Below, piece after piece: positions 1-64,000 of a stretch of 64,000 nt of DNA. The notes below the pieces were generated by a model, which saw nothing but the letters and a program-made list of their open reading frames with translations, did not search any database and was not told the DNA's origin. How positions within the stretch are numbered: the first letter of the stretch is position 1; the number at the start of each line of letters is the position of its first letter. Source of the stretch: Deltaproteobacteria bacterium (lineage in GTDB: Bacteria; Desulfobacterota; Desulfarculia; Adiutricales; Adiutricaceae); contig JAISCZ010000130.1 in the NCBI GenBank assembly GCA_031265205.1, positions 62,001 to 126,000 of the forward strand, in the 5' to 3' direction. Position numbers and translations under genes: made by a program.

Positions 1-110
1 TTGCGGGGAGGACAGCGCAGGAATTTGCCGACGGCCGAGAGGCCGCGCCGCTCCTTGCGCAGGGCTTCGCGCGCGTCTCGCTTGAGTTGTTTATTATTGA
101 TTTCGCTCAT
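1..110 (-). CDS. rplV: 50S ribosomal protein L22 (partial, 5' end only)
   Basis: This is the start of a minus-strand gene that runs off the left edge; about 36 codons are visible. The reading starts MSEINNKQ and reaches a segment ending AVGKFLRCPPR, which matches the conserved L22 start (K-[YF]-[IL]-R-x-[ST]-P-R-K). L22 binds 23S rRNA and lines the peptide exit tunnel. It follows rpsS, as in the standard S10 operon. The roughly 25 charged residues before the conserved core are longer than in the usual short L22 N-terminus, so this looks like an N-terminal extension. ATG at 110 is the only start seen. Confidence 0.85.
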   Translation of the reverse strand, partial: MSEINNKQLKRDAREALRKERRGLSAVGKFLRCPPR

Positions 111-149
111 GGAATGGGCCTCATGCTCCCGCCAAAAAACGCGCGGGCG

Positions 150-437
150 TTATTTGCGGGCCTGCTTTTTCAGCTTTTTATCCGCCGAGTGGCCGTAGAA
201 AATCCGGGTCGGGGAAAATTCCCCGAGCTTGTGGCCAACCATGTTCTCCGTCACGAAGACCGGCAGGAATTTTTTGCCGTTGTGCACCGCGAAGGTGAGG
301 CCGACCATTTCCGGAAGGATTGTCGAGCGCCGGGACCAAGTCTTGATGACTCTGCGGTCGTTGGCCACCCCGGCGGCTTCCGTCTTGGCCAGAAGGCATT
401 CGTCCACGAAGGGCCCTTTTTTAACGCTGCGGGGCAT
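150..437 (-). CDS. rpsS: 30S ribosomal protein S19
   Basis: This 95-residue protein has the usual S19 length. It starts [13 protein letters not shown] and carries the conserved [14 protein letters not shown] and [12 protein letters not shown] segments. S19 sits in the head of the small subunit, contacts 16S rRNA with S13 and lies near the A-site tRNA. It lies between rplB (15 bases upstream) and rplV (39 bases downstream) in the S10 operon on the minus strand. Nothing in it looks degenerate. Confidence 0.98.
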
Positions 438-452
438 AGATCTCCTCCAATC

Positions 453-1283
453 CTATTTTTTGTCGCGCCGCTTCACGATAAAACGGTTCGAGGGTTTGTT
501 CTTCTTGCGGGTCTTGTAGCCCTTGGTGGGTTTCCCCCAGGGGGTCACGGGATGCCGGCCGCCCGAGCTTTTGCCCTCGCCGCCGCCCAAGGGGTGGTCC
601 ACGGGGTTCATGGCCACGCCACGGACGTGGGGCCGGCGGCCCAGGTAGCGCTTGCGCCCGGCCTTGCCGAGGGAAACGCCGCTGCGCTCGCTGTTGCCCA
701 CCTGGCCGATGGTGGCCTTGCAGACCGCGAGGATGAGGCGCGTCTCCCCCGAGGGGAGCTTCACGAGAACGTAGGCCCCTTCCTTGGCCATGAGCTGAGC
801 CCCGACGCCCGCGCCCCGAGCCAGCTGGGCGCCCTTTTCGGGCTTCATCTCCACGTTGTGGATCTGGGTGCCCAGGGGGATGTTTTTGAGGGGCATGCAG
901 TTGCCCGGCTTGATGTCCACCTTTTCGCCGGAAATCACGCTGTCGCCGGCCTTGAGGCCCTGGGGCGCCACGATGTAGCTCTTGTGGCCGTCGGCGTAGA
1001 AGAGGAGAGCGATGCGGGCCCCGCGGTTGGGATCGTACTCGATGGAACGCACCTTCGCGGGAATGTTGTCTTTCTTGCGCAGAAAATCAATAAGCCGATA
1101 CCGCCGCTTATGGCCGCCACCCCGAAAGCGAGTCGTGATCCGGCCCAAATTGTTGCGGCCCCCGGTGGAAGGCTTAGGCCGGAGGAGGCTTTTTTCCGGC
1201 TTTTTCTTGTCGAGCTCCGCGAAAGAGGGGTAGGTTTGAGCCCTCCGGCCGGGGGAGGTGGGCTTAACTTCCTTGATAGTCAT
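453..1283 (-). CDS. rplB: 50S ribosomal protein L2
   Basis: This 276-residue protein has the family's normal length. It has the central [22 protein letters not shown] segment split over residues ~43-65 and the C-terminal [16 protein letters not shown] motif, whose conserved His lies near the peptidyl-transferase centre. L2 is needed for subunit association and peptidyl transfer. The ATG is preceded by AAGGA at a good distance. It follows rplW by 57 bases and precedes rpsS by 15 bases. Confidence 0.98.
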
Positions 1284-1340
1284 CGTCTGTCCTTGGCCAA
1301 CGGCGAAAGTGGGGCGAGTGGGGAAAGAGGGAGGCGCGGC

Positions 1341-1673
1341 CTACTCGACCGTCATCTTGGCTTCCTCGTGGGAGAGCTTGAAGCCAGCTCGGAGCGTTAA
1401 GACGCACTTCTTGCGCTCCGGGGTGTAGCCGCCCAGCTTGCGTCCCCTGCGGCGGTATTTCCCGGGCTTGATGAGAGTGCGGAGAGAATGGATATTCTCT
1501 GGCTTCAGGTCCGCGTAGGCTTGCGTGAGGGCGGCGCGAATCATGGGTTTGGTGGCCTTGACGCTGACCTCGAATAAGTAGGCGTTGCGGCCCGTCGCGG
1601 CGACGTCCTTATCGCTGGCCCGCTCCGAGACGAAAACTTTCTTAATGATCCGCAGTTTAGACGTGGGTTCCAT
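1341..1673 (-). CDS. rplW: 50S ribosomal protein L23
   Basis: This 110-residue L23 docks trigger factor and SRP at the tunnel exit. Family features visible are the early segment VSERASDKD, the 'NAYLFEVSVKATKPMIRAAL' stretch, and the basic loop PGKYRRRGRKLGG typical of bacterial L23. Its ATG overlaps the stop codon of rplD by one base (TAATG), so the two are probably translationally coupled. Its length is slightly above the common 95-100 residues because of a C-terminal tail. Confidence 0.97.
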   Translation of the reverse strand: MEPTSKLRIIKKVFVSERASDKDVAATGRNAYLFEVSVKATKPMIRAALTQAYADLKPENIHSLRTLIKPGKYRRRGRKLGGYTPERKKCVLTLRAGFKLSHEEAKMTVE

Positions 1674-2374
1674 TATTTCCTCATGAGCCTCTCGTGAATC
1701 TTAGGCAGGCTGTCCTTGAGGACCACCACGAAGTAGTGATCTAAGAGGTCGAAGCAGTTGAGGCCGTCGACCCGCAAAACGTCCAGGAAAGGGTTGTTGC
1801 GGGCGCTCTTCTCGAGGTTCCCGTCGGCTTCGGGGGTTAAGATAAGCGTTTTAGGCCGGAGGCGGCGCAACGCCGAGCGGCTCTTCTCTTTGCCCGTCCG
1901 GCGGGCCGCGAGGGCCGGGGGAGTCTCCTGGAGGCCCAAGGGGGCGAGGGTGGACTCCAGAAGCTTCGTCTTAATCTCGGCCAGGGCGAGCTCGTCCAGA
2001 AAGATCATGCGCTCCTCCTGGAAGATATCGGTGAGGCAGCTCTTCAGGGCCCCGCGGCGCACCGCGGCCGGCGGCCTGAACCCGAAGTCGCGGGGGTGGG
2101 GGCCGAAAACGGTCCCGCCCTTGCGCCAGAGGGGGGACTTGCGCGTGCCCGCGCGGGCCCGGCCCGTCTTTTTCTGGCGGTATGGCTTCCGCGTCGAGAA
2201 GGCCAAGTCCCCGCGCGTCTTGGTGTTGGCCGTGCCCGCGCGGCGGCTGTTGAGCTGCGCCCGGACGACCTCCTGGACCATGTGGGGCCTTATTTCCGCC
2301 TGAAAGATCTCGGGCTCCAGGGAAACGGTCCCCACGATCTCTTTGTGGACGTTTAACAGTTTAGCTTCCAGCAT
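1673..2374 (-). CDS. rplD: 50S ribosomal protein L4
   Basis: This 233-residue L4 contains the extended loop signature with [24 protein letters not shown] and the [15 protein letters not shown] segment, read here from about residue 53 to 100. L4 lines the exit tunnel with L22 and, in some bacteria, autoregulates the S10 operon. It is a little longer than the common 200-210 residues, with an extra charged stretch around residues 155-180. It starts 8 bases after rplC and shares one base with rplW. Confidence 0.97.
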
Positions 2375-2382
2375 AACAACCC

Positions 2383-2997
2383 CTAATTCTTCCGGAGCTC
2401 CAAAAGGCCCCCGTTGGGTCCCGGAACGGCCCCGCGCACGAGGATCACCCCGTATTCCGGGCGCACGTCAACCACCTCGAGGTTTTTGACCGTAACCCGC
2501 TCCGCCCCGTAGTGGCCGGCCATTTTCTTGCCGGGAACGACGCGCGAGGGGTCGGCGGCCGAGCCGATGGAGCCGGCCGACCGGGGGGTCAGGCAGCCGT
2601 GGGTTTTGCGGCCGCCCCCGAAACCGTGCCTTTTCATGACCCCGGAAAAGCCGCGCCCCTTGCTCGTCCCGGTCACGGACACGGTCTGCCCGGGCTGGAA
2701 AAGCTCAAGGGTCACGTCGTCCCCAGCGGCGAGTTCCTCCCCCGCGTCCAAAGGGAACTCGCGCAGGAGCTTGAAGGCCGTCTCCGTCCCGGACTGGGCG
2801 GCGACGCCACGTTCGGGGCGGTTCCCGTGGAACTTGGCGCCGAAGCCCAAAACGACGGCGGAGTAGCCGTCCCTCGCGGGGGTCTTCACCTGGGCCACCC
2901 GGTTGGGGCCGGCCAGGATCACCGTCACGGGCACGGCGGAGCCGTCGCCCACGAAGAGTCGGGTCATGCCCAGTTTTTTGCCGATTAAGCCGTTCAC
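2383..2997 (-). CDS. rplC: 50S ribosomal protein L3
   Basis: This 204-residue L3 starts [15 protein letters not shown] and carries the [20 protein letters not shown] segment that reaches the peptidyl-transferase centre, followed by a GxGSRRT-like [11 protein letters not shown] region. The start codon is GTG, which overlaps the rpsJ stop by four bases (GTGA), indicating translational coupling. L3 is an early assembly protein of the large subunit. All core motifs are intact. Confidence 0.98.
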
Positions 2998-3305
2998 AGT
3001 TTAAGCTCCACGCCCACCCCGGCGGGAAGATCGAGCTTGATAAGGGCGTCGACCGTCTGCTGGGTGGGTTCCAGAATGTCCAGAAGCCGCTTATGGGTCC
3101 TGACCTCGAAGTGCTCCCGGGATTTCTTGTCCACGTGGGGGGAACGCAAGACGCAGGTGCGGTTGATGGAGGTTGGGAGCGGCACGGGGCCGGCTACCCT
3201 CGCTCCGGTCCTCCGGGCCGTTTCCACGATCTCCTGGGTCGAGCGGTCCAGAAGCTTGTGGTCGTAAGCCCGGAGGCGAATGCGGATTTTCTGATTATTA
3301 AGCAT
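2994..3305 (-). CDS. rpsJ: 30S ribosomal protein S10
   Basis: This 103-residue S10 begins with [15 protein letters not shown] and contains the VAGPVPLPT and [19 protein letters not shown] segments diagnostic for S10/NusE. It acts in the small-subunit head and, with NusB, in antitermination. It begins 33 bases after tuf, so the str and S10 operons are fused into one run here. Its stop overlaps rplC. Confidence 0.98.
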
Positions 3306-3338
3306 GTCAAAGCCTAGGGTTTAGGTCCCTGTTGGAAG

Positions 3339-4538
3339 CTATTCGATGATATCGGTGATGACGCCCTGACCCACGGTCTTGCCGCCCTCGCGGATGGCGA
3401 AGCGCAGCTCTTTCTCCATGGCGATGGGGGTGATCAGGGAGACCTCGCAGGCGATGTTGTCGCCGGGCATCACCATTTCCACGCCCTCGGGGAGGGTGAG
3501 GACCCCGGTCACGTCCGTGGTGCGGAAGTAGAACTGGGGGCGGTAGCCGGTGAAGAAGGGGGTGTGGCGACCGCCGTCCTCTTTGGTGAGGATGATGACC
3601 TCGGCCTTAAATTTGGTGTGGGGCACGATGGAGCCGGGCTTGGCCGTGACCTGGCCGCGCTCCACGTCCTCGCGCTTGGTGCCGCGCAGGAGGAGTCCCA
3701 GGTTGTCGCCCGCCTGGCCCTGGTCCAGGAGCTTGTGGAACATCTCCACGCCCGTGACCACGGTCTTCTGGGGCTTGCGGAGGCCCAGGATTTCCACCTC
3801 GTCGCCGACCTTGATGACGCCACGCTCCACGCGTCCCGTGACCACGGTGCCTCTCCCGGAGATCGAAAACACGTCCTCCACGTTCATGAGGAAGGGCTTG
3901 TCCTTGTCGCGGACCGGCTCGGGGATAAACTCGTCCACCGCGTCCATGAGCTCGAAGATGGGCTTGCAGTTCTCGCACTCGGGCTTGCCGCAGCCACACT
4001 CAAGGGCTTTGAGGGCCGAGCCGCGGATAATGGGGGTCTTGTCCCCGGGAAAGCCGTTCTTGTCCATGAGATCCCGCAACTCAAGCTCCACGAGTTCCAA
4101 AAGCTCGGGATCGTCGACCATGTCGCACTTGTTGAGGAAGATGACGACGTAGGGGACGCCCACCTGGCGGGCCAAGAGGATGTGCTCGCGAGTCTGAGGC
4201 ATGGCCCCGTCGTCCGCGCCCACCACAAGTATTGCGCCATCCATCTGCGCGGCCCCAGTTATCATGTTCTTAATGTAGTCGGCGTGACCGGGACAGTCAA
4301 CATGCGCGTAGTGACGATTCGCGGTCTCATATTCGACGTGGGCTGTTGCAATTGTTATGCCACGCGCTTTCTCTTCCGGCGCCTTGTCGATCTCGTCAAA
4401 AGCCACGTAGTTAGCGCCGCCGTGTTTGGAAAGGACCAAGGTGATCGCGGCGGTGAGGGTAGTTTTTCCGTGATCGATGTGGCCGATGGTGCCAACGTTC
4501 ACGTGCGGTTTGTTGCGGTCGAATTTCTTTTTGGCCAT
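3339..4538 (-). CDS. tuf: elongation factor Tu
   Basis: EF-Tu delivers aminoacyl-tRNA to the ribosome. The start chosen is ATG at 4538, giving [16 protein letters not shown] and 399 residues, because GGAGG lies eight bases upstream; an upstream in-frame start would add five non-conserved residues. G1 (GHIDHGKT, ~19-26), switch I RGITI, G3 DCPGH (~81-85), G4 NKCD (~136-139) and G5 GSALKA are all intact. There is an insertion rich in cysteine at residues 181-191 (CxCx4CxxC) in the G domain, just after G5. Only one tuf copy is visible in the window. Confidence 0.98.
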
Positions 4539-4590
4539 GGTTATTGCCTCCAAAGCAAAAGGCTAATAAGAGAAATGAACAACGGGTCCT

Positions 4591-6696
4591 TTAGGCTCTC
4601 CCGCGCGATTTCGTCTGTTTCTCTTTGTCCGTGATGAGAGAGAGCGCGATGTTTTCCGGGAGTTCTTGATACTTGCCGAACTGCATGGTAAAAACGGCGC
4701 GGCCTTGGGTCCGGCCGCGCAGTTCCGTCGCGTAGCCGAACATCTGGGCCAAGGGGACCTCGCCCTGGATCGCCTGAATCTTCCCCTGGCTTTCCTGGGA
4801 CACCACGTGACCCCGCCGGGAGGAGATATCGCGGATCACGTCGCCCACGTAATCCTCGGGGGTGACTATCTCCAGGTCCATAATGGGCTCCAAAATCACC
4901 GAGCCCGCCTTCTTGAGGCCTTCCTTGAGGCCCAGGGAGCCAGCGATGGAAAAGGCCATTTCGCTGGAATCAACCTCATGGTAGGAACCGTCCAAGAGGG
5001 TAACCTTGAGGTCGGTGACGGGATAGCCGGCCCGGACCCCGCCCTTTTTGGCGGCGCTCTCCACGCCCTCGCCCACGGCGCTCCAATATTCCTTGGGAAC
5101 CGTTCCGCCCACCACCTTGGACTCGAAGACCACGCCGCTTCCGGCGGGCAAAGGCTCCAGGCGCAGCTGGACCACGCCGTACTGGCCGTGCCCGCCGCTC
5201 TGGCGGACGTGGCGGCCCTCGGCCTCCACGGTCTGGGTCACGGTCTCGCGGTAGGCCACCTGGGGCGGCCCCAAGGCCACGGGCACCTTAAACTCCCGGC
5301 GAAGCCGCTCGGCGATAATCTCCAGATGGAGCTCGCCCATGCCGCTCATAACCGTTTCTTGAGTCTCCGGATCCGTCCGCACCCGAAAACTGGGGTCCTC
5401 GGCGGCGAGCTTGCCCAAAGCCGCGGTCAGCTTGTCCTGGTCGTCCTTGTTCTTGGGCTGGAGGGCCACGTGGATCACCGGCTCGGGGATGAGGAGGTTT
5501 TCCAAAACGATAGGCCGCTGGAGGTCGCACAGGGTGTCGCCGGTGGCGGAGTTCTTGAGCCCCACGGCGGCGACGATGTCGCCGGCCTCGGCCTCCTTGA
5601 TCTCCTCGCGCTTGTTGGCGTGCATCTTCAGGAGGCGGCCGACCCGCTCCTTGCCGCCCTTCACGGAATTGAGGACCTGCTCCCCGCTCGCCACTTTCCC
5701 GGAGTAAACCCGTAGGAAGGTGAGGTGCCCGGCGTAGACGTCGTTCCAGAGCTTGAAGGCCAACGCCGCGAAGGGGGCCTCGCGGTCGGCCTCCCGCGTC
5801 TCCTCGTTCCCCTGGGGATTGAGGCCCGCGACGGGCTTGATGTCCCGGGGGCTCGGGAGGTAATCCACCACCGCGTCCAAAAGGGGCTGGACCCCTTTGT
5901 TCTTGAAGGCGCTGCCGAGGAGCACGGGAACGCAGCTGAGGGAAAGCGTCCCCTGGCGGATAATCTTCTTGAGCCTGGCCGCTTCCACGTCCCGGCCCTC
6001 CAGAAAATCCTCCACCAACGAGTCGTCCACGTCCGCCAGGGTCTCGATAAGGCGCGTCCGGGCCTCCCGGGCCTCCTCCGCGAGGCTCGCGGGAATGGGC
6101 GCGATCTCCAAGGCCTGGGGCTCGGCGGGGTTGGTCGAGTAAAGATAGGCGCGCGACTCGACGAGGTCCACGACCCCCTCAAACTTCTCCTCGCTCCCGA
6201 TGGGGAGCTGAAGCAGGAGCGGGCGGGCGAGCAGCCTTTCCTGGATCTCCTGGACGCATTTGCGGTAGTCGGCCCCGTGCCGGTCCATTTTGTTGATAAA
6301 GGCGATCCGGGGGACCCCGTAGCGGTCGGACTGCCGCCAGACGGTTTCGCTCTGGGGCTGGACGCGGCCCACGGCGCAGAAGACCGCCACCACGCCGTCG
6401 AGAACCCGCAGGCTCCGCTCCACCTCAATGGTGAAGTCCACGTGCCCCGGGGTGTCGATAATGTTAATCCGGTGCTCCCGCCAGTAGCAGGTGGTGGCCG
6501 CCGAAGTGATGGTAATGCCCCGCTCCTGCTCCTGATCCATCCAGTCCATGACGGCCTTGCCGTCGTGCACTTCCCCTATCTTCTGGGAAACCCCGGTGTA
6601 GAAAAGGATTCGCTCCGAGGTGGTGGTCTTGCCGGCGTCAATATGGGCGATAATGCCGATATTGCGTATGGTGGCTATGTCGCGGGCTTTGGCCAA
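4591..6696 (-). CDS. fusA: elongation factor G
   Basis: EF-G is the GTPase that drives ribosomal translocation. The 701-residue product has AHIDAGKTT (~16-24), the RGITI switch, DTPGHVD, NKMD, then domains II-V, including the GMGELHLE motif of domain III and [10 protein letters not shown] in domain V. The start is TTG at 6696 with AAGGGA eight bases upstream, and it gives the usual short N-terminus before NIGIIAHID. The gene sits between rpsG and tuf. A hairpin followed by six T lies directly in front of its ribosome binding site. Confidence 0.97.
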
Positions 6697-6710
6697 AAAT
6701 CGAGTCCCTT

Positions 6711-6733
6711 AAAAAAGCGCCCCCCTCGGGCGC
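6711..6733 (-). terminator. terminator-like hairpin before fusA
   Basis: Read on the minus strand, GCGCCC and GGGCGC pair around a 5-base loop and are followed at once by TTTTTT and then the fusA ribosome binding site. A second hairpin with 7-bp arms (CCGGGGA / TCCCCGG, 6744-6763) lies just upstream. This has the form of a rho-independent terminator inside the str operon. It could attenuate fusA, or be a regulatory structure of the kind S7 binds in other bacteria. Confidence 0.5.
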
Positions 6734-6800
6734 CTTCGGATAACCGGGGAAATCGCTCCCCGGCGGCAAAAAATATAAAATGTGGTATAACGCGCTCGAA

Positions 6801-7271
6801 CTACCAGCGGAAGTGGGCAAAGGCCTTGTTAGCGTCGGCCATGCGGTGAGTTTCTTCCCGCTTCTTCACCGAGGCGCCGCGGCCCTGGGCCGCGTCCATC
6901 AGCTCGGCGGCGAGTTTGGCCATCATGCCTTTTTCCCCGCGGCCCTTGGCGTAGTTGATGAGCCAACGGATGGAGAGGGCCTGCCGGCGGTCGGGCCTGA
7001 TTTCCACGGGGACCTGGTAGGTGCTGCCCCCCACGCGCTTGCTCTTGACCTCGAGGGAGGGTTTGACCTGGTCCATGGCCCGCTCGAAGACCTTCAGGGG
7101 CTCTTCCTTGGTCCGTTCCTTAATGAGCTGCAGGGCTCCGTAGAAGATATTCTCCGCGACGCTCTTTTTGCCGCGCCGGAGCAGGCAGTTGATGAAACGG
7201 GCCGCCTGCCGGCTACCGTATTTGGGATCGGGGAGGGTTTCTTTTTTGCTGACTTCTCTACGCCTGGGCAT
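6801..7271 (-). CDS. rpsG: 30S ribosomal protein S7
   Basis: This 156-residue S7 starts [20 protein letters not shown] and contains [12 protein letters not shown]-like and [24 protein letters not shown] segments that mark the family. S7 nucleates assembly of the 30S head and contacts E-site tRNA; in enterobacteria it represses its own operon. An AGGA lies six bases before the ATG. It is second in the str operon after rpsL, and the gaps on both sides hold hairpins. Confidence 0.98.
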
Positions 7272-7296
7272 CTTTGTTCCTAAAAAAAGGTTCCTG

Positions 7297-7327
7297 AAAA
7301 AAGCGACCGTGGGCTCGTCCCCGTCGC
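7297..7327 (-). terminator. terminator-like hairpin between rpsL and rpsG
   Basis: On the minus strand an imperfect hairpin with outer arms GCGAC / GTCGC is followed by TTTTTT. It occupies the 66-base rpsL-rpsG gap, the place where E. coli has its S7 autoregulatory structure. It may attenuate the operon or be an S7 target; the stem has internal mismatches. Confidence 0.35.
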
Positions 7328-7337
7328 CGAAAAAGGG

Positions 7338-7709
7338 CTATTTGGGGAGTTTGGCCCCGTACTTACTGCGCCCTTGGCGACGCTTGGCGACCCCGATGGA
7401 GTCCAGGACCCCGCGGATGATGTGGTAGCGCACGCCCGGCAAATCCTTCACGCGCCCGCCCCTGATGAGGACCACCGAGTGCTCCTGCAGGTTATGGCCT
7501 TCCCCGGGGATATAGGACGTGACCTCCATGGAATTGGAAAGGCGCACGCGGGCGACCTTCCTTAAGGCCGAGTTCGGCTTTTTGGGGGTCGTGGTGTAGA
7601 CCTTGATGCAGACCCCACGTTTCTGCGGGCACTGCTTGAGCGCCGGAACGGTGTTCTTTTGCGCCAGGGCCTCGCGGCCCTTGCGGATCAGCTGGTTAAT
7701 GGTCGGCAT
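7338..7709 (-). CDS. rpsL: 30S ribosomal protein S12
   Basis: This 123-residue S12 is part of the decoding centre. It has the invariant [21 protein letters not shown] region with the Lys that gives streptomycin sensitivity, the beta-methylthiolated-Asp loop region [13 protein letters not shown], and the C-terminal [12 protein letters not shown] tail. There is no sign of a resistance substitution at the PKKPNS lysines. It is the first gene of the str operon, about 210 bases from the promoter at 7916-7944. The Shine-Dalgarno is weak (AGAAAGAA). Confidence 0.98.
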
Positions 7710-7915
7710 CTATTTCGCGTTCTTTCTTGCGTCTCCGCCTTGCGGAGAAAAAAAACCCCTTCTCCAGGTCTTAGCACCCTACTGGGCCGCGATTTTTTTC
7801 TCGCGGTCCCGGGTTCACCAGGGAAGGACGGCGGAGCGGGGCTCCGGGCGGATATTTCCTGGGCTAGCTCCAAGTGCACTCGGTTGCTTAAGAGCTCGCC
7901 AAATGAGGTTCTAGT

Positions 7916-7944
7916 CTTATACCAAAGAATATTTCCGTTTGCAA
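7916..7944 (-). promoter_or_regulatory. sigma-70 promoter of the str operon
   Basis: On the minus strand there is TTGCAA, a 17-base spacer and TATAAG, pointing at rpsL. It lies in the only sizeable gap between tilS and rpsL. The leader of about 200 bases contains a 7-bp hairpin (TCTCCGC / GCGGAGA, 7732-7748) just upstream of rpsL. Confidence 0.65.
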
Positions 7945-7989
7945 GGGTTTCGGGGCCCAAAATCAATTTTTTTCGCGGGCGCGATGATT

Positions 7990-9375
7990 TTAGGCCCAGG
8001 CGCCCTTCTTGGAAAACCTCGAGGCCGGGCCAATATACACATATTCCCCCCTCCGCGCAATACCCCTTCCCCCGGGAAGATCCAAGGCCACGCCCCGGCT
8101 CCCGGCCAGGCTTTTTAAAGCCATGAGGACCGTTTCCAGGGAGACGGGCTCGCCCCCCGCCTTGCAGCGGGGAATCTCGACCAGGCGGAACAGGCGCCCT
8201 AAAAAACGCTTCTTTTCGGCTTCCGCGAGAAGGCTAAAAAAGGCGAGGGGAAACTTGAAGCCCAATACCGCCACTTCCGCGCGCCGCGCGACCACGCTCT
8301 CTTTCCAGTCGCGATCCAAAAAGGGGTCCGGGGGCGCTGGCGCGTCGGGATCGGCCGGCGGCGGCGGAGCCGCCAAGGCCTCCGCTAAGGCCCGCGCCTG
8401 GGGCGCGCGCCGCCTAAGCCCATTGGCCTTGGCCTCCCTGGCCTGTTTTTTCGCGGCCTCCTCTTCCATATACTCGCGCTCCGCGCGGTCCCACTCGCGC
8501 GGGTCGTAGATTTTCCCGGGCGTTATCCTTTGTTTCTTCCTGGGCCGGATTTCCCCCTGGGCCTCGAGCCAATCGATTATTTCCACCTTTCCCTCAGCGC
8601 AAAGCCTGTTCAGGCGCTCCTCCCAATAATCCTCCTCGCCCAGGGCGATTTGGGCCGCGCGGGAAAGGGCCTCGTGGAAAGCGGGATTGAGTTCGCTAAA
8701 GAGGGGCGCGAGGCGGCGCCGCGCGAAATTGCGGCCAAAACGCTCGTCGCTATTGCTGGGATCGTCCAAATAGGGAATTTTAACCGTTTTCAGAAACTCC
8801 CTGAGGCGCGCCCGGCGAAAGGGCAAAAGGGGCCGTAAGATCCTCCCGACTTTGGGCCGGATGCCCACCAGGGCCCCCGGGCCGCCGCCCCGGGCGATTT
8901 TGAGGAGTATCGTCTCCACCAGATCGTCCCGCTGATGGCCGACTAAAGCGTAGTCCGCCCCGAATTTGACCCTTTCCTCCTCCAAAAGCGCGTAGCGGCA
9001 ATGTCTCCCCGCCTCCTCCAGGCCCTTCCCCCGCGTAACGGCTATGTAGGGCACGTCTTTGATGAAAATCTCGCTTTTGATCCCCAGGTTTTGGGAAATG
9101 ATGGCGGCCCGAAGGGCCTCCTCCTCGGAATCCGGGCGGCAACGGTGATCCAAGATCACGGCCTTGAGGCGAGAGCTATCCACCGTCTCCGCGAGCAGGG
9201 CCGCCAAGGCCACCGAATCCCCGCCCCCGGAAAAACCCAAGACATATCGGCCGCTCTCAAAATTCGGGCACAGCCTCGCCATCTCCCGACAAAACTCCTC
9301 CCTGAGGGCTTGGGCTTCCGCGAGCCTCGCCTCTTCCGGGGAAGAGAGGACCTCGCTCTGGCTATTTTCGCTCAT
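7990..9375 (-). CDS. tilS: tRNA(Ile)-lysidine synthase
   Basis: TilS adds lysine to C34 of the CAU-anticodon tRNA-Ile with ATP. The PP-loop GFSGGGDSVALAALL is near residue 48, followed by the typical GHQRDDLVETILLKIARGGG and PLLPFRRARLREFL segments and the NARRR-like FGRNFARRRLAPLF. The C-terminal third contains a long charged and then Ala/Pro-rich stretch (about residues 280-360), which is unusual for TilS and looks like a low-complexity insert before the C-terminal domain. ATG at 9375 is preferred over an upstream TTG, giving 461 residues. Confidence 0.85.
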   Translation of the reverse strand: MSENSQSEVLSSPEEARLAEAQALREEFCREMARLCPNFESGRYVLGFSGGGDSVALAALLAETVDSSRLKAVILDHRCRPDSEEEALRAAIISQNLGIKSEIFIKDVPYIAVTRGKGLEEAGRHCRYALLEEERVKFGADYALVGHQRDDLVETILLKIARGGGPGALVGIRPKVGRILRPLLPFRRARLREFLKTVKIPYLDDPSNSDERFGRNFARRRLAPLFSELNPAFHEALSRAAQIALGEEDYWEERLNRLCAEGKVEIIDWLEAQGEIRPRKKQRITPGKIYDPREWDRAEREYMEEEAAKKQAREAKANGLRRRAPQARALAEALAAPPPPADPDAPAPPDPFLDRDWKESVVARRAEVAVLGFKFPLAFFSLLAEAEKKRFLGRLFRLVEIPRCKAGGEPVSLETVLMALKSLAGSRGVALDLPGGRGIARRGEYVYIGPASRFSKKGAWA

Positions 9376-10289
9376 TGTCTCCGCGCCGCTCCTTCTTACC
9401 TTGAGGTTTTTCCGTAAATTTTTCAAAAATCGCGTTGACTCTAAAATTTAGATATTATTTTATAGTATTTTTTAACACTTTTACACTTATTTTTTTAAGC
9501 GTCAAAAGAACAAACGCGAATTTTTTTTTGCCCGCGCGGCCCGCGCCTCTTGGCGGGCTATTTTTTTAAAAAAAGGGAATTTTTCGCGCGTTTTTACGCC
9601 TTTTAACAAAATTTGCCATTTCCGTCCCGCTTTTTTGGGGCGCGGCGCCCCTTCCTCTGGCGCGCGCCCGCGGAGAGCGAAAGAGCCTCCCAAAAGAACT
9701 CCGCCCGCGTCTCTTTTCTTTCGCGCTCCAATTTAGGGCTTAAGGCGGCTCAAGTCCACGGCGCGCCAGCGCCGACGCGCGCCGTGGCCCATGGCGAGCG
9801 CCCGGGGGAGAGACGCCGCTTGAGCGTAAACGCCCGCCCCCGCGCTTGAGGGGGGCTCGGCGCCCAAGGGCGTCAAGCCCCCCCCCCTGGCCTTTTCCCG
9901 CCCTCGCGGCGCGAACCCAAAGGCCGCCCCAAAGCCCCGCCCTTCTTTTTCCTCCCTTATTTTTCCAAAAAAGGCGCTTTTCTTTCGCCTTTCAATCGCT
10001 TAATATTTTCCTTTACCGCTTCAAGGCCTCGGGCGCTCCGGCCCCTTTGACCCACCCTTATAGAGAAAAAAATTTTCCCCCTCGTCTTTTTCCTTTTTTT
10101 CGGGCTTCTTTTTCGCCACTTTCCTCCCGGCCGCGCGCTCCGCGACCCTCTTTTCCCCACGCAACGCCCCTCTCGCCTCGTCAGGCCAACGGCCCCTGGC
10201 GCGCCTAGGAGCGCGACCTCTCTTAAAGAACGCGCGCCGCGAGGGCGCCGTCTCTAACCTTTTCCCCCTCGCGGCGCCGGAGGAGCGAC
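9376..10289. other. intergenic region, no gene seen
   Basis: There are about 900 bases between the divergent starts of tilS and the Smr gene. The part next to tilS (9425-9520) is AT-rich and probably holds promoters. The rest is very rich in CGCG, CCCC and TTTT runs. Open frames here have no recognisable family and skewed composition, so I did not call them. Confidence 0.5.
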
Positions 10290-10997
10290 ATGACTAACCC
10301 CTTCGCGGCCCTCCTCGCCCTCAAGGCCCGCCTTCCCCGCTCCGCCGCCGAGAGAGACCCGCGGCCCGCTCCAGGGCAAGGCGAGGCCAACGCCGCTCCT
10401 CTCCCGCCCCCCGTCCCCAAGCCCCTTACCGAGTTGGATCTCTTCCTCCGCGAGATGGCCGACGTGACTCCCCTGGGGGAGACCGCCCCCCAAAGGGTCC
10501 CCCGCCCGAGCCCCGACCCCTCTATGTTTAAAAGCGACCCCTCCTCCGACGAGGATCGGGAAGTCCTCCGCTACTTAAACGATCTGCTCGCCGGAAACGT
10601 CGATTTTGACATCAAGTATACCGACGAGTACCAGGAAGGCCACGTCAAGGGCCTCCCTCCCCTGACCGTCCAAAAGCTCCGGGACGGGCTTTTCCCCGTC
10701 CAGGACCATTTGGATCTCCACGGCCTCAGCTTGAGCGAGTCCCAGATCGCCATCCACAAGTTCGTGACCCAAGCCGCCGCCTTAAGAAAACGCTCCCTTT
10801 TAATCATCCACGGACGGGGCCTGCGCTCCCCCGACGGGATTCCCGTTCTGAAGATCAATTTGGGCAACCTTCTTTTGCGCAGCCCCGTCAAAAGACACAT
10901 CCTCGCTTTCGCCACGGCCCTCCCCGTTGACGGCGGCCCGGGATCCAGCTACGTCCTTTTGCGCCGCCACCCGCCCGCGCTTAATCGCGGCCAATAG
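10290..10997 (+). CDS. Smr-domain protein
   Basis: This 235-residue protein has a Pro-rich N-terminal half and a C-terminal Smr (small MutS-related) domain from about residue 140. The DLHGLSLSESQ motif and the IIHGRGLRSPDG loop (HGxG) are the two hallmarks of Smr nucleases/nicking domains, and the ending PGSSYVLLRR is also typical. The function is probably nucleic-acid cleavage, possibly in ribosome rescue or recombination control; the family role varies. GGAGGAG precedes the ATG. The next gene is 92 bases downstream on the same strand. Confidence 0.85.
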   Translation: MTNPFAALLALKARLPRSAAERDPRPAPGQGEANAAPLPPPVPKPLTELDLFLREMADVTPLGETAPQRVPRPSPDPSMFKSDPSSDEDREVLRYLNDLLAGNVDFDIKYTDEYQEGHVKGLPPLTVQKLRDGLFPVQDHLDLHGLSLSESQIAIHKFVTQAAALRKRSLLIIHGRGLRSPDGIPVLKINLGNLLLRSPVKRHILAFATALPVDGGPGSSYVLLRRHPPALNRGQ

Positions 10998-11089
10998 CTT
11001 GACGAGCGCTCCCGCCGCGCGCGCCGGCCCCAAGGGAAGCCCCCCGGCCCCGCCGCGCCCTCCCTTATCCGAACGCCCCAAGGAACGCC

Positions 11090-12256
11090 ATGTTCGCCAA
11101 CGTCGCCCTGATCCTCTTTCTCTACGTTTTTCTGAGCTATATCTATCCCCTCCCCCTCAAAAAACGCCACAAAGCCCTTTTAGGGCTTTTAGCGCTCCTT
11201 TCCGCCGGCCGGCTCGCCATTTTAAGGTTCTTCTGGGGAGGCTACGGGGGCGTGGAGGTCGCCAAAGAAGTCCTTCTCGTCACTTCCTTTTTCCAGGGGC
11301 TGATTTTCGCGCTTTTTTTCCTGGGCCTCATCCGCGATCTCGCCTGGCTCCTCTCTTTTCTGGGATCTTTTGGCCATCTCAAAGAAAAAGCGGCCCGCGC
11401 GCGCGAATTCCTCCGAGGCGTTCCGGCGACTGTCGCCATCGCCCTCTTTTCCGCCTTCCTCTCCCTCTATACCCTCCACGAGGGCGCCCGGGTCCCCGAC
11501 GTCGTGGAGACCGAGGTCACCTTGGAGCGCTGGCCCTCCGAATTGGACCGACTCCGGGTGGTCCTCTTAAGCGATCTCCACCTCTGCCGCCTCTTCGACG
11601 CCCAATGGGCCGAGGAAGTGGTCCGCCGGGTTAACGCCCTGTCCCCTGACCTTATTTTAATACCCGGGGACCTGGTGGACGGGGAAGTTAGTCTCCGCGC
11701 CCCCGAGACGGAACCACTCGCGCGCCTGCGGAGCCCGAACGGGGTCTATATTTCCATGGGGAACCACGAATATATCTCGCGCCTGCCGGACTGGCTCCCG
11801 GCCTTCAAGGCCTTGGGCCTGCGCGTCCTTTACAATTCCCACGAAGTTATCGAAATCCGCGGCGCCCCGCTCGTTTTGGCGGGGGTCACGGACCCCAGCG
11901 CCGAACGTTACGCTCTCCCCGGCCCCGACTTAAGGAAGGCCTTGGAAGGCGTTCCCCGCGACGGCCCGCCGACTATCCTCCTCGATCACCGCCCCGCCCG
12001 CGCCCACGGCAACGCCTTGGACGGGCGGGTGGACCTGCAGATTTCCGGCCACGCCCACGGCGGCCCCGTCCCCATTGTCTCCTGGTTCGTCCGCGCCGCC
12101 AACGGCGGTTTTCTGAAAGGCTGGTATCAGGTGGGCTCCTTAAAGATGTACGCGCACCCGGGCTCGGCCCTCTGGAGCGGCTTTCCCGCGCGCCTTTGGA
12201 ATCCTCCGGAGATCTCTTTGCTGACTATCCGCTCCCCCGCGCCCCGGGACGTTTAA
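11090..12256 (+). CDS. membrane-anchored metallophosphoesterase
   Basis: The 388-residue protein has about four hydrophobic segments in the first 130 residues, then a calcineurin-like phosphoesterase domain. Metal-binding motifs are in order: LLSDLHL (~155), PGDLVDG (~188), MGNHEY (~217), a conserved DHRP (~300) and SGHAHGG (~318). This arrangement matches YkuE/YaeI-type phosphohydrolases, which act on lipid-linked or envelope phosphoesters in some bacteria. The substrate here is unknown. AAGGAA precedes the ATG. Confidence 0.85.
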   Translation: MFANVALILFLYVFLSYIYPLPLKKRHKALLGLLALLSAGRLAILRFFWGGYGGVEVAKEVLLVTSFFQGLIFALFFLGLIRDLAWLLSFLGSFGHLKEKAARAREFLRGVPATVAIALFSAFLSLYTLHEGARVPDVVETEVTLERWPSELDRLRVVLLSDLHLCRLFDAQWAEEVVRRVNALSPDLILIPGDLVDGEVSLRAPETEPLARLRSPNGVYISMGNHEYISRLPDWLPAFKALGLRVLYNSHEVIEIRGAPLVLAGVTDPSAERYALPGPDLRKALEGVPRDGPPTILLDHRPARAHGNALDGRVDLQISGHAHGGPVPIVSWFVRAANGGFLKGWYQVGSLKMYAHPGSALWSGFPARLWNPPEISLLTIRSPAPRDV

Positions 12257-12418
12257 AAGCCTCCCCTCGCGCGCGGGAGCGAGGCGCTTTGCGCCCCGCT
12301 CCCGCTTCCTTTATTATCTAAGCGCTCCCTTTTCCCCCGCGCGCTCGCCAAAGCGACGCGCTCCCCTCCGCGCGAGCCCCCGCGCCCGCGCGGAGACCGA
12401 ACCCCGCGACAGGCGCCC

Positions 12419-13372
12419 ATGGCAAATTATTTTAAGTTCCAAGACGAGGGTTTTTCCCCCGCGACCGTGGAGGAAGCCCGCTTTATCAATCTCGCCGCTC
12501 CCAGCCAAGACGAGCTTATCGCCCTCGCGCGGGATCTGGACATTCCCTACCTCTTTTTGGCCGATCCCCTGGACCCCGGGGAACGGCCCCGAGTGGACCA
12601 GGAAAACGGCGTGACCTTGGTGATTGTCCGCGTCCCTCTGGTGCGGCTCGGGGCGAGCCCCAATCTTATTCACGACGAATTCAAATTCCATGGGCTCCCC
12701 ACCATTCCCGTGGGGATCATCGTCAAGGACGGCTTGGCCGTCGTCGTCTGCAGCGACCCCTTTCTTTCCCTGGAGCTTTTAGGGCGGATCACCCGCAAGC
12801 CGCGGCCCAAGAGCGTGAACCTTCTCCTCTTTAAAATCCTGATGGAAACCAGCACCGATTTTCTGCACCATCTGGAGCGCCTGGAAGACGAAACGGACCG
12901 CTTGGAGCTTAATCTCCCCAAGGCCCAGCAGAACGAGGAGATCATGACCCTCCTCGCCATGGAAAAAACTCTCATCCATTACGGCGTGGCCTTAAAGTCC
13001 AACCGCGGCATTATGGAAAAGCTCCTGGGCCCCTCGCTCCTCTCCCTTGACGCCGAGGAACTCTATATCCTGGAAAGGGTCCTGACCGAAAACCAGCAGG
13101 CCATTTTTATGGCGGATATCTTCGGGCAGGTCCTGGGGTCCATGGGCGACGCTTTCGGGACCATCATCTCCAACAACCTGAACAAGGTCGTCAAATTCCT
13201 GACCGGCATCACCATCATTCTCATGCTTCCCACCTTTATCGTGGGCCTTTACGGCATGAACGTGCGGCTGCCGATCGAGAAAGAGCCCTGGGCCTTCTGG
13301 GCGCTTCTCGTCCTCTGCGTCTGCTCCTGCGCCCTGCTTTGGCTCTTTTTCTCCCGCAAAAAATGGGTCTAG
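12419..13372 (+). CDS. corA: CorA-family magnesium transporter
   Basis: The 317-residue protein has a cytoplasmic alpha/beta and coiled N-terminal part and two C-terminal membrane helices (about 250-275 and 285-310). The family's selectivity motif YGMN is present at the end of the first helix (GLYGMNVRLP). CorA proteins form pentameric channels for Mg2+ and sometimes Co2+, Ni2+ or Zn2+. The loop after GMN lacks the usual MPE-like acidic consensus, as in many divergent CorA homologs. It starts 162 bases after the phosphoesterase gene. Confidence 0.88.
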   Translation: MANYFKFQDEGFSPATVEEARFINLAAPSQDELIALARDLDIPYLFLADPLDPGERPRVDQENGVTLVIVRVPLVRLGASPNLIHDEFKFHGLPTIPVGIIVKDGLAVVVCSDPFLSLELLGRITRKPRPKSVNLLLFKILMETSTDFLHHLERLEDETDRLELNLPKAQQNEEIMTLLAMEKTLIHYGVALKSNRGIMEKLLGPSLLSLDAEELYILERVLTENQQAIFMADIFGQVLGSMGDAFGTIISNNLNKVVKFLTGITIILMLPTFIVGLYGMNVRLPIEKEPWAFWALLVLCVCSCALLWLFFSRKKWV

Positions 13373-13424
13373 GCGCCCCTTCCCCGCCAGCGGCCGGCGG
13401 AGGGCGAAAGGGAAACGGGCGAGC

Positions 13425-14234
13425 TTAAAGCAGTGAGGCCAACTCGCGGATTTTGCGGGCCAAAAGACTTTCGGGCGCGGCCTCCAAAAGGGGAAGGCGC
13501 CTCTCCTCGGAGCGGGCCTGAGCCTCAAAGTCCAAAGGAACGCGCGCGAGGACCGGAAGGGAAAATTTCGCCGCGAGGGAGGCGACCCTTTCCGGGGGAT
13601 AGATGACGATCTCCTCCTGGCACTTGGGGCAGACAAAAGATCCCAGGCTGTCCACCACCCCTTTGACGGAGGCCTTGGCCGCCTTTAAATAATTGATGGC
13701 CTTGGCCGCGTCCGCCAGGGAAAAGCTATGCCCCGTGGTCACCACGAGGGCTTCCAAGTCCGGGATGTCGCGGGCGATGGCCAGGGCCTCGTCGCCCGTG
13801 CCGGGCGGCGTGTCGATAAAAAAATAGTCCAGCTCCCCCCAGGCCGCGTCCCCCAGAAACTGGGAAATCGCCCGGATCTTCCTGGGGCCCCGCCAGAGCA
13901 CCGCCTCGTCCGGATCCGACAGGAGCGGCTGGGCCGAGAGCGCGGCGAGATTGGGCAAAACTTTTAAGGGGATAATCTGGCCGCGCTCGTCGGCCTCGAC
14001 CGTCCCCTCCAGGAAAAGGGCCCCGGCGAGGTTGGGGCCGTGGAAATCCACGTCCAAAACGCCCACGCGCTGGCCTTCCCGCGCCTTCGCGAGGGCCAGG
14101 GAAGAGCAGAGCGCGGTCTTGCCGACCCCGCCTTTCCCACTCATGACGAGGTATTTTTTCCCCATCCGCGCGAGTTTGGCCGCCAACTCCTTGCGGCGCA
14201 GGACTTTGTCCAAATCTCCGAGGGTCGTAATCAT
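13425..14234 (-). CDS. Mrp/NBP35-like Fe-S carrier ATPase
   Basis: This 269-residue P-loop ATPase of the MinD/Mrp class has a deviant Walker A, MSGKGGVGKTALCSSLALA (from ~residue 33), followed by DVDFHGPNLAGAL and the switch FIDTPPGTGDEALA. A CPKC pair near residue 194 matches the CxxC used by Mrp/ApbC proteins to hold a transient Fe-S cluster. It lies 11 bases after the upstream membrane-protein gene, so they are probably co-transcribed. A ParA-like partitioning role is less likely because of the CxxC. Confidence 0.8.
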   Translation of the reverse strand: MITTLGDLDKVLRRKELAAKLARMGKKYLVMSGKGGVGKTALCSSLALAKAREGQRVGVLDVDFHGPNLAGALFLEGTVEADERGQIIPLKVLPNLAALSAQPLLSDPDEAVLWRGPRKIRAISQFLGDAAWGELDYFFIDTPPGTGDEALAIARDIPDLEALVVTTGHSFSLADAAKAINYLKAAKASVKGVVDSLGSFVCPKCQEEIVIYPPERVASLAAKFSLPVLARVPLDFEAQARSEERRLPLLEAAPESLLARKIRELASLL

Positions 14235-14245
14235 CTTGGGCCGGG

Positions 14246-16270
14246 CTAGTCGCCCGGGGTCGCGGAGCCCAAGGCCCCTAAGCGACTTTCGAGGTCGGCG
14301 ATTTTAGCGGCCATGTCGTCCATTTGCCTTTTGAGGCTGAGGTTGTCCCGCGTCAGGCCCTCGACCCTCCCTAAAAGGCTCGCGAGGCTGTCTTGGGAGA
14401 AAGTCGCCGGGGGACTCGCGGAATCTTGGGTCAGCCTGGACTCCACTTGGGGCGCGGAAACTCCCGCGTCCGCCGGGACGACAGCCCTGGGCGCGACGCT
14501 TTCCGCGGGCTCGGGAGGCGCGAGAGTCTCCTCGTCGGACGCGAGAGTCTCCTCGCCGAAGTCCTCGCCGTCAAGAGGCTCGGCGACCGCGGGCGGCGCG
14601 GCCATGGCGTCGTCAAGGCTTAAGGGAGGCGCGGGCGCGCCGTTAGGGGCCGCCTCTTCCTCCCCGGGAATCATGAAAGGAGAGGGCGCCTCGTCTTTAT
14701 TCACGTAAATGGTCGTGTCCGGGCCCAAGGAGCTTCCGGGCCGCAAAGAGAGCGGGCTGACTTGGGGCTCCGGCGCGGGCGGAAAGGAGCCTACCTCCGC
14801 GGGATCCGGCGTTGAGGCGGGAGCGGGCGCGAAACCCGCGGCGGGCGCCGCGACTCTTTCGCCGTCGGGGTCGCCTTCCGCGCCGGCGGGGGGCTCGCCC
14901 GCGGGGGCGGCGTCCTGGCTCTCCAGAGCGACGGTCGGCGTCGCTTCCGGCGCGGCGGCGGGCTCGGAAACCGGCTCGGCCGCGGGCTCGGAAACGGGTC
15001 CGGGGGAGAGAACGGGTTCGGTCTCTGGCTCTGGCTCTGGCTCGGGAACGGGCTCGGGCTCGGGAACTGGCTCGGGAACAACCTCGGGTTCGGGAATGAA
15101 CTCGGGTTCGGGAACGGCGACGGACGGCGCGGGAGCGGCGGGGGTCGGGGAGATCTCGGCGGTGGGCGAGGGCTCGCCAGACCACAGAAAAGTGCCGGTG
15201 GGCGCGAAGGAGCGGACCGTCTGGGCGGTTCCCGCCAAGGATTCCGCGGCCCTCTGATTGCCCAGAAAGCCGAAAACGAGAAGGAAGAGGCAGGCGAGCC
15301 CTAAAAAGAGCCCCGCGTTATGCCTTCCGCCCGGGCCGGGGGACAAAAGGACTTTCCATTCGTAGCGGAAAAAGAGGAAGGCGGCGGCCAGGGGAATCAG
15401 AAAACCGAAGAAAAAGGAGGGCCGCAGAAACCAGGGGAGAAAAAAGAGAAAGCGCGGGCTTTCGTTCAGATACTCCAAGGTCAGGTTGACGTTACCGCCA
15501 AAGAGGCCCAAGAAAGCGAAAAGCAGGCCCAAAAAAGGGTAGAGCAGAAATATCCCGAGCCCGATGGCCAATTTCTTGCGTTTGACGCCAAAGATCTTCC
15601 AACAGGAAAGAAGCGCGTACAACCACAGGGAAGTGACCACCACGGCCCACACCAAGGCCATGGGGAGATAAAAAATCATATCCACTTTGGGATTGTCGAT
15701 CCCGGTCACGGCGAAGGCGAGACCCGTTCCCAAAAAGGCCACGCCGGCCTTGGTGGGATTCTTGAGAAAGCGGAAACTGGGGAAACTGACAAAAATAACG
15801 GCGGCCGCGATGAGCAGGGCCAAGAACTCGAAGGGGGCGCCCCTAAAAAAGGAGCCCGCGACCCAGAGGGCCAAAAAGAGCTGATTTAAGATGAGAAAGA
15901 ATTGCCAAAGATAGTCGCCCGCGGCGCTCTCGGGTTTGGGAGCGATGGGCTTAATCGCGGCTTTGCTTTGGGCGAGTTCCTCGGCGCTCATGTTATTGAG
16001 ATCCTGCACCGCCTGGCTCACGGGGCGCGCTTCCTCGCGCGTAAGCGCCGCGCCTTCGCTTTCCGACGTGGCGTTCGCGTCCTTGGCGGGCTCCGGATCC
16101 TTGGTCGGCTCCGCGTCCTTGGTCGGTTCCGCGTCCTTGGCGGGCTCCGCGTCCTTGGCGGGCTCCGCGTCAGGGCTCAAATCCGCGTCCGCGACGGGCG
16201 CGGATTCCTCCTGGACGCTCGCGGGCGCGTTTTCGCCGTTAAAATTCGCGGAATCTTTCTCTTCACTCAT
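14246..16270 (-). CDS. Pro/Glu-rich multi-pass membrane protein
   Basis: I do not recognise a family for this 674-residue protein. The first ~80 residues are acidic with tandem EPAKDAEPTKD-type repeats; residues ~120-360 hold about six or seven hydrophobic membrane segments; residues ~370-640 are a long low-complexity tail rich in PEPEPxPE and Ala/Pro; and the last ~30 residues form a short coiled coil (LKRQMDDMAAKIADLESRL). ATG at 16270 was chosen because AGGAGG lies eight bases before it. The gene is followed closely by the Mrp-like ATPase. It may be an envelope or surface-exposed structural protein. Confidence 0.7.
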   Translation of the reverse strand: MSEEKDSANFNGENAPASVQEESAPVADADLSPDAEPAKDAEPAKDAEPTKDAEPTKDPEPAKDANATSESEGAALTREEARPVSQAVQDLNNMSAEELAQSKAAIKPIAPKPESAAGDYLWQFFLILNQLFLALWVAGSFFRGAPFEFLALLIAAAVIFVSFPSFRFLKNPTKAGVAFLGTGLAFAVTGIDNPKVDMIFYLPMALVWAVVVTSLWLYALLSCWKIFGVKRKKLAIGLGIFLLYPFLGLLFAFLGLFGGNVNLTLEYLNESPRFLFFLPWFLRPSFFFGFLIPLAAAFLFFRYEWKVLLSPGPGGRHNAGLFLGLACLFLLVFGFLGNQRAAESLAGTAQTVRSFAPTGTFLWSGEPSPTAEISPTPAAPAPSVAVPEPEFIPEPEVVPEPVPEPEPVPEPEPEPETEPVLSPGPVSEPAAEPVSEPAAAPEATPTVALESQDAAPAGEPPAGAEGDPDGERVAAPAAGFAPAPASTPDPAEVGSFPPAPEPQVSPLSLRPGSSLGPDTTIYVNKDEAPSPFMIPGEEEAAPNGAPAPPLSLDDAMAAPPAVAEPLDGEDFGEETLASDEETLAPPEPAESVAPRAVVPADAGVSAPQVESRLTQDSASPPATFSQDSLASLLGRVEGLTRDNLSLKRQMDDMAAKIADLESRLGALGSATPGD

Positions 16271-16705
16271 CGCCAGGACCTCCTGCGGAATTAAAAAACA
16301 AAGGATCCTCATTTCGCGATGATGCTAACATACGCTTAAATGAGGCGCAATAGCGCGATTAATCGCCCTTTTTTAACCCCCCAGTCCTTAAGGTTCCGCC
16401 GCCTTAGGGGAGGAAAACGCGAAAAAGGCGCGGCCTTTGGCCTTCTAGCCTTCCGCGGCCCAGGCGGGCCCGTCCCCCTAGAGATAACTATATTATTAAT
16501 TGAGCCGCGCCGCTAATCGCGTCGCGCCGCGCCAAACGGCGCTTTGGGGATTGGAGCCAAAGCGCGGGCGCGCGGGCGTATGCTATAATTTAATCGCTCT
16601 CCCGGGCGCCCCTTGTTATCGGTAACGGGGCCCGGGAGGCCCCGCGCCGGAGGGGATTACCCCCCCGGCCTTTCCCGCCTTTCCAGACCCGCCGAAGGAT
16701 TCCCC
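16271..16705. promoter_or_regulatory. divergent promoter region
   Basis: This gap separates the minus-strand membrane-protein gene from the plus-strand UbiB gene. A perfect TATAAT with T-G two bases upstream region (GTATGCTATAAT) lies at 16584-16589 and points to UbiB; no good -35 box is visible. Nothing else is recognisable. Confidence 0.4.
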
Positions 16706-18406
16706 TTGCCGATACCGCCGCGCGCCCAACCGCCTTCCCTTCTGAGGATCACCCGCGCCTACCGCAACGTGGAGCGCATCACCGAACTCATGAAGGTCAT
16801 GGTGAAATTCGGTTTCGGCGATCTTTTTATCGCCATCGGCCTGGGGGATCTGCTCTTGCGAGTCAAAAGGCTCGCCGGCTTGGGCAAAGACTCCCTGGGG
16901 CCCCTCCCGCGCCCCAAAAGGCTTCGTTTGGCCTTAGAGGAGATGGGCCTCGTTTTCGTCAAACTCGGCCAGTACCTTTCCACCCGCCAGGATATTCTGC
17001 CCCAGGAGTATATCCAGGAATTCGCCCTGCTCCAGGATAACGTCCAGCCGATCCCCTTCAGCGAAATCAAAAAAATCATCGCCGCGAGCCTGGAGGAAAA
17101 CGCCCTTCTGGACGTGGAGGAGACGCCCCTCGCCTCCGCTTCCGTGGGCCAGGTCCACGCCGCCAAGCTCCCTGGAGGCCAAGAAGTGGTCGTCAAGGTC
17201 CGCCGCCCTGGCCTGACCCGCCAGGCGGTGACCGATCTGGAAATCCTCTGGGAAATCGCCACCCAGATCGACAAATTTCTGCCCTCCCTTTCTTTTCTGC
17301 GGCCCCTGGAGATCGTCGCGGAATTTAAGCGGAGCCTTTTAGCCGAACTCAACTACCGTCTCGAGGCCACCAACGCCTTGCGCTTCGGTCGGCTCTACGC
17401 CCGTAGCGCGGAAGTGAAAATTCCTAAGCTCTACCGCTCCCTCACCACGGAAAACACGCTCGTCATGGAAAGGATCCGGGGAACGCGCTTTGACGACGCG
17501 GCGGGGCTCCAAAAGGCGGGAATCTCCCCCGTGGCCCTGGCGCGGCTCACCTCCAAGATTTGCCTCGAACAGTTTATGTCCCTGGGCTTTTTCCACGGCG
17601 ATCCCCATCCCGGCAACCTCTACGCCCAGCCTGGCCCCAAAGTCGCCTTTATGGATTTTGGGCTCATCGGCCAGATCGACCCTAAATCCCGGGACGAGCT
17701 GCTCAAGCTCGCCCTAGGGGTCATCCGCCACAACCCCAGCGCCATGGCCCGCTCGGTCTTGTCCCTCACCATCCACGACGGCAAGGTCGACCGCGACAGC
17801 CTGGAAACGGAACTCACCGCCCTTTTGGACAACCACCTCTCGGGCACCCTCAAAGAGATCAACCTCCTCTATTTTATCCAGGATATCATTGAGCTCATGA
17901 CCCAGCGCCAGCTGCGCCCGCCCTCCGATCTCCTGCTTTTGGCCAAGGCCCTCATTCAGTTTGAGCACCTAGGCCTCGTCCTGAACAGCGATTTCAACCT
18001 TTTGGAAGACGCCGGCCCCATCATCGCCAACCTCTACCGCCGCCGCTTCGACCCCCGCTTTTGGGTGGAACGCCTCTTCCGGCGCGGGGAGGACTTCCTC
18101 TACGCGGTTCAGAGCCTCCCCCAGGACCTCGCCCCGATGGTCGCCAACCTCAAGAGGGGTCGGCTCCAGGTGGACTTTGAGCTCACCAACCTCAACGCGA
18201 TGCGCCATTCCGTGCGGGAGGCCAGCCAACGCCTCTCCTTCGCCCTCCTCTTGGGCTCCCTCCTGATTGGCTCGGCCCTGGTGATCCACGCCCATCAGCC
18301 GCCCTTTTGGCGGGGCGTTCCCGCCCTGGGGGCCATAGGGCTCATTTTGGCCTTTTTATTGGGGATTTGGTTCTTTATCGACTTTATCCGCGGAAAGAAA
18401 TTTTAA
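16706..18406 (+). CDS. UbiB/AarF/ABC1-family atypical kinase
   Basis: The 566-residue product has the ABC1 family marks: the KxGQ motif in FVKLGQYLSTRQD (~78-90), the Ala-rich loop ASASVGQVHAAKL, the catalytic Lys in VVVKVRRPG, and HGDPHPGN with MDFGLIG for catalysis and metal binding. Two membrane helices close the C-terminus. The family acts as an ATPase or kinase for isoprenoid quinone synthesis and lipid homeostasis. I chose TTG at 16706 because AAGGA lies six bases upstream; an earlier TTG at 16613 would add 31 non-conserved residues. The exact start is uncertain. Confidence 0.85.
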   Translation: MPIPPRAQPPSLLRITRAYRNVERITELMKVMVKFGFGDLFIAIGLGDLLLRVKRLAGLGKDSLGPLPRPKRLRLALEEMGLVFVKLGQYLSTRQDILPQEYIQEFALLQDNVQPIPFSEIKKIIAASLEENALLDVEETPLASASVGQVHAAKLPGGQEVVVKVRRPGLTRQAVTDLEILWEIATQIDKFLPSLSFLRPLEIVAEFKRSLLAELNYRLEATNALRFGRLYARSAEVKIPKLYRSLTTENTLVMERIRGTRFDDAAGLQKAGISPVALARLTSKICLEQFMSLGFFHGDPHPGNLYAQPGPKVAFMDFGLIGQIDPKSRDELLKLALGVIRHNPSAMARSVLSLTIHDGKVDRDSLETELTALLDNHLSGTLKEINLLYFIQDIIELMTQRQLRPPSDLLLLAKALIQFEHLGLVLNSDFNLLEDAGPIIANLYRRRFDPRFWVERLFRRGEDFLYAVQSLPQDLAPMVANLKRGRLQVDFELTNLNAMRHSVREASQRLSFALLLGSLLIGSALVIHAHQPPFWRGVPALGAIGLILAFLLGIWFFIDFIRGKKF

Positions 18407-18506
18407 CGCGCCGCTCGCGGAGCCCTTCGGCTTCCCTTAGGTCGCGGGCGGAGGCCCTTCCCGGCCCCCGCCGCGGCGTCTTTCCCCTTAAAAGCCGCTT
18501 TCTCCT

Positions 18507-18534
18507 TTGTTTGCCCGCGGTCGTGTGGTATATT
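18507..18534 (+). promoter_or_regulatory. possible promoter of rubrerythrin
   Basis: TTGTTT, a 16-base spacer and TATATT with an extended TG lie on the plus strand in the 365-base gap after UbiB. The rubrerythrin ATG is about 240 bases downstream, so a long leader would be needed. Confidence 0.3.
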
Positions 18535-18771
18535 TTTCCCCGGGCGCGGTCCGTCAAGAATTTTTCTTGGCATGGGCCTCCGGGACCTCCCGCGCCTTCG
18601 CCGCGGAAAAGCCCCGAACTTTCGTCAAAAAAAGTTGGCGCCAAGGCGCGCGTTTCCCTCGCGCGCCCCGGCCGATTTCTGGCTTTTCCCCCTAGAGGCT
18701 TTTCCCTTAAAGGCTTCCTTTAAGGGACCACAACGTTTTTTTCGCCAAAAATATACCGAGAGGAATACCCT

Positions 18772-19275
18772 ATGCCATCCACCGATCCGAAGGTTCTTGA
18801 GGATTTGCGGGACGCTTTCGCCGGCGAGTCCCAAGCCAACCGCAAGTACCTGGCCTACGCCAAAAAGGCCGAGCAGGAAAAGATGCCCTACGCCGCCAAG
18901 ATCTTCCGCGCCGCGGCCGAGGCCGAAACCATCCACGCCCATACCCATTTCCGCAACATGGGCGGCGTCAAAGACACCAAGAGCAACCTCGAGGACGCTA
19001 TCAACGGGGAAACCTACGAGTTCACCAAGATGTACCCCGCGATGCTGGAGGACGCCAAGGCCGCCAACGACTCCCTGGCCGTCACGGGCTTCCACATGGC
19101 CAACGAGGCCGAAAAAGTCCACGGCGCCCTCTTCCAAAAGGCCCTGGCCAACCCCGCCCAAGAACCCCCCAAGATTTTCGTCTGCAAAGTCTGCGGCCAC
19201 GTGGCCGAAGGCGAGGCCCCGGAAATCTGTCCCATCTGTGGCGCCAAGCGCCAGGTTTATCTCGAAATCCAGTAA
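18772..19275 (+). CDS. rbr: rubrerythrin
   Basis: This 167-residue protein has a ferritin-like four-helix domain with Glu and ExxH ligands (AFAGESQANRKY, EAETIHAHTH, NGETYEF, ANEAEKVHG) and a C-terminal rubredoxin-like domain with two cysteine pairs (CKVCG and CPICG). Rubrerythrin reduces hydrogen peroxide in anaerobes with electrons from rubredoxin. The di-iron and FeS4 ligands are all visible. A strong terminator follows 45 bases after the stop, so it is probably a single-gene transcript. Confidence 0.95.
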   Translation: MPSTDPKVLEDLRDAFAGESQANRKYLAYAKKAEQEKMPYAAKIFRAAAEAETIHAHTHFRNMGGVKDTKSNLEDAINGETYEFTKMYPAMLEDAKAANDSLAVTGFHMANEAEKVHGALFQKALANPAQEPPKIFVCKVCGHVAEGEAPEICPICGAKRQVYLEIQ

Positions 19276-19320
19276 CCCTCGCGCGCCCCGCCCCTTATGG
19301 GGCCCGCGTCTTAAGCCGAG

Positions 19321-19366
19321 CCGCCTCCCCCCACGGCCTTTTGGGCCCGGGGGGAGGCGGTTTTTT
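19321..19366 (+). terminator. rho-independent terminator of rubrerythrin
   Basis: A stem of about 11-12 bp (CCGCCTCCCCC with GGGGGAGGCGG) is followed by TTTTTT. Confidence 0.85.
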
Positions 19367-19460
19367 CTTGGCGAAAAACGCTTTTCGTGATTCAAAACGT
19401 AAACGCTCGCGCCGCTTTTAGTCCTGGGGGCGCCGCCACGGCGACGGATTTTCACGCCGC

Positions 19461-19476
19461 GTTTCAATTTTGAAAC
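19461..19476. repeat. short palindrome
   Basis: GTTTCAA and TTGAAAC flank two bases, a 16-bp palindrome just upstream of the second terminator. It could be an operator, but no adjacent gene supports this. Confidence 0.3.
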
Positions 19477-19490
19477 AAAAATCCCGCCCA

Positions 19491-19526
19491 GCGGGCCCCC
19501 GGCGACGCCGGGGGCCGCTTTTTTTT
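19491..19526 (+). terminator. second rho-independent terminator
   Basis: A GC stem (GCGGGCCCCCGGC / GCCGGGGGCCGC, one mismatch) with a three-base loop is followed by eight T. It lies 120 bases after the rubrerythrin terminator with no gene between. Confidence 0.7.
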
Positions 19527-20453
19527 ACAATATTTTAACCACCCTCAAAATATTTTTTCGTGTCGCCTAAGCCCCCGCGATCGCTTAATAAATCGGCAAT
19601 GTCGGCCTCTTTTGGCCGCTTTCGGCGCCCGTGGGGCCTTCTTTTTCTCTTGCCTTTTCCGATCCGAGCCTTCTATACTGTCTCCATGATCACTTGTTCG
19701 TATCGCCTGTCAGTCGTTTCCCCCAGGGCCCCGTTAAGCCCTTCCCGCCAGGAAGGCCTCTTGGCCCCGCCAGTTTCAGCGGAAAACTGGACGCCCCGTC
19801 GCCCCTTACCTCTCTCGCCTTTCCCCAAAAGGCTCCGTCGGAGAGAAACAGCCCGAGCCGACCGCTTTTCCTTGCTTTTTTCGTCGGGCATCGGTTAAAG
19901 TTCATTATATGAACATTCGTTCGTAAAAGCTGAGAAAGATCGCCCTCGCGGGGCCGCCCCTTCCTTTGGCTCGCGGCGCCTTTAAGGTTTTCTTCCGCCA
20001 ACTGTTATGAACCCTCGCTTGCCTTTAGATAGATTCTCCCCACGCCGGCGGCGCCCTCAATTCCCTTGAAAGCCCCCCCGAGCGCCCCTTTGGAGATTTC
20101 CGAGCCATCCGGCTCATGGCTTATTTCTGGTTGATCGCGGGTAATCCCTCTTGAATTTCCTCGCGCCCACTTTTCTTCGTAAGCCCTTTTAAGCGAAAGG
20201 GCCGCGCGGGAAAGCGAAATTGAGGGATCCTCCATTTTAATGGTCGCGGCGAGAATCCCCCCCTTAGGGCTTCCCGCCTTTCGCGCCTATCCGCTCTTTT
20301 TTCCTCAAAGAGCCGGGTTGGCCGCCCTTTTACGGTTTCCCCACCGCGCGCGGCGCTCCGGGACTGTTCTAACGGGCCAAAAACGCGAAGCCCTTAAGCT
20401 TTCCGCCGTGGCCCCGTTAAGTCCCCCCGCGGGGCCCCTCGCCACGCCGATTA
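19527..20453. other. gene-poor region
   Basis: Apart from the weak candidate at 20005-20235 (minus) I see no convincing gene here. The DNA is a patchwork of C-rich runs and TTAA motifs. Confidence 0.4.
20005..20235 (-). CDS. hypothetical small protein (weak candidate)
   Basis: This is a possible 76-residue product with an N-terminal amphipathic stretch (ISLSRAALSLKRAYEEKW) followed by a polar, Gly/Ser-rich tail. I do not recognise it. It is more protein-like in composition than the surrounding open frames, which is the only reason for listing it. No clear ribosome binding site precedes the ATG. It could easily be a chance frame. Confidence 0.2.
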   Translation of the reverse strand: MEDPSISLSRAALSLKRAYEEKWARGNSRGITRDQPEISHEPDGSEISKGALGGAFKGIEGAAGVGRIYLKASEGS

Positions 20454-20471
20454 TTTAAACGCCCGTTTAAT
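20454..20471. promoter_or_regulatory. 18-bp palindromic site 1
   Basis: TTTAAACGCCCGTTTAAT matches the pattern ATTAAAC-N4-GTTTAAT with one mismatch. It is the first of four related sites upstream of the effector-binding protein gene. Confidence 0.55.
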
Positions 20472-20609
20472 AGTTGGCTTTTCCCCGGCGCTCCCGCTTT
20501 GAGCCCCGCGCGCCTCCCTTAAGTCTCTTCGCGGCGCGGCGCCCCAGGGAAGTTTCCTTGCAGCGGCGGCCAAGCGCCCGTTTCTAGCGACAATATCGCG
20601 CGCCGCTAA

Positions 20610-20627
20610 ATTAAACGCGCCTTTAAT
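20610..20627. promoter_or_regulatory. 18-bp palindromic site 2
   Basis: ATTAAACGCGCCTTTAAT has the pattern ATTAAAC-N4-GTTTAAT with one mismatch; its AT-rich arms extend the inverted repeat to 24 bp (20607-20630). Confidence 0.55.
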
Positions 20628-20696
20628 TTAGGGCCCACACAAGCCTTTTAGTTTTCTTGGAGCGAAGTTTAAGCGCGAAATTCCGCGCGCCTTCTA

Positions 20697-20714
20697 ATTA
20701 AACCTAGGTTTAAT
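20697..20714. promoter_or_regulatory. 18-bp palindromic site 3
   Basis: ATTAAACCTAGGTTTAAT is a perfect palindrome and the best match to the shared pattern; the symmetry extends to 20 bp (20696-20715). Confidence 0.6.
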
Positions 20715-20789
20715 TTTGACCCAGCGCCTGGGGGTCCACCAGCGCCCCGGAAAGTCGCCTTTTCGCCACGAGCCGCTCTTTCCCCTTTA

Positions 20790-20807
20790 ATTAACGTTCT
20801 ATTTAAT
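20790..20807. promoter_or_regulatory. 18-bp palindromic site 4 (degenerate)
   Basis: ATTAACGTTCTATTTAAT keeps the ATTAA..TTTAAT outer arms and the exact 18-bp length. It lies 93 bases after site 3, close to the 87-base step from site 2 to site 3. Confidence 0.4.
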
Positions 20808-20822
20808 ATTTTTGCCGGCGTA

Positions 20823-20844
20823 TTTGATTCAATAGTGAATCAAA
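20823..20844. promoter_or_regulatory. palindromic operator, second type
   Basis: TTTGATTCA and TGAATCAAA flank four bases (ATAG). The core has the same 7-4-7 architecture as sites 1-4 but a different half-site, TGATTCA. It lies 138 bases before the effector-binding protein start. An imperfect copy (CGACTCT-N4-TGAATCA) is at 22113-22130, upstream of tetR. Confidence 0.55.
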
Positions 20845-20981
20845 CGCGTCTTTACCCGCCCGGGCGCGCGGGACTTCCGCGAGAGCGGCGCCCATGGCCG
20901 CGCTCGGCCCTCGCCTCCCTGGCCAACGCGTTTTTCCGCGCCTTTTGTCCTTTTACCGCTTTCTTGAAATAGGTGACTGGC

Positions 20982-21488
20982 ATGAACCCTCCTATCAAAA
21001 TTGAAGCCATCGAAACCATGCCCCGCAAAAGACTGGTCGGCTACTGCGCGATCTTAAACGACAAAGCGGTCCGCGACTACTACGAGAAGCTGTGGGTCAA
21101 CTTTATCGAGAGGATCCAGAGCGTCCCCTGCCTGGCCGGTCGCGAGCTTTACGGGGTCTGCACCAACCTCCAGCACAACAACTTTTTCGAGTACTGGACC
21201 ACCGTGGAATGCGCCAAAGACGATCCGGTTCCGCCGGACCTCGTCTCCCTGCCCTTGGACGGGGGCATCTACGGAAGCCGCATCGAGCGCCCGGACACCA
21301 ACCTCCCGCTCATGTACAGCCAAAAGGTTTCCACCTGGAACGCCCCCGACGACTACACCCTGGACTGGAGGCTCCCCTTTTTCGAGGTGCACCGCCCCAA
21401 TTTCTTCAAGCGCTCCTCGGTGAAAATCTGCGTCCCCTTGAACTTTTCCCTCAACTCCATCTACCACGGCGTTTACCCGCCTAAGTAG
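20982..21488 (+). CDS. GyrI-like effector-binding domain protein
   Basis: This 168-residue protein reads as a stand-alone AraC-effector-binding/GyrI-like domain. The usual parts are an N-terminal IKIEAIETMPRKRLVGYCAIL strand pair, an internal repeat with a conserved 'GRELYGVCTN' turn, and the C-terminal 'FEVHRPNFF' segment. Such domains bind small cationic or hydrophobic ligands, and stand-alone forms sequester drugs or act in stress responses. ATG at 20982 has AGGTGA upstream; a GTG nine bases earlier is possible. Five palindromes lie in the 530 bases upstream, so it is probably tightly regulated. Ligand unknown. Confidence 0.65.
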   Translation: MNPPIKIEAIETMPRKRLVGYCAILNDKAVRDYYEKLWVNFIERIQSVPCLAGRELYGVCTNLQHNNFFEYWTTVECAKDDPVPPDLVSLPLDGGIYGSRIERPDTNLPLMYSQKVSTWNAPDDYTLDWRLPFFEVHRPNFFKRSSVKICVPLNFSLNSIYHGVYPPK

Positions 21489-22304
21489 AGACCCACTCGC
21501 GGCGTCCTTCCGCCGCGAGCGGCGCGCGGGGCGCGCCTCGCTTCCCCTTTCGCGCCGCGAGGGCCCGGCGCCCCGGGAATCGGTGGAAAGTTTTTTTAAG
21601 GTCGCCGCGCGACTCGCGCCTCCCGACTCGCCCCCTCGTAATTATGGCGCGCGCGCCCCGCGCGCGCCGTTCGCGCGCCTTCCCCCAAAAGACGCGCTTG
21701 CCCCCCTCCGGGCCAGAGGCCGCTTCGCCCCGCGTCGCCTCCCGCCGTAAAGCGACAATAAATAAGAACGACAATTAGTTTTTTAATGCCTATTTTCTTG
21801 CGCGAACGCGAATTAGGGATTATTATAGCCACCAAACCCATAGGCCTTTCGCCTCGCCTGGACCCGCTTTGACATTAGCCAACCCCTCCGCCGGGGAGAC
21901 CTTGTCCTCCAAGAATCCCTCCCGGCCCCTCCCCCCGTTAACTTTTTTTTCGCCTCTTTCCGCCAAATTCAAAGGCCGCGGAGGCCAAAAGGGGCTTTTT
22001 AGGCCGCTTTTGCCCTCCCTCTCCCTTCCAATCGGGCCGTAAATGAGCGATAATAACAATCTAAGAGAGACGCGCGACCGCCCCGACGGGCCGCCTCGCG
22101 GTCGCGACGTTCCGACTCTATTTTGAATCACGCGCCCATCTCCAGAGGGGAACCGCGCTTAATTGAGGCGTTTTTCCCCAGCCGAGGCGTTTCCCCGCCA
22201 GCTTAAGTTTTTTTCCCTAAGAAATTTTGAGCGGGCGCGCTGGCCCTCTCCAAGACGCCCCTTAAATTTGGGGAGCGAAACGCGAGGGGACTTGAGGTCT
22301 ACCC
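21489..22304. other. intergenic region, no gene seen
   Basis: Over 800 bases with no family match in any frame. It contains AT-rich patches around 21755-21830 and 22040-22070 and the half-palindrome TGAATCA at 22124-22130, upstream of tetR. Confidence 0.4.
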
Positions 22305-23168
22305 ATGAGCGAAAAAAAAACCATGGAATTCAACGTCTTTGGACTCTCCCAGTCTCTTCCCATGAGACCCGAGCCATCCAAAACCAAAGACATCATCATG
22401 TTGGAGTCCACCATTCTTTTCGCCAAGCGCGGCTACGAGGCGGTCTCCATCCGCGACATCGCCAGTTCCATTAAAATTAAGCCCTCTTCCCTCTACAACC
22501 ATTTTTCCGGGAAAGAGGCCCTCTTCGACGCCGTCCTCACCCACGCCGAGGACCTTTACCTCCTCTATTTTCGCTACTTGGACGACCGCATCTCCAGGGC
22601 CCGGACCTTCTCCGAGGTGTTGGACCTCATTTTCCTAGAGCCCATCAAGATGAGCAACGATTTTACCTGCTACGCCTTCAGCCTCATCTTAACCGAACAG
22701 TTTCGGGACACCCACTGCTCCAAGATTTTTAACGAGACTTTCCTGGACTACAGCGTCAATTTCATGAAAAACTGGTTTGACCGCTGCGTTGAAAAGGGCC
22801 TGGCCTTTCCCTTCGACACCAAGACCATCGCCACCCTCATCATGCACACGACGCTCATCTGCATCAATCTCAAAGTCCAGGAATACATGGATCACCGCCC
22901 CCCCATCAATTTCGAGGAGCATTTCCAAGACTTGAAGCGCCTCGTTCTGAGCGTGGCCAACGTCAAAAACGACGGCGAAACCGATACCTCCTCCCCGCCC
23001 CTCCTCAAGATAGGCTTCCCCGACGATCCCTTTCCCGCCGCCGAGGAGACGGAGAGGGAGCCGGAGAGGGATACGGACTCTCTCTTAAGCGTCCGCGAAG
23101 ACCCCCGCCTCCCCAAGCCCAGCGCCACGCCCCGCCGCCGGCCCGGAAAACCCGATCCCCCCCGTTAA
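22305..23168 (+). CDS. TetR/AcrR-family transcriptional regulator
   Basis: The 287-residue product has a TetR DNA-binding domain at about residues 24-75: TILFAKRGYEAVSIRDIASSIKIKPSSLYNHFSGKEALFDAV, of which the SLYNHFSGKEAL helix is the recognition part. The rest is an alpha-helical ligand-binding domain, followed by a ~45-residue acidic, Pro/Arg-rich tail not usual for the family. GAGG precedes the ATG by seven bases. TetR proteins bind 15-20-bp palindromes, so the sites at 20454-20844 are candidate targets; this is inference. Confidence 0.9.
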   Translation: MSEKKTMEFNVFGLSQSLPMRPEPSKTKDIIMLESTILFAKRGYEAVSIRDIASSIKIKPSSLYNHFSGKEALFDAVLTHAEDLYLLYFRYLDDRISRARTFSEVLDLIFLEPIKMSNDFTCYAFSLILTEQFRDTHCSKIFNETFLDYSVNFMKNWFDRCVEKGLAFPFDTKTIATLIMHTTLICINLKVQEYMDHRPPINFEEHFQDLKRLVLSVANVKNDGETDTSSPPLLKIGFPDDPFPAAEETEREPERDTDSLLSVREDPRLPKPSATPRRRPGKPDPPR

Positions 23169-23448
23169 ACCCCGCCCTCGCCACGCCTTGCCCCACCAAA
23201 ATCCGCGCCTTCCCCGCTAACGCGCGGGGCCTCCGCCCGCTTTCCCCCGCGCCTCCGGGAGCCTTCCGCGCCTCCGCGCCGCCGGCGCGCCGCTTCTTTC
23301 CTTGCGCGGAGGCATAATTAATCCTATTATGTTCCAATTTAACCCCAAGGGCCCGGCCCCAAGCGCGCGCCGCGCCGCCCGCCCTTCCCCCCCCCCAACG
23401 CTTTTAACTTTTCGCGAAAGAGGAAACTTCACTTTAAGGATTTTAGCC

Positions 23449-24657
23449 ATGGCCGAGGATCTCTTTGATTTTCAGCGGATGAACCGCCTCCCCCCCTACG
23501 TTTTCGCCACGGTCAACGAATTTAAGATGGCCGCGCGGCGAGCCGGCGCCGATATCGTCGACTTAGGCATGGGCAACCCCGATTTGGGGACCCCGCCCCA
23601 CATCGTCGCCAAACTGGTCGAGGCCGCGGCTAAAGACACCAATCACCGCTACTCCGCGTCCCGGGGCATAACCAAGCTCCGCCACGCCATCGCGGGCTGG
23701 TACAAAAGGCGCTTCGACGTGGATTTGGATCCCGACTCCGAGACCGTGGTCACCATGGGCGCCAAGGAGGGCTTGGCTCACCTGACCCTGGCGACCATCA
23801 CCCCCGGGGAGGTCGTCTTGGCCCCGGATCCCACCTATCCCATCCACGCCTACGCGGCCATCATCGCCGGCGGCGATCTCCGCAGCGTCCCCATCGGGCC
23901 CGACAGGGATTTTTTCGCCGACCTGCAAATCGCCGTCCGCCAGACCTGGCCCCGACCGCGGATGCTGGTCATCTCTTTTCCGCACAACCCCACCGGGGCC
24001 GTGGTGGATTTGCCCTTCTTCGAAAAGCTCGTCGACTTCTGCCGCGCGGAAAGAATCCTCATCGTCCATGACCTGGCGTACGCCGATCTCTGTTTTGACG
24101 GCTACCGGGCCCCCAGTATCCTCGAAGTCAAAGGCGCGACCGATATCGCCGTGGAGGCCTTTTCCCTCTCCAAGAGCTATAGCATGGCCGGCTGGCGGGT
24201 GGGTTTTATCTGCGGCAACGCCAAAATGGTCGGGGCCCTTACCCGCGTCAAGTCCTACCTCGACTATGGGGCCTTCCAGCCCATCCAAATCGCGGCCATC
24301 ATCGCCTTAAACGGTCCCCAGGACTGCGTCGAGGAGATTCGCGGGATCTACCGCGAAAGGCGCGACGCCTTGGTCGACGGCCTCCAAAAGGCCGGCTGGC
24401 CGGTGACGGCCCCCAAGGGGACCATGTTTCTGTGGGCGCGGATCCCCGAGGAGTTCCAGGAAATGGGCTCGGTCGAATTCGCGAAAACCCTTATCGCGGA
24501 GGCCAAAGTGGCCGTCTCCCCGGGCTTGGGCTTTGGGTCCGGCGGCGAGGGCTTCGTGCGTTTCGCCCTGGTGGAAAACGTCCAGCGCGTCAAACAGGCC
24601 ACCCGAGGCGTCAAACGCGCCTTAAACGCCGCCGTCAAACGCCGGGCCGTGGGCTGA
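23449..24657 (+). CDS. alaC: alanine transaminase, AlaC type (class I PLP)
   Basis: This 402-residue aminotransferase closely follows E. coli AlaC in segment order: [81 protein letters not shown] and the PLP-lysine motif [15 protein letters not shown]. It interconverts pyruvate and glutamate with alanine and 2-oxoglutarate. I chose ATG at 23449 (AAGGA eight bases upstream); the frame is open further upstream, but that part is Pro/Arg-rich and not conserved. It is a free-standing gene. Confidence 0.88.
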
Positions 24658-24849
24658 GGCGCGTCATTGAGCGGAGCCCGCCAATGGCTATGGGAAACGG
24701 TTATCCGGTCCCACGCGGAAAAGCGCGTCGACAGAGCCTAGCGCTTACGGTAAAATACTTTAGCGAAGGATTGGCGCCGCCCGGGAGCGCGCCTCCCTCT
24801 CCCGTAGCCCGTTCGCGGGCGACCCGCGACACGAAAGGCGGCGTCCCAC

Positions 24850-25464
24850 GTGGAACACAGACATCTTAACCTGACGGAAGAAACGGCTTTCTGTCCTCCG
24901 GCGATCGATGACATAATTTCCCGAGGCGCGTGGCGGGACTGGGTCGACTTGCGCGAAGCGATCCGTAAAGATAGATCGTTACTCGCCGATGTCGAGCGCA
25001 TATGCGAAAACTATTTGGCGACTTCCCCCCCATGCCCTCAGCGCTATTTTTTTTGGTATAACTTTGTCCAAAAACGAAAATTGCTTACTGATTGGGATGT
25101 CCCGCTGTCCTCTTTCCGCGGGTCGCGCTCAATTCCCAAAACAACTCTCATTGATGGCGTGACAGCCGCTCTCAACGCCAAACGACAAGCGTCTCGAGCC
25201 ACTAGCCTCGACGCCGCCGACACAAGCCAACGTCTCTCGGAAATTATAGGTCAGCCTCAATCCGCTCTCCGTCAATCGGCGATCGCCGCTATCATTTCCC
25301 GAGGATCGTTACAGGCCTGGCGCGACTTACGCGACGCGCTCTGGAAAGACAAATCGCTACTCGACGATATCGAGCTTATCTGCGCGCGAAATTTCGACAC
25401 TCCCAACCCAGGGCGTTATCATTTTTGGAATTACTATGCCAAAACCCGTAAAGCCTCTTCCTGA
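24850..25464 (+). CDS. putative antitoxin: fused tandem duplicate with toxin remnant
   Basis: This 204-residue ORF (GTG start) has two copies of an unrecognised ~58-residue domain, IISRGAWRDWVDLREAIRKD… at ~22-80 and IISRGSLQAWRDLRDALWKD… at ~146-203, both ending in a [YN]F/YY…K-x-RK motif. Between them, residues ~80-140 resemble the N-terminus of the following toxin: LLTDWDVPLSS and TTLIDGVTAALNAKRQAS align with the toxin's PLPDWEDLLSA and TTLVGGTAAAIHAKRHVS. The ORF therefore looks like antitoxin, eroded toxin fragment, antitoxin. Its stop overlaps the toxin start by 29 bases, as in coupled toxin-antitoxin pairs. The antitoxin role is inferred from position. Confidence 0.6.
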   Translation: MEHRHLNLTEETAFCPPAIDDIISRGAWRDWVDLREAIRKDRSLLADVERICENYLATSPPCPQRYFFWYNFVQKRKLLTDWDVPLSSFRGSRSIPKTTLIDGVTAALNAKRQASRATSLDAADTSQRLSEIIGQPQSALRQSAIAAIISRGSLQAWRDLRDALWKDKSLLDDIELICARNFDTPNPGRYHFWNYYAKTRKASS

Positions 25465-26227
25465 TTGGGAGGATTTGCTGTCAGCGGCCTGCGGGTTACA
25501 ATCTATTGTTCCGGGGACCACGCTAGTTGGAGGAACGGCGGCGGCTATCCACGCCAAACGCCACGTGTCAAATGACGCGGATCACGTCATGACCGATTTA
25601 CGTCGTAACTTCAACGAAATCCTCCATCAACTTGAATCCGCGGTCGGCTGGAAAACGAAGCGCCCCGTCGCTCCGGTCATGGTTCTCGGTAGTCTAGACG
25701 GGATAGAGACTGGCGTGAGGCGGCTAATCAGGTCCGAGCCATTGGAGACGGTAGACATCGACTTTCGCGGCGAGAAACTTACCGTGCCTACGGAAGCGGA
25801 AATCTTGCGGATAAAAGCCTTTCTCATCCTCAAGCGTAACGCTACTAGGGATTACTTAGATTTCACCGCGCTCGCTGACCATATGGGCGCCGTTAAATCC
25901 AATGAAGCTTTACGTAAATTCGATAAGCTGTATCCGCAAGAAAGCGGTGAATCCGCCTTGCAGCAACTCATGGCCCAGACCTCGTACCCACTTCCCCACG
26001 ATCTGGCCGAAACCGATCTTTCCACGTATAAAAACCTCGCGCCCAGATGGCAAAACTGGAAAAATGTCATGGAAACGCTCATGCGGCTGGCGGTAGACAT
26101 TTTCGATCTCGCGCCCGCGCCAGCGCCGCCCCCCCAAGTCCGCCCAAGCCCAGTTTCTAAGGCGAGCGGCCCGGAGGATCGCCGCGACTCGCGAGCCCGC
26201 GCGGCTCCAAAAATTAAGGTCCCTTGA
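25436..26227 (+). CDS. AbiEii/DUF1814-like nucleotidyltransferase toxin
   Basis: The 263-residue protein carries a polymerase-beta-type nucleotidyltransferase motif: LVGGTAAAIHAKR at ~31-43 and SNDADHVMTDL at ~45-55 (GGT, then DxD). Further on are ILRIKAFLILKRNATRDYLDFTAL (~118-141), matching the Lys/Arg and RDYxD elements of AbiEii-like toxins. The last 45 residues are Pro/Ala-rich and basic. Toxins of this class transfer nucleotides to tRNA or other targets and give abortive phage defence. Two homologs occur at 62974-63687 and 63691-64000. Confidence 0.72.
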   Translation: MPKPVKPLPDWEDLLSAACGLQSIVPGTTLVGGTAAAIHAKRHVSNDADHVMTDLRRNFNEILHQLESAVGWKTKRPVAPVMVLGSLDGIETGVRRLIRSEPLETVDIDFRGEKLTVPTEAEILRIKAFLILKRNATRDYLDFTALADHMGAVKSNEALRKFDKLYPQESGESALQQLMAQTSYPLPHDLAETDLSTYKNLAPRWQNWKNVMETLMRLAVDIFDLAPAPAPPPQVRPSPVSKASGPEDRRDSRARAAPKIKVP

Positions 26228-26266
26228 AAGCGGAGGCCCGCGCCATGTCGCGCGGGCCTCCGCTTT
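26227..26266. terminator. bidirectional hairpin terminator
   Basis: Perfect 16-bp arms (AAAGCGGAGGCCCGCG with CGCGGGCCTCCGCTTT) flank an eight-base loop between two convergent genes. The T tract is short on both sides. Confidence 0.65.
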
Positions 26267-26292
26267 GTTCATGAGGGGAACGCGCGCGAATT

Positions 26293-27900
26293 TTAACCCG
26301 CCGCGGCGGCGATCTCCATGGAACTCGCGCCACGGTACTCGTTAAGCTTGTTTCTCAGGGTCCGAACGCTGATCCCTAAAAGCTTGGCGGCCATTTTACG
26401 GTTGCCTGAGGTTTCGCGCAAGGTCCTTCCGATGAGACGCTTTTCCATCTCGTCAATGGTCATGAGCGGCATGCCCGTTCCCGCCCCCGCCGGGGGATCC
26501 TCCGCGAGCGCGATCGGGTCGCCCGCGCTCTCGTCGTCGTCCGGGGCGGCCTTCAGCGCCGGATCCAAGGGCGGGTTAGGCGCGGGGGACGCGCCCGCCG
26601 CGGCAAAGCCTTCCGGGACGGCGAGGGCGATCCGCGCGGCCGCGGCGGGTTGGGCGGGTTGGGCGTTTTGAGCGTTCTTCTCGTTTTTGTCGTTTTTGTC
26701 GTTTTTGTCGTTTTTCTCCAGGGCGCTCAAAAAACCCTTCTCGTCCATGAAAATGTCCTGGGCCTCAATGACGGACCCCATGGTCATTAAAGTGGCGCGG
26801 GCGACGGCGTTTTCAAGCTCGCGGACGTTGCCGGGCCAGTCGCTGGACATGAGCGCGTCCATGGCTTCCGGCGCGACGCGGGGGATAGGGAGGCCGTTTA
26901 AGGCGGCGTGCTTTTCCGCGAAATATTCCGCGAGGGGGACGATGTCCTCTTTCCGCTCCCTTAAAGCCGGGATAAAAAAGGGCATGACGTTCAGTCGGTA
27001 GTAGAGGTCCTGGCGGAATTTCCCCTCCTCGACCCAATCCATAAGCCTACGGTTAGTGGTGGCGATAACCCGCGCGTCGATCTTGTGCGGGCCTTTGCCG
27101 CCCACGGGGTCAATCTCCCCTTCCTGCAGGGCGCGCAGGAGTTTGGCCTGCAGCGCGATATCCATTTCGCTAATCTCGTCCAAAAGGATAGTGCCGCCCG
27201 AGGCCAGGTCAAATTTGCCGGGCTTGCGGTTTAAGGCCCCGGTAAAAGCGCCCTTTTCGTGGCCGAAGAGTTCGCTTTCCAAAAGGCTCTCGGGAAGCCC
27301 CGCGCAGTTGATGGCCACGAAAGGCCCGTCGCGGCGGACGGAGTTTTCGTGGATAAAACGCGCGAGCAATTCTTTGCCGGTCCCGCTCTCCCCTTGGAGC
27401 AAGACCGTCGCGCTGGAACCGGCGAGGCGCCGCGCGAGAGCCAGCAGCCTTTCCATGACGGGGCTCTGGCTGATTATCGGACGCCGCGCGGGCTCGGACG
27501 CCGGCGAGGCCGCTGGAGCGGGCGCCGATTCTTCCCCCGCGCTAAAGACGCGGTTCACCGCCTCTTCCACCACTCCGGCGGGAAAAGGCTTCAAGAGGAA
27601 ATCCCAGGCCCCCTCGCGCATGGCCCCCACGGCCTCTTCCACCCCGCCGCCCTGGGACATGGCGATAATGGGGGTCTCGGGCCGAGCCTGGAGGGCCTTG
27701 CGCACGAAGAGCGGCCCGGAGAGCTTGGGGAGCCTTAAGTCGCACAGGACCAGGTCAAACTTTTGGCTTTGGGCCTTGGCCAAGGCCTCCTCGCCGTCTT
27801 CCGCCAGCTCCACGGCGTGACCCAAGCGGGTCAGGGCCGTAAAAAGGGCCGAGCGCATGTTTCTTTCGCCGTCGGCGACTAGGATATATTTCGCCCTCAT
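26293..27900 (-). CDS. sigma-54-dependent response regulator (NtrC/FlrC class)
   Basis: The 535-residue product has an N-terminal receiver with Asp10, the phospho-acceptor Asp54 (CDLRLP), Ser82 and Lys104. It then has a sigma-54 AAA+ domain with Walker A GESGTGKE, the GAFTGA loop that contacts sigma-54, and Walker B GGTILLDEI. A KNDKNDKNEKN repeat and Pro/Ala linker follow, then a Fis-type HTH (NRKMAAKLLGISVRTLRNKL) at the end. The second acid of the receiver pocket is Gly11 (ADGE where DD or DE is usual), so Mg2+ binding may be weakened. It follows the kinase gene and is divergent from flgF, which has a sigma-54 promoter. Confidence 0.92.
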   Translation of the reverse strand: MRAKYILVADGERNMRSALFTALTRLGHAVELAEDGEEALAKAQSQKFDLVLCDLRLPKLSGPLFVRKALQARPETPIIAMSQGGGVEEAVGAMREGAWDFLLKPFPAGVVEEAVNRVFSAGEESAPAPAASPASEPARRPIISQSPVMERLLALARRLAGSSATVLLQGESGTGKELLARFIHENSVRRDGPFVAINCAGLPESLLESELFGHEKGAFTGALNRKPGKFDLASGGTILLDEISEMDIALQAKLLRALQEGEIDPVGGKGPHKIDARVIATTNRRLMDWVEEGKFRQDLYYRLNVMPFFIPALRERKEDIVPLAEYFAEKHAALNGLPIPRVAPEAMDALMSSDWPGNVRELENAVARATLMTMGSVIEAQDIFMDEKGFLSALEKNDKNDKNDKNEKNAQNAQPAQPAAAARIALAVPEGFAAAGASPAPNPPLDPALKAAPDDDESAGDPIALAEDPPAGAGTGMPLMTIDEMEKRLIGRTLRETSGNRKMAAKLLGISVRTLRNKLNEYRGASSMEIAAAAG

Positions 27901-27963
27901 TTTAAATTTCCTCGCTCTTCGTAAAAAAGGAAAGGCGCGCCTCTATTGGCCCCCCAGGGCCCC

Positions 27964-29073
27964 TTAGTTAAGGCTCGTCAAGTTTCCGATTTCCCCGGGG
28001 ATATAGGGAAGCGTCACTTTGACCCGCGCGCCCATCGTCTCGTCCTGGCCCACGGCGACGGAGCCCTGGTGGGCCTCGGCGATGCGCTGGCTCACGGGAA
28101 GGCCCAAGCCCAAAGTTTGCTTTTTGGTGGTGTAGAAGGGGTTAAAAACCTTGCGGGAATCCTGGAAATTGACCCCGGGCCCGCTGTCGGTAAAAATGAT
28201 CTCGGCCTCGCCGCGCCGGTTGATTTCCACGCGGACAATCAGCCTCCCGCCCCCGGGCATGGCTTCCGCGGCGTTTAAGAGCACGTTTATAAAGAGCTGG
28301 CCCATAAGGCCCCGGTCCATTTCAATGACGAGATCCTTTTGCTCCACGAGGACCCCGATTCCTTTGGCCTTAAAAATCCCGTTTAAGGATTCCAACGCCC
28401 CGTCCAAAACCGCGGACAGGCGCTCGGGCTTCAAATCAAGCTTTAAGGGGCGGGTCATGGACTCAAAGCTCGTGAGGCACTCGTTGACCTCGCGCGCGGA
28501 ATAGCGGATCTCGTCGATTAAAGCCAAAAGCTCGCTTTCGCCGTTTCCGCCCAGCTCTTCCCCCACGATGGAGGCGCACAGCTCAATGCCCGCCAAAGGC
28601 CCGATGACCTTCTGGCTCACTTCCCCCGCCAGTTCCACGCTTTCCGCGAAAGCGCCGCCCCGCTGGAGCGTGGGGGCGCGCGGGACCATTTCCGGGACCA
28701 GGCCCGTGGCCAAAATGAGCCCACCGGGCCCGCCCAAGGCCAGACGCTTGAGCGCGAAGGCGTGGAGGCCCTCCCCGCTGGCCCCGGAAACCGTGACTTC
28801 GCGGCCCCTATCGTAGAGCTCCAAGCGGGCGCCCCCTTTGACCAAAGGATACAGGTAATCCGGCAGCTCCTGGCCTTCCCGGCCCTCGAGGCCCAAAAGC
28901 GTCCTGGCTTCAAGGTTCGCGAGAATGAGCCGCCCGTCGGCGTGGTAAACCAGGGTCGGCGAGGCGAGTTGGTCAAAAAGGCTGACCCAGGCTTCCGCGT
29001 CCCATTCCAGCGCCGGAAAAAGGCCCTCGTTAAAAGGGTTATGGCGGCTATCGCGCGCGTCTTGCAAAAACAT
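27964..29073 (-). CDS. flagellar sensor kinase homolog lacking the phospho-His
   Basis: This 369-residue protein has a PAS-like N-terminal part (~30-125) and a histidine-kinase core. The HATPase boxes are intact: N box INVLLNAAEAM (~277-287), G1 DSGPGV, F FNPFYTTKK and G2 GLGLPVSQRIAE. In the dimerisation helix the expected HEIRNPLxGIEL reads QKVIGPLAGIEL, so the phospho-accepting His is Gln154 (CAG at 28612-28614) and the following Glu is Lys. The flanking PLAGIEL match makes the alignment firm. It lies 63 bases upstream of the response regulator. A phosphatase, scaffold or pseudokinase role is possible. Confidence 0.8.
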   Translation of the reverse strand: MFLQDARDSRHNPFNEGLFPALEWDAEAWVSLFDQLASPTLVYHADGRLILANLEARTLLGLEGREGQELPDYLYPLVKGGARLELYDRGREVTVSGASGEGLHAFALKRLALGGPGGLILATGLVPEMVPRAPTLQRGGAFAESVELAGEVSQKVIGPLAGIELCASIVGEELGGNGESELLALIDEIRYSAREVNECLTSFESMTRPLKLDLKPERLSAVLDGALESLNGIFKAKGIGVLVEQKDLVIEMDRGLMGQLFINVLLNAAEAMPGGGRLIVRVEINRRGEAEIIFTDSGPGVNFQDSRKVFNPFYTTKKQTLGLGLPVSQRIAEAHQGSVAVGQDETMGARVKVTLPYIPGEIGNLTSLN

Positions 29074-29202
29074 ATGGCTTCCTCCTCCGCTTCAAATAAG
29101 CGACGCAATCGTGTTTAGCAAGCGCGGCGCCACATAATTTTTCTAATGATTACATATTCTTGCGCCTATAGCCGCGGCTTTTCCTCCGCGCGAGCCGGAT
29201 AA

Positions 29203-29218
29203 TGTCAAATTTTTGACA
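29203..29218. promoter_or_regulatory. palindrome upstream of the kinase gene
   Basis: TGTCAAA and TTTGACA flank two bases, a 16-bp palindrome 130 bases upstream of the kinase start. It may be an operator for the kinase-regulator operon. Confidence 0.4.
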
Positions 29219-29271
29219 GCCCCCCTTTCGCCCTCCTGCCCGGGGAATAGCCCGCCCGCTTAAATTGAGGC

Positions 29272-29380
29272 GCGCTTCGGCGCGCGAGCTTTGGCGCGCG
29301 AGCTTTGGCGCGCGCTTTGGCGCGCGAGCTTTGGCGCGCGACCTTTGGCGCGCGAGTGAGGCGCGCCCTGGCGCGCGCGA
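29272..29380. repeat. GCGCGC-rich short tandem repeats
   Basis: About six degenerate copies of a 12-14-base unit (CTTTGGCGCGCGAG) stand in tandem in the 860-base gap between the kinase and flgF genes. Unit length and spacing vary slightly. No coding function is seen. The remaining 29381-29890 holds no recognisable gene. Confidence 0.75.
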
Positions 29381-29890
29381 GCCCGCGGCGCCCGCCCGCG
29401 GCGAGCCAACTTAAAAAATCGCGAGCGCGATACTTCAAGGGCGGGCGCGCGCGACGCGCGGCGCGCGGAAAGGCTTGGGAGCGGAAAGGCTTGGACGGCG
29501 TTGGCCGTTCAAGCCGACCTTTGGCGGGCTCTGGCGGGCTAACGCTGGCTAAGGAAGATTTAGGCGACTTAAGGCTACGCGAGGCTATCCAGCGCGAACC
29601 TCAGGCGAGCGAGGCCGCCCTCCGAGCGCGCCGCTCTCTTTGGGGGAAAAGCTCAGGCGAGACTTTAGGTAGCCAAAATTTCCAGCGCGAAGGCCCGTCG
29701 CGCCCCAGCGGAAAGTTGGCCGGCTTTTCGCTTTAAGCCCAGAGAGCGGCGCCGGTCGCGAGCCTTAAACGGCTCGCGCCTCCGCGCCAAAAAGGTTCCG
29801 CGCCGTCGCGTGACCCGTCTTTTCCCTTTTCTTTCCCCTTTTTTTCCCGTCCCGCTAGAGGGACGCGCGGGCAAAAAAGACCCATCCCCT

Positions 29891-29907
29891 TTGGCCTTTA
29901 ATTTGCT
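29891..29907 (+). promoter_or_regulatory. sigma-54 promoter of flgF operon
   Basis: TTGGCCTTTAATTTGCT contains GG and GC exactly ten bases apart (29893-29894 and 29905-29906), as required for -24/-12 promoters. The flgF start is 27 bases beyond the -12 element, and GAAGGAG lies between. The divergent neighbour is a sigma-54 activator. Confidence 0.75.
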
Positions 29908-29932
29908 TTAATCCTCTCTGAAGGAGTTTTCC

Positions 29933-30640
29933 ATGTTCGTCGGACCCTATCCCTATCATTCAGGCAACACTTATCTGGGCATGATGGCCCAGGAAGAGCG
30001 CATGAACCTCGCCTCCAATAACATGGCCAACGTGAACACCGCCGGCTATAAAAAGGACGTGCCCATCTTTGAGGGGTATCTGGTCAAGCAGTCCAAGACC
30101 TATTTCGGGCAAGGGCCCTTTAAGCTCACGGAAAACGATTTGGACATGGCTTTGAACGGACCCGGTTTTTTCCAGATTGAGACGCCCAACGGCGTCCGCT
30201 ACAGCCGCAACGGGACCTTCAGCGTCAACGGCGCGGGCGAAATAGTCACCGCCGACGGCTATCCCCTCGTGGGCGCGGGCGTGGTCCCACCGGGGACCCT
30301 CAAAGTGATCGTGGAAAGGGAAGGCCAAGTGCAGGCCGTCAACGAGGACTTGGAGTCCGCGGTCATCGGCCAGATTGAGCTCGTGGAAATAGACGATCCC
30401 AATATGCTCATTAAAGAAGGCTACGATTTTTACGTCCCCAAGTCCCCGGACTTCGTTCCCCAGCCCGCCGCGAACACGACCATCGAGCAGGGCTTTCTGG
30501 AAATGAGCAACGTCAACCCCGTCAGCGAGTCCGTGGAACTCATCGACATCTACCGCGTCTACGAGGCGCTGCAGAAAATCGTCCACACTAAGCAGGAAAT
30601 GGATCAGAAGGCGACGGGCGAGCTCGGCAAACTGACCTAA
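29933..30640 (+). CDS. flgF: flagellar basal-body rod protein FlgF
   Basis: The 235-residue rod protein has the N-terminal rod motif NLASNNMANVNTAGYKKD (~27-44), a central FlgE/F/G-like region (ALNGPGFFQIETPNGVRYSRNGTFSVN) and the C-terminal helical segment QGFLEMSNVNP…IDIYRVYEALQK. FlgF is a proximal/distal rod component exported by the flagellar type III system. GAAGGAG precedes the ATG. It is first of flgF-flgG-flgA behind a sigma-54 promoter. Confidence 0.95.
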   Translation: MFVGPYPYHSGNTYLGMMAQEERMNLASNNMANVNTAGYKKDVPIFEGYLVKQSKTYFGQGPFKLTENDLDMALNGPGFFQIETPNGVRYSRNGTFSVNGAGEIVTADGYPLVGAGVVPPGTLKVIVEREGQVQAVNEDLESAVIGQIELVEIDDPNMLIKEGYDFYVPKSPDFVPQPAANTTIEQGFLEMSNVNPVSESVELIDIYRVYEALQKIVHTKQEMDQKATGELGKLT

Positions 30641-30727
30641 AGGCGCGTTCCGCGCCCGCGCGCCCCCCTCGCGCTTCTTTTTTTCCTGAAGACGAATTAC
30701 GCTAAGACTATAACGAGGCGACTTATT

Positions 30728-31510
30728 ATGATGCGCTCCCTTTACACCGCCGCCACCGGCATGATCGCCCAGCAGACCCATCTGGACGTCATCGCCCATA
30801 ACCTCGCCAACGTGAACACCACGGGTTTTAAGAAGAACCGGGCGGAATTCCAGGACCTGATCTATCAGACCCACAAGTTCGCGGGCACCGAGACCATCGG
30901 CGGCCAGCAGATCCCCGTGGGCGTTCAGGTCGGCTTGGGAACCAAGGTGAACACCACGGCCAAGATCCATACCCAGGGCGACTACGTCAAAACCGACAGC
31001 CCCTTAGACGTGGCCATTGAGGGCGAGGGCTATTTTAGGGTCTTGAGGAACGGCGAAATCTACTACACCCGCGACGGGGCCTTTAAGCTCAACAGCGACG
31101 GGGTCCTGGTGAGCCAGGACGGCAATCCCCTGGACCCGGAATTCGTGGTCCCGGCCGAGGCCGTGCATATCGCCATCGATCCCTTTGGCTTTATCTCGGC
31201 CATGGACGCCCGCCAGAACATTTTAGCCGAAGGCCGCTTCACCACTTCCCGCTTCGTCAACCCCCCGGGCCTCTTCGCCATGGGTTATAATATCTACGAG
31301 CCCACGGAAGCCTCCGGTCCCCCCATTGACGGCAACCCCGGCGAGGAAAGCTTCGGCACCATCGCCCACGGTTTTCTGGAACTCTCCAACGTCGAGGTGG
31401 TCATGGAAATGGTGGAAATGATCACCGCGCAAAGGGCCTACGAAATGAACTCCAAGGCCATCACCACTTCCGACGAAATGCTGGCCATCGCCAACAACCT
31501 CAAGCGTTAA
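30728..31510 (+). CDS. flgG: flagellar distal rod protein FlgG
   Basis: The 260-residue product begins MMRSLYTAATGMIAQQTHLDVIAHNLANVNTTGFKK, split as the FlgG rod motif, has the TKVNTTAKIHTQGD and AIEGEGYFRV segments, and ends with MVEMITAQRAYEMNSKAITTSDEML, the C-terminal rod consensus. It forms the distal rod. It starts 87 bases after flgF; family length and motifs are complete. Confidence 0.97.
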   Translation: MMRSLYTAATGMIAQQTHLDVIAHNLANVNTTGFKKNRAEFQDLIYQTHKFAGTETIGGQQIPVGVQVGLGTKVNTTAKIHTQGDYVKTDSPLDVAIEGEGYFRVLRNGEIYYTRDGAFKLNSDGVLVSQDGNPLDPEFVVPAEAVHIAIDPFGFISAMDARQNILAEGRFTTSRFVNPPGLFAMGYNIYEPTEASGPPIDGNPGEESFGTIAHGFLELSNVEVVMEMVEMITAQRAYEMNSKAITTSDEMLAIANNLKR

Positions 31511-31604
31511 GCCCCCAAGGGCGCCCTCTCTTGAGCCGGAGAGCGACGCGCCTATTATTTTAAGGATACGCGCCGCGCCTCTCTTCGCCCCGAAAGACTG
31601 AGCC

Positions 31605-32618
31605 ATGCCTCCCGCAGCCTCCCGCCCAGCCCGCTCTCCCCAACCGCGCTCCCGGTGGGCTCTCGCCGCGCTCGGCGCCCTCCTCTCTCTCCTCTGGGCC
31701 GCCTCTCCCCTCTGGGCCAGGGTGACCGTGATTGTCCCCGCGCAAAACTCCGTGACGGGTCCCCGCGTCCTTTTGGGGGACATCGCCAACGTGGTCCCCG
31801 ACGGACCGGAAGACCAGGCCCTCGCGGCTCTCTTGGAGGCCGCCGATTTAGGGGGCGCCCCGGGCCCCGGCCAAAAGCTGACCTTGCGCCGCCAGCAGTT
31901 CGAAAGCCGCCTGGAAAGCTCCGGGGCCCCGGTCAACGACGCCCGCTGGCTCATCCCCGACGTCGTGACCCTCACCGGCGGCGGCCAGGAGGCGGACTCC
32001 GACGTTATCCGCCGGGTTATCCTGGACTACCTCCAAAAATCCGAGCCCTACGCCTCGGGCCGCTTCGAGCTTATCAGCGTCGGCTCCGCCCCGGCCCCGG
32101 CCCTCCCCGCGGGCCAGGTCGAGTATCGCTTCGCGCCCCAGCCTTCCTCCAACCCCGGCTACTTGGCGGGGACCGTTTTTTTCTCCGTCGACGGCCGCGA
32201 AGCGGCCCGCCTCCGGGTCACCGCCCTCGTCGATCTCGAGGTCCCGGCCCTCTTGGCCGTCCGGGATCTTTCCCGGGGACATGTCCTCGCGGAAGAGGAC
32301 TTGACCGAAAGTTACGTCTCCTTCAGCCGGGCCAAAGGATCCTTAACCGATACTTCCCAAGCCGCGGGCCAAACCCTCAAGGTCAGCGTCCGAGCCGGCT
32401 CCCCTATCCGGGATAGGGATCTGCGGGTCACCTCCCTCATCTCCAAGGGCGACACGGTCTCCATCGTCGCCCAGGCCGGAGGCCTCAAGGTCACCGCCCT
32501 CGGCCAGGCCAAGGAAGACGGCGCCCTGGGCCAGACCATCTCCGTCGTCAATATGGACAGCAAGAAGATCGTCCTGGCCAAGGTTATCGGACCCGGCCAG
32601 GTGGAAGTGCTTTTTTAG
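31605..32618 (+). CDS. flgA: flagellar P-ring chaperone FlgA
   Basis: The 337-residue protein has a signal peptide (hydrophobic stretch ~20-35 ending ASPLWARV), a middle domain, and a C-terminal SAF/ChapFlgA part: VPALLAVRDLSRGHVLAEEDL, AGQTLKVSVRAGSPIRDRDL and the final KGDTVSIVAQAGGLKV and NMDSKKIVLAKVIGPGQVEV. FlgA assists P-ring assembly in the periplasm. The usual next genes flgH, flgI and flgJ are absent here; tandem terminators follow instead. Confidence 0.88.
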   Translation: MPPAASRPARSPQPRSRWALAALGALLSLLWAASPLWARVTVIVPAQNSVTGPRVLLGDIANVVPDGPEDQALAALLEAADLGGAPGPGQKLTLRRQQFESRLESSGAPVNDARWLIPDVVTLTGGGQEADSDVIRRVILDYLQKSEPYASGRFELISVGSAPAPALPAGQVEYRFAPQPSSNPGYLAGTVFFSVDGREAARLRVTALVDLEVPALLAVRDLSRGHVLAEEDLTESYVSFSRAKGSLTDTSQAAGQTLKVSVRAGSPIRDRDLRVTSLISKGDTVSIVAQAGGLKVTALGQAKEDGALGQTISVVNMDSKKIVLAKVIGPGQVEVLF

Positions 32619-32707
32619 CCCCCTTTGGCTCTCTTTTCTATTTTCAGTAAACCAAAACTTTAAGTCCACCTTAATCTCGCCTCGCGCGCGCCGCCGCGCG
32701 CCCCGCG

Positions 32708-32754
32708 AGCCCCTTCTCCCCCTTGGGCCTCCGTCCATGGGGGCTTCTTTTTTT
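32708..32754 (+). terminator. terminator 1 after flgA
   Basis: AGCCCC pairs with GGGGCT around a long loop and is followed by TCTTTTTTT. It sits in the first copy of a ~74-base direct repeat. Confidence 0.55.
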
Positions 32755-32945
32755 AAAAGCGCCTTTCTATCCACCTATTAATAAAGAGCCCCTCCCTTGG
32801 GCCCCCCGGCCATGGGGGCTTCTTTTTTTAAAAGCGCCTTTCTATCCACCTATTAATAAAGAGCCCCCCCCTTGGGCCCCCCGGCCATGGGGTCCTCCGC
32901 GCGCGGAAAAGCGCCTATCCATTATAATTAAGGGCCTCCCCCCGC
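32721..32945. repeat. ~74-base tandem repeat carrying terminators
   Basis: Two nearly identical 74-75-base units (start 32721 and 32795) and a third, shortened and degenerate copy (from 32870) stand in tandem. Each full unit holds CCATGGGGGCTTC, a T run and CTATCCACCTATTAATAAAG. The T run is lost in the third copy. Confidence 0.85.
32787..32829 (+). terminator. terminator 2 after flgA
   Basis: Second copy of the same hairpin (AGCCCC / GGGGCT, T run at 32823-32829) in the tandem repeat. Confidence 0.6.
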
Positions 32946-33454
32946 GCGTCAAGAAGGGTCTCCCTCCGCGCGCCTTTCCGCCCCCCGGGCCGGGGAAAAA
33001 GAGGCCTTATCCCCTCTTCTCCCTTCTTCCCCTTTCCCCTTTGGAATCTCTCGTCTTTTCCCCCGCGATAGCGTATAGTCGCCTCGAACGCGAGCGCTTT
33101 TCCGCCCCGCGCCGCCCTCCCCCAGGGCAACCCCCACGCCCTTTCCGCCTCCGCTCAATAGCCCCGACGGCCCCTTTCCCACCGCGCGGGCGGTTTTTTC
33201 CTCAGCCTCAACGAATTTCGGTGTACAAAAACTTCTCCCTCTCCGCGGCCACCTGAAAGGCGTCGGCCTACTGAAAGGGCCGGACCGGACCGGCGCGAGC
33301 CCCTGGCGCGGATCCGGCGCCCCGGGCAAGAGGGCGGCGGCGGGCTCTGATACGAAAAAAAACTAATAAATTCAGTGAGTTAACTTGCAACTCGCCCCCT
33401 TAAGCCCCCCTTGGCGCCCACGCGCTCCCGACCCTCCCAGACCCTTTCCGGCGA
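32946..33454. other. intergenic region, no gene seen
   Basis: C-rich, Pro-coding open frames only; nothing recognisable before the pilA promoter. Confidence 0.4.
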
Positions 33455-33472
33455 TTGGCGCCCAATTTGCTT
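33455..33472 (+). promoter_or_regulatory. sigma-54 promoter of pilA
   Basis: TTGGCGCCCAATTTGCTT has GG (33457-33458) and GC (33469-33470) ten bases apart, a strong -24/-12 match. The leader to pilA is about 110 bases. A possible sigma-70 pair (TTGTTT, 16 bases, AATAAT) lies further downstream around 33491-33518. Confidence 0.7.
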
Positions 33473-33592
33473 GACCGTTTGTCAAGATTCGCTTGTTTCG
33501 GCTTTACGCTTTGCAATAATCTTCAGGCCTCAGAAACCTGAAAAAATTAACCGGCCGCCATTTAGGCCGCGAACTTCACAGGAGTCCTCAAC

Positions 33593-34024
33593 ATGTTTGC
33601 CAAATTAACCGAGAAGCGCGAAGGCTTCACTCTTATTGAGCTTTTGATCGTCGTGGCCATCATCGGCATCCTGGCCGCCATCGCCATCCCCCAGTACGCC
33701 CGTTATCGTAAGGGCGCGCAGGACAACGCCGCTCAGTCCGCCTATCACGCCATCGCGACCGCCGAAGAAGCTTACTTCGTGCAGCATCCCGAGATTGGTT
33801 ACACCTCCGTTTATTCCACCGCCTTAGGTCTCGAAGCCGGCCTGGTCCGCGACCAGAACGTCATCTACGGCTCCCTCAAAAAGACCATCAGCTCCAATGG
33901 CACCCCCGGCTTCACCTTCGCCGTCCGCCACAAAGCCGAAGGCTCCACCATTTACTACTATGACAGCGCCAGCTCCGTCACGGTTCACTCCGGCACCGGC
34001 AACCTCTCCAACGGTTGGAACTAA
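33593..34024 (+). CDS. pilA: type IV pilin major subunit
   Basis: The 143-residue prepilin has an 11-residue leader ending KREG, cleavage before FTLIE (Glu5 present), and the hydrophobic N-terminal helix [20 protein letters not shown]. The globular part is Ser/Thr/Tyr-rich and lacks the paired cysteines common in gammaproteobacterial pilins. It is processed by PilD and polymerised at the inner membrane. AGGAG precedes the ATG, and a perfect terminator follows. A sigma-54 promoter upstream fits PilR-type control, but no pilSR is in the window. Confidence 0.95.
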
Positions 34025-34063
34025 GCTTTTAAGCGCTTAAGGCTCTCCGCTCGCGCTCTTTGA

Positions 34064-34114
34064 CAACGCCCCCCCGACCCTTCCCCCGCGGAGGGTCGGG
34101 GGGGCGTTGTTTTT
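34064..34114 (+). terminator. strong terminator of pilA
   Basis: Perfect 18-bp arms (CAACGCCCCCCCGACCCT / AGGGTCGGGGGGGCGTTG) with a ten-base loop, followed by TTTTT. Confidence 0.95.
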
Positions 34115-34121
34115 GGGGACA

Positions 34122-34130
34122 TGGTATAAT
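34122..34130 (+). promoter_or_regulatory. extended -10 promoter
   Basis: TGGTATAAT is a full extended -10 element directly after the pilA terminator. It would drive the membrane glycosyltransferase-like genes from 34219. No good -35 box is seen. Confidence 0.5.
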
Positions 34131-34218
34131 ATAGCCCAGCGGGGCGCCCCGCCGCGGCCTCCAGCCCCACCGCCCGCGTTCGCCCTTAGCCTTTGTTTTC
34201 GGTCAAGGCCCCATCCCC

Positions 34219-36513
34219 ATGCGCGACCACGCCCCCCCGCCAAGCTCCCGCCTCGAAGCCATCTTCGACTCCAATTTCGCCCTCCTCTTCCTCGCCCTCC
34301 TCGCGACCTTTTTCTATATCGCCGTCGCGACCGCCGGCTACGGCTGGCGCGACGGACCCGAATTCGCCGTCACGGCCACCTATCTGGACGTGGCCCACCC
34401 TTCGGGATTTCCCACCTATAACCTCCTCGCCAAAATTCTGACCTGGCTTCCCCTGGGCGCCATCGGCTTTCGCGTCACCGTCTTTACGGCCATGATGGGC
34501 GGGCTTTCCCTCTTTCTTCTCGCCGCCCTCGCGCGCTCCCTCCACAAGCTGGACCCCGCGCGCCCCGCTTACGGCTCCCTTTTAGCGCCCGTCCTCTTTT
34601 ACGGCCTGTGCCAGGCGGTCTTTGTCGCGGCCACGGAACTGGAGGTCTATTCCCTCAACTCCGCTTTTCTCCTCCTTTTAATCCTCCTCGCCACCAAGTG
34701 GCGCGAAGGCCGCGGGGAGGGCTTCCTCTATCTGGGCGGCTTCGTCTACGGGCTCTCCTGCGGCAATCACGCGGCCATGAGCCTTTACCTCCCCTTCCTC
34801 GCGCTCCTCGCCTGGTGGGGCGAGCCGTCCTCTTTTCCCCGCGCGGGCGCGCGCTCGCGCAATTTAAAGCGCCTCGGGATCCTCGCGCTCCTCTTCCTCG
34901 CGGGGCTCTCCGTCTACCTGCTGCTTTATGTCCGCTCCCAAACCGACTCCCTCCCGGTGGATTTCGGGAGAACCAACAGCCTCGCGCGTTTCTGGAACCA
35001 TATCTCCGACGCCAAGGACTCCGAGTACCACTTCAAAGGCGTGACCCAGACCGAGGATTTGCTCTTTTTTCTTCAAGTCCAGTTCAGAAACCTCACCTCT
35101 CCCCTCTTTTGGCTCTCGCTCCCCTTCGTCGGCTGGGGCCTTAGGTTTCTCTGGCGGCGCTTTCAGATCCTCTCCGTCGCCTTAGTCGCCCTGATCCTTA
35201 TCAACATGGGCTTTTTCTATTACTGGATCGACGGGAGTTCCGCCTTTATCCCCAGCGTCACGGCCTACTTTATCCTCTTCTGCGTGGGCCTGGGGCAGGC
35301 CGGACGCTGGCTCCGGGAGCGCCCCGCGCTCCCCCGCGAGATAGCGACCGCCCTCGGGGCCGCCGTTTTGGCGCTCTCTTTTCTTTCCCTGGGGCGCGAT
35401 AGGCTCCAAAACGCCGAGACCGTCTCGGGCTTCCAGTCCACGGAACTCTTTTTTCCCGACTTGGCCGCCCTCCCCCCCGACTCCCTGGTCATCCACCACG
35501 CCGCCTGGTTTCCGCTCCTCGCGCTGCAATACGTCTACGGGACGAGGCCGGACGTTTCCCTCATTTTCGCCTCGGGCCTTTTGGCCCCGCGGCTGATGGC
35601 CCCCCCGGAGCCGATCAAGCTCCCCTTGGCCTATTTCCCCACCGACGGCGACGGCGACCTCTTAAGCCCCCTCACCCCGGGGTTTCCCAATTTCTTTTTA
35701 AACGCCAATATGGACCGCGGCCGCCATGTCTTTACCCAATACGGGACGGAAATCGCTTTTCTCACTCCCTACCTCCGGCCCGGCGAGGAATTTCTGTGGC
35801 TGGCGGAAATCAAGCGCGACCCCAACGCCGGGATTTCGGCTATCCTGGACGGGACTTACGAGCGCTATCTGCGAAGGCTTACGCGCTATTTTTCCGCCTT
35901 CCCGGCGGAAGAGGGCGTGCCGATCCCGCCCAAGGCCCCGGCGCAGATGTACTACGTCCTCCGGGAAATTTTGGAGTTTACCTTCAAGCACCGCGAGTAC
36001 CTCCTCACCGCCGAGACCGCGGACAAGTTCCTCGCCGCCTTTTCCCTGGGAGGCTTAAACTACCTTCTCCCGACCGACGTTCTTTTAAACGCCAAGGGCC
36101 TGGTCGCCAACAGCTACCGCCTGGCGCGCGATTTCCCTAAGGCCGAGGCGGCGACGCGAGATCTGATCGCCCTGCGGCCCCATCTGGTCATCAACTGGAT
36201 CCTTTTGGGGCTTATCTACGATAACCAACGCCTCATTCCGCAAACCTTGGAAGCCTGGCGCAAGGCCGTCGACCTCGATCCCTATTCCAACACCGCCGTC
36301 AACCGCTACTTTTTGGCCCTCGCCAAATACCGGAGCCTTAAGGAGGCCACGGACTTTATCGGGCCCCTGATCGCCCAAATGGATAAAGACGGCCTCTATT
36401 TCACCCGGGATCTCTACGCCTATTACCGGGATTGCCTCGCGCTCCCGCCCACGCGGGAACTCCCGCCGGAGGGTAACTTTCTCTACCGCTCCATCTATGA
36501 GGGGAAAGAGTAG
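34219..36513 (+). CDS. DUF2723-type membrane glycosyltransferase-like protein with TPR tail
   Basis: The 764-residue protein has about ten membrane helices in residues 20-420 and a long C-terminal soluble part. The first loop has WRDGPEFAVTATYLDVAHPSGFPTY, the conserved D-x-x-E and AHP-x-GFPxY pattern of DUF2723/GT-C-like proteins, which are predicted to transfer sugars from lipid-linked donors. Residues ~640-720 look like TPR helices (ALRPHLVINWILLGLIYDNQ, AWRKAVDLDPYSNTA). It follows pilA, so a role in pilin or surface glycosylation is possible but unproven. The next gene begins at its stop codon. Confidence 0.75.
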   Translation: MRDHAPPPSSRLEAIFDSNFALLFLALLATFFYIAVATAGYGWRDGPEFAVTATYLDVAHPSGFPTYNLLAKILTWLPLGAIGFRVTVFTAMMGGLSLFLLAALARSLHKLDPARPAYGSLLAPVLFYGLCQAVFVAATELEVYSLNSAFLLLLILLATKWREGRGEGFLYLGGFVYGLSCGNHAAMSLYLPFLALLAWWGEPSSFPRAGARSRNLKRLGILALLFLAGLSVYLLLYVRSQTDSLPVDFGRTNSLARFWNHISDAKDSEYHFKGVTQTEDLLFFLQVQFRNLTSPLFWLSLPFVGWGLRFLWRRFQILSVALVALILINMGFFYYWIDGSSAFIPSVTAYFILFCVGLGQAGRWLRERPALPREIATALGAAVLALSFLSLGRDRLQNAETVSGFQSTELFFPDLAALPPDSLVIHHAAWFPLLALQYVYGTRPDVSLIFASGLLAPRLMAPPEPIKLPLAYFPTDGDGDLLSPLTPGFPNFFLNANMDRGRHVFTQYGTEIAFLTPYLRPGEEFLWLAEIKRDPNAGISAILDGTYERYLRRLTRYFSAFPAEEGVPIPPKAPAQMYYVLREILEFTFKHREYLLTAETADKFLAAFSLGGLNYLLPTDVLLNAKGLVANSYRLARDFPKAEAATRDLIALRPHLVINWILLGLIYDNQRLIPQTLEAWRKAVDLDPYSNTAVNRYFLALAKYRSLKEATDFIGPLIAQMDKDGLYFTRDLYAYYRDCLALPPTRELPPEGNFLYRSIYEGKE

Positions 36514-37203
36514 ATGCCTCAATTTACGCGCAAGCCCTGGGCGCGCGCCCTGGCCCTCATTATCCTTTTTCTGGCGTTTATGGCGGCCTTTATGGAAATA
36601 CGCGCCTCCGGCGAACTCAAAAAGGCCCGCGCTTTCCAAGAGTCCGGCGCCTCCGAGAAGGCGATTGTCCATTATTTCCGGGCCCTTAACTGGTACTCCC
36701 CCGTGGGCGCGTCCGCGAGCGCGGCCCAAGAACTCTACGATCTCTCCGCGAGCCTTAAGAGCCAAGGCGAAAGCGCCCAAGCCTACCTTGGCTTTTTAAG
36801 ATTGCGCGCCGCCCTTAACGCCGCCCGGAGCTTTTATTTTCCGCGCGCGGATCTCCTCGACGCCTCCAATCGGGAACTCTCCGGATACCTCGCGAGCCTT
36901 AAAATCAAAGAGGCCCGCGCCCTGGGGACGGAGAGCGCGCTTCCCGCCGATTTCGCCGAAAATGAGACGGAGCGCTATTACCGGATCTATTCCACTTATC
37001 CCGTAACCCACGAAGGCTCGCTTTTCGCGGCGGTCGTGGGTTTTCTCGCGTGGACGCTCGGAGGCGCTTGGGCTATCGCGCGCTTCTTCCGCGCCGGAGC
37101 GGAAGGCTTGCCCCTTTCCGCGAGAGCCAGCCTGGCGCGCCGTCCCCTCGCCCTTTTCGCGCTGGGCTATATCATTTGGATAGTGGGCATGGCTTGGTCC
37201 TAA
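36514..37203 (+). CDS. hypothetical TPR-like membrane protein
   Basis: I do not recognise a family for this 229-residue protein. It has an N-terminal membrane helix (~10-27), a TPR-like helical pair (AFQESGASEKAIVHYFRALNWYSP), then two C-terminal helices (~165-190 and ~208-227). It starts immediately after the stop of the DUF2723-type gene, so the two are coupled. Its last ~100 codons recur as a broken copy at 39420-39714. Confidence 0.6.
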   Translation: MPQFTRKPWARALALIILFLAFMAAFMEIRASGELKKARAFQESGASEKAIVHYFRALNWYSPVGASASAAQELYDLSASLKSQGESAQAYLGFLRLRAALNAARSFYFPRADLLDASNRELSGYLASLKIKEARALGTESALPADFAENETERYYRIYSTYPVTHEGSLFAAVVGFLAWTLGGAWAIARFFRAGAEGLPLSARASLARRPLALFALGYIIWIVGMAWS

Positions 37204-37234
37204 AAGGGCTTAGGGCGAAACGGGCTTATGGCTC

Positions 37235-37350
37235 AAAAAGGATTGGAGCTTAAGAGGCGCGGAGCTTTAAGAGGCTTGAAGCTTTATGAGCCTTGAAGCT
37301 TTATGAGGCGTGGAGCTTAAAAAGGCGCGGAGCTTAAAAAGGCGCGGAAC
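37235..37350. repeat. degenerate ~17-base repeats before GT-C gene 1
   Basis: Several imperfect copies of GGCGCGGAGCTTAAAAA stand in tandem between the TPR-like gene and the first GT-C gene. A related run lies at 39735-39830 before the second copy, so it predates the duplication. Confidence 0.6.
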
Positions 37351-37522
37351 TCCAAGACGTTTGGAGCGCGTGGCTCCTCAAGCCTCCCCCCTCCCTTTGG
37401 GGGGAAAATCGGCCAAGACGCTTGTCCGCTCTCGCGCGGCCTTCGCTTTAACTGGAAGCGAAGCGCCGACCCAAAAAATTATCCGTAAGGGAAAAACGCC
37501 AGGGGTTTCCAGAAAGCGCGCT

Positions 37523-39361
37523 ATGACTTACTCCATCGACAGAACCGTCAAATCCCTTTTGGTCATCTCTGGGTTCTTGGCCCTCGTCTATCTCTCTTTT
37601 ATCTACAAGTGTTTTTTCAACGGCTTTGATTTTACCGACGACGGCGTCTACCTTTTGGTAATCGAGCGCCCTTGGGAATACGACACTCTCCATATTCTTT
37701 CTGGCTTTATCCACCATCCCCTCTATCTTTTGGTCGGGGGCGACATCGGCTGGCTGCGCTCCGTAAATTTTACCCTTTATCTTCTCGCCGCCTTCTATCT
37801 TTGCTCCCTCGTTCTGCGCGCCATATCGCCCCCAGAGGCCCCGCTGAAGGGGTTCTGGCTCTGTCTCGTTTCTTTCTCGCTTTCCTTCGGGTCCCTGACC
37901 CTCTTCATTCTCTGGCTTCCCTCGCCCAATTACAATATTTTAAATTTTATGGCCATCGTCCTCGTGGCCATCGGGGTCTTCTCCGTCACCCTCCAAAAAA
38001 GGAAAAAGGAGCGCGCCCTCGCCTGGAGCGGCTGGCTCTGGATAGCCGTCGGAGGCTACCTCGCGGCGATGTCCCGGCCCCACGCGGCCGTCGCCTTGGC
38101 GCTCCTCGTCGCGCTCTGGGGCTTATGGAGCTATTGGCCCGACTGGCGCGGCCCCGCCCTCGCGGCGGCGCTTTCCCTCTTCGCCCTCGCGGCCACGGCG
38201 ATAGCCATCGACGGAAGCCTCGGCGCCTTTGTTTTAAGGTTCCAGACGGCCGTTTTGGAGGAGTCCATTTCAGGCGGCCACAGCGCGAGCCATATCTTTT
38301 CGCTGGGCGCCAATACCCTTTGGCGGGGACTGACGCTCAATTTCTCGGCGGTACTGGCCCTCCTCTTTCTCGCGGGCTTCGTCTTGGGCTTTACGGAAAA
38401 GAGCCCGCGCGCCAATGTCCGGATCTCCGTCCTCGTCGCCGCCATTCTGGCCCTCAATCTCTATATTTCTTACTCCGACCGTCTGCGCTGGCATAATGTT
38501 TTAGCCGGCTACCTCCTTTGGGCGCCCGCTTTGGGACTCTTCGCGAGTTCCCAGTTTAAAGACTTCGCGATCGATCCCAAGCGCGCCAAGCCGCCCCTTT
38601 TAAGACTCTTCTTTTTCGTTCTGCTTTTGACCCTCGTCTATGGGGCGGGGAGCAACAACTCCGTCTTTCTCTCCGTTTCCCTCGCCTCCTTTTTCGCCTT
38701 TCTGGCCCTTTTAATTCTCCTGGCGCGCCAGACTCCGCCCCGCTTCTGGCTTTACCGGGCCTCCTCCTTAAGCGTCCTTGCCCTTTTCATTTCCGTGGGG
38801 ATAGTCGTTTCCTCCGTCGGGCAACCCTACCGCCAGCCGTATTCCCTCGTTTCCTACGGCGTTCCGCAAAGCGTCCGGGACGGAGGCGCTCCCTTAAACT
38901 TCGCCCCGCCCGTGGCCCGCTACCTTATGGGCCTCAAGTTTATCGCGCGCGAGAGCGGCTTTACGCCCGGAACGCCCTTAATTGACTTAACCGGAAGGGT
39001 CCCCGGGGCTATCTACGCCTTAAATACCTATACCCCCAGAGCGTTCTGGCTCGATTCCCTCAACCCCGGCGCCCAGGAGTACGCCCGCCGCTTTTTTGGC
39101 AAGATGACCTGCGCGCAAATCGCCTCGGCCTGGCTCATTTGGGAAAACAATCCCGCTAGCCCTCCCTTGAGCCCGCTCCTCTTAAGGGATTCCGGAATCG
39201 ATACCGAGACCGATTACCTCCTCGCGGGCGCGACCGTCTACGCGAGCCATTTTAGAGAAGACAAATATTACGCCCGCGCGCAATATCTCCTGAAGCCCGC
39301 CCGGCCCCTCGCGGACGCGATCGCGGCCTGCTCCCAAAAACGCGCCGCCGCCGCGCCTTAA
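37523..39361 (+). CDS. GT-C-like multi-pass membrane protein, copy 1
   Basis: This 612-residue protein has about eleven membrane helices. The first loop has FNGFDFTDDGVYLLVIERPWEYDTLH, with paired acids where GT-C glycosyltransferases have their catalytic Asp, and GDIGWLRSVNF follows. The C-terminal ~150 residues are a soluble part ending in an Ala/Lys-rich tail. I chose ATG at 37523 because the paralog at 39987 then has exactly the same length; the frame is open further upstream. It is probably a membrane sugar transferase for surface glycans. Donor and acceptor unknown. Confidence 0.7.
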   Translation: MTYSIDRTVKSLLVISGFLALVYLSFIYKCFFNGFDFTDDGVYLLVIERPWEYDTLHILSGFIHHPLYLLVGGDIGWLRSVNFTLYLLAAFYLCSLVLRAISPPEAPLKGFWLCLVSFSLSFGSLTLFILWLPSPNYNILNFMAIVLVAIGVFSVTLQKRKKERALAWSGWLWIAVGGYLAAMSRPHAAVALALLVALWGLWSYWPDWRGPALAAALSLFALAATAIAIDGSLGAFVLRFQTAVLEESISGGHSASHIFSLGANTLWRGLTLNFSAVLALLFLAGFVLGFTEKSPRANVRISVLVAAILALNLYISYSDRLRWHNVLAGYLLWAPALGLFASSQFKDFAIDPKRAKPPLLRLFFFVLLLTLVYGAGSNNSVFLSVSLASFFAFLALLILLARQTPPRFWLYRASSLSVLALFISVGIVVSSVGQPYRQPYSLVSYGVPQSVRDGGAPLNFAPPVARYLMGLKFIARESGFTPGTPLIDLTGRVPGAIYALNTYTPRAFWLDSLNPGAQEYARRFFGKMTCAQIASAWLIWENNPASPPLSPLLLRDSGIDTETDYLLAGATVYASHFREDKYYARAQYLLKPARPLADAIAACSQKRAAAAP

Positions 39362-39419
39362 ATAGCTCATGACCGCTGTCGCGCGCTTGGAGCCGTCTTC
39401 GCGCGCGCGGCGCGCGCGC

Positions 39420-39714
39420 CTTCAAACAAAGAAGCTCGCGCTGGGGACGGAGAGCTCGCTTCAGGCCTATTTCGCCGCGAACGCGACGGAGCGCTAGCGC
39501 CGGATCGACTCCACTAATCCCACCCACGAAGGGTCTCTTCAAGCGGCGCTCGTGGGTTTTCTCGCGCGCGCGCCCAAAGGGGCTTGGGCTACTCGCGCTT
39601 CTTTCGCGCCGGGCGTGACGGCTTGCCCCTCGCCGCGAGAGCGGCCTGGCGCGCCGTCCCCTCGCCCTTTTCGCGCTGGGCTATATCCTTTGGATAGCGC
39701 GCGTGACTTAGCGC
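39420..39714 (+). pseudogene. duplicated 3' fragment of the TPR-like gene
   Basis: This segment repeats the last ~100 codons of 36514-37203 at clear nucleotide similarity (for example CTGGGGACGGAGAGC, CGTGGGTTTTCTCGCG, CGCGCCGTCCCCTCGCCC). The frame is broken: a codon corresponding to Tyr in GAGCGCTAT has become TAG, and several indels follow. It marks the left end of the second duplication unit. Confidence 0.85.
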
Positions 39715-39734
39715 GAAAGGGATTAAGGCGTGAC

Positions 39735-39830
39735 GGGCTTATGGCTCTAAAAGGCGTGGAGTTTCAAAAGGCTTGGAACTTAAAGAGGTTTGGAGCTTAA
39801 AGAAGCTCGGAGCTCAAAGAGCCATGGAGC
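39735..39830. repeat. degenerate ~17-base repeats before GT-C gene 2
   Basis: Counterpart of the 37235-37350 repeat run in the second duplication unit, with units such as GGTTTGGAGCTTAAAGA. Confidence 0.55.
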
Positions 39831-39986
39831 GGGTGGGGCCCTGAGCCCTCCCCCTCGCCTTCTTTGGGGTAAACCGGCCAAGGCTTTTTTCCGCGCGCGG
39901 CCCTCGCTTTGACTGGAAGCTTGGAACGACGGCTAAAAATAATTATCATTGATGGAGAAACGTCCGGGTTTCCAGAAAGTTTTTTT

Positions 39987-41825
39987 ATGACTTACGCCAT
40001 CGACAGAACCGTCAAATCCCTTTTGGTCGTCTCCGGGTTAATGGCCCTCGTCTATCTCTCCTTTATCTACAAGTGTTTTTTCAACGGCTTTGATTTTACC
40101 GACGACGGCGTCTACCTTTTGGTAATCGAGCGCCCTTGGGAATACGACACCCTCCATATTCTTTCGGGTTTTATCCACCATCCCCTCTATCTTTTGGTCG
40201 GGGGCGACATCGGCTGGCTGCGCTCCGTAAATTTTACCCTTTATCTTCTCGCCGCCATCTATCTTTGCTCCCTCGTTCTGCGCGCCATATCGCCCCCAGA
40301 GGCCCCGCTGAAGGGATTCTGGCTCTGTCTCGTTTCTTTTCTCTTTTCCTTCGGTTCCCTGACCCTCTTCAATCTCTGGCTGCCCACCCCCAATTACAAT
40401 ATTTTAAATTTTATGGCCATCGTCCTCGTGGCCATCGGGGTCTTCTCCGTCACCCTCCAAAAGAGGAAAAAGGAGCGCGCCCTCGCCTGGAGCGGTTGGC
40501 TCTGGATAGCCGTCGGAGGCTACCTAGCGGCGATGTCCCGGCCCCACGCGGCCGTCGCCTTGGCGCTCCTCGTCGCGCTCTGGGGCTTATGGAGCTATTG
40601 GCCCGACTGGCGCGGCCCCGCCCTCGCGGCGGCGCTTTCCCTTTTCGCCCTCGCGGCCACGGCGACAGCCATCGACGGAAGCCTCGGCGCCTTTGTTTTA
40701 AGGTTCCAGACGGCCATTTTGGAGGAGTCCATTTCGGGCGCCCACAGCGTGAGCCAAATCTTAACGCTGGACGCCGATATCCTTTGGCTGGGACTGACGC
40801 TCAATTTCTTGGCGGGCCTGGCCCTCCTCTTCCTCGCGGGCTTCGTCTTGGGCTTTACGGAAAAGAGCCCGCGCGCCAATGTCCGGCTCTCCGTCCCCGT
40901 CGCCGCCATTCTGGCCCTCAATCTCTATATTTTTTACTCCGACCGTTTGCTCTGGCAAAACTATTTAGCCGGTTACCTCCTTTGGGCGCCCGCTTTGGGG
41001 CTCTTCGCGCGTTCCCAGTTTAAAGACTTCAAAATCGCTCCCAAGCGCGCCAAGCCGCCTCTTTTAAGGCTCTTCTTCTTCGTTCTGATCTTAACCCTCG
41101 TCTACGGGGCGGGGAGCAACAATTCCGTCTTTCTCACCGTTTCCCTCGCCTCCTTTTTCGCCTTTCTGGCCCTTTTAATTCTTCTGGCGCGCCAGACCCC
41201 GCCCCGCTTCTGGCTTTACCGGGCCTCCTCCTTAAGCGTCCTTGCCCTTTTCATTTCCGTGGGGATTGTCGTTTCCTCCGTCGGGCAACCCTACCGCCAG
41301 CCGCCTTCCCTCTTTTCCTACGGCGTTCCGCAAAGCGTCCGGGACGGAGGCGCTCCCTTAAACTTCGCCCCTCCCATGGCCCGGTACCTTATGGGCCTCA
41401 AGTTTATCGCGCGCGAAAGCGGCTTTACGCCCGGAACCCCCGTAATTGACTTAACCGGAAGGGTCCCCGGGGCTATCTACGCCTTAAATACCTATACCCC
41501 CAGAGCGTACTGGCTCAATTCTATCAACCCCGGCGCCCAGGAGTACGCCCGCCGCTTTTTTGGCAAAATGACCTGCGCGCAAATCGCCGCGGCCTGGATT
41601 ATCTGGGAAAACTATCCCTCCCTCCCTCCCTTGATCCCGCCCCTCTTAAGCGATTCCGGAATAAATTTCAAGACCGATTACCTCCTCGCGGGCGCGACCG
41701 TCTACGCGAGCGATTTTAGCGAAGGCGAATATTACGCCCGCTCGCAATATCTCCTGAAGCCCGCCCGTCCCCTCGCGGACGCGATCGCGGCCTGCTCCCA
41801 AAAACGCGCCGCCGTCGCGCCTTAA
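39987..41825 (+). CDS. GT-C-like multi-pass membrane protein, copy 2
   Basis: This is a 612-residue paralog of 37523-39361, nearly identical over most of its length and with the same TDDGVYLL loop and hydrophobic pattern. Differences cluster in residues ~260-300 (between helices), ~355-385 and in the ~100 C-terminal residues (for example LIPPLLSDSGINFKTDYLL against LSPLLLRDSGIDTETDYLL). Both frames are intact, so both are probably functional and starting to diverge. The duplication unit includes the pseudogene fragment upstream. Confidence 0.7.
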   Translation: MTYAIDRTVKSLLVVSGLMALVYLSFIYKCFFNGFDFTDDGVYLLVIERPWEYDTLHILSGFIHHPLYLLVGGDIGWLRSVNFTLYLLAAIYLCSLVLRAISPPEAPLKGFWLCLVSFLFSFGSLTLFNLWLPTPNYNILNFMAIVLVAIGVFSVTLQKRKKERALAWSGWLWIAVGGYLAAMSRPHAAVALALLVALWGLWSYWPDWRGPALAAALSLFALAATATAIDGSLGAFVLRFQTAILEESISGAHSVSQILTLDADILWLGLTLNFLAGLALLFLAGFVLGFTEKSPRANVRLSVPVAAILALNLYIFYSDRLLWQNYLAGYLLWAPALGLFARSQFKDFKIAPKRAKPPLLRLFFFVLILTLVYGAGSNNSVFLTVSLASFFAFLALLILLARQTPPRFWLYRASSLSVLALFISVGIVVSSVGQPYRQPPSLFSYGVPQSVRDGGAPLNFAPPMARYLMGLKFIARESGFTPGTPVIDLTGRVPGAIYALNTYTPRAYWLNSINPGAQEYARRFFGKMTCAQIAAAWIIWENYPSLPPLIPPLLSDSGINFKTDYLLAGATVYASDFSEGEYYARSQYLLKPARPLADAIAACSQKRAAVAP

Positions 41826-42450
41826 ATAGCTCCTCGCCGCTTGGGGCGCTTGTAGCCGTCTTCGCCCCGCGATCCGCGTTTGGCCGTATCGCCACGCCAG
41901 CTCCGCGCGCGACATGACGCGGGCCTTTACGCGGGAAGACGCGCGGGCCCCGTCGCGCGAAGAAAGGCCCCGACTTGGGGACGCGAGGCGCGAGCGGGTC
42001 AAATATAAAGCGAGGCGAAAGGAGTAAACGAAGGCGGGGGGTATCGCGAAAGATTATGGCGAGTCCGAAACCCTTTCGAAGAGACGCGGGTCAAGGCGAC
42101 GAAAAGGCGCCGAAAAGGGCTATCCCGACGCGCGCGCCGGGGCGAGTTAAAGAGGCGCGCGTAGCGGGCCCGTTCCCCGCGGGACCGATCGTCATTGGCG
42201 AAATTCGCGCGCCCAGACGCTCCCGCGCGACGCTTATGGGGAGAGCTTGAGGCGACAAGAAACGGTCCCGCGCGGAAGAGAAAACGGTCGCCGGAAGAGG
42301 AGGCGCGCCACCAACGGAACGTGGCTCGCCCAAAAAGCCAAAGGGCCCAAATCCGCGAGCTTTCCAGTCTGGCGCCGCTCTTGAAGGCCCCCGCGAGGCT
42401 TCCACGCCCTCCGCGCGGGGCGTTCCTTTTGAGACGGGCGAGGGAGGCGC
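41826..42450. other. intergenic region, no gene seen
   Basis: About 620 bases between convergent operons. Arg/Pro-rich open frames only; no recognisable gene. Confidence 0.4.
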
Positions 42451-42477
42451 GCCCCGCGCGCCTCCGGCGCGCGGGGC
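42451..42477 (-). terminator. GC hairpin at end of heptose operon
   Basis: Perfect 12-bp arms (GCCCCGCGCGCC / GGCGCGCGGGGC) with a three-base loop lie 12 bases past the last stop codon of the minus-strand operon. There is no T tract, so termination would need Rho or the stem acts as an mRNA-stabilising end. Confidence 0.45.
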
Positions 42478-42488
42478 CTCTCGGGAGG

Positions 42489-43205
42489 CTAAAGCTTATA
42501 GCCCGCGCCCTCCGCGTCCCCCTTGAACATCTTGACGGTGTCCAGCGAGTATTCGGTTAAGTCCTTGCCGACAAGGGAGAGCTTTTTAAGGATGTCGTTG
42601 GTGGCGGTAATGATATGGCAATTTACCTGATCCGCCTGAAAGACGTTTAAAAGCTCCCTGGGGCTCGCCCAGATGAGCTCGATGTCGGGCGTGGGCTCCA
42701 AAAGGGCCACCGCCGCGGCCATGACGGGGATAGGGTCCACCCCGGTGTCGGCGACGCGCCCCGCGAAGAGGGAGACGTAAGCCGGGGGGCCGCCCCTTAA
42801 GGCTTCCTGGATCTCCCGAACCTGGGCGAGGGTCATCATGGCCGTGACGTTCAGTTGGACTCCGGCCTGGGCGAGGGTCCGGACCAGGGGCGCGGAGGAC
42901 TGGGCCGCGCTGTTGGTGACCGGGATCTTCACGTAGACGTTTTTCCCCCAGGAGCCGATGAGCTTGGCCTGGCGCTCCATCTCCGGAAACTCGTCGGAAA
43001 AGACCTCAAAGGAGAGGGGCCGGTCGGGGATAGCGGCGATAATCTCCTTGGCGAAGGCCTGGTAATCGGTGACCCCGGCCTTGCGCATCAGGGTGGGATT
43101 GGTGGTGAAACCTTTGATTAAGGGATTTTGGTACATTTCCAGCATCCCTTTTTTGTCCGCGCCGTCGGCGAAGAGTTTAACCTTAAGATCTTTTGCCGTC
43201 TTCAT
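42489..43205 (-). CDS. transaldolase-family protein
   Basis: The 238-residue protein is of the short transaldolase/fructose-6-phosphate aldolase type. It has GFTTNPTLMRKAG (substrate phosphate region), the Schiff-base lysine Lys93 in YVKIPVTN, and LNVTAMMTLAQV with SLFAGRVADTG. It sits at the end of the GDP-heptose operon, starting 3 bases after gmhB. A transaldolase here could tune sedoheptulose 7-phosphate, the pathway's starting sugar; this is inference from context. Confidence 0.82.
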   Translation of the reverse strand: MKTAKDLKVKLFADGADKKGMLEMYQNPLIKGFTTNPTLMRKAGVTDYQAFAKEIIAAIPDRPLSFEVFSDEFPEMERQAKLIGSWGKNVYVKIPVTNSAAQSSAPLVRTLAQAGVQLNVTAMMTLAQVREIQEALRGGPPAYVSLFAGRVADTGVDPIPVMAAAVALLEPTPDIELIWASPRELLNVFQADQVNCHIITATNDILKKLSLVGKDLTEYSLDTVKMFKGDAEGAGYKL

Positions 43206-43208
43206 AAT

Positions 43209-43775
43209 TTAGGGCGTCCTTTCCGTGAGGCTCAAAATGAGCGCCACCGCTTCCGCGAGACTTCCGCGGACAAAGTCCGCGGGGGGATCGGGAGGGGGCT
43301 CCCGGTAACCGCGATCGATAAAAATGGTCCGCGTTCCCGCGGCCCTTCCGGCCCCCACGTCGGAGGCGCGATCCCCCACCATGAAGGACTGGGCGAGGGA
43401 GATACTGAATTCGGCGGCCGCTTCCAGGAGCATCCCCGGCTGGGGCTTGCGGCAGGGGCAGCGGTCGGCGCCGTCGTGGAGGCAAACGCGCGTGGCGTCT
43501 AAGGGAAGAGAGGCGCTGACGCGCGCGCACATGGCCAAGACGTTCGTGAGGGTCCTCGTCCCCCGCGCCACGTCGGGCTGGTTGGTCACGCAGATAAGCC
43601 AGTAGCCCGCCTCTTTGAGCTCGCGGAGGAGGGGAAGCGTATCCGGCGGGATGACGAGGGAGTCCGCGTCGGCGGGGGGATAAGGTTTCCCGTCGCGAAC
43701 GACGGCCTCGTTTAAGACCCCGTCGCGGTCCAAAAAGACCGCCGGGCGCGGGGCTATTTGACCGAGCTTTCCCAT
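43209..43775 (-). CDS. gmhB: D-glycero-D-manno-heptose 1,7-bisphosphate 7-phosphatase
   Basis: The 188-residue HAD-family phosphatase has FLDRDGVLNE (nucleophile Asp and acid Asp), CVTNQPDVARG, the zinc-loop CLHDGADRCPCRKP (Cys/His ligands) and VGDRASDVGAG. It removes the 7-phosphate of heptose bisphosphate on the way to GDP- or ADP-heptose. With hddA and hddC next door the GDP-D-alpha-D branch is likely. It overlaps gmhA by 22 bases. Confidence 0.92.
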   Translation of the reverse strand: MGKLGQIAPRPAVFLDRDGVLNEAVVRDGKPYPPADADSLVIPPDTLPLLRELKEAGYWLICVTNQPDVARGTRTLTNVLAMCARVSASLPLDATRVCLHDGADRCPCRKPQPGMLLEAAAEFSISLAQSFMVGDRASDVGAGRAAGTRTIFIDRGYREPPPDPPADFVRGSLAEAVALILSLTERTP

Positions 43776-44353
43776 TTCGTCGGATTCCTCTTGAGGGCGG
43801 GGTGGGTTACCAAAAGGTGCCAGGCCACGCCGTGGAAGGCCTCGGTTAAGGGGGTAATATGGTCGGGATTGACCGTGGGAATGAGTATCAGGCAGTCGGC
43901 CACCTTGCCGGCGTAGCCCCCATCCCGTCCCACGACGGCTAAAATGGAGGCCCCCACGCTTTGGGCGAGCTCCAAGGCGCGCACGAGGTTGGCCGAGACG
44001 TTACGCTCCAAATCGCCCCCGCCCACCGAAAGGACCAGGACCGCGTCCTTGGCGCTTAAATGGCTCCCCAGAAGCCACTCCTTAAAGACCGTCTCCCAGC
44101 CCTCGTCGTTGGTCCGAGCCGTGAGCTCCGAAACGTTGTCGACGGGGGTATAGGACTCTAGGGCGCACAGTTTGCGGAAGTCGTTGACCGCGTGGGAGGC
44201 GGAGCCCGCGGAGCCGCCCACCCCCAAAATAAAGAGCCGGCCGCCCCGCTCGCGGACCTCGCTTAAAAGGGTCGCCGCCCGCTCCAGGGCCGGGGCGGAC
44301 ATGTTTTGGATGACCTTGACGGCCTCGTCCAAAAAATCCTGGCTGAAAGACAC
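43754..44353 (-). CDS. gmhA: sedoheptulose 7-phosphate isomerase
   Basis: The 199-residue SIS-domain protein has GVGGSAGSASHAVNDFRKL (~41-60), LSVGGGDLERNVSANL, and the catalytic LTEAFHGVAWHLL with His. It converts sedoheptulose 7-phosphate to D-glycero-D-manno-heptose 7-phosphate, the first step. The usual SGNSxN loop is SVGGGDLERN here, a substitution worth noting although the fold motifs are clear. Confidence 0.9.
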   Translation of the reverse strand: MSFSQDFLDEAVKVIQNMSAPALERAATLLSEVRERGGRLFILGVGGSAGSASHAVNDFRKLCALESYTPVDNVSELTARTNDEGWETVFKEWLLGSHLSAKDAVLVLSVGGGDLERNVSANLVRALELAQSVGASILAVVGRDGGYAGKVADCLILIPTVNPDHITPLTEAFHGVAWHLLVTHPALKRNPTKWESSVK

Positions 44354-44365
44354 TCCTAGCTCTCC

Positions 44366-45070
44366 TTATTTGGTCAGGGTGAGACCGATGGTGAGGTTAA
44401 CGTTGATAATGGGGACAAGGAGAGGATAATACCTCGTCCCCTCCAATGTAAAGAGCCGTTTCAGTTCCTCTATTATCTCCCGGGGACGCGAGAGATGCTC
44501 GGAATTGATGAACCAGTCGTAGCTCTGGCCGTATTTTTTCTCGAAATGCCTCCGCGCGGAGATATTGCGGGCGAGACGGTGGGCCCAGGCCCCCTCGCAG
44601 GGGATGACCACGGAAAATTTCCCGCCCGGCTTGAGGACCCGATAAAAGCCCGCGAGGGCCCGGGGAAGATCCGGGAGATGCTCGAGAACGTGGATGGCGA
44701 TTATCCGGTCGAAATAGTCGTCCGCGAAGGGGAGCGTCTCCTGGCAGTCCAGGGGATAGGTCTTGACCCCGGGAAAGAGGGAGGCGATCTTGGCGCAGAG
44801 TTCCGGGCGCATCTCGATGGCGTGGTACTCTTCCGTCGCGTAGTCTTCCCAGTTGAGATGCTCCCCGATGCCCGCCCCGATTTCGAGGGTCTTGCAGCCC
44901 GCGAAATAGCTCTTCAAAGGGTACTTATTGTCAAAATTGCCCACGAAGCCATACCATTTGGTCTGCATGGCCTCCAGGTGACTGCGCATGAAGTCGTCGC
45001 GGATGGCTTCCTGCTCCGCGGTGAGCTCGGGAACCTTCTTGGGCCATTTGTTAGTGTGAGTCTCGCTCAT
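44366..45070 (-). CDS. class I SAM-dependent methyltransferase
   Basis: The 234-residue enzyme has SAM motif I LEIGAGIGEHL (~69-79), the acidic end of beta-2 (IEMRPEL), FDRIIAIHVLEHLPDLPRAL and the post-motif LKPGGKFSVVIPCEG. This is the Methyltransf_11 pattern common in polysaccharide clusters. ATG at 45070 (MSETHTNKW) was chosen; the frame is open further upstream into gtrA. Target unknown; a sugar or lipid-linked intermediate is likely from the neighbours. It overlaps gtrA by 20 bases. Confidence 0.8.
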   Translation of the reverse strand: MSETHTNKWPKKVPELTAEQEAIRDDFMRSHLEAMQTKWYGFVGNFDNKYPLKSYFAGCKTLEIGAGIGEHLNWEDYATEEYHAIEMRPELCAKIASLFPGVKTYPLDCQETLPFADDYFDRIIAIHVLEHLPDLPRALAGFYRVLKPGGKFSVVIPCEGAWAHRLARNISARRHFEKKYGQSYDWFINSEHLSRPREIIEELKRLFTLEGTRYYPLLVPIINVNLTIGLTLTK

Positions 45071-45539
45071 GGGAAACGCCGTTCCTTTCCGCTTTTTTGA
45101 ATACCAGCAATCGCCCGACGAGGAGCGTAAAGATAAAAACAAAGGGAATCGCGATTATCCTGGCCAGTATCGGCGCGAGACCCGCGTAAACGTAAAAAAC
45201 GAGGATAAAAAGCTGGATAATCGCCAGGGAAACGAGGGCCGTGGCGATATAGAGGGGATACTGGGCGGCCAAAGGCTTGGTCTGGACGCGCGTTTCCCCG
45301 ATGACGTAAAAGCGCGTGATGGTAAAATTGGTCGAGGCCACGACGACAAAGGAAAAAACGGCCGCGAGGCTGGGATGGAATCCGAGGCGAATCGCGCTTT
45401 GGAAAACTAAAAGATCCGCGCCCGTGGCGATGGCCCCGCTGAAGATTTGGCGGACGGCTTGGGCTTTTACGCCGCTGTCGCGGGAGGGGGAAAAAAGGCT
45501 CGCCCAAATAAAGCGGAAAGACGGCAACGGGCGCGGCAT
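45051..45539 (-). CDS. GtrA-family membrane protein
   Basis: The 162-residue protein has four membrane helices and the GtrA pattern: QIFSGAIATGADLLVFQSAIRLGF, then FSFVVVASTNFTITRFYVI (N-F-x-x-x-R-x-x-V/I-F) and IIAIPFVFIFTLLVGRLLVF. GtrA proteins are thought to flip or help translocate undecaprenyl-phosphate-linked sugars together with a GtrB-like glycosyltransferase such as the one at 48244-49254. ATG at 45539 follows the hddC stop by two bases. Confidence 0.82.
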   Translation of the reverse strand: MPRPLPSFRFIWASLFSPSRDSGVKAQAVRQIFSGAIATGADLLVFQSAIRLGFHPSLAAVFSFVVVASTNFTITRFYVIGETRVQTKPLAAQYPLYIATALVSLAIIQLFILVFYVYAGLAPILARIIAIPFVFIFTLLVGRLLVFKKAERNGVSHERDSH

Positions 45540-45541
45540 CC

Positions 45542-46237
45542 TTAGATTTTCTCCGTCAGGCGTTTTTCCAATTCCGCCAATCCCGTGGGCGAGCCGATTT
45601 CGTAAAAGCGCTCGCTGACTTCCAAGCCGGCCAGCTCTTTTTTGACCGCGAGTCCCGCGAGCGTTTCGGAGAGATCGAATTTCCCGCTGGGAGCGTCGCG
45701 AAAGGCCTCCCCCGAAAGGCACAAAAGCCCGTAATCCACGTAATTCATGGAACTGTCGTGGTTCTTTTTGTCGTAAAGCCGGACCGCGCCGTTGTAAAAA
45801 ACGGCGTTGCTGCGCTCGTGCCTGTTCTCGTTCTTATAGACGGTCATGAGGGCGAGTTTCCCGCTGTAGAGAAACGCGCGGGCCACCTCCCGGTAATCCA
45901 CCTCCAAGTAGCTGTCCCCGTAGAGGACCATAAAAAAGGCGGGCAGCGTCGGGAGAGCGCGGACGAGGGCCCCGCCCGTCCCCAAAAGCTTCGGGCCGTC
46001 CGCGGAGTAGGTCACCGCGAGATCGAAGGCCGCGCCGTCCCCCACGGCCTCCACGATCCTCTCGCCCAAGTGGCCGACGAGGATCTTGACCCTTTCCGCC
46101 CCGCCGCGCCGCAAAAGGCGCAGCTGATGGAAAATGAAAGGCTCCCCCGCGACTTTGACCATTGACTTGGGCGTGTCCGCGGAAAGCGGGCCCAGGCGGG
46201 TGGCGAGACCTCCCGCCAAGATGACCACGGGCAACAT
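45542..46237 (-). CDS. hddC: D-glycero-alpha-D-manno-heptose 1-phosphate guanylyltransferase
   Basis: The 231-residue nucleotidyltransferase starts VVILAGGLATRLGPLSADTPKSMVKVAG, the sugar-phosphate NTase signature (G-G-x-[AG]-T-R-L, then P-K-x-M/L), and has GTGGALVRAL and LYGDSYLEVD (metal-binding Asp). It would make GDP-heptose from heptose 1-phosphate. The specific assignment rests on its position between hddA and the gmhA-gmhB pair. The start shares one base with the hddA stop. Confidence 0.85.
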   Translation of the reverse strand: MLPVVILAGGLATRLGPLSADTPKSMVKVAGEPFIFHQLRLLRRGGAERVKILVGHLGERIVEAVGDGAAFDLAVTYSADGPKLLGTGGALVRALPTLPAFFMVLYGDSYLEVDYREVARAFLYSGKLALMTVYKNENRHERSNAVFYNGAVRLYDKKNHDSSMNYVDYGLLCLSGEAFRDAPSGKFDLSETLAGLAVKKELAGLEVSERFYEIGSPTGLAELEKRLTEKI

Positions 46238-47220
46238 TAGCTTAAAACCGTCTTCGCGCCGTCAAAATCGAACTTGAAGCGGAGTTCCTCCAAGCCCTCT
46301 TCCCGCATGGCCTTCCGGAGGCGCGTCTTGTCCTCGGCGAGGAACATCAGAAAGCCCCCGCCCCCGGCGCCCACGAGCTTGCCGCCCACGGCCCCGTTTT
46401 GGAGGGCGACGTTGTAGGAATTGTCGATCTTGAGATTGGACATGCCGCCGGTGCGTTTCTTTTTGTTCTCCCAGTGCTCGTCCATCATTTTCCCGAAGGC
46501 GAAAAGGTCGCCTTTTTCCAGCGCCTCCTGGCTTCTTAGGCCCAGATCCTTCACGTAACGCAGGTTCTGGAGCATGTCGGAGTCCCTTTTTTGGCTCTTG
46601 TCCTTTTGGTCTTTCAAAAGATCCCCCGCGCTCCGGGTAAAGCCCGTGAAAAAGAGGCAGAGCCTTTCCTCAAGCTCGAAGAGGGAGTCGATGGGGATAT
46701 TGAGGGGCTTCGCGTCCACCGAGTCGTCGGGATTGAAGTAGAAGCGGGTGAGGCCCCCGTAGGCCGCGATGTACTGGTCCTGCTTGCCGATGGGCTCGCC
46801 GAGGAGATCGATTTCAATGTGGGCCGCGAGCTCGGCGAGCTCCTGGGGGAGAATCACCTGGCGGCGGTGGGCGTAAAGGGCTTTTAAGAGGGCCGTGGTA
46901 AAGGACCCGGAAGAGCCTAAGCCCGTCCCCGCCGGAATGTCGGCGAGGGTGGTGATCTCGATTTGCGGGGTTTTGAGGTTTTGCAGCCTTAAGGCCTCGC
47001 GGATGATGCGGTGCTTGACCTCGCTCACCGCGCGGACGGCCTCCAACTGGGAGTATTTAAGGTAAATGCCCTCGTTGAAGGGCCTTAGAATAGTCACGTA
47101 GACGTATTTGTCGATGGCCGCGGCGATGAGAAAACCGCCTCCCTGTTCCCGGTAATAGGAGGGGAGATCGGTTCCCCCGCCCCCGAGGCTGACGCGAAGC
47201 GGCGAGCGCGTGATGATCAT
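46237..47220 (-). CDS. hddA: D-glycero-alpha-D-manno-heptose 7-phosphate kinase
   Basis: The 327-residue GHMP kinase starts IITRSPLRVSLGGGGTDLPSYY, has the ATP-binding PAGTGLGSSGSFTTALL (~94-110), GKQDQYIAAYGGL and the C-terminal VGAGGGGFLMFL. This set is that of HddA, which phosphorylates heptose 7-phosphate at C1. GAGGAAAAAAG precedes the ATG. With gmhA, gmhB and hddC the pathway to GDP-D-glycero-alpha-D-manno-heptose is complete in this operon. Confidence 0.9.
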   Translation of the reverse strand: MIITRSPLRVSLGGGGTDLPSYYREQGGGFLIAAAIDKYVYVTILRPFNEGIYLKYSQLEAVRAVSEVKHRIIREALRLQNLKTPQIEITTLADIPAGTGLGSSGSFTTALLKALYAHRRQVILPQELAELAAHIEIDLLGEPIGKQDQYIAAYGGLTRFYFNPDDSVDAKPLNIPIDSLFELEERLCLFFTGFTRSAGDLLKDQKDKSQKRDSDMLQNLRYVKDLGLRSQEALEKGDLFAFGKMMDEHWENKKKRTGGMSNLKIDNSYNVALQNGAVGGKLVGAGGGGFLMFLAEDKTRLRKAMREEGLEELRFKFDFDGAKTVLS

Positions 47221-47356
47221 CTTTTTTCCTCGAAAAGGCGCGCGCGGGAAAAAGCCCTAACGGCGCGACGCTTGAGTGGCGAAAGCGTTCCCAAGCCCCA
47301 TTTTACCGGAAATCCGCGCCCAGGGCCAAAAGGGGAAAAGCCCTTGGGGGCGGCCT

Positions 47357-48247
47357 CTAGGCCGCCACCCCCACGGGGTGGGCGGTCACCTTAAAGCGGC
47401 TGTCCGCGAGGCGCGAGACCAGCGGCCAGGGGACGAGGCGCCAGACGGGAGAACGCCGGGTAAAGCCCAAATTTTTTAAAATCTTATAGGCGATAATCTG
47501 GCTGAACCCGGGCGCGAAACCCTTAAACTCCGGCCTAAAGCCGCTTTTTTCCATGGCCAGGGCCAAGGCGCCCGGCTCGAAAAAACTCATGTGCGCGTCC
47601 GGGATCCCGGCGTAGGACCAGGAGTCGAGCTTATGGCGGTAGGGCCAGGCGTTCCCCGTGGTGAGGAAGAGGATCCCGCCCTCCTTTAAGAGGGGCCTAA
47701 TCCGGCGCAAGAAAGCGACGGGCTCGGGATCGTGCTCAATCACCTCGATGGCCGTCACGAAATCGAAGGGGCCCTCGCGGGAGAGAGACTCGGCGCCCAG
47801 GATAAAAGAGCCCTCGCTCCCCTCGCCCTCGTCCGGGGCTTGGCCGTAGGGCTCGTAGCCGAAGGCGGAAAGGCCTTTTTCCCGCGCGTGGCGCGTCAGG
47901 CTCCCCATCCCGCAGCCGTAGTCCAGCCACTTGGCCTCCGGGTTGTCCTTCCCCTTCAGGAAATGGAAGACGCGCGCGATCCCCTCCCACTCAAGGGAGC
48001 GTAGGGTTTCCCGGGGGTATTGGTGATCATAGAGATAATTGACCATGGGGTCCGCGCCTTCCCCCCGGTAGTAGGCCTCGGTGTAAACGTTCGCGAAGTC
48101 GGTCCGGTAATCCGGGATAAAGGAAAAGTGGCACCCCGGGCAGTGAAAGAGGGCGTAATCTTTAATGGGCGCCGTCCGGCCGCGGCGCGAGCAGGCGTAC
48201 TGGCTGGCGGTCCCGCAGATGGGACAGGGTTTTTCCGCCTCGCTCAT
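47357..48247 (-). CDS. SAM methyltransferase with N-terminal zinc ribbon
   Basis: The 296-residue protein has CPICG (~8-12) and CPGCHF (~37-42), a four-Cys ribbon, followed by a Methyltransf_23 domain: LDYGCGMGSLTRHA (SAM motif I), FDFVTAIEVIEHDPEP and LLKEGGILFLTT. This architecture is common in sugar C- or O-methyltransferases of surface polysaccharide clusters. Its start overlaps the stop of the glycosyltransferase gene by four bases (ATGA). Confidence 0.85.
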   Translation of the reverse strand: MSEAEKPCPICGTASQYACSRRGRTAPIKDYALFHCPGCHFSFIPDYRTDFANVYTEAYYRGEGADPMVNYLYDHQYPRETLRSLEWEGIARVFHFLKGKDNPEAKWLDYGCGMGSLTRHAREKGLSAFGYEPYGQAPDEGEGSEGSFILGAESLSREGPFDFVTAIEVIEHDPEPVAFLRRIRPLLKEGGILFLTTGNAWPYRHKLDSWSYAGIPDAHMSFFEPGALALAMEKSGFRPEFKGFAPGFSQIIAYKILKNLGFTRRSPVWRLVPWPLVSRLADSRFKVTAHPVGVAA

Positions 48248-49254
48248 GATTCCGCTTCCCTTCCGGGGGAAAGGAGCCTTTCCGGCTCGCGGTGGGGGTA
48301 GAGCGAGCCCTGGGCCTCCTTGAAGCCCACCGCCTCCTCCACGATAAAAATGGGCCGCCGCTTGGTCTCCTCGTAAATGCGCCCGATATAGGCCCCCAAT
48401 ATCCCCATGCCGACGAACTGGCAGCCGGTGAGGAAGAGGAAAAAGACCGCCAGGGTCGCGAGACCGGTGGCGAACTGGTACCAGCCGGTGACTTTGCCGA
48501 CGAGAAGGACCAGGGCGGCGACGATGGCGAGCCCCGCCATGATGAAACCCGCGAAGGTCATGAGGCGCAGAAGGGCCCCCGAAAAGGCGATGACCCCGTT
48601 AAAGCCGATAAAGATCCCCCCGGTGAAGCGGAAATATTTCCCCTCGCCCCCCGCGCGCGGCTTGCGGTCAAAGGGCACGAGCTTGTATTTGTAGCCCACG
48701 ACCGCGGTAAGTCCCCGCAAAAAGGCGTTCGTCTCCTTGAGGCGCAAGAGCTCGGTTACCACCTCGCGGTCCAGGAGCCGAAAATCCCCGCAGTTGCGGG
48801 GGATCTCCACGATGGCCGTCTTGTTGATAAACCAATAGGCGCAGTAGGCCACGATCCGCTTGACGATATTGTCCCCCTCCCGGCTCCGGCGCTGGGGGAT
48901 CGCCACCTTATACTTCCCTTCCCGCCAGACCGCGACCAAGTCCGCGATAACCTCGGGGGGATCCTGGAGGTCCACGTCCATGACGATGACGGCCCGCCCG
49001 GTGGAATAGGCCAGCCCCCCCCAGATGGCCCCGGGCTGCCCGAAGCGCCGGGAAAATTTAAGGAGCTTAACCCGTCCGTCCTCGCGGTTGGCGGCGGTCA
49101 CGATCTCTTCCGTCCGGTCCGTCGAGGGATCCATGGCGAAAATGATTTCGTAGTCCTCCCCGACGCCTTTTAAGACCTCCCGGACCTTTTCCAGATAGAT
49201 GGGGATGGAAGACTCCTCGTTAAAGACCGGAACCACCAAGCTTAACTCAGGCAT
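48244..49254 (-). CDS. GT2 polyprenyl-phosphate glycosyltransferase (GtrB/DPM-like)
   Basis: The 336-residue enzyme has an N-terminal GT-A fold: LVVPVFNEESSIPIYL, the DxD-type VDLQDPPEVI (~95-104), and RRSREGDNIVKR; two C-terminal membrane helices follow (~228-255 and ~263-290). Such enzymes load a sugar onto undecaprenyl phosphate for later transfer outside the inner membrane, commonly with a GtrA flippase. It is the first gene of the nine-gene minus-strand operon ending at 42489. Sugar donor unknown. Confidence 0.87.
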   Translation of the reverse strand: MPELSLVVPVFNEESSIPIYLEKVREVLKGVGEDYEIIFAMDPSTDRTEEIVTAANREDGRVKLLKFSRRFGQPGAIWGGLAYSTGRAVIVMDVDLQDPPEVIADLVAVWREGKYKVAIPQRRSREGDNIVKRIVAYCAYWFINKTAIVEIPRNCGDFRLLDREVVTELLRLKETNAFLRGLTAVVGYKYKLVPFDRKPRAGGEGKYFRFTGGIFIGFNGVIAFSGALLRLMTFAGFIMAGLAIVAALVLLVGKVTGWYQFATGLATLAVFFLFLTGCQFVGMGILGAYIGRIYEETKRRPIFIVEEAVGFKEAQGSLYPHREPERLLSPGREAES

Positions 49255-49573
49255 TAAAAATATCCTTGCGGCCGCGCGGGCGCGGCGCGGGGCTTTCCCT
49301 TAAAAGTGGGGGGAGTGGAAAAAGCGAAAGGCGGGAATTTTCTGGAAAAGAAAAAAGGAAGGGAGGCGCGCGCTTGGGGAAAAGGCCCCTCGTTGGAGGG
49401 AAAAATCTTGGCCCGCTTGGGGGAGAGAGCCCAAAGAGCGCGGAAAGCCGCTAGCGGGGCGCTCCCGGCGCGGCGGGCGCCCCGCGCCCCAAGGCGCGGG
49501 CCCTTAAAAGAAAGGCGCGTAAAGAAGAAAACGGGCGGGGTTATTTTACAACAGTTCCCCGCCAAACTCCAAA

Positions 49574-50170
49574 AAGGTCGGCGCGCTTGGGACGCTTTCT
49601 CTCGCGGCCTCTCTCTTTCGCTTTCGCGCTCGCTCTTTTTCTTTCTCCCCCGCCCCGGGAATTCTCCGGAAGGGCCCTTCCCCCTTACGCCTTTTCCCGC
49701 GCGCGGGCCTTAATTAACTCGGCCACGACTTATCCGCGTCGCGCGAGCGAGGCGACTGTCCGCGTTCGCTCTCTCGCGTGGACGTGGTCGTAATCCGTGG
49801 CCAAGCCCACGGCCTTAATCCCGCGCTCGTTAAAATAGGCGCCGTCCTGGCCTCCGCCGGAGGAAACGGTTAAGGTCGGCGCGCTTGGGTCGCTGGGGGC
49901 GCCTTCTCTCGCGGCCTCGCTCTTTCGCTTTCGCGCTCGCTCTTTTTCCCCCCGCCCCGGGAGGTCTCCGGAAGGGCCCTTCCCCCTTACGCCTTTTCCC
50001 GCGCGCGGGCCTTAATTAACTCGGCCACGACCTCGCCGCATTTCACGAGCGAGGTAATTCTCTGCGTTTCCTCTCTCGTGTGGACGTGGTCGTAATCCGT
50101 GGCCAAGCCCACGGCCTTAATCCCGCGCTCGTTAAAATAGTTGCCGTCCTGGCCTCCGCCGGAGGAAACG
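49574..50170. repeat. 298-base tandem direct repeat
   Basis: Two adjacent units (49574-49871 and 49872-50170) share high nucleotide similarity, including AAGGTCGGCGCGCTTGGG at both starts. The right unit contains the 3' end of the peptidase gene; the left unit holds a decayed copy of it. Bases 49255-49573 contain no recognisable gene. Confidence 0.9.
49685..49871 (-). pseudogene. duplicated 3' fragment of the peptidase gene
   Basis: This repeats the last ~60 codons of the peptidase at 49987 at high similarity, apart from a divergent patch at 49722-49772. It has no 5' portion and cannot encode an active enzyme. Confidence 0.85.
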
Positions 50171-51114
50171 ATTTCGGAGCGAATCCCCATCGCGGCGAAA
50201 ACTTCCGTGGCCAAAGTCAGGACGGGCTCGCCCGTGGGGACGTGAAAGGCGGCGTATTCTAAGTTGAAGTCAATTTTCAGCCCCGCGCCTCGCTCCTGGC
50301 AGGCCTCGCGGAAAACGCGCTGGATAAGCCCCAGGTAAAAATCAAGTTCCACGGAATCGTGGCTCCGGGCCTCGCCGATGAGCGTGACGCGGTCGCAGAC
50401 GATATTGGTGGCCTCGCCCCCCTCGATAAGCCCGATATTGCCCGTGGTGAGCGGGGAAACCCGACCCTCCGGGAGCCGCCCGATGGCCACCGCCGCCACG
50501 TTGATGGCGTTAAGGCCCTTTTCCGGGCTCATGCCGGCGTGGCTGGCCCGTCCCTCGATGACGATGGTATAGGTGTATTGGGTCGGGGCCCGGTTGACCA
50601 GCGTCCCCAGGGTCCCGCCGCTATCGAGCACGTAGGCTATTTGGGACTTGAGGCGCGACATGTCCATATGCCGGACTCCCAATAGGCCCACCTCCTCCGC
50701 CACGGAAAAGACGATCTCCACGTCCCCGTGGGGGGCCTTTTCGCGCGTAACGCGCCGTATTCCGTCCAAAATGGCCACGATCCCGGAAACGTCGTCCGCG
50801 GCGAGGATCGTGTCCCCCTCGCTCACGATTTGATCGTCCTCGGGCTTCACCAAAGGGACGATTTTACCCGGATTGGCGACCCTGTCCATGTGGGCGGAGA
50901 AGAGGAGCGCCGGAATGGCGGCGTCCCCCGGCCAGCGCGCGATTAAGTTGCCGGCGTTTCCCCCTATAACCTCGCCCACGCGGTCCTCGGTGACCTCCAG
51001 GCCGAGAGAGAGGAGTTTGCGCGTCAAAACGTCGGCGATAAGCCGTTCTTGGCGGGAGTGGGTGGGGATCTGGACGAGTTCCACGAACTCCTCGATAATC
51101 GGGGGATAGGCCAT
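49987..51114 (-). CDS. M20-family peptidase, PepT-like
   Basis: The 375-residue metallopeptidase has all dinuclear-zinc elements: SAHMD (~75-79), the bridging Asp in AADDVSG, SVAEEVG (catalytic Glu pair), LDSGG and the final DHVHT. The SHAGMSPEKGLNAI segment is the dimerisation-lid part. It fits the PepT/PepT2 tripeptidase group in cytosolic peptide turnover. ATG at 51114 (MAYPPIIEEF) starts at the conserved region; the frame is open upstream but not conserved. The 3' end is duplicated downstream. Confidence 0.87.
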   Translation of the reverse strand: MAYPPIIEEFVELVQIPTHSRQERLIADVLTRKLLSLGLEVTEDRVGEVIGGNAGNLIARWPGDAAIPALLFSAHMDRVANPGKIVPLVKPEDDQIVSEGDTILAADDVSGIVAILDGIRRVTREKAPHGDVEIVFSVAEEVGLLGVRHMDMSRLKSQIAYVLDSGGTLGTLVNRAPTQYTYTIVIEGRASHAGMSPEKGLNAINVAAVAIGRLPEGRVSPLTTGNIGLIEGGEATNIVCDRVTLIGEARSHDSVELDFYLGLIQRVFREACQERGAGLKIDFNLEYAAFHVPTGEPVLTLATEVFAAMGIRSEIVSSGGGQDGNYFNERGIKAVGLATDYDHVHTREETQRITSLVKCGEVVAELIKARAREKA

Positions 51115-51350
51115 ATTCGCTCCAAAGGGTTGGGGATATTTTAAAAAAGCGGGAAGCCGCCCGCGACCGCGAGGGAAGTCCGTCAAAAGTCCGCGAAAAG
51201 CCCGGCGAAGGGCCGTCAAATTATAGGCCCAGGCCCCCTCTCTCGCAAGGCGCGCTTTAAGGAGGGGCCGGGGGCGCGGAGACGCTTGGGCGCGTGGATT
51301 GATGGGCGGGCGCGCAGACGCGAGTTTGGGCGGTTAAAGGTTTTAGGGGC

Positions 51351-51378
51351 TTGACAAGGGCTCCCCGCGCCATATATA
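51351..51378 (+). promoter_or_regulatory. sigma-70 promoter
   Basis: A perfect TTGACA, a 16-base spacer and TATATA (17 to ATATAA) on the plus strand, about 320 bases upstream of the H1-tail gene. The rest of 51115-51695 has no recognisable gene. Confidence 0.65.
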
Positions 51379-51695
51379 AGTTAAAAAAAATAACGCTTGG
51401 TATTTAGAGTAAGCTAGCTTACAAGATTTTAAGGAGCTTTGGGACAGCGCCGACGCGAGCCGACTTCGGGCTTGTCCGCGCGTCGCGCGCGACCCTAGCG
51501 GACCCTGTCCTTATTTGTGACGTTTGAGCGTCTCGCGGGCGGCCAAAGGGCGCGCGCGCTTAAGCGTTCCAATATTCAATTTAGCGTCGCCATTTTGGGG
51601 GGATTCCGTTCCCCATGGCCATCCACGCCCGCCCGCGAGCGCGCCAAAATCATGGCGTTCGCGGTCGGAAAAACGAAACTCGCGGGGCGAGCCAC

Positions 51696-52574
51696 ATGAA
51701 AAAATCAGACCAAGACGAAAAAAAACCGGCCAAAGCCGTAAAAAAGCCGGTCGCCGCCGCGAAAAAACCGACCCCGATCGCGAAAAAGACGGCCGCCGCC
51801 CCGAAAAAAGCGGCCCCGGCCGCGCGAAAAACGGCCCCGATCGCGAAAAAGACGGCCGCCGCCGCCCCGAAAAAAGCGGCCGCCGCCGCGCGAAAGACGG
51901 CCCCGATCGCGAAAAAGACGGCCGCCGCCGCCCCGAAAAAAGCGGCCGCCGCCGCGAAAAAGCCGGCCATCGGAGTTCCGCTCTACGCTTTCCGAGTTGA
52001 GCTCAGAGACGTGCGGCCGAAGGTTTGGCGGTATTTTTACGTTCCTTCCAACATAAATTTGGCTCAATTTCACCGTCTCGTCCAAGAAGTTATGGGGTGG
52101 TCGAACTGCCACCTTTATTCCTTCACCATTTTTGGCCAGGAGTTCTACCATCCGGACGAAGACTACAGCGATTCTTGCGGAGAGGACTGCCTCAATCCCG
52201 CGAAAACCAAGCTAAACAGGCTTGGCCTCTACAAAGGCGCCAGGTTCAGGTACCTCTACGATATGGGCGACTCGTGGGAACACGTCATCAAAGTGCTTGA
52301 CACCGACTTCGTCCCCCCGACGCCAGGGCAGGCGAGCGGCTGCTACAAAGGCGCGAGGGCTTGCCCTCCGGAGGACTGCGGAGGCTCGTACGGGTACGCG
52401 GAGCTTCTGGAAGTCCTTGGGAACCCGAAACACGAGGACCACGAGGACATGATGGAGTGGACGGGCGGCGGCTTTGACCCCGAAGAATTTGACCTGGGAT
52501 GGAAAAACCGCGCGCTTCAGCGCGTGGCGTCCCGGTTCAGAACCGTGCCGGATTGGCGTCAAGCCGACGGTTGA
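51696..52574 (+). CDS. histone H1-like tail fused to pRiA4b ORF-3-like domain
   Basis: The 292-residue protein has a strongly basic N-terminal ~90 residues made of about three 22-residue repeats of the form PIAKKTAAAAPKKAAAAARKTA, resembling bacterial H1-like and AlgR3-type tails. From about residue 95 it matches the plasmid pRiA4b ORF-3-like family: PLYAFRVELRDVRPKVWRYF, LAQFHRLVQEVMGWSNCHLYSF, YLYDMGDSWEHVI and CPPEDCGGSYGY. The family's function is not established, and copies often travel with mobile elements. The tail probably binds DNA without specificity. ATG at 51696 starts directly before the tail. Confidence 0.75.
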   Translation: MKKSDQDEKKPAKAVKKPVAAAKKPTPIAKKTAAAPKKAAPAARKTAPIAKKTAAAAPKKAAAAARKTAPIAKKTAAAAPKKAAAAAKKPAIGVPLYAFRVELRDVRPKVWRYFYVPSNINLAQFHRLVQEVMGWSNCHLYSFTIFGQEFYHPDEDYSDSCGEDCLNPAKTKLNRLGLYKGARFRYLYDMGDSWEHVIKVLDTDFVPPTPGQASGCYKGARACPPEDCGGSYGYAELLEVLGNPKHEDHEDMMEWTGGGFDPEEFDLGWKNRALQRVASRFRTVPDWRQADG

Positions 52575-52621
52575 GCGTCAAGCCGACGGTTGAGCGTCAA
52601 GGCGACGGTTGAGCGTCAAGG
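52557..52621 (+). repeat. 19-base tandem repeat across a stop codon
   Basis: Three copies of TCAAGCCGACGGTTGAGCG (the third with one change) run over the stop codon of the H1-tail gene; its TGA lies inside the first copy. Confidence 0.85.
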
Positions 52622-53416
52622 CTTGGCCGCGCGCGTCCCTCGCCCTTCTCTCCAAGAGGAAGGCCCCCTTGGAGTCCCGAGGGGCTTGCCTTCCGGTCAA
52701 CCTTAAGAGAACTGTTTGACGCGCGCCCTTACGGCTCGGGACTTTTCGCGAAAGTCCTTTGCGGGCGCTTTCCGGTCGCCGCCCTCGCGCCTTCCCCGGC
52801 GCGCGAGAGATTTTTGGGGCCCCTTCCGGCGAGGATTGCCCTTAGGGTCTTCTCCGCCTCCGGGCCTCTCTTGGCCCGCGCGCGCCCGAGCCTCCTCTTC
52901 TCCCCCTTGTGACGCTTGGGAGTTTGAAGCGTCGCCGCGCGCGGCGACCGGGCCCCCAAGCGCGCCGCGTGAATATCGCTTTAACGATATTCGCGCGCCG
53001 CGCCAAATCGCGAAGGGTCTTCGCTCCGCCGCGCGGCTCCGCGACCCTCAAAGGAGGCGCTTGTCGCGCTTTTTTTCCGTCGCGCGAGGCTAGCCGCGCG
53101 CCCGCGCGGTTCCTTTAAGGTCAACGCCTTCAGTAACAATAAACGCCTTCCGTAAAATTTCCGTGGGCGGCGCGGAAAGCCGCGAATTCCGGGCGCCTAA
53201 ATTGGCCTCGCTAGCGCGGGGGCCCCCCCGTAAGCCGCTTTCGGGGCGCTCAAAAAAAGGCGCGTCCTCGCGTCCCTAAGGAGAGCCGCCAGGCGCCTCC
53301 GGGCCTAAACCGGCGCGCGCGGTTTCTTGGGCGCTATTCTCGCGTCCGCGGCGGATTGGCTTGACGCTGAGGGTTTTCTCGCGGCGGGCGGGGCGCGCCT
53401 TGGCCGCGGTGGGCGT
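52622..53416. other. intergenic region with one strong palindrome
   Basis: No gene recognised. GAATATCG and CGATATTC flank CTTTAA at 52971-52992, a 22-base perfect inverted repeat that stands out from the GC-rich surroundings. It may be an operator or a transcript hairpin. Confidence 0.4.
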
Positions 53417-53923
53417 TTAGGCCTTTTCCTCGACCAAGGGAAAATACCTGACGGACTCTTTTTTCAGCTCGCGGAGGCTTTCCAGGGCCAACCACTCCCC
53501 CGTCCCCGCGAGGCTCGCCATGGACGCGGCCATTTTCGCGAGCTCCTCCCGGCGCGTGGCGTGGATCATGGTATAAAGGTTATAGGGCCAATCGGGGCCT
53601 TCCTCCCGCAGATAGCAATGGGAGACGTAGGGGAGAGCCGCGAACGCGGCCCCCGTCTCCTCCACCCGGGCGGCCGGAATCTTCCAGACGAGCATGGCGT
53701 TGGCCTTAAACCCGGAGCGCTGGTGGACCAGAACCGCCCCAAACCTCCGGATGAGGCCTCTTTCGCGGTAAAGCTCAATTTTTTGGAGAACCTCCTCCTC
53801 CGTCACGCCCAGGCGGCGGGCGACGGCGGCGAAGGGCCGCGCCAAAATGTCCAGATCTCCGCTCAGCTCGCGGATTAAGGCCCTGTCCAAATCGCTTAAA
53901 GGAATATTTTCCGCGCCGCTCAC
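53417..53923 (-). CDS. ahbB: siroheme decarboxylase subunit AhbB
   Basis: The 168-residue protein is Lrp/AsnC-like, with a winged-helix part (~10-60) and a ligand domain with IRRFGAVLVHQRSGFKANAM and the SHCYLREEGPDWPYNLYTMIHA stretch typical of AhbB/NirD-L-type proteins. With AhbA it decarboxylates siroheme to 12,18-didecarboxysiroheme in the alternative haem pathway. I chose GTG at 53923 because AAGGA lies nine bases before it. It is transcribed away from ahbC-ahbD-ahbA, so the cluster is split into two divergent units. Confidence 0.88.
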   Translation of the reverse strand: MSGAENIPLSDLDRALIRELSGDLDILARPFAAVARRLGVTEEEVLQKIELYRERGLIRRFGAVLVHQRSGFKANAMLVWKIPAARVEETGAAFAALPYVSHCYLREEGPDWPYNLYTMIHATRREELAKMAASMASLAGTGEWLALESLRELKKESVRYFPLVEEKA

Positions 53924-54240
53924 TTTTTTTCTTCCTTGGGGGTTCGCGCGCCACAAGCGCCCTAGCGCGACCCTTTTCGTCTGGACCGGTCTACCGCCGC
54001 GTCTCGCCGCGCCTCGCCTCGCCGCGCCGCGCCGCGCCGCGCGAGGCGGGCCCCTTTGGCCGCGGGCGTCCCGCGCAAGTTAGCGCTTTTTAACCCTCCA
54101 AATACTAACTCGTGAAATTTAATTTCGCAAACTTAAAGCGCGCCCTGGCGCGCCAAGCCCGCCGGACGGCCAAGCGGCGACCGTTCCCCAAAAGCGCGGA
54201 AGGATCCCCGCCCGTCGCCCTGAACGCGCCGCGACGCGCC

Positions 54241-54269
54241 TTAACAAAAGCTTTTTCCTGTGCTAAAAT
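54241..54269 (+). promoter_or_regulatory. promoter of ahbC-ahbD-ahbA
   Basis: TTAACA, a 17-base spacer and TAAAAT with extended TG stand 53 bases before the ahbC ATG. This supports the later start codon of ahbC. The divergent region 53924-54240 is otherwise CCGCG-rich with no gene. Confidence 0.7.
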
Positions 54270-54321
54270 CCGTTTTAGGTCACGCCGTTGTGGCCCTTTT
54301 TTTGGGAAAGCTTGGGCTTTA

Positions 54322-55548
54322 ATGATCGGAATCTCCAAATTATACTGCGGCGCCGTGGAACCGTCGGATCTCCTCCGCTACGGCGGGCGCTCCCAAAATC
54401 TGCCCAGCCACCTTTTACAGTTTTCCACGGACAAAAAACCGGTCATCGCCTGGAACGTTACCCGCGCCTGCAACCTTTCCTGCCTTCACTGCTACGCCTC
54501 GGCCACCGCCGGCCCAGCCCCCGACGAGCTTTCTCTCGCCGAGGCCCGCGCTTTGGTTGAGAGCCTCGCCGCTTTCGGGGTTCCGGTCATCCTTTTTTCC
54601 GGGGGCGAGCCCCTCCTTCATCCCCACATCTTTGAGCTGATCTCCCTGGCCGTTTCCCGAGGCCTGCGGGCCGTGCTTTCCACCAACGGGCTTTTAATAA
54701 CCCCGGACGTGGCCTCCCGCCTCAAGGATATCGGCCTTTCCTACGTGGGCGTCAGCCTGGACGGCCTCGCGGCCCATCACGACTGGATGCGCCGCAAGCC
54801 CGGGGCCTTTGGCAAAACCATGGAAGGCATTTCCACCTGCCTTTCCAAGGGCCTCAAGGTGGGCTTGAGGCTCACCATCGCCCGCAGCAACCAAAACGAT
54901 ATCGGCGGCCTTTTCGATCTCATGGCCGAGCGTGATATCCCCCGGGCCTGCTTCTACCACCTCGTGGACACCGGCCAAAACCCCGCCCTCGCCCAAGAGG
55001 CCTTAACGCTCGCGGAAACCCGCCAGGCGGTGGATCTCATCGCGGCGCGGACCCTTGCCCTCTTCCAAAAGGGCCAGCGCCCCGAAGTTCTCACCGTGGA
55101 CAACCAGGCGGACGGACCCTATATTTACCTAAAGCTCCGCGCCGAGGGAAACCTCGAAAGGGCCGAAAAGGCCCTCGAGCTTTTAAAGCTCAACGGGGGC
55201 TCCAGCTCGGGCTTGGGCGTCGGCTGCGTTTCCTGGAACGGGGACGTCTTTCCGGACCAGTTCTGGCGCTCCTTAAAGTTGGGCTCCACGCGGGAAAAAC
55301 CCTTTCCGGCCATTTGGACGGATCCGCGCGACGAGTTTCTGATGGCCCTCAAAAACAAAAAAGACCACCTGACCGGACGCTGCCGGGAATGCCGTTTTCT
55401 CGACGCCTGCGGCGGGGGCTTGCGCGCGCGCGCCGCCCAAGCCACGGGAGACGTCTGGGCCCCGGATCCCGCCTGCTATCTCACGGACGAGGAGACGCGC
55501 CTCCCCTCTCCCCTCTACGCCGCCGCCGAGCGCAATGCCGCGAGCTAA
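54322..55548 (+). CDS. ahbC: 12,18-didecarboxysiroheme deacetylase AhbC (radical SAM)
   Basis: The 408-residue radical SAM enzyme starts MIGISKLYCGAVEPSDLLRYGG, a near signature for AhbC/NirJ-like proteins. CNLSCLHCYASA (~52-63) is the CxxxCxxC cluster motif and SGGEPLLHP binds SAM. A C-terminal SPASM-like set of cysteines follows (GVGCVSWNG, CRECRFLDACGG). It removes the acetate side chains to give Fe-coproporphyrin III. ATG at 54322 was chosen from this conserved N-terminus and the promoter at 54241-54269. It overlaps ahbD by 14 bases. Confidence 0.92.
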   Translation: MIGISKLYCGAVEPSDLLRYGGRSQNLPSHLLQFSTDKKPVIAWNVTRACNLSCLHCYASATAGPAPDELSLAEARALVESLAAFGVPVILFSGGEPLLHPHIFELISLAVSRGLRAVLSTNGLLITPDVASRLKDIGLSYVGVSLDGLAAHHDWMRRKPGAFGKTMEGISTCLSKGLKVGLRLTIARSNQNDIGGLFDLMAERDIPRACFYHLVDTGQNPALAQEALTLAETRQAVDLIAARTLALFQKGQRPEVLTVDNQADGPYIYLKLRAEGNLERAEKALELLKLNGGSSSGLGVGCVSWNGDVFPDQFWRSLKLGSTREKPFPAIWTDPRDEFLMALKNKKDHLTGRCRECRFLDACGGGLRARAAQATGDVWAPDPACYLTDEETRLPSPLYAAAERNAAS

Positions 55549-56584
55549 TCTCCCGCCGCCCCGCCTCGTGGCCTGGGAGACCACCCGGGCCTGCGATTTG
55601 GCGTGCCGCCACTGCCGCGCCGAGGCGCGGCCCGGGCCCGCCCCGGGGGAACTGGACGCGAAAGAGGGCGCGGAACTCTTGCGGCAAATCTCCCTGTGGG
55701 ATCCGCCCCCCATGGTCATTCTCTCCGGGGGAGAGCCTTTAAAGCGGCCCGATATCCTAGAATTGGCCTCCCTGGGGACCTCCCTGGGGCTCAGGATGCT
55801 CCTTTCCACCAACGGGACCGCGCTTGACCCGTCCCTCGTCCGCGCGCTCAAAAAGGCGGGGATCAAACGCCTCAGCCTCAGCCTCGACGGCCACGACGCG
55901 GCCAGCCACGACGCCTTCCGGGGAGTTCGGGGGGCCTTCGCGAGCCTTAAAAGGAGCGCGCGGCTCCTCGTGGAAGGCGACCTCCCCTTTCAGATCAATT
56001 CCACCGTCACCGCCGGCAATTTAAAGGATCTCGTCGCGATCCAGGATCTGGCCTTCTCCCTGGGCGCCGTGGCCCACCATATCTTTCTGCTGGTCCCCGT
56101 GGGCCGGGCCAAAGACTGGGACGAGGCCCCCTTGGAACCCCAGGACTACGAAAACGCCCTCCTCCTTTTAAAAGACCGCGAGATCTCCCTTCAGCTCGAA
56201 ATCAAAGCCACCTGCGCCCCGCAGTACCAGCGGATCTCCCGGGAAAAAGGCCAAGTCTCGGCCCGCTCCGGTCGGGGCTGCCTGGGCGGGCAGGGCTTTC
56301 TCTTTATTAGCCACGACGGGATCGCCCAGGCCTGCGGCTATTTGCCCCTCCCCGCCGGAAACGTCCGCGCCGAACCCTTGCGGGAAATCTACCAAAACTC
56401 CCCGCTTTTCGGGGATCTGCGCGATCGCGCGCGCTATCGCGGCAAATGCGGCCTCTGCGAGTATTTTAAGGTCTGCGGCGGCTGCCGGGCCCGCGCCCAC
56501 GCCCAAGGGGATTGTCTGGGCCCGGAGCCACTGTGCCCCCATCTTCCCCAGGCCCTCCGAAGGAGCCCCGATGTCGCCCCATAG
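55535..56584 (+). CDS. ahbD: haem synthase AhbD (radical SAM)
   Basis: The 349-residue radical SAM enzyme has CDLACRHCRAEA (CxxxCxxC, ~21-32), LSGGEPLKRPD and the C-terminal auxiliary-cluster cysteines GRGCLGG, CGYLP, CGLCEYFKVCGGCRARA. AhbD converts the two propionates of Fe-coproporphyrin III to vinyl groups, giving haem b. Overlaps with ahbC (14 bases) and ahbA (14 bases) show tight translational coupling. A peptide-modifying SPASM enzyme is less likely given the context. Confidence 0.9.
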   Translation: MPRANLPPPRLVAWETTRACDLACRHCRAEARPGPAPGELDAKEGAELLRQISLWDPPPMVILSGGEPLKRPDILELASLGTSLGLRMLLSTNGTALDPSLVRALKKAGIKRLSLSLDGHDAASHDAFRGVRGAFASLKRSARLLVEGDLPFQINSTVTAGNLKDLVAIQDLAFSLGAVAHHIFLLVPVGRAKDWDEAPLEPQDYENALLLLKDREISLQLEIKATCAPQYQRISREKGQVSARSGRGCLGGQGFLFISHDGIAQACGYLPLPAGNVRAEPLREIYQNSPLFGDLRDRARYRGKCGLCEYFKVCGGCRARAHAQGDCLGPEPLCPHLPQALRRSPDVAP

Positions 56585-57053
56585 CCTCTCCGCGACCGAG
56601 CGTCTCATTTTAAACGACATTCAGGACCGCTTTCCCGCCGTCAGCCGCCCTTTCCAAGAGGTGGCCGAACGCCTCAACAAGGAGCGCGGCCTGGCCCTCA
56701 CCGAGGAAGAGGTCCTGGAAAAGGTCGCCGCCCTCAAAAAGAAAGGCTATTTCCGCAGGCTTGGAGCCATTTTCAATTCCCGGCCCTTAGGCTACCTTTC
56801 GACGCTCTGCGCGGCCAAGGTCCCCCCGGAGAAAATCGAGGAGTTCGGGGCCCTGGTCAATTCCTATCCCCAAACAACCCACAACTACGTCCGGAACAAC
56901 CCCTTAAACCTGTGGTTTACCTTCTGCTACGCTGACCCCATGGAACTGGAGTCCTTTTTAAGGGATATCAGGGAAAAAACGGGGATAACCGCTATTTTTG
57001 AGCTGAAATCCCGGAAAATCTTCAAAATCAGGGCGGTTTTCGACGTAACTTAA
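56571..57053 (+). CDS. ahbA: siroheme decarboxylase subunit AhbA
   Basis: The 160-residue Lrp/AsnC-like protein has an HTH-like region (LNDIQDRFPAVSRPFQEVAERL) and the AhbA marks GYFRRLGAIFNSRPLGYLSTL, TTHNYVRNNPLNLWFTFCYA and a final KIFKIRAVFDV. It forms a heterodimer with AhbB. It is the last gene of the ahbC-ahbD-ahbA unit. The A/B assignment follows these motifs (THNYxR for A, SHCY…WPYNLYTM for B). Confidence 0.88.
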   Translation: MSPHSLSATERLILNDIQDRFPAVSRPFQEVAERLNKERGLALTEEEVLEKVAALKKKGYFRRLGAIFNSRPLGYLSTLCAAKVPPEKIEEFGALVNSYPQTTHNYVRNNPLNLWFTFCYADPMELESFLRDIREKTGITAIFELKSRKIFKIRAVFDVT

Positions 57054-57107
57054 GGCCCTTAAGCCAGGGGATCCCACGGGGAAAGGCGACGCGCGCGAAA
57101 AAAAAGC

Positions 57108-57136
57108 TTGCTTTTCCGGAACGGATCCCGTATAGT
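57108..57136 (+). promoter_or_regulatory. promoter of the tRNA pair
   Basis: TTGCTT, 17-base spacer and TATAGT, with the tRNA-Val gene 38 bases beyond the -10 box. Confidence 0.7.
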
Positions 57137-57173
57137 TCTTTCCTGGTTAACGGTAGAGATTTTCCTCGAATCA

Positions 57174-57249
57174 GGGCGGTTAACTCAGCGGTTAGAGTGC
57201 CATCCTCACACGGTGGAAGTCGGAGGTTCGAATCCTCTACCGCCCACCA
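57174..57249 (+). tRNA. tRNA-Val (CAC)
   Basis: A full cloverleaf can be drawn: acceptor GGGCGGT / ACCGCCC, anticodon stem CCATC / GGTGG with loop CTCACAC (anticodon CAC), T arm GGAGG-TTCGAAT-CCTCT and an encoded CCA end. It reads GUG valine codons. Confidence 0.95.
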
Positions 57250-57275
57250 GTTAGTTTTGTTTATATAGGTTAAGT

Positions 57276-57360
57276 GCCGAAGTGGTGGAACTGGTAGACA
57301 CGCCATCTTGAGGGGGTGGTGGGGAAACTCGTGCCGGTTCAAGTCCGGCCTTCGGCACCA
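57276..57360 (+). tRNA. tRNA-Leu (GAG)
   Basis: Class II tRNA with acceptor GCCGAAG / CTTCGGC, anticodon loop TTGAGGG (anticodon GAG), a long variable arm (TGGGGAAACTCG), T arm with TTCAAGT and encoded CCA. AT-rich foreign-looking DNA begins some 700 bases downstream, so its 3' end is a candidate integration site. Confidence 0.95.
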
Positions 57361-57415
57361 TTGGATTAATTCAGCGTGCCCGATAGCTTAAATATGTTAT
57401 CTCGACCTCAGATCG

Positions 57416-57449
57416 CCTCAAAACGGACGATTTGGGGTTTTCTTTTTTT
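57416..57449 (+). terminator. terminator of the tRNA operon
   Basis: CCTCAAA and TTTGGGG pair (one G-T) around a short loop, followed by a T-rich tract. Confidence 0.65.
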
Positions 57450-58209
57450 GTCGCGCCGTCAGGCGCCGAACCCCCGCCACGCGCGCCATAGGTCGCGGCT
57501 AGCGCGAACCGGAAATAGCGATAGATGAACTTGCCTATGTTGGGGCTGAAAAGGCGGGCCCCTCTTAGCGCCCGAGCGAAAACGCGTGTCCACCTAAAGG
57601 CGGCCTCTGGCGCCACAGCGAAGTCGCCGCGCGAAGGACCTCTGGTCTTAGGCGCCTTAAGCCTCCCGCTATCTTCCGGCCGAAGACAGCTTTGCCGGAC
57701 GCTTGGCGGAGGCAAGTTTTTTTGAGGATCTCCGCGCGCCACGAATCATTTAAGTTCTCCGCGCGAACCGACACCCATCGCCGGCATCGCGCCTCAGCCG
57801 GGAAATGGGCCCGAAATGGGTCCGTTCTGGCTGAGGCGAAGGGGCTTTAGGCGCGAAGAAGTACTTATCCGCCGGACCCGCGAGTCAACTTTGAGGAACG
57901 CCAACAAGCGACGGAACTTCGGGGGGTGAGCCAGACCTCGCGTAGCGTCCGCTTTTTAAAAGAGCCAATTCGACCATATATCCGCGCGGGTGTTAAAGCT
58001 TCGCTCCAAAGACGACTCCAAATATCCAAATAGCCGTGAACGGATGCGAAAAAGATCAACATATTTTACGAAAAGTTGTAAATTATTGAAAATTATCGAT
58101 ATTTTTCTTGAAATTTTTAAAAAAATTGAATTTTTTCTCAAAATTCAGTTTTTTTGCCTCTTACGGTATAATTTTTCCGGGATTTTAGGTAATAAGTAAA
58201 GACAAAATT
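57450..58209. other. island boundary region, no gene seen
   Basis: The first part is GC-rich and contains an inverted repeat (CGCCTCAGCC at 57790-57799 with GGCTGAGGCG at 57829-57838) enclosing two GAAATGGG copies. From about 58050 the DNA turns strongly AT-rich with long A and T runs. A TATAAT-like box occurs at about 58167-58172. No gene is recognisable. Confidence 0.5.
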
Positions 58210-58520
58210 CTACCATTTATTGGGATGGGTAATAGCAAGTACACGCATACCATTATCTTCATATAAAACAAAGTCAACGCGCGGCTTGTCTCTCAAGTCT
58301 ACGCTGGCGCGCTCTGGCTGGGGAAACGCTGTTGTACTGACCACTTTGCGCGGGGGTTGGTCGGTTACGCCAAGCACGAGTTTACCGCTACCGCAGTTTG
58401 GTAACGCACAGCAAATTTCCAACGCGTCTTTGAAGCTACCTGTTGTCTTCCATTCTTTGAATTGGTAATGCTCACCCTCTGTCGCATTCAGCGGTTGTTC
58501 TATGTATCATGTTTCTTCAT
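58210..58520 (-). pseudogene. truncated, frameshifted AlbA_2/Schlafen-like domain
   Basis: AGGAGG and ATG at 58520 open a frame that stops after six codons (MKKHDT). A second frame from about 58500 reads EGEHYQFKEWKTTGSFKDALE, then CGSGKLVLGV and FVLYEDNGMRVLAITHP. This resembles the AlbA_2 domain found in Schlafen-like ATP-binding regulators (E-F-K-E, then LLxGV, then VLxIxxP). It ends by a stop right after that domain, far short of the usual 400-500 residues. So it is a remnant with a frameshift and a lost C-terminus, placed directly after gajB on the same strand. Confidence 0.5.
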
Positions 58521-58604
58521 ACTACAGTCCCTCCTGATTCATTGCCATACACAGCTTTGGTGTCTTCTGAATCTATTTGGCGCAAATCATTACTTGCAAT
58601 CGGG

Positions 58605-60425
58605 TTATAATTCATCGTTAGCATTTATCGGCTTCAAGCCATCAATCTTTGCCAAGCAACACAGCTTTCCGTTTGTAAATTGCCGCCCTTGTGCGTTGAA
58701 CCTCTCGGCGCTTGCTGATATAAAAGCTTGTTTTTTAGCTCTTGTTAACCCTACATAAAACACACTTAAGTCGCCTAAAATCGTAGTTGTCATATCACTT
58801 GGAATAGTCTGTGGCAGACGGCAATAGCATATTGAGGAATTATTCTTATCAGCGCTGGTACAATTTTGGCAAATGAATGTATACACCCATTGTTCAACAT
58901 CGCAGAGAACCACATAGTCCCATTCAAGCCCTTTAGCTCCATGCACCGTGGACATAATTACTTTAGAGTCAACATACTCCAGCGCCTGCTTCAATTGTCG
59001 GTTCTCAAAAATATCCAGAAGTAGCGTGTACTTATCTTCATGAAGAAGGTCTGAATAATCGATGGAAACTTTCTCAATTTGCGCGTAAAGTAGTCGGAGC
59101 AAAGAGTCAACTGTTTTTCCCGTTTCCGATGTATAAACAGTTTTAACGCTATTGAAGAACGCTGACAGAGTCTTTTTGTTGATGTTTTTGGATTGTCCGA
59201 ATCTTTTGATAAACATCTCTTGGCATTTGTTGTGAAAATCGACGTAGTCGGCATCATCATCAGTAAACATACCATAGAAATAGGGCGCGCCTTTGGTAGA
59301 AAGTTCAGTTTCCACAATTTCAGCATTTTTGCCGCGAACTCGGAAAAGGATAGCAATTTTTACGGTTCCATCAGAAATCAAACTTTGAACTTTGGCTACA
59401 ACTTGCTCTGCTTCTTTTTGCTGCGTTTTTCCCCAGAATGTAGGTAGTTTTGCGATATCTACATCATAAATTGTGGGAGCAAAGCAGGTGGCAGCGTTTG
59501 CTCTGATGTTTTGATTAAGTTTCAGCATTTCAGGATTATCACGGAAGCGATAATTCTTTGAAAGCGCAATTTTCGTCATACAGTACTTCTTGCTGGCTTT
59601 AGACATTATATCCGGCAATGCACCCATAAAACCGTAAATACGCTGGAGAGGATCGCCGAGAAACACAAGTTGAGATTCATCAGTAATAATCTCCTCAAGC
59701 AAGCTCCATGCTATGCAGTTCGTATCTTGAAACTCATCTACAACAATGAGGGGATAGAACCTCTGATAGAATTTCTTAACCTCCGTATGGTTGAAGAAGA
59801 TTTGAAGAACAAACAGAATAACTGCGTTGTGAGTAACGTACTCCTGCGGGAGCAACTTCTTTATGACAAGCTTATTATATATTTTGATTGTTTGTTCATC
59901 GGGGACACAGGATTTTTTTATAGCGGATTCTACGGATTTGAGGCTTTTAAGTTCATCGCTGGATAAAGATGTTTTAAGGCTGGGATGCTTTTCAATTTCA
60001 CTTTCACCGACAGCACGGAAAAGATTGATGTCTTTTTCCAAGGCATCGGAAATAAGGTATCCGTACTTCTTCAGAATTCCTTTGCAGAATCCGTGATAAT
60101 TCGTAACCGCCACTTTTTCGCTTAATGATACTGGATTATTATGGGAACCAAGTAAAGCGGGCAATTTCTCAGCGATTTCGCGCTTCACTTTCATGGCGGC
60201 ATTTATACTGAAAGTTAGGCCGAGAATTCGCTTTGGGGTGGGTATCCCACCAGAAGCAAGCAGGTAAGCAATCCTGCTTATCATCATCGTAGTCTTACCA
60301 TACCCTGCAGGGGCTTCCACTATCAAGCGTGGGCTGTCAGAGAAAATCATTTCAAGTTGTTTTTCATCGCCCTCGTGCCGCGCTGATATTTTGTCCTTAA
60401 GTTCCGCAAGAGTGGTGTTAGGCAT
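58605..60425 (-). CDS. gajB: Gabija GajB-like UvrD/Rep helicase
   Basis: The 606-residue superfamily 1A helicase has Walker A EAPAGYGKTT (~37-46), motif Ia LGLTFSINAA, Walker B VVDEFQDTN, motif III FLGDPLQRIYGF, motif IV NYRFRDNP, motif V STVHGAKGLEWDYVV and motif VI FYVGLTRAKKQAF. All appear intact. In Gabija, GajB senses DNA termini and activates or assists GajA. ATG at 60425 has a strong AGGAGG and overlaps the gajA stop by eight bases. Codon use and GC are clearly lower than in the flanking chromosome. Confidence 0.85.
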   Translation of the reverse strand: MPNTTLAELKDKISARHEGDEKQLEMIFSDSPRLIVEAPAGYGKTTMMISRIAYLLASGGIPTPKRILGLTFSINAAMKVKREIAEKLPALLGSHNNPVSLSEKVAVTNYHGFCKGILKKYGYLISDALEKDINLFRAVGESEIEKHPSLKTSLSSDELKSLKSVESAIKKSCVPDEQTIKIYNKLVIKKLLPQEYVTHNAVILFVLQIFFNHTEVKKFYQRFYPLIVVDEFQDTNCIAWSLLEEIITDESQLVFLGDPLQRIYGFMGALPDIMSKASKKYCMTKIALSKNYRFRDNPEMLKLNQNIRANAATCFAPTIYDVDIAKLPTFWGKTQQKEAEQVVAKVQSLISDGTVKIAILFRVRGKNAEIVETELSTKGAPYFYGMFTDDDADYVDFHNKCQEMFIKRFGQSKNINKKTLSAFFNSVKTVYTSETGKTVDSLLRLLYAQIEKVSIDYSDLLHEDKYTLLLDIFENRQLKQALEYVDSKVIMSTVHGAKGLEWDYVVLCDVEQWVYTFICQNCTSADKNNSSICYCRLPQTIPSDMTTTILGDLSVFYVGLTRAKKQAFISASAERFNAQGRQFTNGKLCCLAKIDGLKPINANDEL

Positions 60426-62175
60426 TTGTTGCCACCTCCTGCGCCCTTTTAATTGCATTTCTATAACAAACAGGGATGAGTTCAGGAGGAATCGCGTGGC
60501 CGATAATGCGCCCGAGCAAAACACCTTTCTTGGCCATGAACCATGCTGAAAACATCAGGCAAAATTCTTTTTTATCTGTGTTGCTTACATCAGACAACTT
60601 CTTGGGTTTATAATTACAATCGGTGGCGTCAACACCCATTTTTTTAAAATATTTCTTTACAAAATTCAAGTCCATTACTATCGATTCGGCTTTGTTGTCC
60701 AAATCCAAGGCAATCTGCCTGACAAGAGAAAACTCCCCGCCTGTAACTAATGTCTTTACAATCTCAATTTCAAAACACGGTTCGGTGGTAAAAAATTCAT
60801 CAACTGGCGCCGTATGCCCTGCTTTCACATCTCCATCATATATTGCGACGCTTGGAACGGCGAATAAGATCAGCAATTGACGCAAAGGCTTTATTGAACC
60901 CTCGCCCCGCGCATTAATCACGCAGATGCCGTAGTCATCTAAGGCAATGCCGATTTTATTGGCAAAAGAGTGGATGCACCCGTACTCAGTTTCTCCTTCT
61001 ATCAAAACAGCACATTTGGAATAGAACGCTTCTTTGATTTCTGGAAAATGCATTATCAGGCGCTTTTCGTCCCCAGCCTTGATTCTTCCTACATTGTCAG
61101 TATGTTCAATTGGACGCAAGGAATAGCCGCTTACGACTGCGGTTTTTGCAACATCTTTGTAAAAGCGGATCAGGTTACGGTAATCTCCGACCAATGCGTC
61201 AGTCGAATGCGTAACGATAATCAACTGTCCGTCGATGCCATCCAGGTCAAAGCAGCTTTTCAATAGCTCGGCGAACTCAGTGTCCTGATTACGCAAGATT
61301 CGCTTGAAATACCCAATGAGCGATCGTTGCAGATATGGATGCAGATGAACTTCCGGTTCATCGATGGACAGAACGAGAGGCAACAATTTTTTCCCTTCCT
61401 CGTCAGTATAAAGTTGGTCGTCAAAAGGCATCGACTTGCTTTTATATAGCTCCATTATCTGGGAAAGTATATTTATCGATGCCATCGCCATATACTGAAC
61501 ACCGCTACCCGTAGCGTCAATCTTGCGGTCGCCGTCGGATAGATAAAACAGGCTTGTAAGCATTTCTGTCGGGTTCGAAGCGATTGTCGCTTCGATAGAG
61601 TAGTCACGGAAACTACGTATTTTGCCAAGGTGACTGTTGATGAAATCCTTTAATCCTCCCACTTGCGCGTCGTTCAAAAACGAGTTAACGCCTTCTGCGA
61701 TATAGCGTTCTATGATTGCATTTATAAACAGACCCGCACCCTTTTGTGAGTCGAGGCGCAACTCTCTGCTTGGGATAGAGGTGGTCTCATATTTAAGGAA
61801 GTTGATTTTTTTTATCTGTCTTGCTGTTATGGTTTCTTTCGAATCAGCACTAACGATTGACGGATAGGCTTCTTAAATGGACTGATAATACCTGATTGTA
61901 AGCATTGAAGCGTCATCAGGCGAAAAGTTGTCTCCGAAAAAGCCCTGCTCACTTGGGAGTAGCTTTATATCCAATTCAACTTCAATGGCTTTTTCGGGGT
62001 CAGCATAGTCCTTCTCGTCGAACCCTTTGCCGCTGCAAACAATTCCGAGGAGTGACAGAAAGTTGCTTTTTCCCAAGTTGTTCTCCCCGATTATGTAATT
62101 GCAATCGGGGTTGAAACATACAGATATCCCGTCAATATTCCTGAAGTTGTTAACCCTAATATCGGTAATCCTCAT
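60418..62175 (-). pseudogene. gajA: Gabija GajA-like OLD nuclease, interrupted by one stop codon
   Basis: The frame runs 586 codons with a single in-frame TAA at codon 101 (61873-61875). Codons 1-100 give the OLD-family ATPase start: ITDIRVNNFRNIDGISV and Walker A IGENNLGKSNFLSLLG. After the stop the same frame continues without a shift: EAYPSIVSADSKETITARQ…, ATGSGVQYMAMASINIL (signature), LVLSIDEPEVHLHP (Walker B), VTHSTDAL, then a TOPRIM domain with VLIEGETEYG and AIYDGDVKAG (Glu and DxD). Total length is close to that of GajA (~578). Either a recent nonsense mutation or a sequence error; TTG at 61761 could restart translation of the last 447 codons. Confidence 0.8.
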
Positions 62176-62973
62176 AAAATCTCCTGCGGAATAGATATTT
62201 CTACCTTATTCCTCAAAATTCCTCAAATCTCAAAATGCGTTGATGCCGTCGCGACTATTCAGGAGCACATCCCCCAAATCTGGAGATTTTCCCATTAAGG
62301 CGGGGTGGGGCGTGTGGCCAAGAGCGAGGTTAGCGAAACGCTGATCGCCAAATAATGTTTGATATATCAGGCGTTTATTAGCATATATCTTTTAACATAG
62401 TTCCTTTTATATATCAAATTAGTACACGTTAATGGGCAATACTGTTCATTTTACAAATATAACAGTTTCGTTCACGGAGAGGACTGGGTTCACTTGGAAG
62501 GCGCGACTCGCAAGTCGGCATCTGGCGCCATAAAGTGGCCAGTGTAGTCCAGGCATCGGAGGCGTCTCATGAATCCGTTAATGGGCGAGCAGTGAGATCG
62601 TGAAATGGTGGGAGGTCGGGCAAAGAGGCTTGGTGAGCCGTGAACGGATACCATTTTTTTATTGTTTGGGTGATGGTTTCAGTGTGGTCCTAGTAAGTCC
62701 AAAAGAGATGAATGCCTCATAAGATTGAATACTGTAAACTCAAAAATAAATTGAATAAACCCGGAATACACCTGAATGGTTACGAATGAAGGTTATGTTT
62801 TTTAAAATTTTCTCTCCTTAAAACTAAATTCAAGGAGATAAATGGCATTTTTGGCATTTAGGACCTGACTAATTACAAAAAACACTACAACCAATTACAA
62901 AGTTCAAAGCCTGACGCTATAATTTTCACTATAAAACGAAATTCGGGAATCCAGAAAAAAATCGTGAGTTATC
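62176..62973. other. AT-rich gap upstream of gajA
   Basis: About 800 bases without a recognisable gene. AT-rich stretches at 62350-62470 and 62690-62960 probably hold the gajA promoter. AGGAG precedes the gajA ATG by five bases. Confidence 0.4.
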
Positions 62974-63687
62974 CTACGGATCGTAAGGGCGTGGCTGGAA
63001 TCCTTGGCAGGACGCGTCGAAAATATCAATGGAAAGTTTTTGGAGAACCGCGGTGGTCCTCTCCCAAACCCTCCATTCGGGGCCGAACTCTTCATTGGTT
63101 TCAAGGCGCGCGGTCGCCAAATCGTAAGGAAGCGGGGTGGAAATCATATCCAAGAGCTGGACAAGCAAAAACCGTTCTTCTCTTAGAGAATAGAAACGAT
63201 CGAAATCCTTCAGCGCCGTGGCCGCCATGGAAGCTCCTAACCGAGTGGAAAGCGCCGCCAGATCAACGTAGTCGCGGGTGGAATTTCTTAAAAGAGCGAG
63301 TCCGCACTTGATCCTTAAAATTTCAGCGTCGGATGGCACAATCGTCGATAAACCATCTCGCTCGAAAGATATAGTTTCCAGAGGCAAGATTCTGGACAAC
63401 TGAAACACGGTTACTTCAATCATATATAAATTAACTGAGTTGGAATTCCGAACCTCTGGCCAGGGTCCACGGGAGCCGCTGATGATTTCGAGCTGGCGGA
63501 CAATTTCTTGAGAGTCAGGATATTCGGCCAAGCTGGCGGACGGGGATCCGCCGCCGACAAAATGGGCTCGCGAGCCACAGATTGCGCTTAACGCGGCGTC
63601 CCACGCTGGCATGGGTCTGGAAGAGTCGCCTAGGGGGACGCCTTTGGGAATTGGCGGCAATTTATAGGTAAATACGGGGAATGTCAC
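62974..63687 (-). CDS. nucleotidyltransferase-toxin paralog with lost catalytic motif
   Basis: The 237-residue protein (GTG start) is clearly homologous to the toxin at 25436-26227: PSDAEILRIKCGLALLRNSTRDYVDLAALSTRLGAS, split, aligns with PTEAEILRIKAFLILKRNATRDYLDF, and STPLPYDLATA with SYPLPHDLAET. The N-terminal PAWDAALSAICG also aligns. At the active-site position it reads FVGGGSPSASLAEYPDSQ, so the GGT is changed and the DxD pair is missing. It starts three bases after the stop of the upstream homolog. It may be an inactive toxin relative or an immunity-like decoy. Confidence 0.6.
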   Translation of the reverse strand: MTFPVFTYKLPPIPKGVPLGDSSRPMPAWDAALSAICGSRAHFVGGGSPSASLAEYPDSQEIVRQLEIISGSRGPWPEVRNSNSVNLYMIEVTVFQLSRILPLETISFERDGLSTIVPSDAEILRIKCGLALLRNSTRDYVDLAALSTRLGASMAATALKDFDRFYSLREERFLLVQLLDMISTPLPYDLATARLETNEEFGPEWRVWERTTAVLQKLSIDIFDASCQGFQPRPYDP

Positions 63688-63690
63688 ACG

Positions 63691-64000
63691 CTATGGCCTC
63701 GGTCTAAAGGAGGAGGGTTTTTCTTCCAGGCGGGGGGAATCTGATAAATCAAACGCTAATAGCGTAAGCTGTTTGGCGATATTCTCCCATTTTCGCCATT
63801 TAGGTATAACGTTTTTGTACCCTCCGAGGCTAATTTTATGCAAATCCATAGGCTTCGGCTGACTCAGCCGGCTCTGAAGAAGGCGTAACGCCGACTCACC
63901 ATTTTCTAACGGATAAATCCTATCAAGATCCCGCAACGCGTCGCTTGTTTTTACGGAACCAGCTTTCTCGAACAAAGCCGCCAGATTCAAATAATCTCGC
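63691..64000 (-). CDS. nucleotidyltransferase-toxin paralog (partial, 5' end outside)
   Basis: About 103 codons of the C-terminal part are visible and the gene continues past the right edge. RDYLNLAALFEKAGSVKTSDALRD, IYPLENGESALRLLQ and GGYKNVIPKWRKWENIAKQL, in sequence, match the toxin at 25436-26227 (RDYLDFTAL, YPQESGESALQQL, YKNLAPRWQNWKNVM). The catalytic N-terminus is not in the window, so activity cannot be judged. It is translationally coupled to the next paralog. Confidence 0.65.
   Translation of the reverse strand, partial: RDYLNLAALFEKAGSVKTSDALRDLDRIYPLENGESALRLLQSRLSQPKPMDLHKISLGGYKNVIPKWRKWENIAKQLTLLAFDLSDSPRLEEKPSSFRPRP

Follow-up and report, generated by a model that had tools for sequence, protein, structure and literature searches.

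The two described systems that come closest to the locus discussed here are the MenAT1 pair of Mycobacterium tuberculosis (Rv0078B-Rv0078A) and the type IV AbiE system, AbiEi-AbiEii. The antitoxin of the first, MenA1, is a 68-aa helical protein made of one long and one short helix, while the roles of residues T39, D41, K137 and D152 of its toxin, MenT1, have been described in the same work (PMC10435456). MenA1 and MenA3 are unrelated to each other. In the second system AbiEi is a two-domain winged-helix repressor, the gene of which overlaps abiEii by 4 nt in Streptococcus agalactiae, and the DUF1814 family to which the toxin belongs has four motifs, written as hG[G/S] ... DhD, K...R and +DxxD (PMC3985639).

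The locus lies within a stretch of 64,000 nucleotides of a deltaproteobacterial genome, hereafter the window, and consists of two overlapping genes. The first encodes two related segments of about 65 aa, A and B, on either side of a toxin-like segment, T', in the order A-T'-B, and the second encodes an intact toxin-like nucleotidyltransferase, T. The features are as follows:

24728-24756, + strand: promoter-like hexamers 5' of the cassette, a consensus match only
24850-25464, + strand: open reading frame A-T'-B, 204 aa, GTG start
24850-25083, + strand: copy A, a complete antitoxin-like domain of ~78 aa with a GTG start ('VEHRHLNLTEETAFCPPAIDDIISRG...QRYFFWYNFVQ')
25064-25066, + strand: TTG in copy A at the position of the family's toxin ATG (alignment A6, 19 sequences)
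25067-25088, + strand: stretch with a net loss of one base relative to copy B, which brings the antitoxin and the toxin remnant into one frame
25078-25269, + strand: T', remnant of the first ~69 toxin residues, with DG for GG and the DxD lost
25258-25461, + strand: copy B, a second antitoxin-like domain, closed by a TGA stop at 25462-25464; its HRHL N-terminus is gone, AIDD has become AIAA and a Q has become G
25259-25285, + strand: duplication junction, where toxin codon ~69 is joined to antitoxin codon ~15
25436-26227, + strand: T, an intact AbiEii/DUF1814 (MenT-like) nucleotidyltransferase, 263 aa
25436-25464, + strand: 29 nt shared by T and the end of B, an overlap length found in most homologous loci
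26227-26266, + strand: perfect 17-bp inverted repeat directly 3' of the T stop, a possible terminator

An RNA hairpin around the start of T was also looked for and was not significant (z -1.45). The reading that we favour, and consider probable, is that A is a working antitoxin and T a working toxin, with T'-B being a decaying insert left by a tandem duplication.

The basis of this reading is a repeat in the DNA itself. Positions 24881-25268 recur at 25259-25660, covering the end of the small helical gene together with the first ~69 codons of T. Alignment of 24850-25275 with 25270-25680 gave a score of 94.5 against a shuffle maximum of 19 (n=500), the toxin-only DNA (25080-25275 with 25455-25660) scored 30 against a maximum of 15 (n=1000), and the local protein alignment of T' in the product of the first open reading frame with T scored 104 against a maximum of 56 (n=2000), while an independent repeat finder returned 24881-25032 and 25259-25410 as 70% identical at a spacing of 378. 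The preliminary description of this DNA had proposed two copies of one domain with a toxin-like segment between them, arising by tandem duplication with in-frame fusion, and both the architecture and the nucleotide similarity on which that proposal turned are thus borne out. As the copies differ by at least 30%, a collapsed or chimeric assembly of repeats was rejected as their source.

The offset between the two copies, followed along the alignment, is 378 at first, falls to 372 past a 6-nt in-frame gap in B, becomes 373 past the frame join and reaches 376 past a 3-nt in-frame gap in T', so that every gap other than the frame join is a multiple of three. Copy A had earlier been described as four bases shorter than copy B at the join; the progression from 372 through 373 to 376 resolves these four bases into a single base, which does join the frames, and a separate gap of one codon. 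In alignment A6 the distance from the start codon to TGATTGGG is 25 nt in copy A and 26 nt in copy B, and owing to this net loss ahead of TGATTGGG a frame that once ended there now continues through T' into B. At the position of the toxin start, TATG has become TTTG, which also changes Y to F in copy A. The sequence at the junction, AATCCGCTCTCCGTC (25259), is similar to both parental ends (24881 and 25635), a likeness consistent with a tandem duplication through short homology. Since the repeat has one end within A, near codon 12-15, and the other within T, near codon 69, the simplest history is one in which the C-terminal half of the toxin was never copied, and it probably never was. The view that the first toxin lost its catalytic part therefore holds as regards the outcome, GG having become DG, the DxD having been lost and the C-terminal part being absent, but a loss following duplication of the full gene is not the simplest route to it.

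The one-base join is read in a single draft assembly and might instead reflect a sequencing error close to a run of the base A. Copy A would then end at TGA 25089-25091, and T'-B would be either a separate open reading frame (from TTG 25064) or untranslated. The join does adjoin such runs (CCAAAAACGAAAATTG), and the genome is a draft in 187 contigs with 84.8% completeness; against this, T' lacks the ATG that a separate T'-B frame would need, and T' and B are both free of stops in the fused frame, so that we regard an error at this point as an unlikely explanation.

Relatives of the cassette place the duplication in time. Scanning with profiles, with each species represented by one genome, recovered 167 relatives of T, the best 80 of which were retained and come from Proteobacteria, Gemmatimonadota, Verrucomicrobia, Chloroflexi and others. 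Single-domain homologues do stand next to such toxins: exactly one A, overlapping or abutting T, lies immediately upstream in 77 of these best 80 of 167 loci, and none of the 80 has two A domains, two of the three other loci starting at a contig edge. The overlap of the two genes is 29 nt in most loci, across phyla. Within the same taxonomic family 13 of 37 genomes carry A, with two A domains in one open reading frame occurring in this genome only, and each of the closest toxins (G013, G009 and G024, 63-67% identical to T) is preceded by a single A. As the relatives, including the closest orthologues, have a single A, A-T'-B is a derived form peculiar to this genome; within the loci searched, and judged from their sequences, the two-domain form is unique to it. 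An ancestral two-domain form was rejected, being seen in none of these homologues. The proportion of synonymous differences between A and B (pS) is 0.43, as against 0.54-0.79 between A and its three closest orthologues, and A and B cluster together with a bootstrap of 71-73%, which together indicate that the duplication postdates the divergence from known relatives. An origin of B from another locus was likewise rejected, its nearest relative by synonymous distance being A, with moderate bootstrap.

The same genome holds three further loci, each with a single A, a T-like gene (T1) and a divergent second T-like gene without the DxD (T2). A second cassette of the family lies at the end of the window (62974-64000, - strand, continuing into L009) and has one A gene, T1 and a T2 that is divergent and without the DxD region. 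The T2 genes (L009 2975-3688, L010 3827-4558, L011 3443-4168 and L022 2209-2925) encode conserved nucleotidyltransferase-like proteins lacking the DxD and directly follow T1 in several loci; T2 may be a pseudoenzyme that has its own role. Two T1 genes look damaged, one at L010 4562-5278, with GVD for DxD, and one at L011 4172-4962, with a frame break. Within the DNA compared, the window and five related loci show no conserved flanking synteny, and the cassette thus appears to change place. The toxin of the window alone, used as a query against viral and genome contigs, gave no match, such searches needing profiles. A single A gene is present on the IMG/VR contig IMGVR_UViG_3300009784_000102 (L171 5001-5219), which suggests carriage by a mobile element or phage.

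As for the toxin, T alone falls short of the Pfam AbiEii cut-off of 22.5 bits (15.3 bits, E 0.02), whereas its homologues, the majority of which have an identity of 58-65% in alignment A4, exceed it with 27.8-35.2 bits (up to E 1.6e-8). Its AlphaFold model has a pLDDT of 86.7 and a nucleotidyltransferase fold, and its top matches among solved structures are MenT1 (Z 15.2, rmsd 3.0 over 170 residues) and TglT/MenT3 (14.1), followed by MenT4 (Z 13.0) and JHP933 (12.7). DUF1814 motifs I-IV can be recognized as VGG31-33, D47-A-D49, K127/R134 and RDYLD138-142, with the residues being GG32-33, S45-x-D47-x-D49, K127, R134 and R138-D-x-x-D142; among 31 homologues S45, D47 and K127 do not vary, and D142 is nearly invariant. 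S45, D47, K127 and D142 correspond to T39, D41, K137 and D152 of MenT1, with a lysine-to-aspartate spacing of 15 in both. By analogy with these relatives T is predicted to be a working MenT-type toxin, its toxicity being taken from its family. Residues 42-43 (window 25559-25564), just before the DxD, are R-H in T and H-R in nearly all homologues, and an arginine four residues ahead of the first aspartate of motif II is essential in AbiEii (PMC3985639); by that analogy the displaced arginine might leave T weakened.

Copy A, 64-69% identical to its single-domain counterparts in the closest relatives, is predicted to fold into a domain of four helices. Its family has no match in Pfam, NCBIfam or PADLOC; a 73-position PHROG of unknown function, phrog_31755, matches residues 19-61 (E 4.5e-5). 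Searches of PDB sequences with profiles of A and T gave chance-level matches only, with no MenA chain or other solved chain being matched by the profile of A. A fold search with the A-T'-B model returned nothing above Z 7.2, a value that is not meaningful for helical domains, and the absence of MenA1 from its matches is no evidence of a difference. The assignment of A as the putative antitoxin draws on gene order and on the analogy with MenAT and MenA1, from which neutralisation of T is inferred. In the open-access literature we found no report of the A family, nor of a tandem antitoxin that carries a toxin remnant.

Selection on the four segments was compared by fitting a codon model to them jointly with branch times in common; fitted alone, T' gives no estimate of omega. 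With 64-68 codons and synonymous sites partly saturated, omega was 0.14 for A and 0.11 for T, against backgrounds of 0.18 and 0.21 respectively, and was 0.63 for B and 1.0 for T'. Equality with the background was rejected for B (2dlnL 7.2) and T' (2dlnL 9.9), and omega = 1 was rejected for A (2dlnL 11.5) and T (8.4) while standing for B (2dlnL 0.9) and T' (0.0). An earlier fit to the A/B tree alone gave 0.29 for A and 0.86 for B, leaving the ranking unchanged. Of the 42 positions conserved in the toxin, 33 are kept in T and 11 in T'; of the 29 conserved in the antitoxin family, A keeps 22 and B 17. In the model of A-T'-B the domains A and B are confident and helical, with T' having mostly block pLDDT values of 39-67. 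With T' neutral, B relaxed, and A and T constrained, the pattern does not look like that of a selected toxin mimic.

These results bear on the suggestion, made in the preliminary description, of a two-headed antitoxin with a toxin-mimic linker, in which A and B would bind two toxins or two faces of one, and T' would be a spacer mimicking or competing with the toxin. Such a protein would have a precedent in MenA1, which binds two MenT1 molecules (PMC10435456), and would account for two helical domains of high local confidence in an intact reading frame; yet neutrality of T' and relaxation of B contradict it, B has lost the conserved HRHL start, the DD pair and the Q, T' retains few of the conserved toxin positions in a stretch predicted with low confidence, and none of the homologous loci searched has the form. 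We therefore judge selection for this architecture to be improbable, and a natural two-headed antitoxin in which B and the dead toxin piece are kept for altered toxin stoichiometry or regulation to be no more likely. The same data speak to the possibility that the whole cassette is a decaying pseudogene with no part under selection. The relaxation of B and T', the R-H swap in T and the visible damage to two of the three paralogous toxins (the frame break in L011 and the GVD of L010) would all fit; but the rejection of omega = 1 attests to purifying selection on A and T, and T is full-length with all four DUF1814 motifs bar the swapped pair, which makes this the case for which we see very little likelihood.

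Under the favoured reading of a tandem duplication with a decaying insert, the ancestral state is the widespread two-gene cassette, in which an all-helical, antitoxin-like A of ~75 aa overlaps a MenT-type T. In the lineage of the window a segment of ~378 nt, bounded by codon ~12-15 of A and codon ~69 of T, was duplicated in tandem to give A | T'::B | T, after which copy A lost a net base ahead of its old stop and T' its ATG, leaving a single open reading frame of 204 aa; the base and ATG losses are seen in the sequence, and it is their order that we infer. Like MenT toxins, T would extend the 3' ends of tRNA by adding nucleotides, and A would keep it inactive by binding, perhaps promoting modification of the conserved Ser45 beside the DxD. 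T' and B would be decaying passengers. The T'-B frame may have stayed open because the start of T sits in the last codons of the upstream frame, so that passage of the ribosome through T'-B is probably required for coupled translation of T. The probability that neither T' nor B would acquire a stop under neutral drift is 0.016-0.09 at 0.2-0.5 substitutions per site, and the argument for coupling from the open frame is thus statistically weak.

The locus shows in readable form how duplication in tandem over two overlapping genes can yield a fused, partly dead protein with the operon unbroken. The more useful lead is the broader A-T cassette family, in which the small antitoxin-like A, absent from Pfam, NCBIfam and PADLOC, directly precedes MenT-type toxins in many phyla and would be easily tested with them as a toxin-antitoxin pair.

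In comparison with the known systems, the cassette resembles AbiE in its toxin, family members of which reach 35 bits in Pfam AbiEii, above the cut-off of 22.5, and differs from it in A, a protein of 78 aa with a four-helix model, no Pfam match and no sign of the N-terminal winged helix-turn-helix of AbiEi. With MenAT1 it shares the arrangement in which the gene of a small helical antitoxin precedes that of a DUF1814 nucleotidyltransferase, MenT1 being the best structural match of T, with corresponding catalytic residues and lysine-to-aspartate spacing; it differs in the four helices modelled in A as against the two of MenA1 (PMC10435456), in the lack of a sequence match between A and MenA1, and in the duplicated antitoxin, none having been described for MenAT1. 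The single-domain A-T cassettes (L091-L170; Thiocapsa, Thiothrix and Ectothiorhodospira among their carriers) differ from the locus in the window by having one A and no toxin remnant, and are like it in gene families, in gene order and usually in the 29-nt overlap.

What the first reader, a model, noticed from the sequence alone, without database searches (positions are those of the whole stretch)
51696..52574. Histone H1-like tail fused to a pRiA4b ORF-3 domain
Three near-identical 22-residue Lys/Ala/Pro repeats precede a complete pRiA4b ORF-3-like domain in one frame behind a good promoter. H1-like tails are known from bacterial DNA-compacting and regulatory proteins. Joined to this domain of unknown function, the tail suggests DNA targeting. 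The repeats could change number by slippage.
Basis: partly seen in the sequence, partly recalled or inferred. Interest (0 to 1): 0.55.

Follow-up and report, generated by a model that had tools for sequence, protein, structure and literature searches.

The report
Lysine-rich tail on pRiA4b ORF-3 protein
A bacterial protein of a widespread but uncharacterised family carries a long, strongly positive tail of repeated lysine pairs, a feature that keeps reappearing in this bacterial family and probably lets the protein cling to DNA or another negatively charged polymer.

Summary
One frame (51696-52574, +, 292 aa) joins a 93-residue Lys/Ala/Pro tail (net +24) to a complete PF07929 domain (189.8 bits). 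The start at 51696 is supported by a paralog. The repeats sit on a finer unit: 13 Lys/Arg pairs spaced 7 residues apart (twice 8). Tails are not unique to this gene: in the same bacterial family 13 of 46 full PF07929 copies carry a K/A/P stretch, against 0 of 78 copies from other genomes; the tree needs at least 4 gains or losses, unit lengths differ, and in one strict-rule copy the tail is C-terminal. No partner gene or transposase is conserved nearby. The tail is predicted disordered. Two AlphaFold models of the domain match MM3350 (2i1s), then SNAPC3, a DNA-contacting subunit of human SNAPc (Z 10.2 and 8.8, clear of the next fold), but sequence evidence for that kinship is not significant. 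Best reading: the tail tethers the domain to DNA (or RNA/polyphosphate) without sequence preference, and the domain adds specificity or a partner. The promoter claim is weak. Verdict: a lineage-specific variant of a known, unexplained family, with a testable lead to a eukaryotic promoter factor.

The parts
51351..51380 (+). promoter-like TTGACA-18 nt-TATAAG, 315 nt before the start codon
   Evidence: sequence; not in the consensus scan list
51534..51695 (+). leader shared with paralog C110, 123 of 158 aligned bases identical
51599..51614 (+). GGGGATTCCGTTCCCC; the paralog leader has the perfect palindrome GGGGAACGCGTTCCCC; the covering pattern is found only at these two places in 4.57 Mb
51696..51974 (+). 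Lys/Ala/Pro tail, residues 1-93, 13 KK/RK pairs at about 7-residue spacing
   Evidence: no secondary structure in the model
51762..51956 (+). three super-repeats of 21, 22 and 22 residues
51984..52496 (+). PRiA4_ORF3 domain PF07929 (residues 97-267)
52260..52283 (+). motif D189-x-G-D-x-W-x-H196, named residues invariant
   Evidence: identical in all 81 other rows of A2
52556..52620 (+). 19-bp tandem repeat (3.4 copies) across the stop codon

Best explanation
It is a translated PF07929 protein with an N-terminal polycationic, disordered tail. The tail works like AlgP/H1 tails: paired lysines every two helical turns neutralise a polyanion, most likely DNA, and hold the domain on the nucleoid. 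The folded domain, of ubiquitin-like build and close in fold to SNAPC3, then contacts a site or partner, possibly its own operator in the shared leader. Shown: open reading frame, composition, periodicity, lineage distribution, repeated gain/loss, predicted disorder, fold match. Inferred: DNA as ligand, nucleoid tethering, autoregulation.
For: Start and frame. Tail net +24 with 7-residue lysine pairs. Tails in 13 of 46 family copies by a strict 40-residue rule against 0 of 78 copies from elsewhere; 6 of 33 PF07929 ORFs against 2 of 142 other ORFs in the same regions. Different unit lengths in relatives (6 in G021; 8 in the C-terminal tail of G027:C92) and C-terminal placement; at least 4 forced changes on the tree. 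Fold match to SNAPC3 in two models; SNAPC3 contacts promoter DNA (PMC9652321, PMC9758055, passages). [quoted passage not shown]
Against: No binding data. SNAPC3 binds DNA poorly alone and its zinc fingers do not read the site. Sequence support for SNAPC3 kinship is not significant: E 0.039, 15 of 200 shuffles as good. The 14 long PF07929 proteins scanned for fusion partners show SEC-C, DUF6398, DUF6933, a calcium-binding domain, weak TPR and only one weak sigma-70 region 4 match, no clear DNA-binding partner. Many family copies do without a tail. The palindrome is imperfect in this gene (5 of 8 pairs, read).
Confidence: 0.45

Rival explanations
1. The tail binds another polyanion: polyphosphate granules, ribosomal or messenger RNA, or an acidic protein; DNA is incidental.
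For: AlgP, with a similar composition, sits on polyphosphate granules (PMC9239181, abstract and section 14). Another basic-tailed ORF, near paralog C105 in this genome, is an S4/pseudouridine synthase, an RNA enzyme.
Against: No polyphosphate gene or RNA partner was found next to the scanned copies; AlgP also binds DNA.
Confidence: 0.25
2. The tail is a tolerated, slippage-born linker without specific ligand, expanded from the short basic N-terminus that most PF07929 proteins have; it acts as a solubility spacer at most.
For: Typical copies have a short N-terminus (median 7 residues before the domain); the paralog's KTQDKTEKKPAKQ looks like the unexpanded state. Repeats are nearly identical, hence probably recent. 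Tail length varies strongly among close copies.
Against: Charge and composition recur in tails with different units and at the C-terminus; other ORFs in the same regions rarely have them (2 of 142).
Confidence: 0.2
3. It is cargo of a mobile element, as PF07929 is in ISAzba1-type transposons, and has no host role.
For: PF07929-like proteins are encoded in ISAzba1-group transposons (PMC3942029, passages), neighbour ISKpn19 on plasmids (PMC11125565, passages), and occur on 2740 of 72,556 plasmid records.
Against: Neighbours here are an M20-type peptidase and siroheme-decarboxylase/radical-SAM genes. No convincing terminal inverted repeat. The 20 ORFs scanned around copies in this and related genomes show no transposase.
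Confidence: 0.07
4. The tail serves export into a protist host and acts as a nuclear targeting signal there.
For: Lys-pair spacing recalls bipartite nuclear signals (recalled, not tested); the lineage is probably gut-associated (inferred).
Against: Genome of 4.57 Mb, not a reduced one; no secretion link tested; PF07929 is widespread in many phyla.
Confidence: 0.03

Closest known systems
PF07929 PRiA4_ORF3 family; MM3350 of Methanosarcina mazei (PDB 2i1s)
   Same: Whole domain matches by sequence and fold (Z 21.9, 172 residues, 1.9 A)
   Different: MM3350 has no tail and lacks the histidine of the D-x-G-D-x-W-x-H motif and two cysteines
AlgP / PhaF and chlamydial Hc2 (H1-like bacterial proteins)
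   Same: Lys/Ala/Pro-rich, repetitive, strongly basic tail
   Different: AlgP has KPAA units in a C-terminal tail on a helical N-terminus (PMC9239181, abstract and section 14); here 7-residue units, N-terminal, on a PF07929 domain. Hc2 seen in a search listing only (PMC2848022).
SNAPC3 (SNAP50), human SNAPc subunit
   Same: Second-best fold in two models: Z 10.2, 123 residues, 2.8 A (7zwc_b) and Z 8.8, 130 residues, 3.6 A (7zx8_b); both carry GD-(x)-[C/W]-E-H before a strand
   Different: 15% identity; no significant sequence match; SNAPC3 zinc ligands include cysteines that have no proven counterpart here
ISAzba1-group transposon passenger proteins
   Same: Same domain (PMC3942029, passages)
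   Different: No transposase or clear terminal repeats at this locus

Membership tests
PF07929 (PRiA4_ORF3) | score over Pfam's curated cut-off along the domain | tested here: met
   189.8 bits vs 26.6, positions 3-171 of 173
PF07929 (PRiA4_ORF3) | residues conserved across the family | tested here: met
   16 columns invariant in 82 rows, this protein included
PF07929 (PRiA4_ORF3) | fold of the solved member | tested here: met
   2i1s_A Z 21.9, 1.9 A over 172 residues
H1-like bacterial DNA-compacting proteins (AlgP, Hc2) | Lys/Ala/Pro-rich basic tail | tested here: met
   A 36, K 25, P 11 of 93, net +24
H1-like bacterial DNA-compacting proteins (AlgP, Hc2) | KPAA-type tetrapeptide unit (AlgP) | tested here: not met
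   unit is 7 residues
H1-like bacterial DNA-compacting proteins (AlgP, Hc2) | DNA binding | not testable with these tools
   needs protein
eukaryotic linker histone H1 | globular winged-helix domain | tested here: not met
   only PF07929 found; the folded part matches 2i1s
SNAPC3 / SNAP50 | same fold | tested here: met
   Z 8.5-10.2 over five entries and 7.3-8.8 over five entries; next fold 7.1 and 5.1
SNAPC3 / SNAP50 | significant sequence kinship | tested here: inconclusive
   hhalign E 0.039, Prob 1.3; 15 of 200 shuffles reach the score; no SNAP50 family among the 20 Pfam families listed at E<=1 for 82 members
SNAPC3 / SNAP50 | Zn site C221/H313/C317/H319 | tested here: inconclusive
   H196 falls on H319 only if one gap is placed by eye after GD; the hhalign alignment itself is ungapped there; other ligands not placed
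transposon passenger (ISAzba1 type) | adjacent transposase within terminal repeats | tested here: not met
   neighbour genes scanned are not transposases; repeats unconvincing

The most novel reading that the evidence does not exclude
PF07929 is the prokaryotic relative of the SNAPC3 core, the promoter-contacting scaffold of eukaryotic snRNA transcription; bacterial members, some carried by mobile elements, are DNA-site-binding proteins, and this lineage has repeatedly armed them with H1-like tails to hold them on the chromosome, with self-control through a palindrome in the leader.
Probability: 0.25. Interest if true: 0.75.

Novelty: new variant of a known kind. Interest (0 to 1): 0.42.

Why it matters
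PF07929 lies on 2740 of 72,556 plasmid records and in many phyla, yet its function is unknown. A lineage that repeatedly adds polycationic tails, and a fold match to a promoter-binding factor, give a concrete first hypothesis (DNA binding) and a place to test it. If the SNAPC3 kinship is real, it would give that subunit, described in 2022 as having no known homologous structure (PMC9652321, passage), a prokaryotic relative.

Tried and rejected
Tail elsewhere in the genome: the tail as protein finds only itself; as DNA, itself plus one 30-bp match (L035), taken as chance. NCBIfam, PHROGs and PADLOC give nothing real (best E 0.79, none, 0.025, the two matches lying on the low-complexity tail). 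Leader as structured RNA: no support, z -1.23 and +0.68, and Rfam finds only two tRNAs in 47000-57500. Phages: 4 of 50,697 records. BFVD: one hit at E<=0.001, a Barrevirus protein at TM 0.30, not followed. Other folds below SNAPC3 are mostly ubiquitin-like domains at Z<=7.1. SNAPC3 is not among the 50 rows that Foldseek itself lists by E-value; it appears only in the VIA-align second look.

Counting notes. Family copies: 51 rows in 20 of 37 genomes; 5 fragment rows dropped, 46 kept. By a looser rule 13 have N-terminal tails, plus one (G005:C149:4849) that I added by hand because an inner ATG had been chosen. That rule also includes the Arg/Pro-rich C105 copy, which the strict 40-residue rule does not. 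The looser rule C-terminal tails; G027:C61 is spurious by eye but kept its label in the tree (17 rows labelled). The strict rule counts 12 N-terminal and one C-terminal tail (G023). The 78 comparison copies come from the best 80 loci of 585 named hits with two probably gut loci (L038, L096) removed, so they are a similarity-ranked sample; the rule lacked the acidic-residue limit used, which only makes it laxer. Fisher values are not corrected for relatedness. In one search this gene is not counted as positive, since its ORF was taken from ATG 51615. The counts for f1 (11 of 38) contained duplicated loci and are superseded. A2 holds this protein plus 81 rows chosen for near-full domains; A3 holds 55 of these, picked by hand for spread.

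Novelty searches; as far as listings, abstracts' first lines and the passages I read show, none gave a function for the domain, a tail on it, or a SNAP50 link. Only open-licence PMC text was searched. Organism: G005:C187 and JAISMU010000045.1 share the length 78,314 and the match; the record is named Deltaproteobacteria bacterium Im510_bin51. A termite-gut origin and a place near Adiutricaceae are recalled/inferred (one search gives that family's lineage only).

Full report
What is there. The window lies at G000:C178:62001-126000 of a 4.57-Mb draft genome in 187 contigs. The ORF at 51696-52574 (+) encodes 292 residues. Residues 97-267 are a complete PRiA4_ORF3 domain (PF07929; 189.8 bits, cut-off 26.6). 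Residues 1-93 hold 36 Ala, 25 Lys, 11 Pro and 6 Thr, net charge +24. The deeper regularity is a Lys/Arg pair every seven residues from residue 2 to 88, 13 pairs in all, with ten spacings of 7 and two of 8; none of 5000 shuffles reaches the lag-7 count. In an alpha helix a step of seven would put the pairs on one face (inference).

Is it translated? In the same genome a second copy (C110) has the short N-terminus VKTQDKTEKKPAKQ before VPLYSF and no repeats. Aligning the two places our ATG 51696 on its GTG start, whereas the in-frame ATG 51615 is ACG there and the upstream reading frame is not kept. Tail and domain have nearly the same GC3 (0.72, 0.71). Tails of the same make-up stand between start codon and domain in other genomes. 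I take 51696 as the start.

Where else do tails occur? In the window's family (f1, 37 held genomes) PF07929 occurs in 20 genomes with 51 rows, 46 of them full copies. By a strict 40-residue rule 13 of 46 carry a K/A/P stretch, 12 at the N-terminus and 1 at the C-terminus; among 78 copies from other genomes, 0 do. In the window plus 20 fetched regions, 6 of 33 PF07929 ORFs but 2 of 142 other ORFs have such an end, so this is not a general habit of the regions sampled. Units differ: seven residues here, six in G021 (KKPAEA/KKPAPP), eight in the C-terminal tail of G027:C92 (KSPKSGAG) (read by eye; the G027:C92 tail passes the looser rule, not the strict one). On a tree of the 46 domains the tail label needs 8 changes, at least 4 forced by well-supported branches. 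The same chemistry was thus gained or lost repeatedly, which favours a use for the charge, although slippage probably makes the raw material.

Leader. The 160 bases before the start are 78% identical to those before C110 (123 of 158), more than the domain coding sequence (66%; third codon positions 61%), although the two domains fall into different clades (the fork joining this gene to its nearest copy is weak, 80/12). A pattern covering GGGGATTCCGTTCCCC here and the perfect palindrome GGGGAACGCGTTCCCC there occurs at these two places only in the genome. Selection on a control site or gene conversion can explain this; RNA structure is not supported.

Surroundings. Upstream on the other strand is an M20/M28-like peptidase; downstream are siroheme-decarboxylase-like regulators and two radical-SAM proteins. 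The third own copy lies between a T3SS/flagellar-type export ATPase and a citrate transporter. The 20 ORFs scanned around copies in this and related genomes are mostly housekeeping genes or unknowns, with one GmrSD_N protein. No partner is constant among them.

The domain. Sixteen residues are invariant in 82 rows, among them R112, H139, Y186, Y188, D189, D192, W194, H196, E226 and D227, which suggests a binding or metal site (inference). AlphaFold gives pLDDT mostly over 90 for the domain and 56-82 for the tail, with no secondary structure in it. After 2i1s (Z 21.9), the best fold is SNAPC3: Z 10.2 for 7zwc_b (123 residues, 2.8 A), 9fso_Z and 7zx8_b, against 7.1 for the next protein. A second model, from a Paludibacter member, repeats this: 24.1 for 2i1s, then SNAPC3 at 8.8-7.3, then 5.1. 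SNAPC3 has a central ubiquitin-like domain and a C2H2 zinc site C221/H313/C317/H319 (PMC9758055, passages), and three of its motifs contact promoter DNA, not its zinc fingers (PMC9652321, passages). The best local profile alignment sets FRYLYDMGDSWEHVIKVLDT against the [20 protein letters not shown] region, 40% identical over 25 columns, but E is 0.039 and Prob 1.3, and 15 of 200 shuffles do as well. So the fold link is clear, the kinship unproven. SNAPC3 does not bind DNA well alone, so a shared fold does not show DNA binding here.

Mechanism. I favour a tether: the tail holds the protein on DNA without sequence preference, and the domain supplies a site or a partner. AlgP shows that such tails bind DNA and also sit on polyphosphate granules (PMC9239181), so the ligand stays open. 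Alternatives are a neutral spacer and mobile-element cargo. PF07929-like proteins are encoded in ISAzba1-group transposons (PMC3942029, passages) and neighbour ISKpn19 on plasmids (PMC11125565, passages), but nothing mobile is seen at this locus.

Verdict. It is a lineage-specific variant of a known family of unknown function.

Noticed in passing
window 51534-51695 and G000:C110 leader (L031): Leader of two diverged paralogs is more alike (78%) than their coding sequence (66%), with a palindrome-like site found only there in the genome.
   Followed up: partly
window 52556-52620: A 19-bp unit is repeated 3.4 times across the stop codon; unit changes would alter the C-terminus.
   Followed up: no
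L120, L121, L122, L124, L125: Tandem groups of 2-4 PF07929 genes in genomes G032, G005 and G006.
   Followed up: partly
L128 (G013:C107): A PF07929 group with broken copies and internal stops beside intact ones.
   Followed up: no
L119:2739-3740 (G000:C105): An S4/pseudouridine synthase with a Lys/Ala/Asn-rich N-terminal tail, two genes from the third PF07929 copy.
   Followed up: no
L024:973-2073: PF07929 fused to DUF6933.
   Followed up: no
window 53417-57053: Two siroheme-decarboxylase-like regulators and two radical-SAM/SPASM proteins, looking like an alternative heme pathway cluster (name recalled).
   Followed up: no
window 49584-50170: A 302-bp tandem duplication (1.9 copies, 90%) reaching into the end of the peptidase gene.
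   Followed up: no
window 57174-57246 and 57276-57357: Two tRNA genes (Rfam).
   Followed up: no

What the first reader, a model, noticed from the sequence alone, without database searches (positions are those of the whole stretch)
60418..62175. Gabija gajA interrupted by a single in-frame TAA
The OLD-ATPase/TOPRIM gene is open over 586 codons except for one TAA at codon 101, with no frameshift. All ATPase and TOPRIM motifs on both sides are preserved, and the overlapping gajB is intact. This suggests a very recent inactivation, phase-variable or conditional expression by restart at TTG 61761, or a sequencing error. TAA rules out selenocysteine or pyrrolysine recoding. The pairing of an OLD nuclease with a UvrD-like helicase as the Gabija arrangement is established knowledge.
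Basis: partly seen in the sequence, partly recalled or inferred. Interest (0 to 1): 0.78.

Follow-up and report, generated by a model that had tools for sequence, protein, structure and literature searches.

The report
Gabija nuclease gene, broken by one stop
This is a known kind of anti-phage defence operon (Gabija) that reached this bacterium from distant bacteria and whose nuclease gene now carries one premature stop codon, most likely a recent ordinary loss of function and possibly a sequencing artefact.

Summary
On the minus strand, gajA (62175-60418) is open for 585 codons except for one TAA at 61875-61873 (codon 101), with no frameshift. The two pieces match the same PADLOC GajA model end to end (positions 1-99 and 104-578), and the overlapping gajB is complete.

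Eleven full-length intact relatives read through this site. The stop falls in a freely varying column in a loop. All catalytic motifs remain. GajA shows no excess of changes at conserved positions, so the gene was under normal selection until very recently.

No ochre-suppressor tRNA was found, no repeat tract could switch the stop on and off, and no internal start has a plausible ribosome site. Published work shows that TOPRIM-only GajA is inactive and that losing either gene abolishes defence.

The operon lies in a 12-14 kb low-GC island with another gene remnant. Its closest relatives are in Bacillota, Synergistales and viral contigs. Two relatives also have broken gajA genes, at other positions.

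Best reading: a horizontally acquired Gabija operon recently inactivated by a nonsense mutation (about 75%). A consensus or strain-mixture error is the main rival (about 20%). Phase variation, restart and recoding are not supported. Ordinary; low interest.

The parts
60418..62175 (-). gajA (OLD-family ATPase/TOPRIM nuclease), 585 codons plus stop, interrupted at codon 101; Shine-Dalgarno AGGAG before the ATG
61873..61875 (-). in-frame TAA, codon 101; falls in a loop between two strands in the model of an intact relative, at a variable alignment column
61876..62175 (-). N-terminal piece, 100 aa, with Walker A
   Evidence: PDLC00085 positions 1-99, E 7.5e-42; AAA_15
60421..61872 (-). C-terminal piece, 484 codons, with Walker B, H-loop and TOPRIM; no credible start codon of its own
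   Evidence: PDLC00085 positions 104-578, E 5.1e-156; OLD-like_TOPRIM
58605..60425 (-). gajB, UvrD-like helicase, 606 aa, intact, strong own Shine-Dalgarno inside the end of gajA
   Evidence: PDLC00107 E 8e-215
58211..58501 (-). remnant of an SLFN_AlbA_2-domain gene, without a standard start codon before the domain and missing the end of the domain
   Evidence: PF04326 positions 1-88 of 118, E 1.1e-5
58050..64000 (.). left part of a low-GC island (about 40-51% G+C against about 60-65% on both sides) that continues past the window end to about contig C178:134000
57174..57360 (+). tRNA-Val(cac) and tRNA-Leu(gag) just left of the island; no attachment-site repeat found

Best explanation
A Gabija operon (gajA nuclease/ATPase and gajB helicase) was acquired horizontally as part of a low-GC island and has recently been inactivated by a single nonsense substitution in gajA. 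Translation from the gajA start ends after 100 residues, so no full-length GajA and no GajA4:GajB4 complex is made. Rho-dependent polarity over the 1.4 kb untranslated remainder may also lower gajB expression. Shown here: the stop, the intact frame on both sides, intact homologues, absence of decay in gajA, foreign island. Inferred: that the stop is real in the cells and that defence is lost.
For: Single in-frame TAA with collinear GajA model matches on both sides. Eleven full-length intact relatives at 60-80% identity, with seven different residues at the site, so it is a tolerant position hit by a stop rather than a recoded conserved residue. On its terminal branch gajA shows 4 of 83 conserved-column departures against an expected share of 8.4% (p 0.93), all four mild (Y/F, F/Y, Y/F, H/R), so no long pseudogene phase. 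gajB shows a mild excess (11 of 65, p 0.011, not corrected for two tests), as relaxed constraint would give. A second gene remnant lies beside it. Two related gajA copies are also broken, a frameshift near codon 107 in L007 and loss of homology after codon 427 in L080, so loss of this gene is not rare. No clear orthologue in 97 related genomes, and island G+C near 40-45% around the operon against about 60-65% outside. Both genes are essential for defence (PMC10822852); TOPRIM-only GajA is inactive (PMC8136825).
Against: The genome is a fragmented assembly (187 contigs, 84.8% complete, 3.7% contamination) and the lesion is one codon, so a consensus error or a minority allele looks the same. gajA shows no decay at all, which fits error as well as recency. 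The gajB excess is weak.
Confidence: 0.75

Rival explanations
1. The TAA is a consensus or strain-mixture error of the assembly and the Gabija operon is intact in most cells.
For: One codon, no other lesion in 1.8 kb of gajA or in gajB, normal conservation on both sides; draft assembly; the frameshifted relative L007 is also in a metagenome-assembled genome.
Against: 0 of 55 ABC-ATPase domain matches (roughly 7,000 codons) in the same genome carries a stop, and none of 37 AAA_21 matches does. Spurious stops are therefore rare, and a random error landing in this one accessory gene is less likely than a real loss. An island with another gene remnant is where real losses are expected.
Confidence: 0.2
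2. Conditional expression: the C-terminal part is made by restart at TTG 61761 (codon 139) or another internal start, and works as a shorter GajA or with the N-terminal piece in trans.
For: TTG, GTG and ATG codons exist downstream (codons 139, 167, 172, 205, 229).
Against: None has a well-placed Shine-Dalgarno. TTG 139 lies in a stretch (PSRELRLD) that is conserved coding sequence in intact relatives. The product lacks Walker A and the region around residues 94-97 that binds GajB in B. cereus (PMC10781630). GajA without its ATPase domain had no activity (PMC8136825).
Confidence: 0.02
3. The stop is read through, by an ochre suppressor tRNA, a recoded genetic code, or programmed readthrough.
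For: Both sides look under normal constraint.
Against: None of the 35 tRNA genes found has a UUA anticodon. TAA terminates ordinary genes including gajB. TAA is not a selenocysteine or pyrrolysine codon. No relative keeps a stop there.
Confidence: 0.02
4. A reversible phase-variable switch.
For: A second relative (L007) has a frameshift only about 7 codons away.
Against: No homopolymer, short tandem repeat or inverted repeat at the site. A nonsense substitution is not a slippage switch. The two lesions differ in kind, and their closeness has a chance of about 3% and was noticed after the fact.
Confidence: 0.01

Closest known systems
Gabija anti-phage system (GajA + GajB), e.g. Bacillus cereus VD045
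   Same: Two-gene operon in the same order, overlapping. OLD-type ATPase with TOPRIM nuclease domain keeping the Glu, Gly and DxD motifs, with a UvrD-like helicase. PADLOC GajA and GajB models hit at E 5e-156 and 8e-215. The model of an intact relative finds solved GajA structures.
   Different: Belongs to a divergent GajA branch (PADLOC PDLC00085): a phmmer search with its C-terminal piece and a profile search found no solved GajA by sequence, only OLD nucleases and Rad50. GajB is about 606 aa against 493-499 for the solved ones. gajA is interrupted.
Pseudogenes in defence systems as catalogued by PADLOC (PMC9252829)
   Same: A defence gene broken by a nonsense codon, described there as a frequent class that may be remnants or sequencing errors.
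   Different: Nothing of substance; this is a further case.
Class 2 OLD nucleases from Xanthomonas and Burkholderia (6njv, 6nk8)
   Same: TOPRIM domain matched by profile and fold.
   Different: About 15% identity over that domain.

Membership tests
Gabija | GajA: OLD-family ABC ATPase plus TOPRIM nuclease | tested here: met
   PDLC00085 on both pieces, AAA_15, OLD-like_TOPRIM; structure model of intact relative L011 matches GajA 8sm3, 8u7i, 8x5i at E about 1e-10, though the whole-chain TM-scores are low because the ATPase half of the model is of low confidence
Gabija | TOPRIM catalytic residues (Glu, Gly, DxD) | tested here: met
   LIEGETEYG, INARGEG, IYDGDV, invariant or nearly so in the 12-sequence alignment; residues named in PMC10781630
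Gabija | Adjacent gajB, UvrD-like SF1 helicase | tested here: met
   PDLC00107 E 8e-215, UvrD-helicase and UvrD_C Pfam domains; the pair is conserved in 11 full-length relatives and present in part in a twelfth, L007, at a contig end
Gabija | GajA translated at full length | tested here: not met
   TAA at codon 101 in the assembled sequence; so it is a Gabija locus, but not a working system as sequenced
Gabija | 4:4 GajA-GajB complex and defence against phage | not testable with these tools
   needs protein and plaque assays
Phase-variable gene | repeat tract or invertible element at the lesion | tested here: not met
Stop-codon recoding | suppressor tRNA or conserved stop in homologues | tested here: not met
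   no UUA anticodon among 35 tRNA genes in an 85% complete genome; homologues have sense codons

The most novel reading that the evidence does not exclude
The region around codons 101-107 of this GajA branch is a recurrent on/off site: the window and one relative carry independent lesions within seven codons of each other, and a split or conditionally read GajA could be a way to keep a costly nuclease silent while conserving it.
Probability: 0.02. Interest if true: 0.55.

Novelty: new member of a known kind. Interest (0 to 1): 0.13.

Why it matters
It adds one more example of a horizontally acquired defence system caught early in decay, which bears on how fast such systems turn over. It does not change what is known of Gabija.

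Tried and rejected
Suppressor tRNA: none found. Internal restart: no credible site. Phase variation: no repeat. Attachment sites: no repeat of the tRNA ends near the island. A 14-nt repeat flanking the operon (58032, 62636) looked like an att site but proved to be a motif scattered in the genome. dN/dS on the window branch: synonymous changes saturated, so replaced by counting departures at conserved columns against branch length. Close sister genomes: no clear orthologue in 97 relatives, in 183 genomes of the order of L002 other than L002's own, or in 398 genomes of the family of L004 beyond L004's and L010's own. No match in phage records or E. coli genomes; only distant ones, 31% or less, in plasmids. 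Full-gene structure model: ATPase half of low confidence, so used only for the general fold and the loop position.

Full report
What was checked. The minus-strand frame 62175-60418 begins with ATG behind an AGGAG ribosome site and is open for 585 codons except for one TAA at 61875-61873, codon 101. No frameshift is present: the 100-residue part matches positions 1-99 and the 484-residue part positions 104-578 of one and the same PADLOC GajA model, and intact relatives align through the site without a gap. gajB follows with an 8-nt overlap and its own strong ribosome site. It matches the PADLOC GajB model over its whole length.

Is it Gabija? Yes by profile, by gene pairing and by motifs. By sequence it lies far from the solved GajA proteins: only OLD nucleases and Rad50-type ATPases are hit in the PDB. 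A model of the intact relative L011 (mean pLDDT 67, good only in the TOPRIM half and part of the N-terminus) finds Thermus OLD and the B. cereus GajA structures as best matches. The same gajA-gajB pair, complete, occurs in 11 related genomes or viral contigs, and a twelfth (L007) holds part of gajB at its contig end.

Where does it come from? The nearest relatives (77-80% identity) are in a Bacillota genome, a Synergistales genome and two IMG/VR contigs, followed by Clostridia, Lachnospiraceae and one Anaerolineaceae genome. A search of 98 genomes (the host's own and 97 relatives) found an orthologue only in the host itself; the other matches were weak, E 1e-6 or worse. The operon lies in a stretch of about 40-50% G+C, from window 58050 to about 8-10 kb past the window end, inside a 146-kb contig with about 60-65% G+C on both sides. 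It is therefore a horizontally acquired island in the host chromosome and not a contaminating contig end. Two tRNA genes lie at its left edge, but no attachment repeat was found.

Is the stop old or new, real or not? The stop column holds K, R, S, T, G, N or D in intact relatives. In the model of the intact relative it lies in a loop between two strands. On protein trees with 12 taxa, the window's gajA has 4 of the 83 departures from otherwise invariant columns, with 8.4% of the terminal branch length (p 0.93), so it has no pseudogene-like excess. gajB has 11 of 65 with 7.8% of the length (p 0.011, uncorrected), a weak hint of relaxed constraint. Among 55 ABC-ATPase domains of the same genome none has an internal stop, so this assembly is not full of spurious stops. 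Next to gajB lies an AlbA_2-domain remnant without a standard start and without its end. Two related gajA copies are broken too: L007 by a single-nucleotide frameshift near codon 107, and L080 by non-homologous sequence after codon 427. These facts favour a real and recent loss; a consensus error cannot be excluded without reads.

What it would do. In B. cereus, GajA and GajB form a 4:4 complex, GajA residues K94 and R97 are needed for binding GajB (PMC10781630), and both genes are essential for defence (PMC10822852). A TOPRIM-only GajA has no nuclease activity (PMC8136825). In the window, translation ends after residue 100. The downstream in-frame ATG, GTG and TTG codons lack well-placed ribosome sites, and any product from them would lack Walker A. 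None of the 35 tRNA genes found has an anticodon for TAA. The expected phenotype is loss of Gabija defence; this is inferred, not tested.

Verdict. Of the listed readings, recent inactivation is best supported, error is second, and phase variation, restart and recoding have evidence against them. Broken defence genes are a recognised class (PMC9252829), so the finding is ordinary.

Noticed in passing
window 58211-58501 (-): Remnant of a Schlafen/AlbA_2-domain gene just downstream of gajB, without a standard start codon and cut before the domain's end; not found next to gajAB in relatives.
   Followed up: partly
L007 5682-6005: The gajA of an uncultured Clostridia genome has a single-nucleotide frameshift near codon 107, about seven codons from the window's stop.
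   Followed up: partly
L080 after 5281: The gajA on an IMG/VR contig loses homology after codon 427, as if by insertion, rearrangement or chimeric assembly.
   Followed up: partly
L025, L026, L079: Intact gajA copies of this branch lie on contigs classed as viral in IMG/VR, with intact gajB checked for L025 and L026, so the operon may travel on mobile elements.
   Followed up: no
window 58032-58045 and 62636-62649: The 14-nt motif AGCCGTGAACGGAT flanks the operon and occurs at two other places in the genome; its 12-nt core occurs eight times against zero for the reversed control. Purpose unknown.
   Followed up: partly
window 62974-63687 (-) and L022 1691-2545 (-): Two adjacent genes with similar C-terminal parts, apparently a tandem duplication; no Pfam match.
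   Followed up: no
L022 4657-5703 and 8079-9338: Two ParB_N-domain genes in the same low-GC island.
   Followed up: no
window 54112-57053 (+): Two radical-SAM/SPASM genes followed by a NirDL-like siroheme decarboxylase gene, suggesting the siroheme-dependent haem pathway.
   Followed up: no
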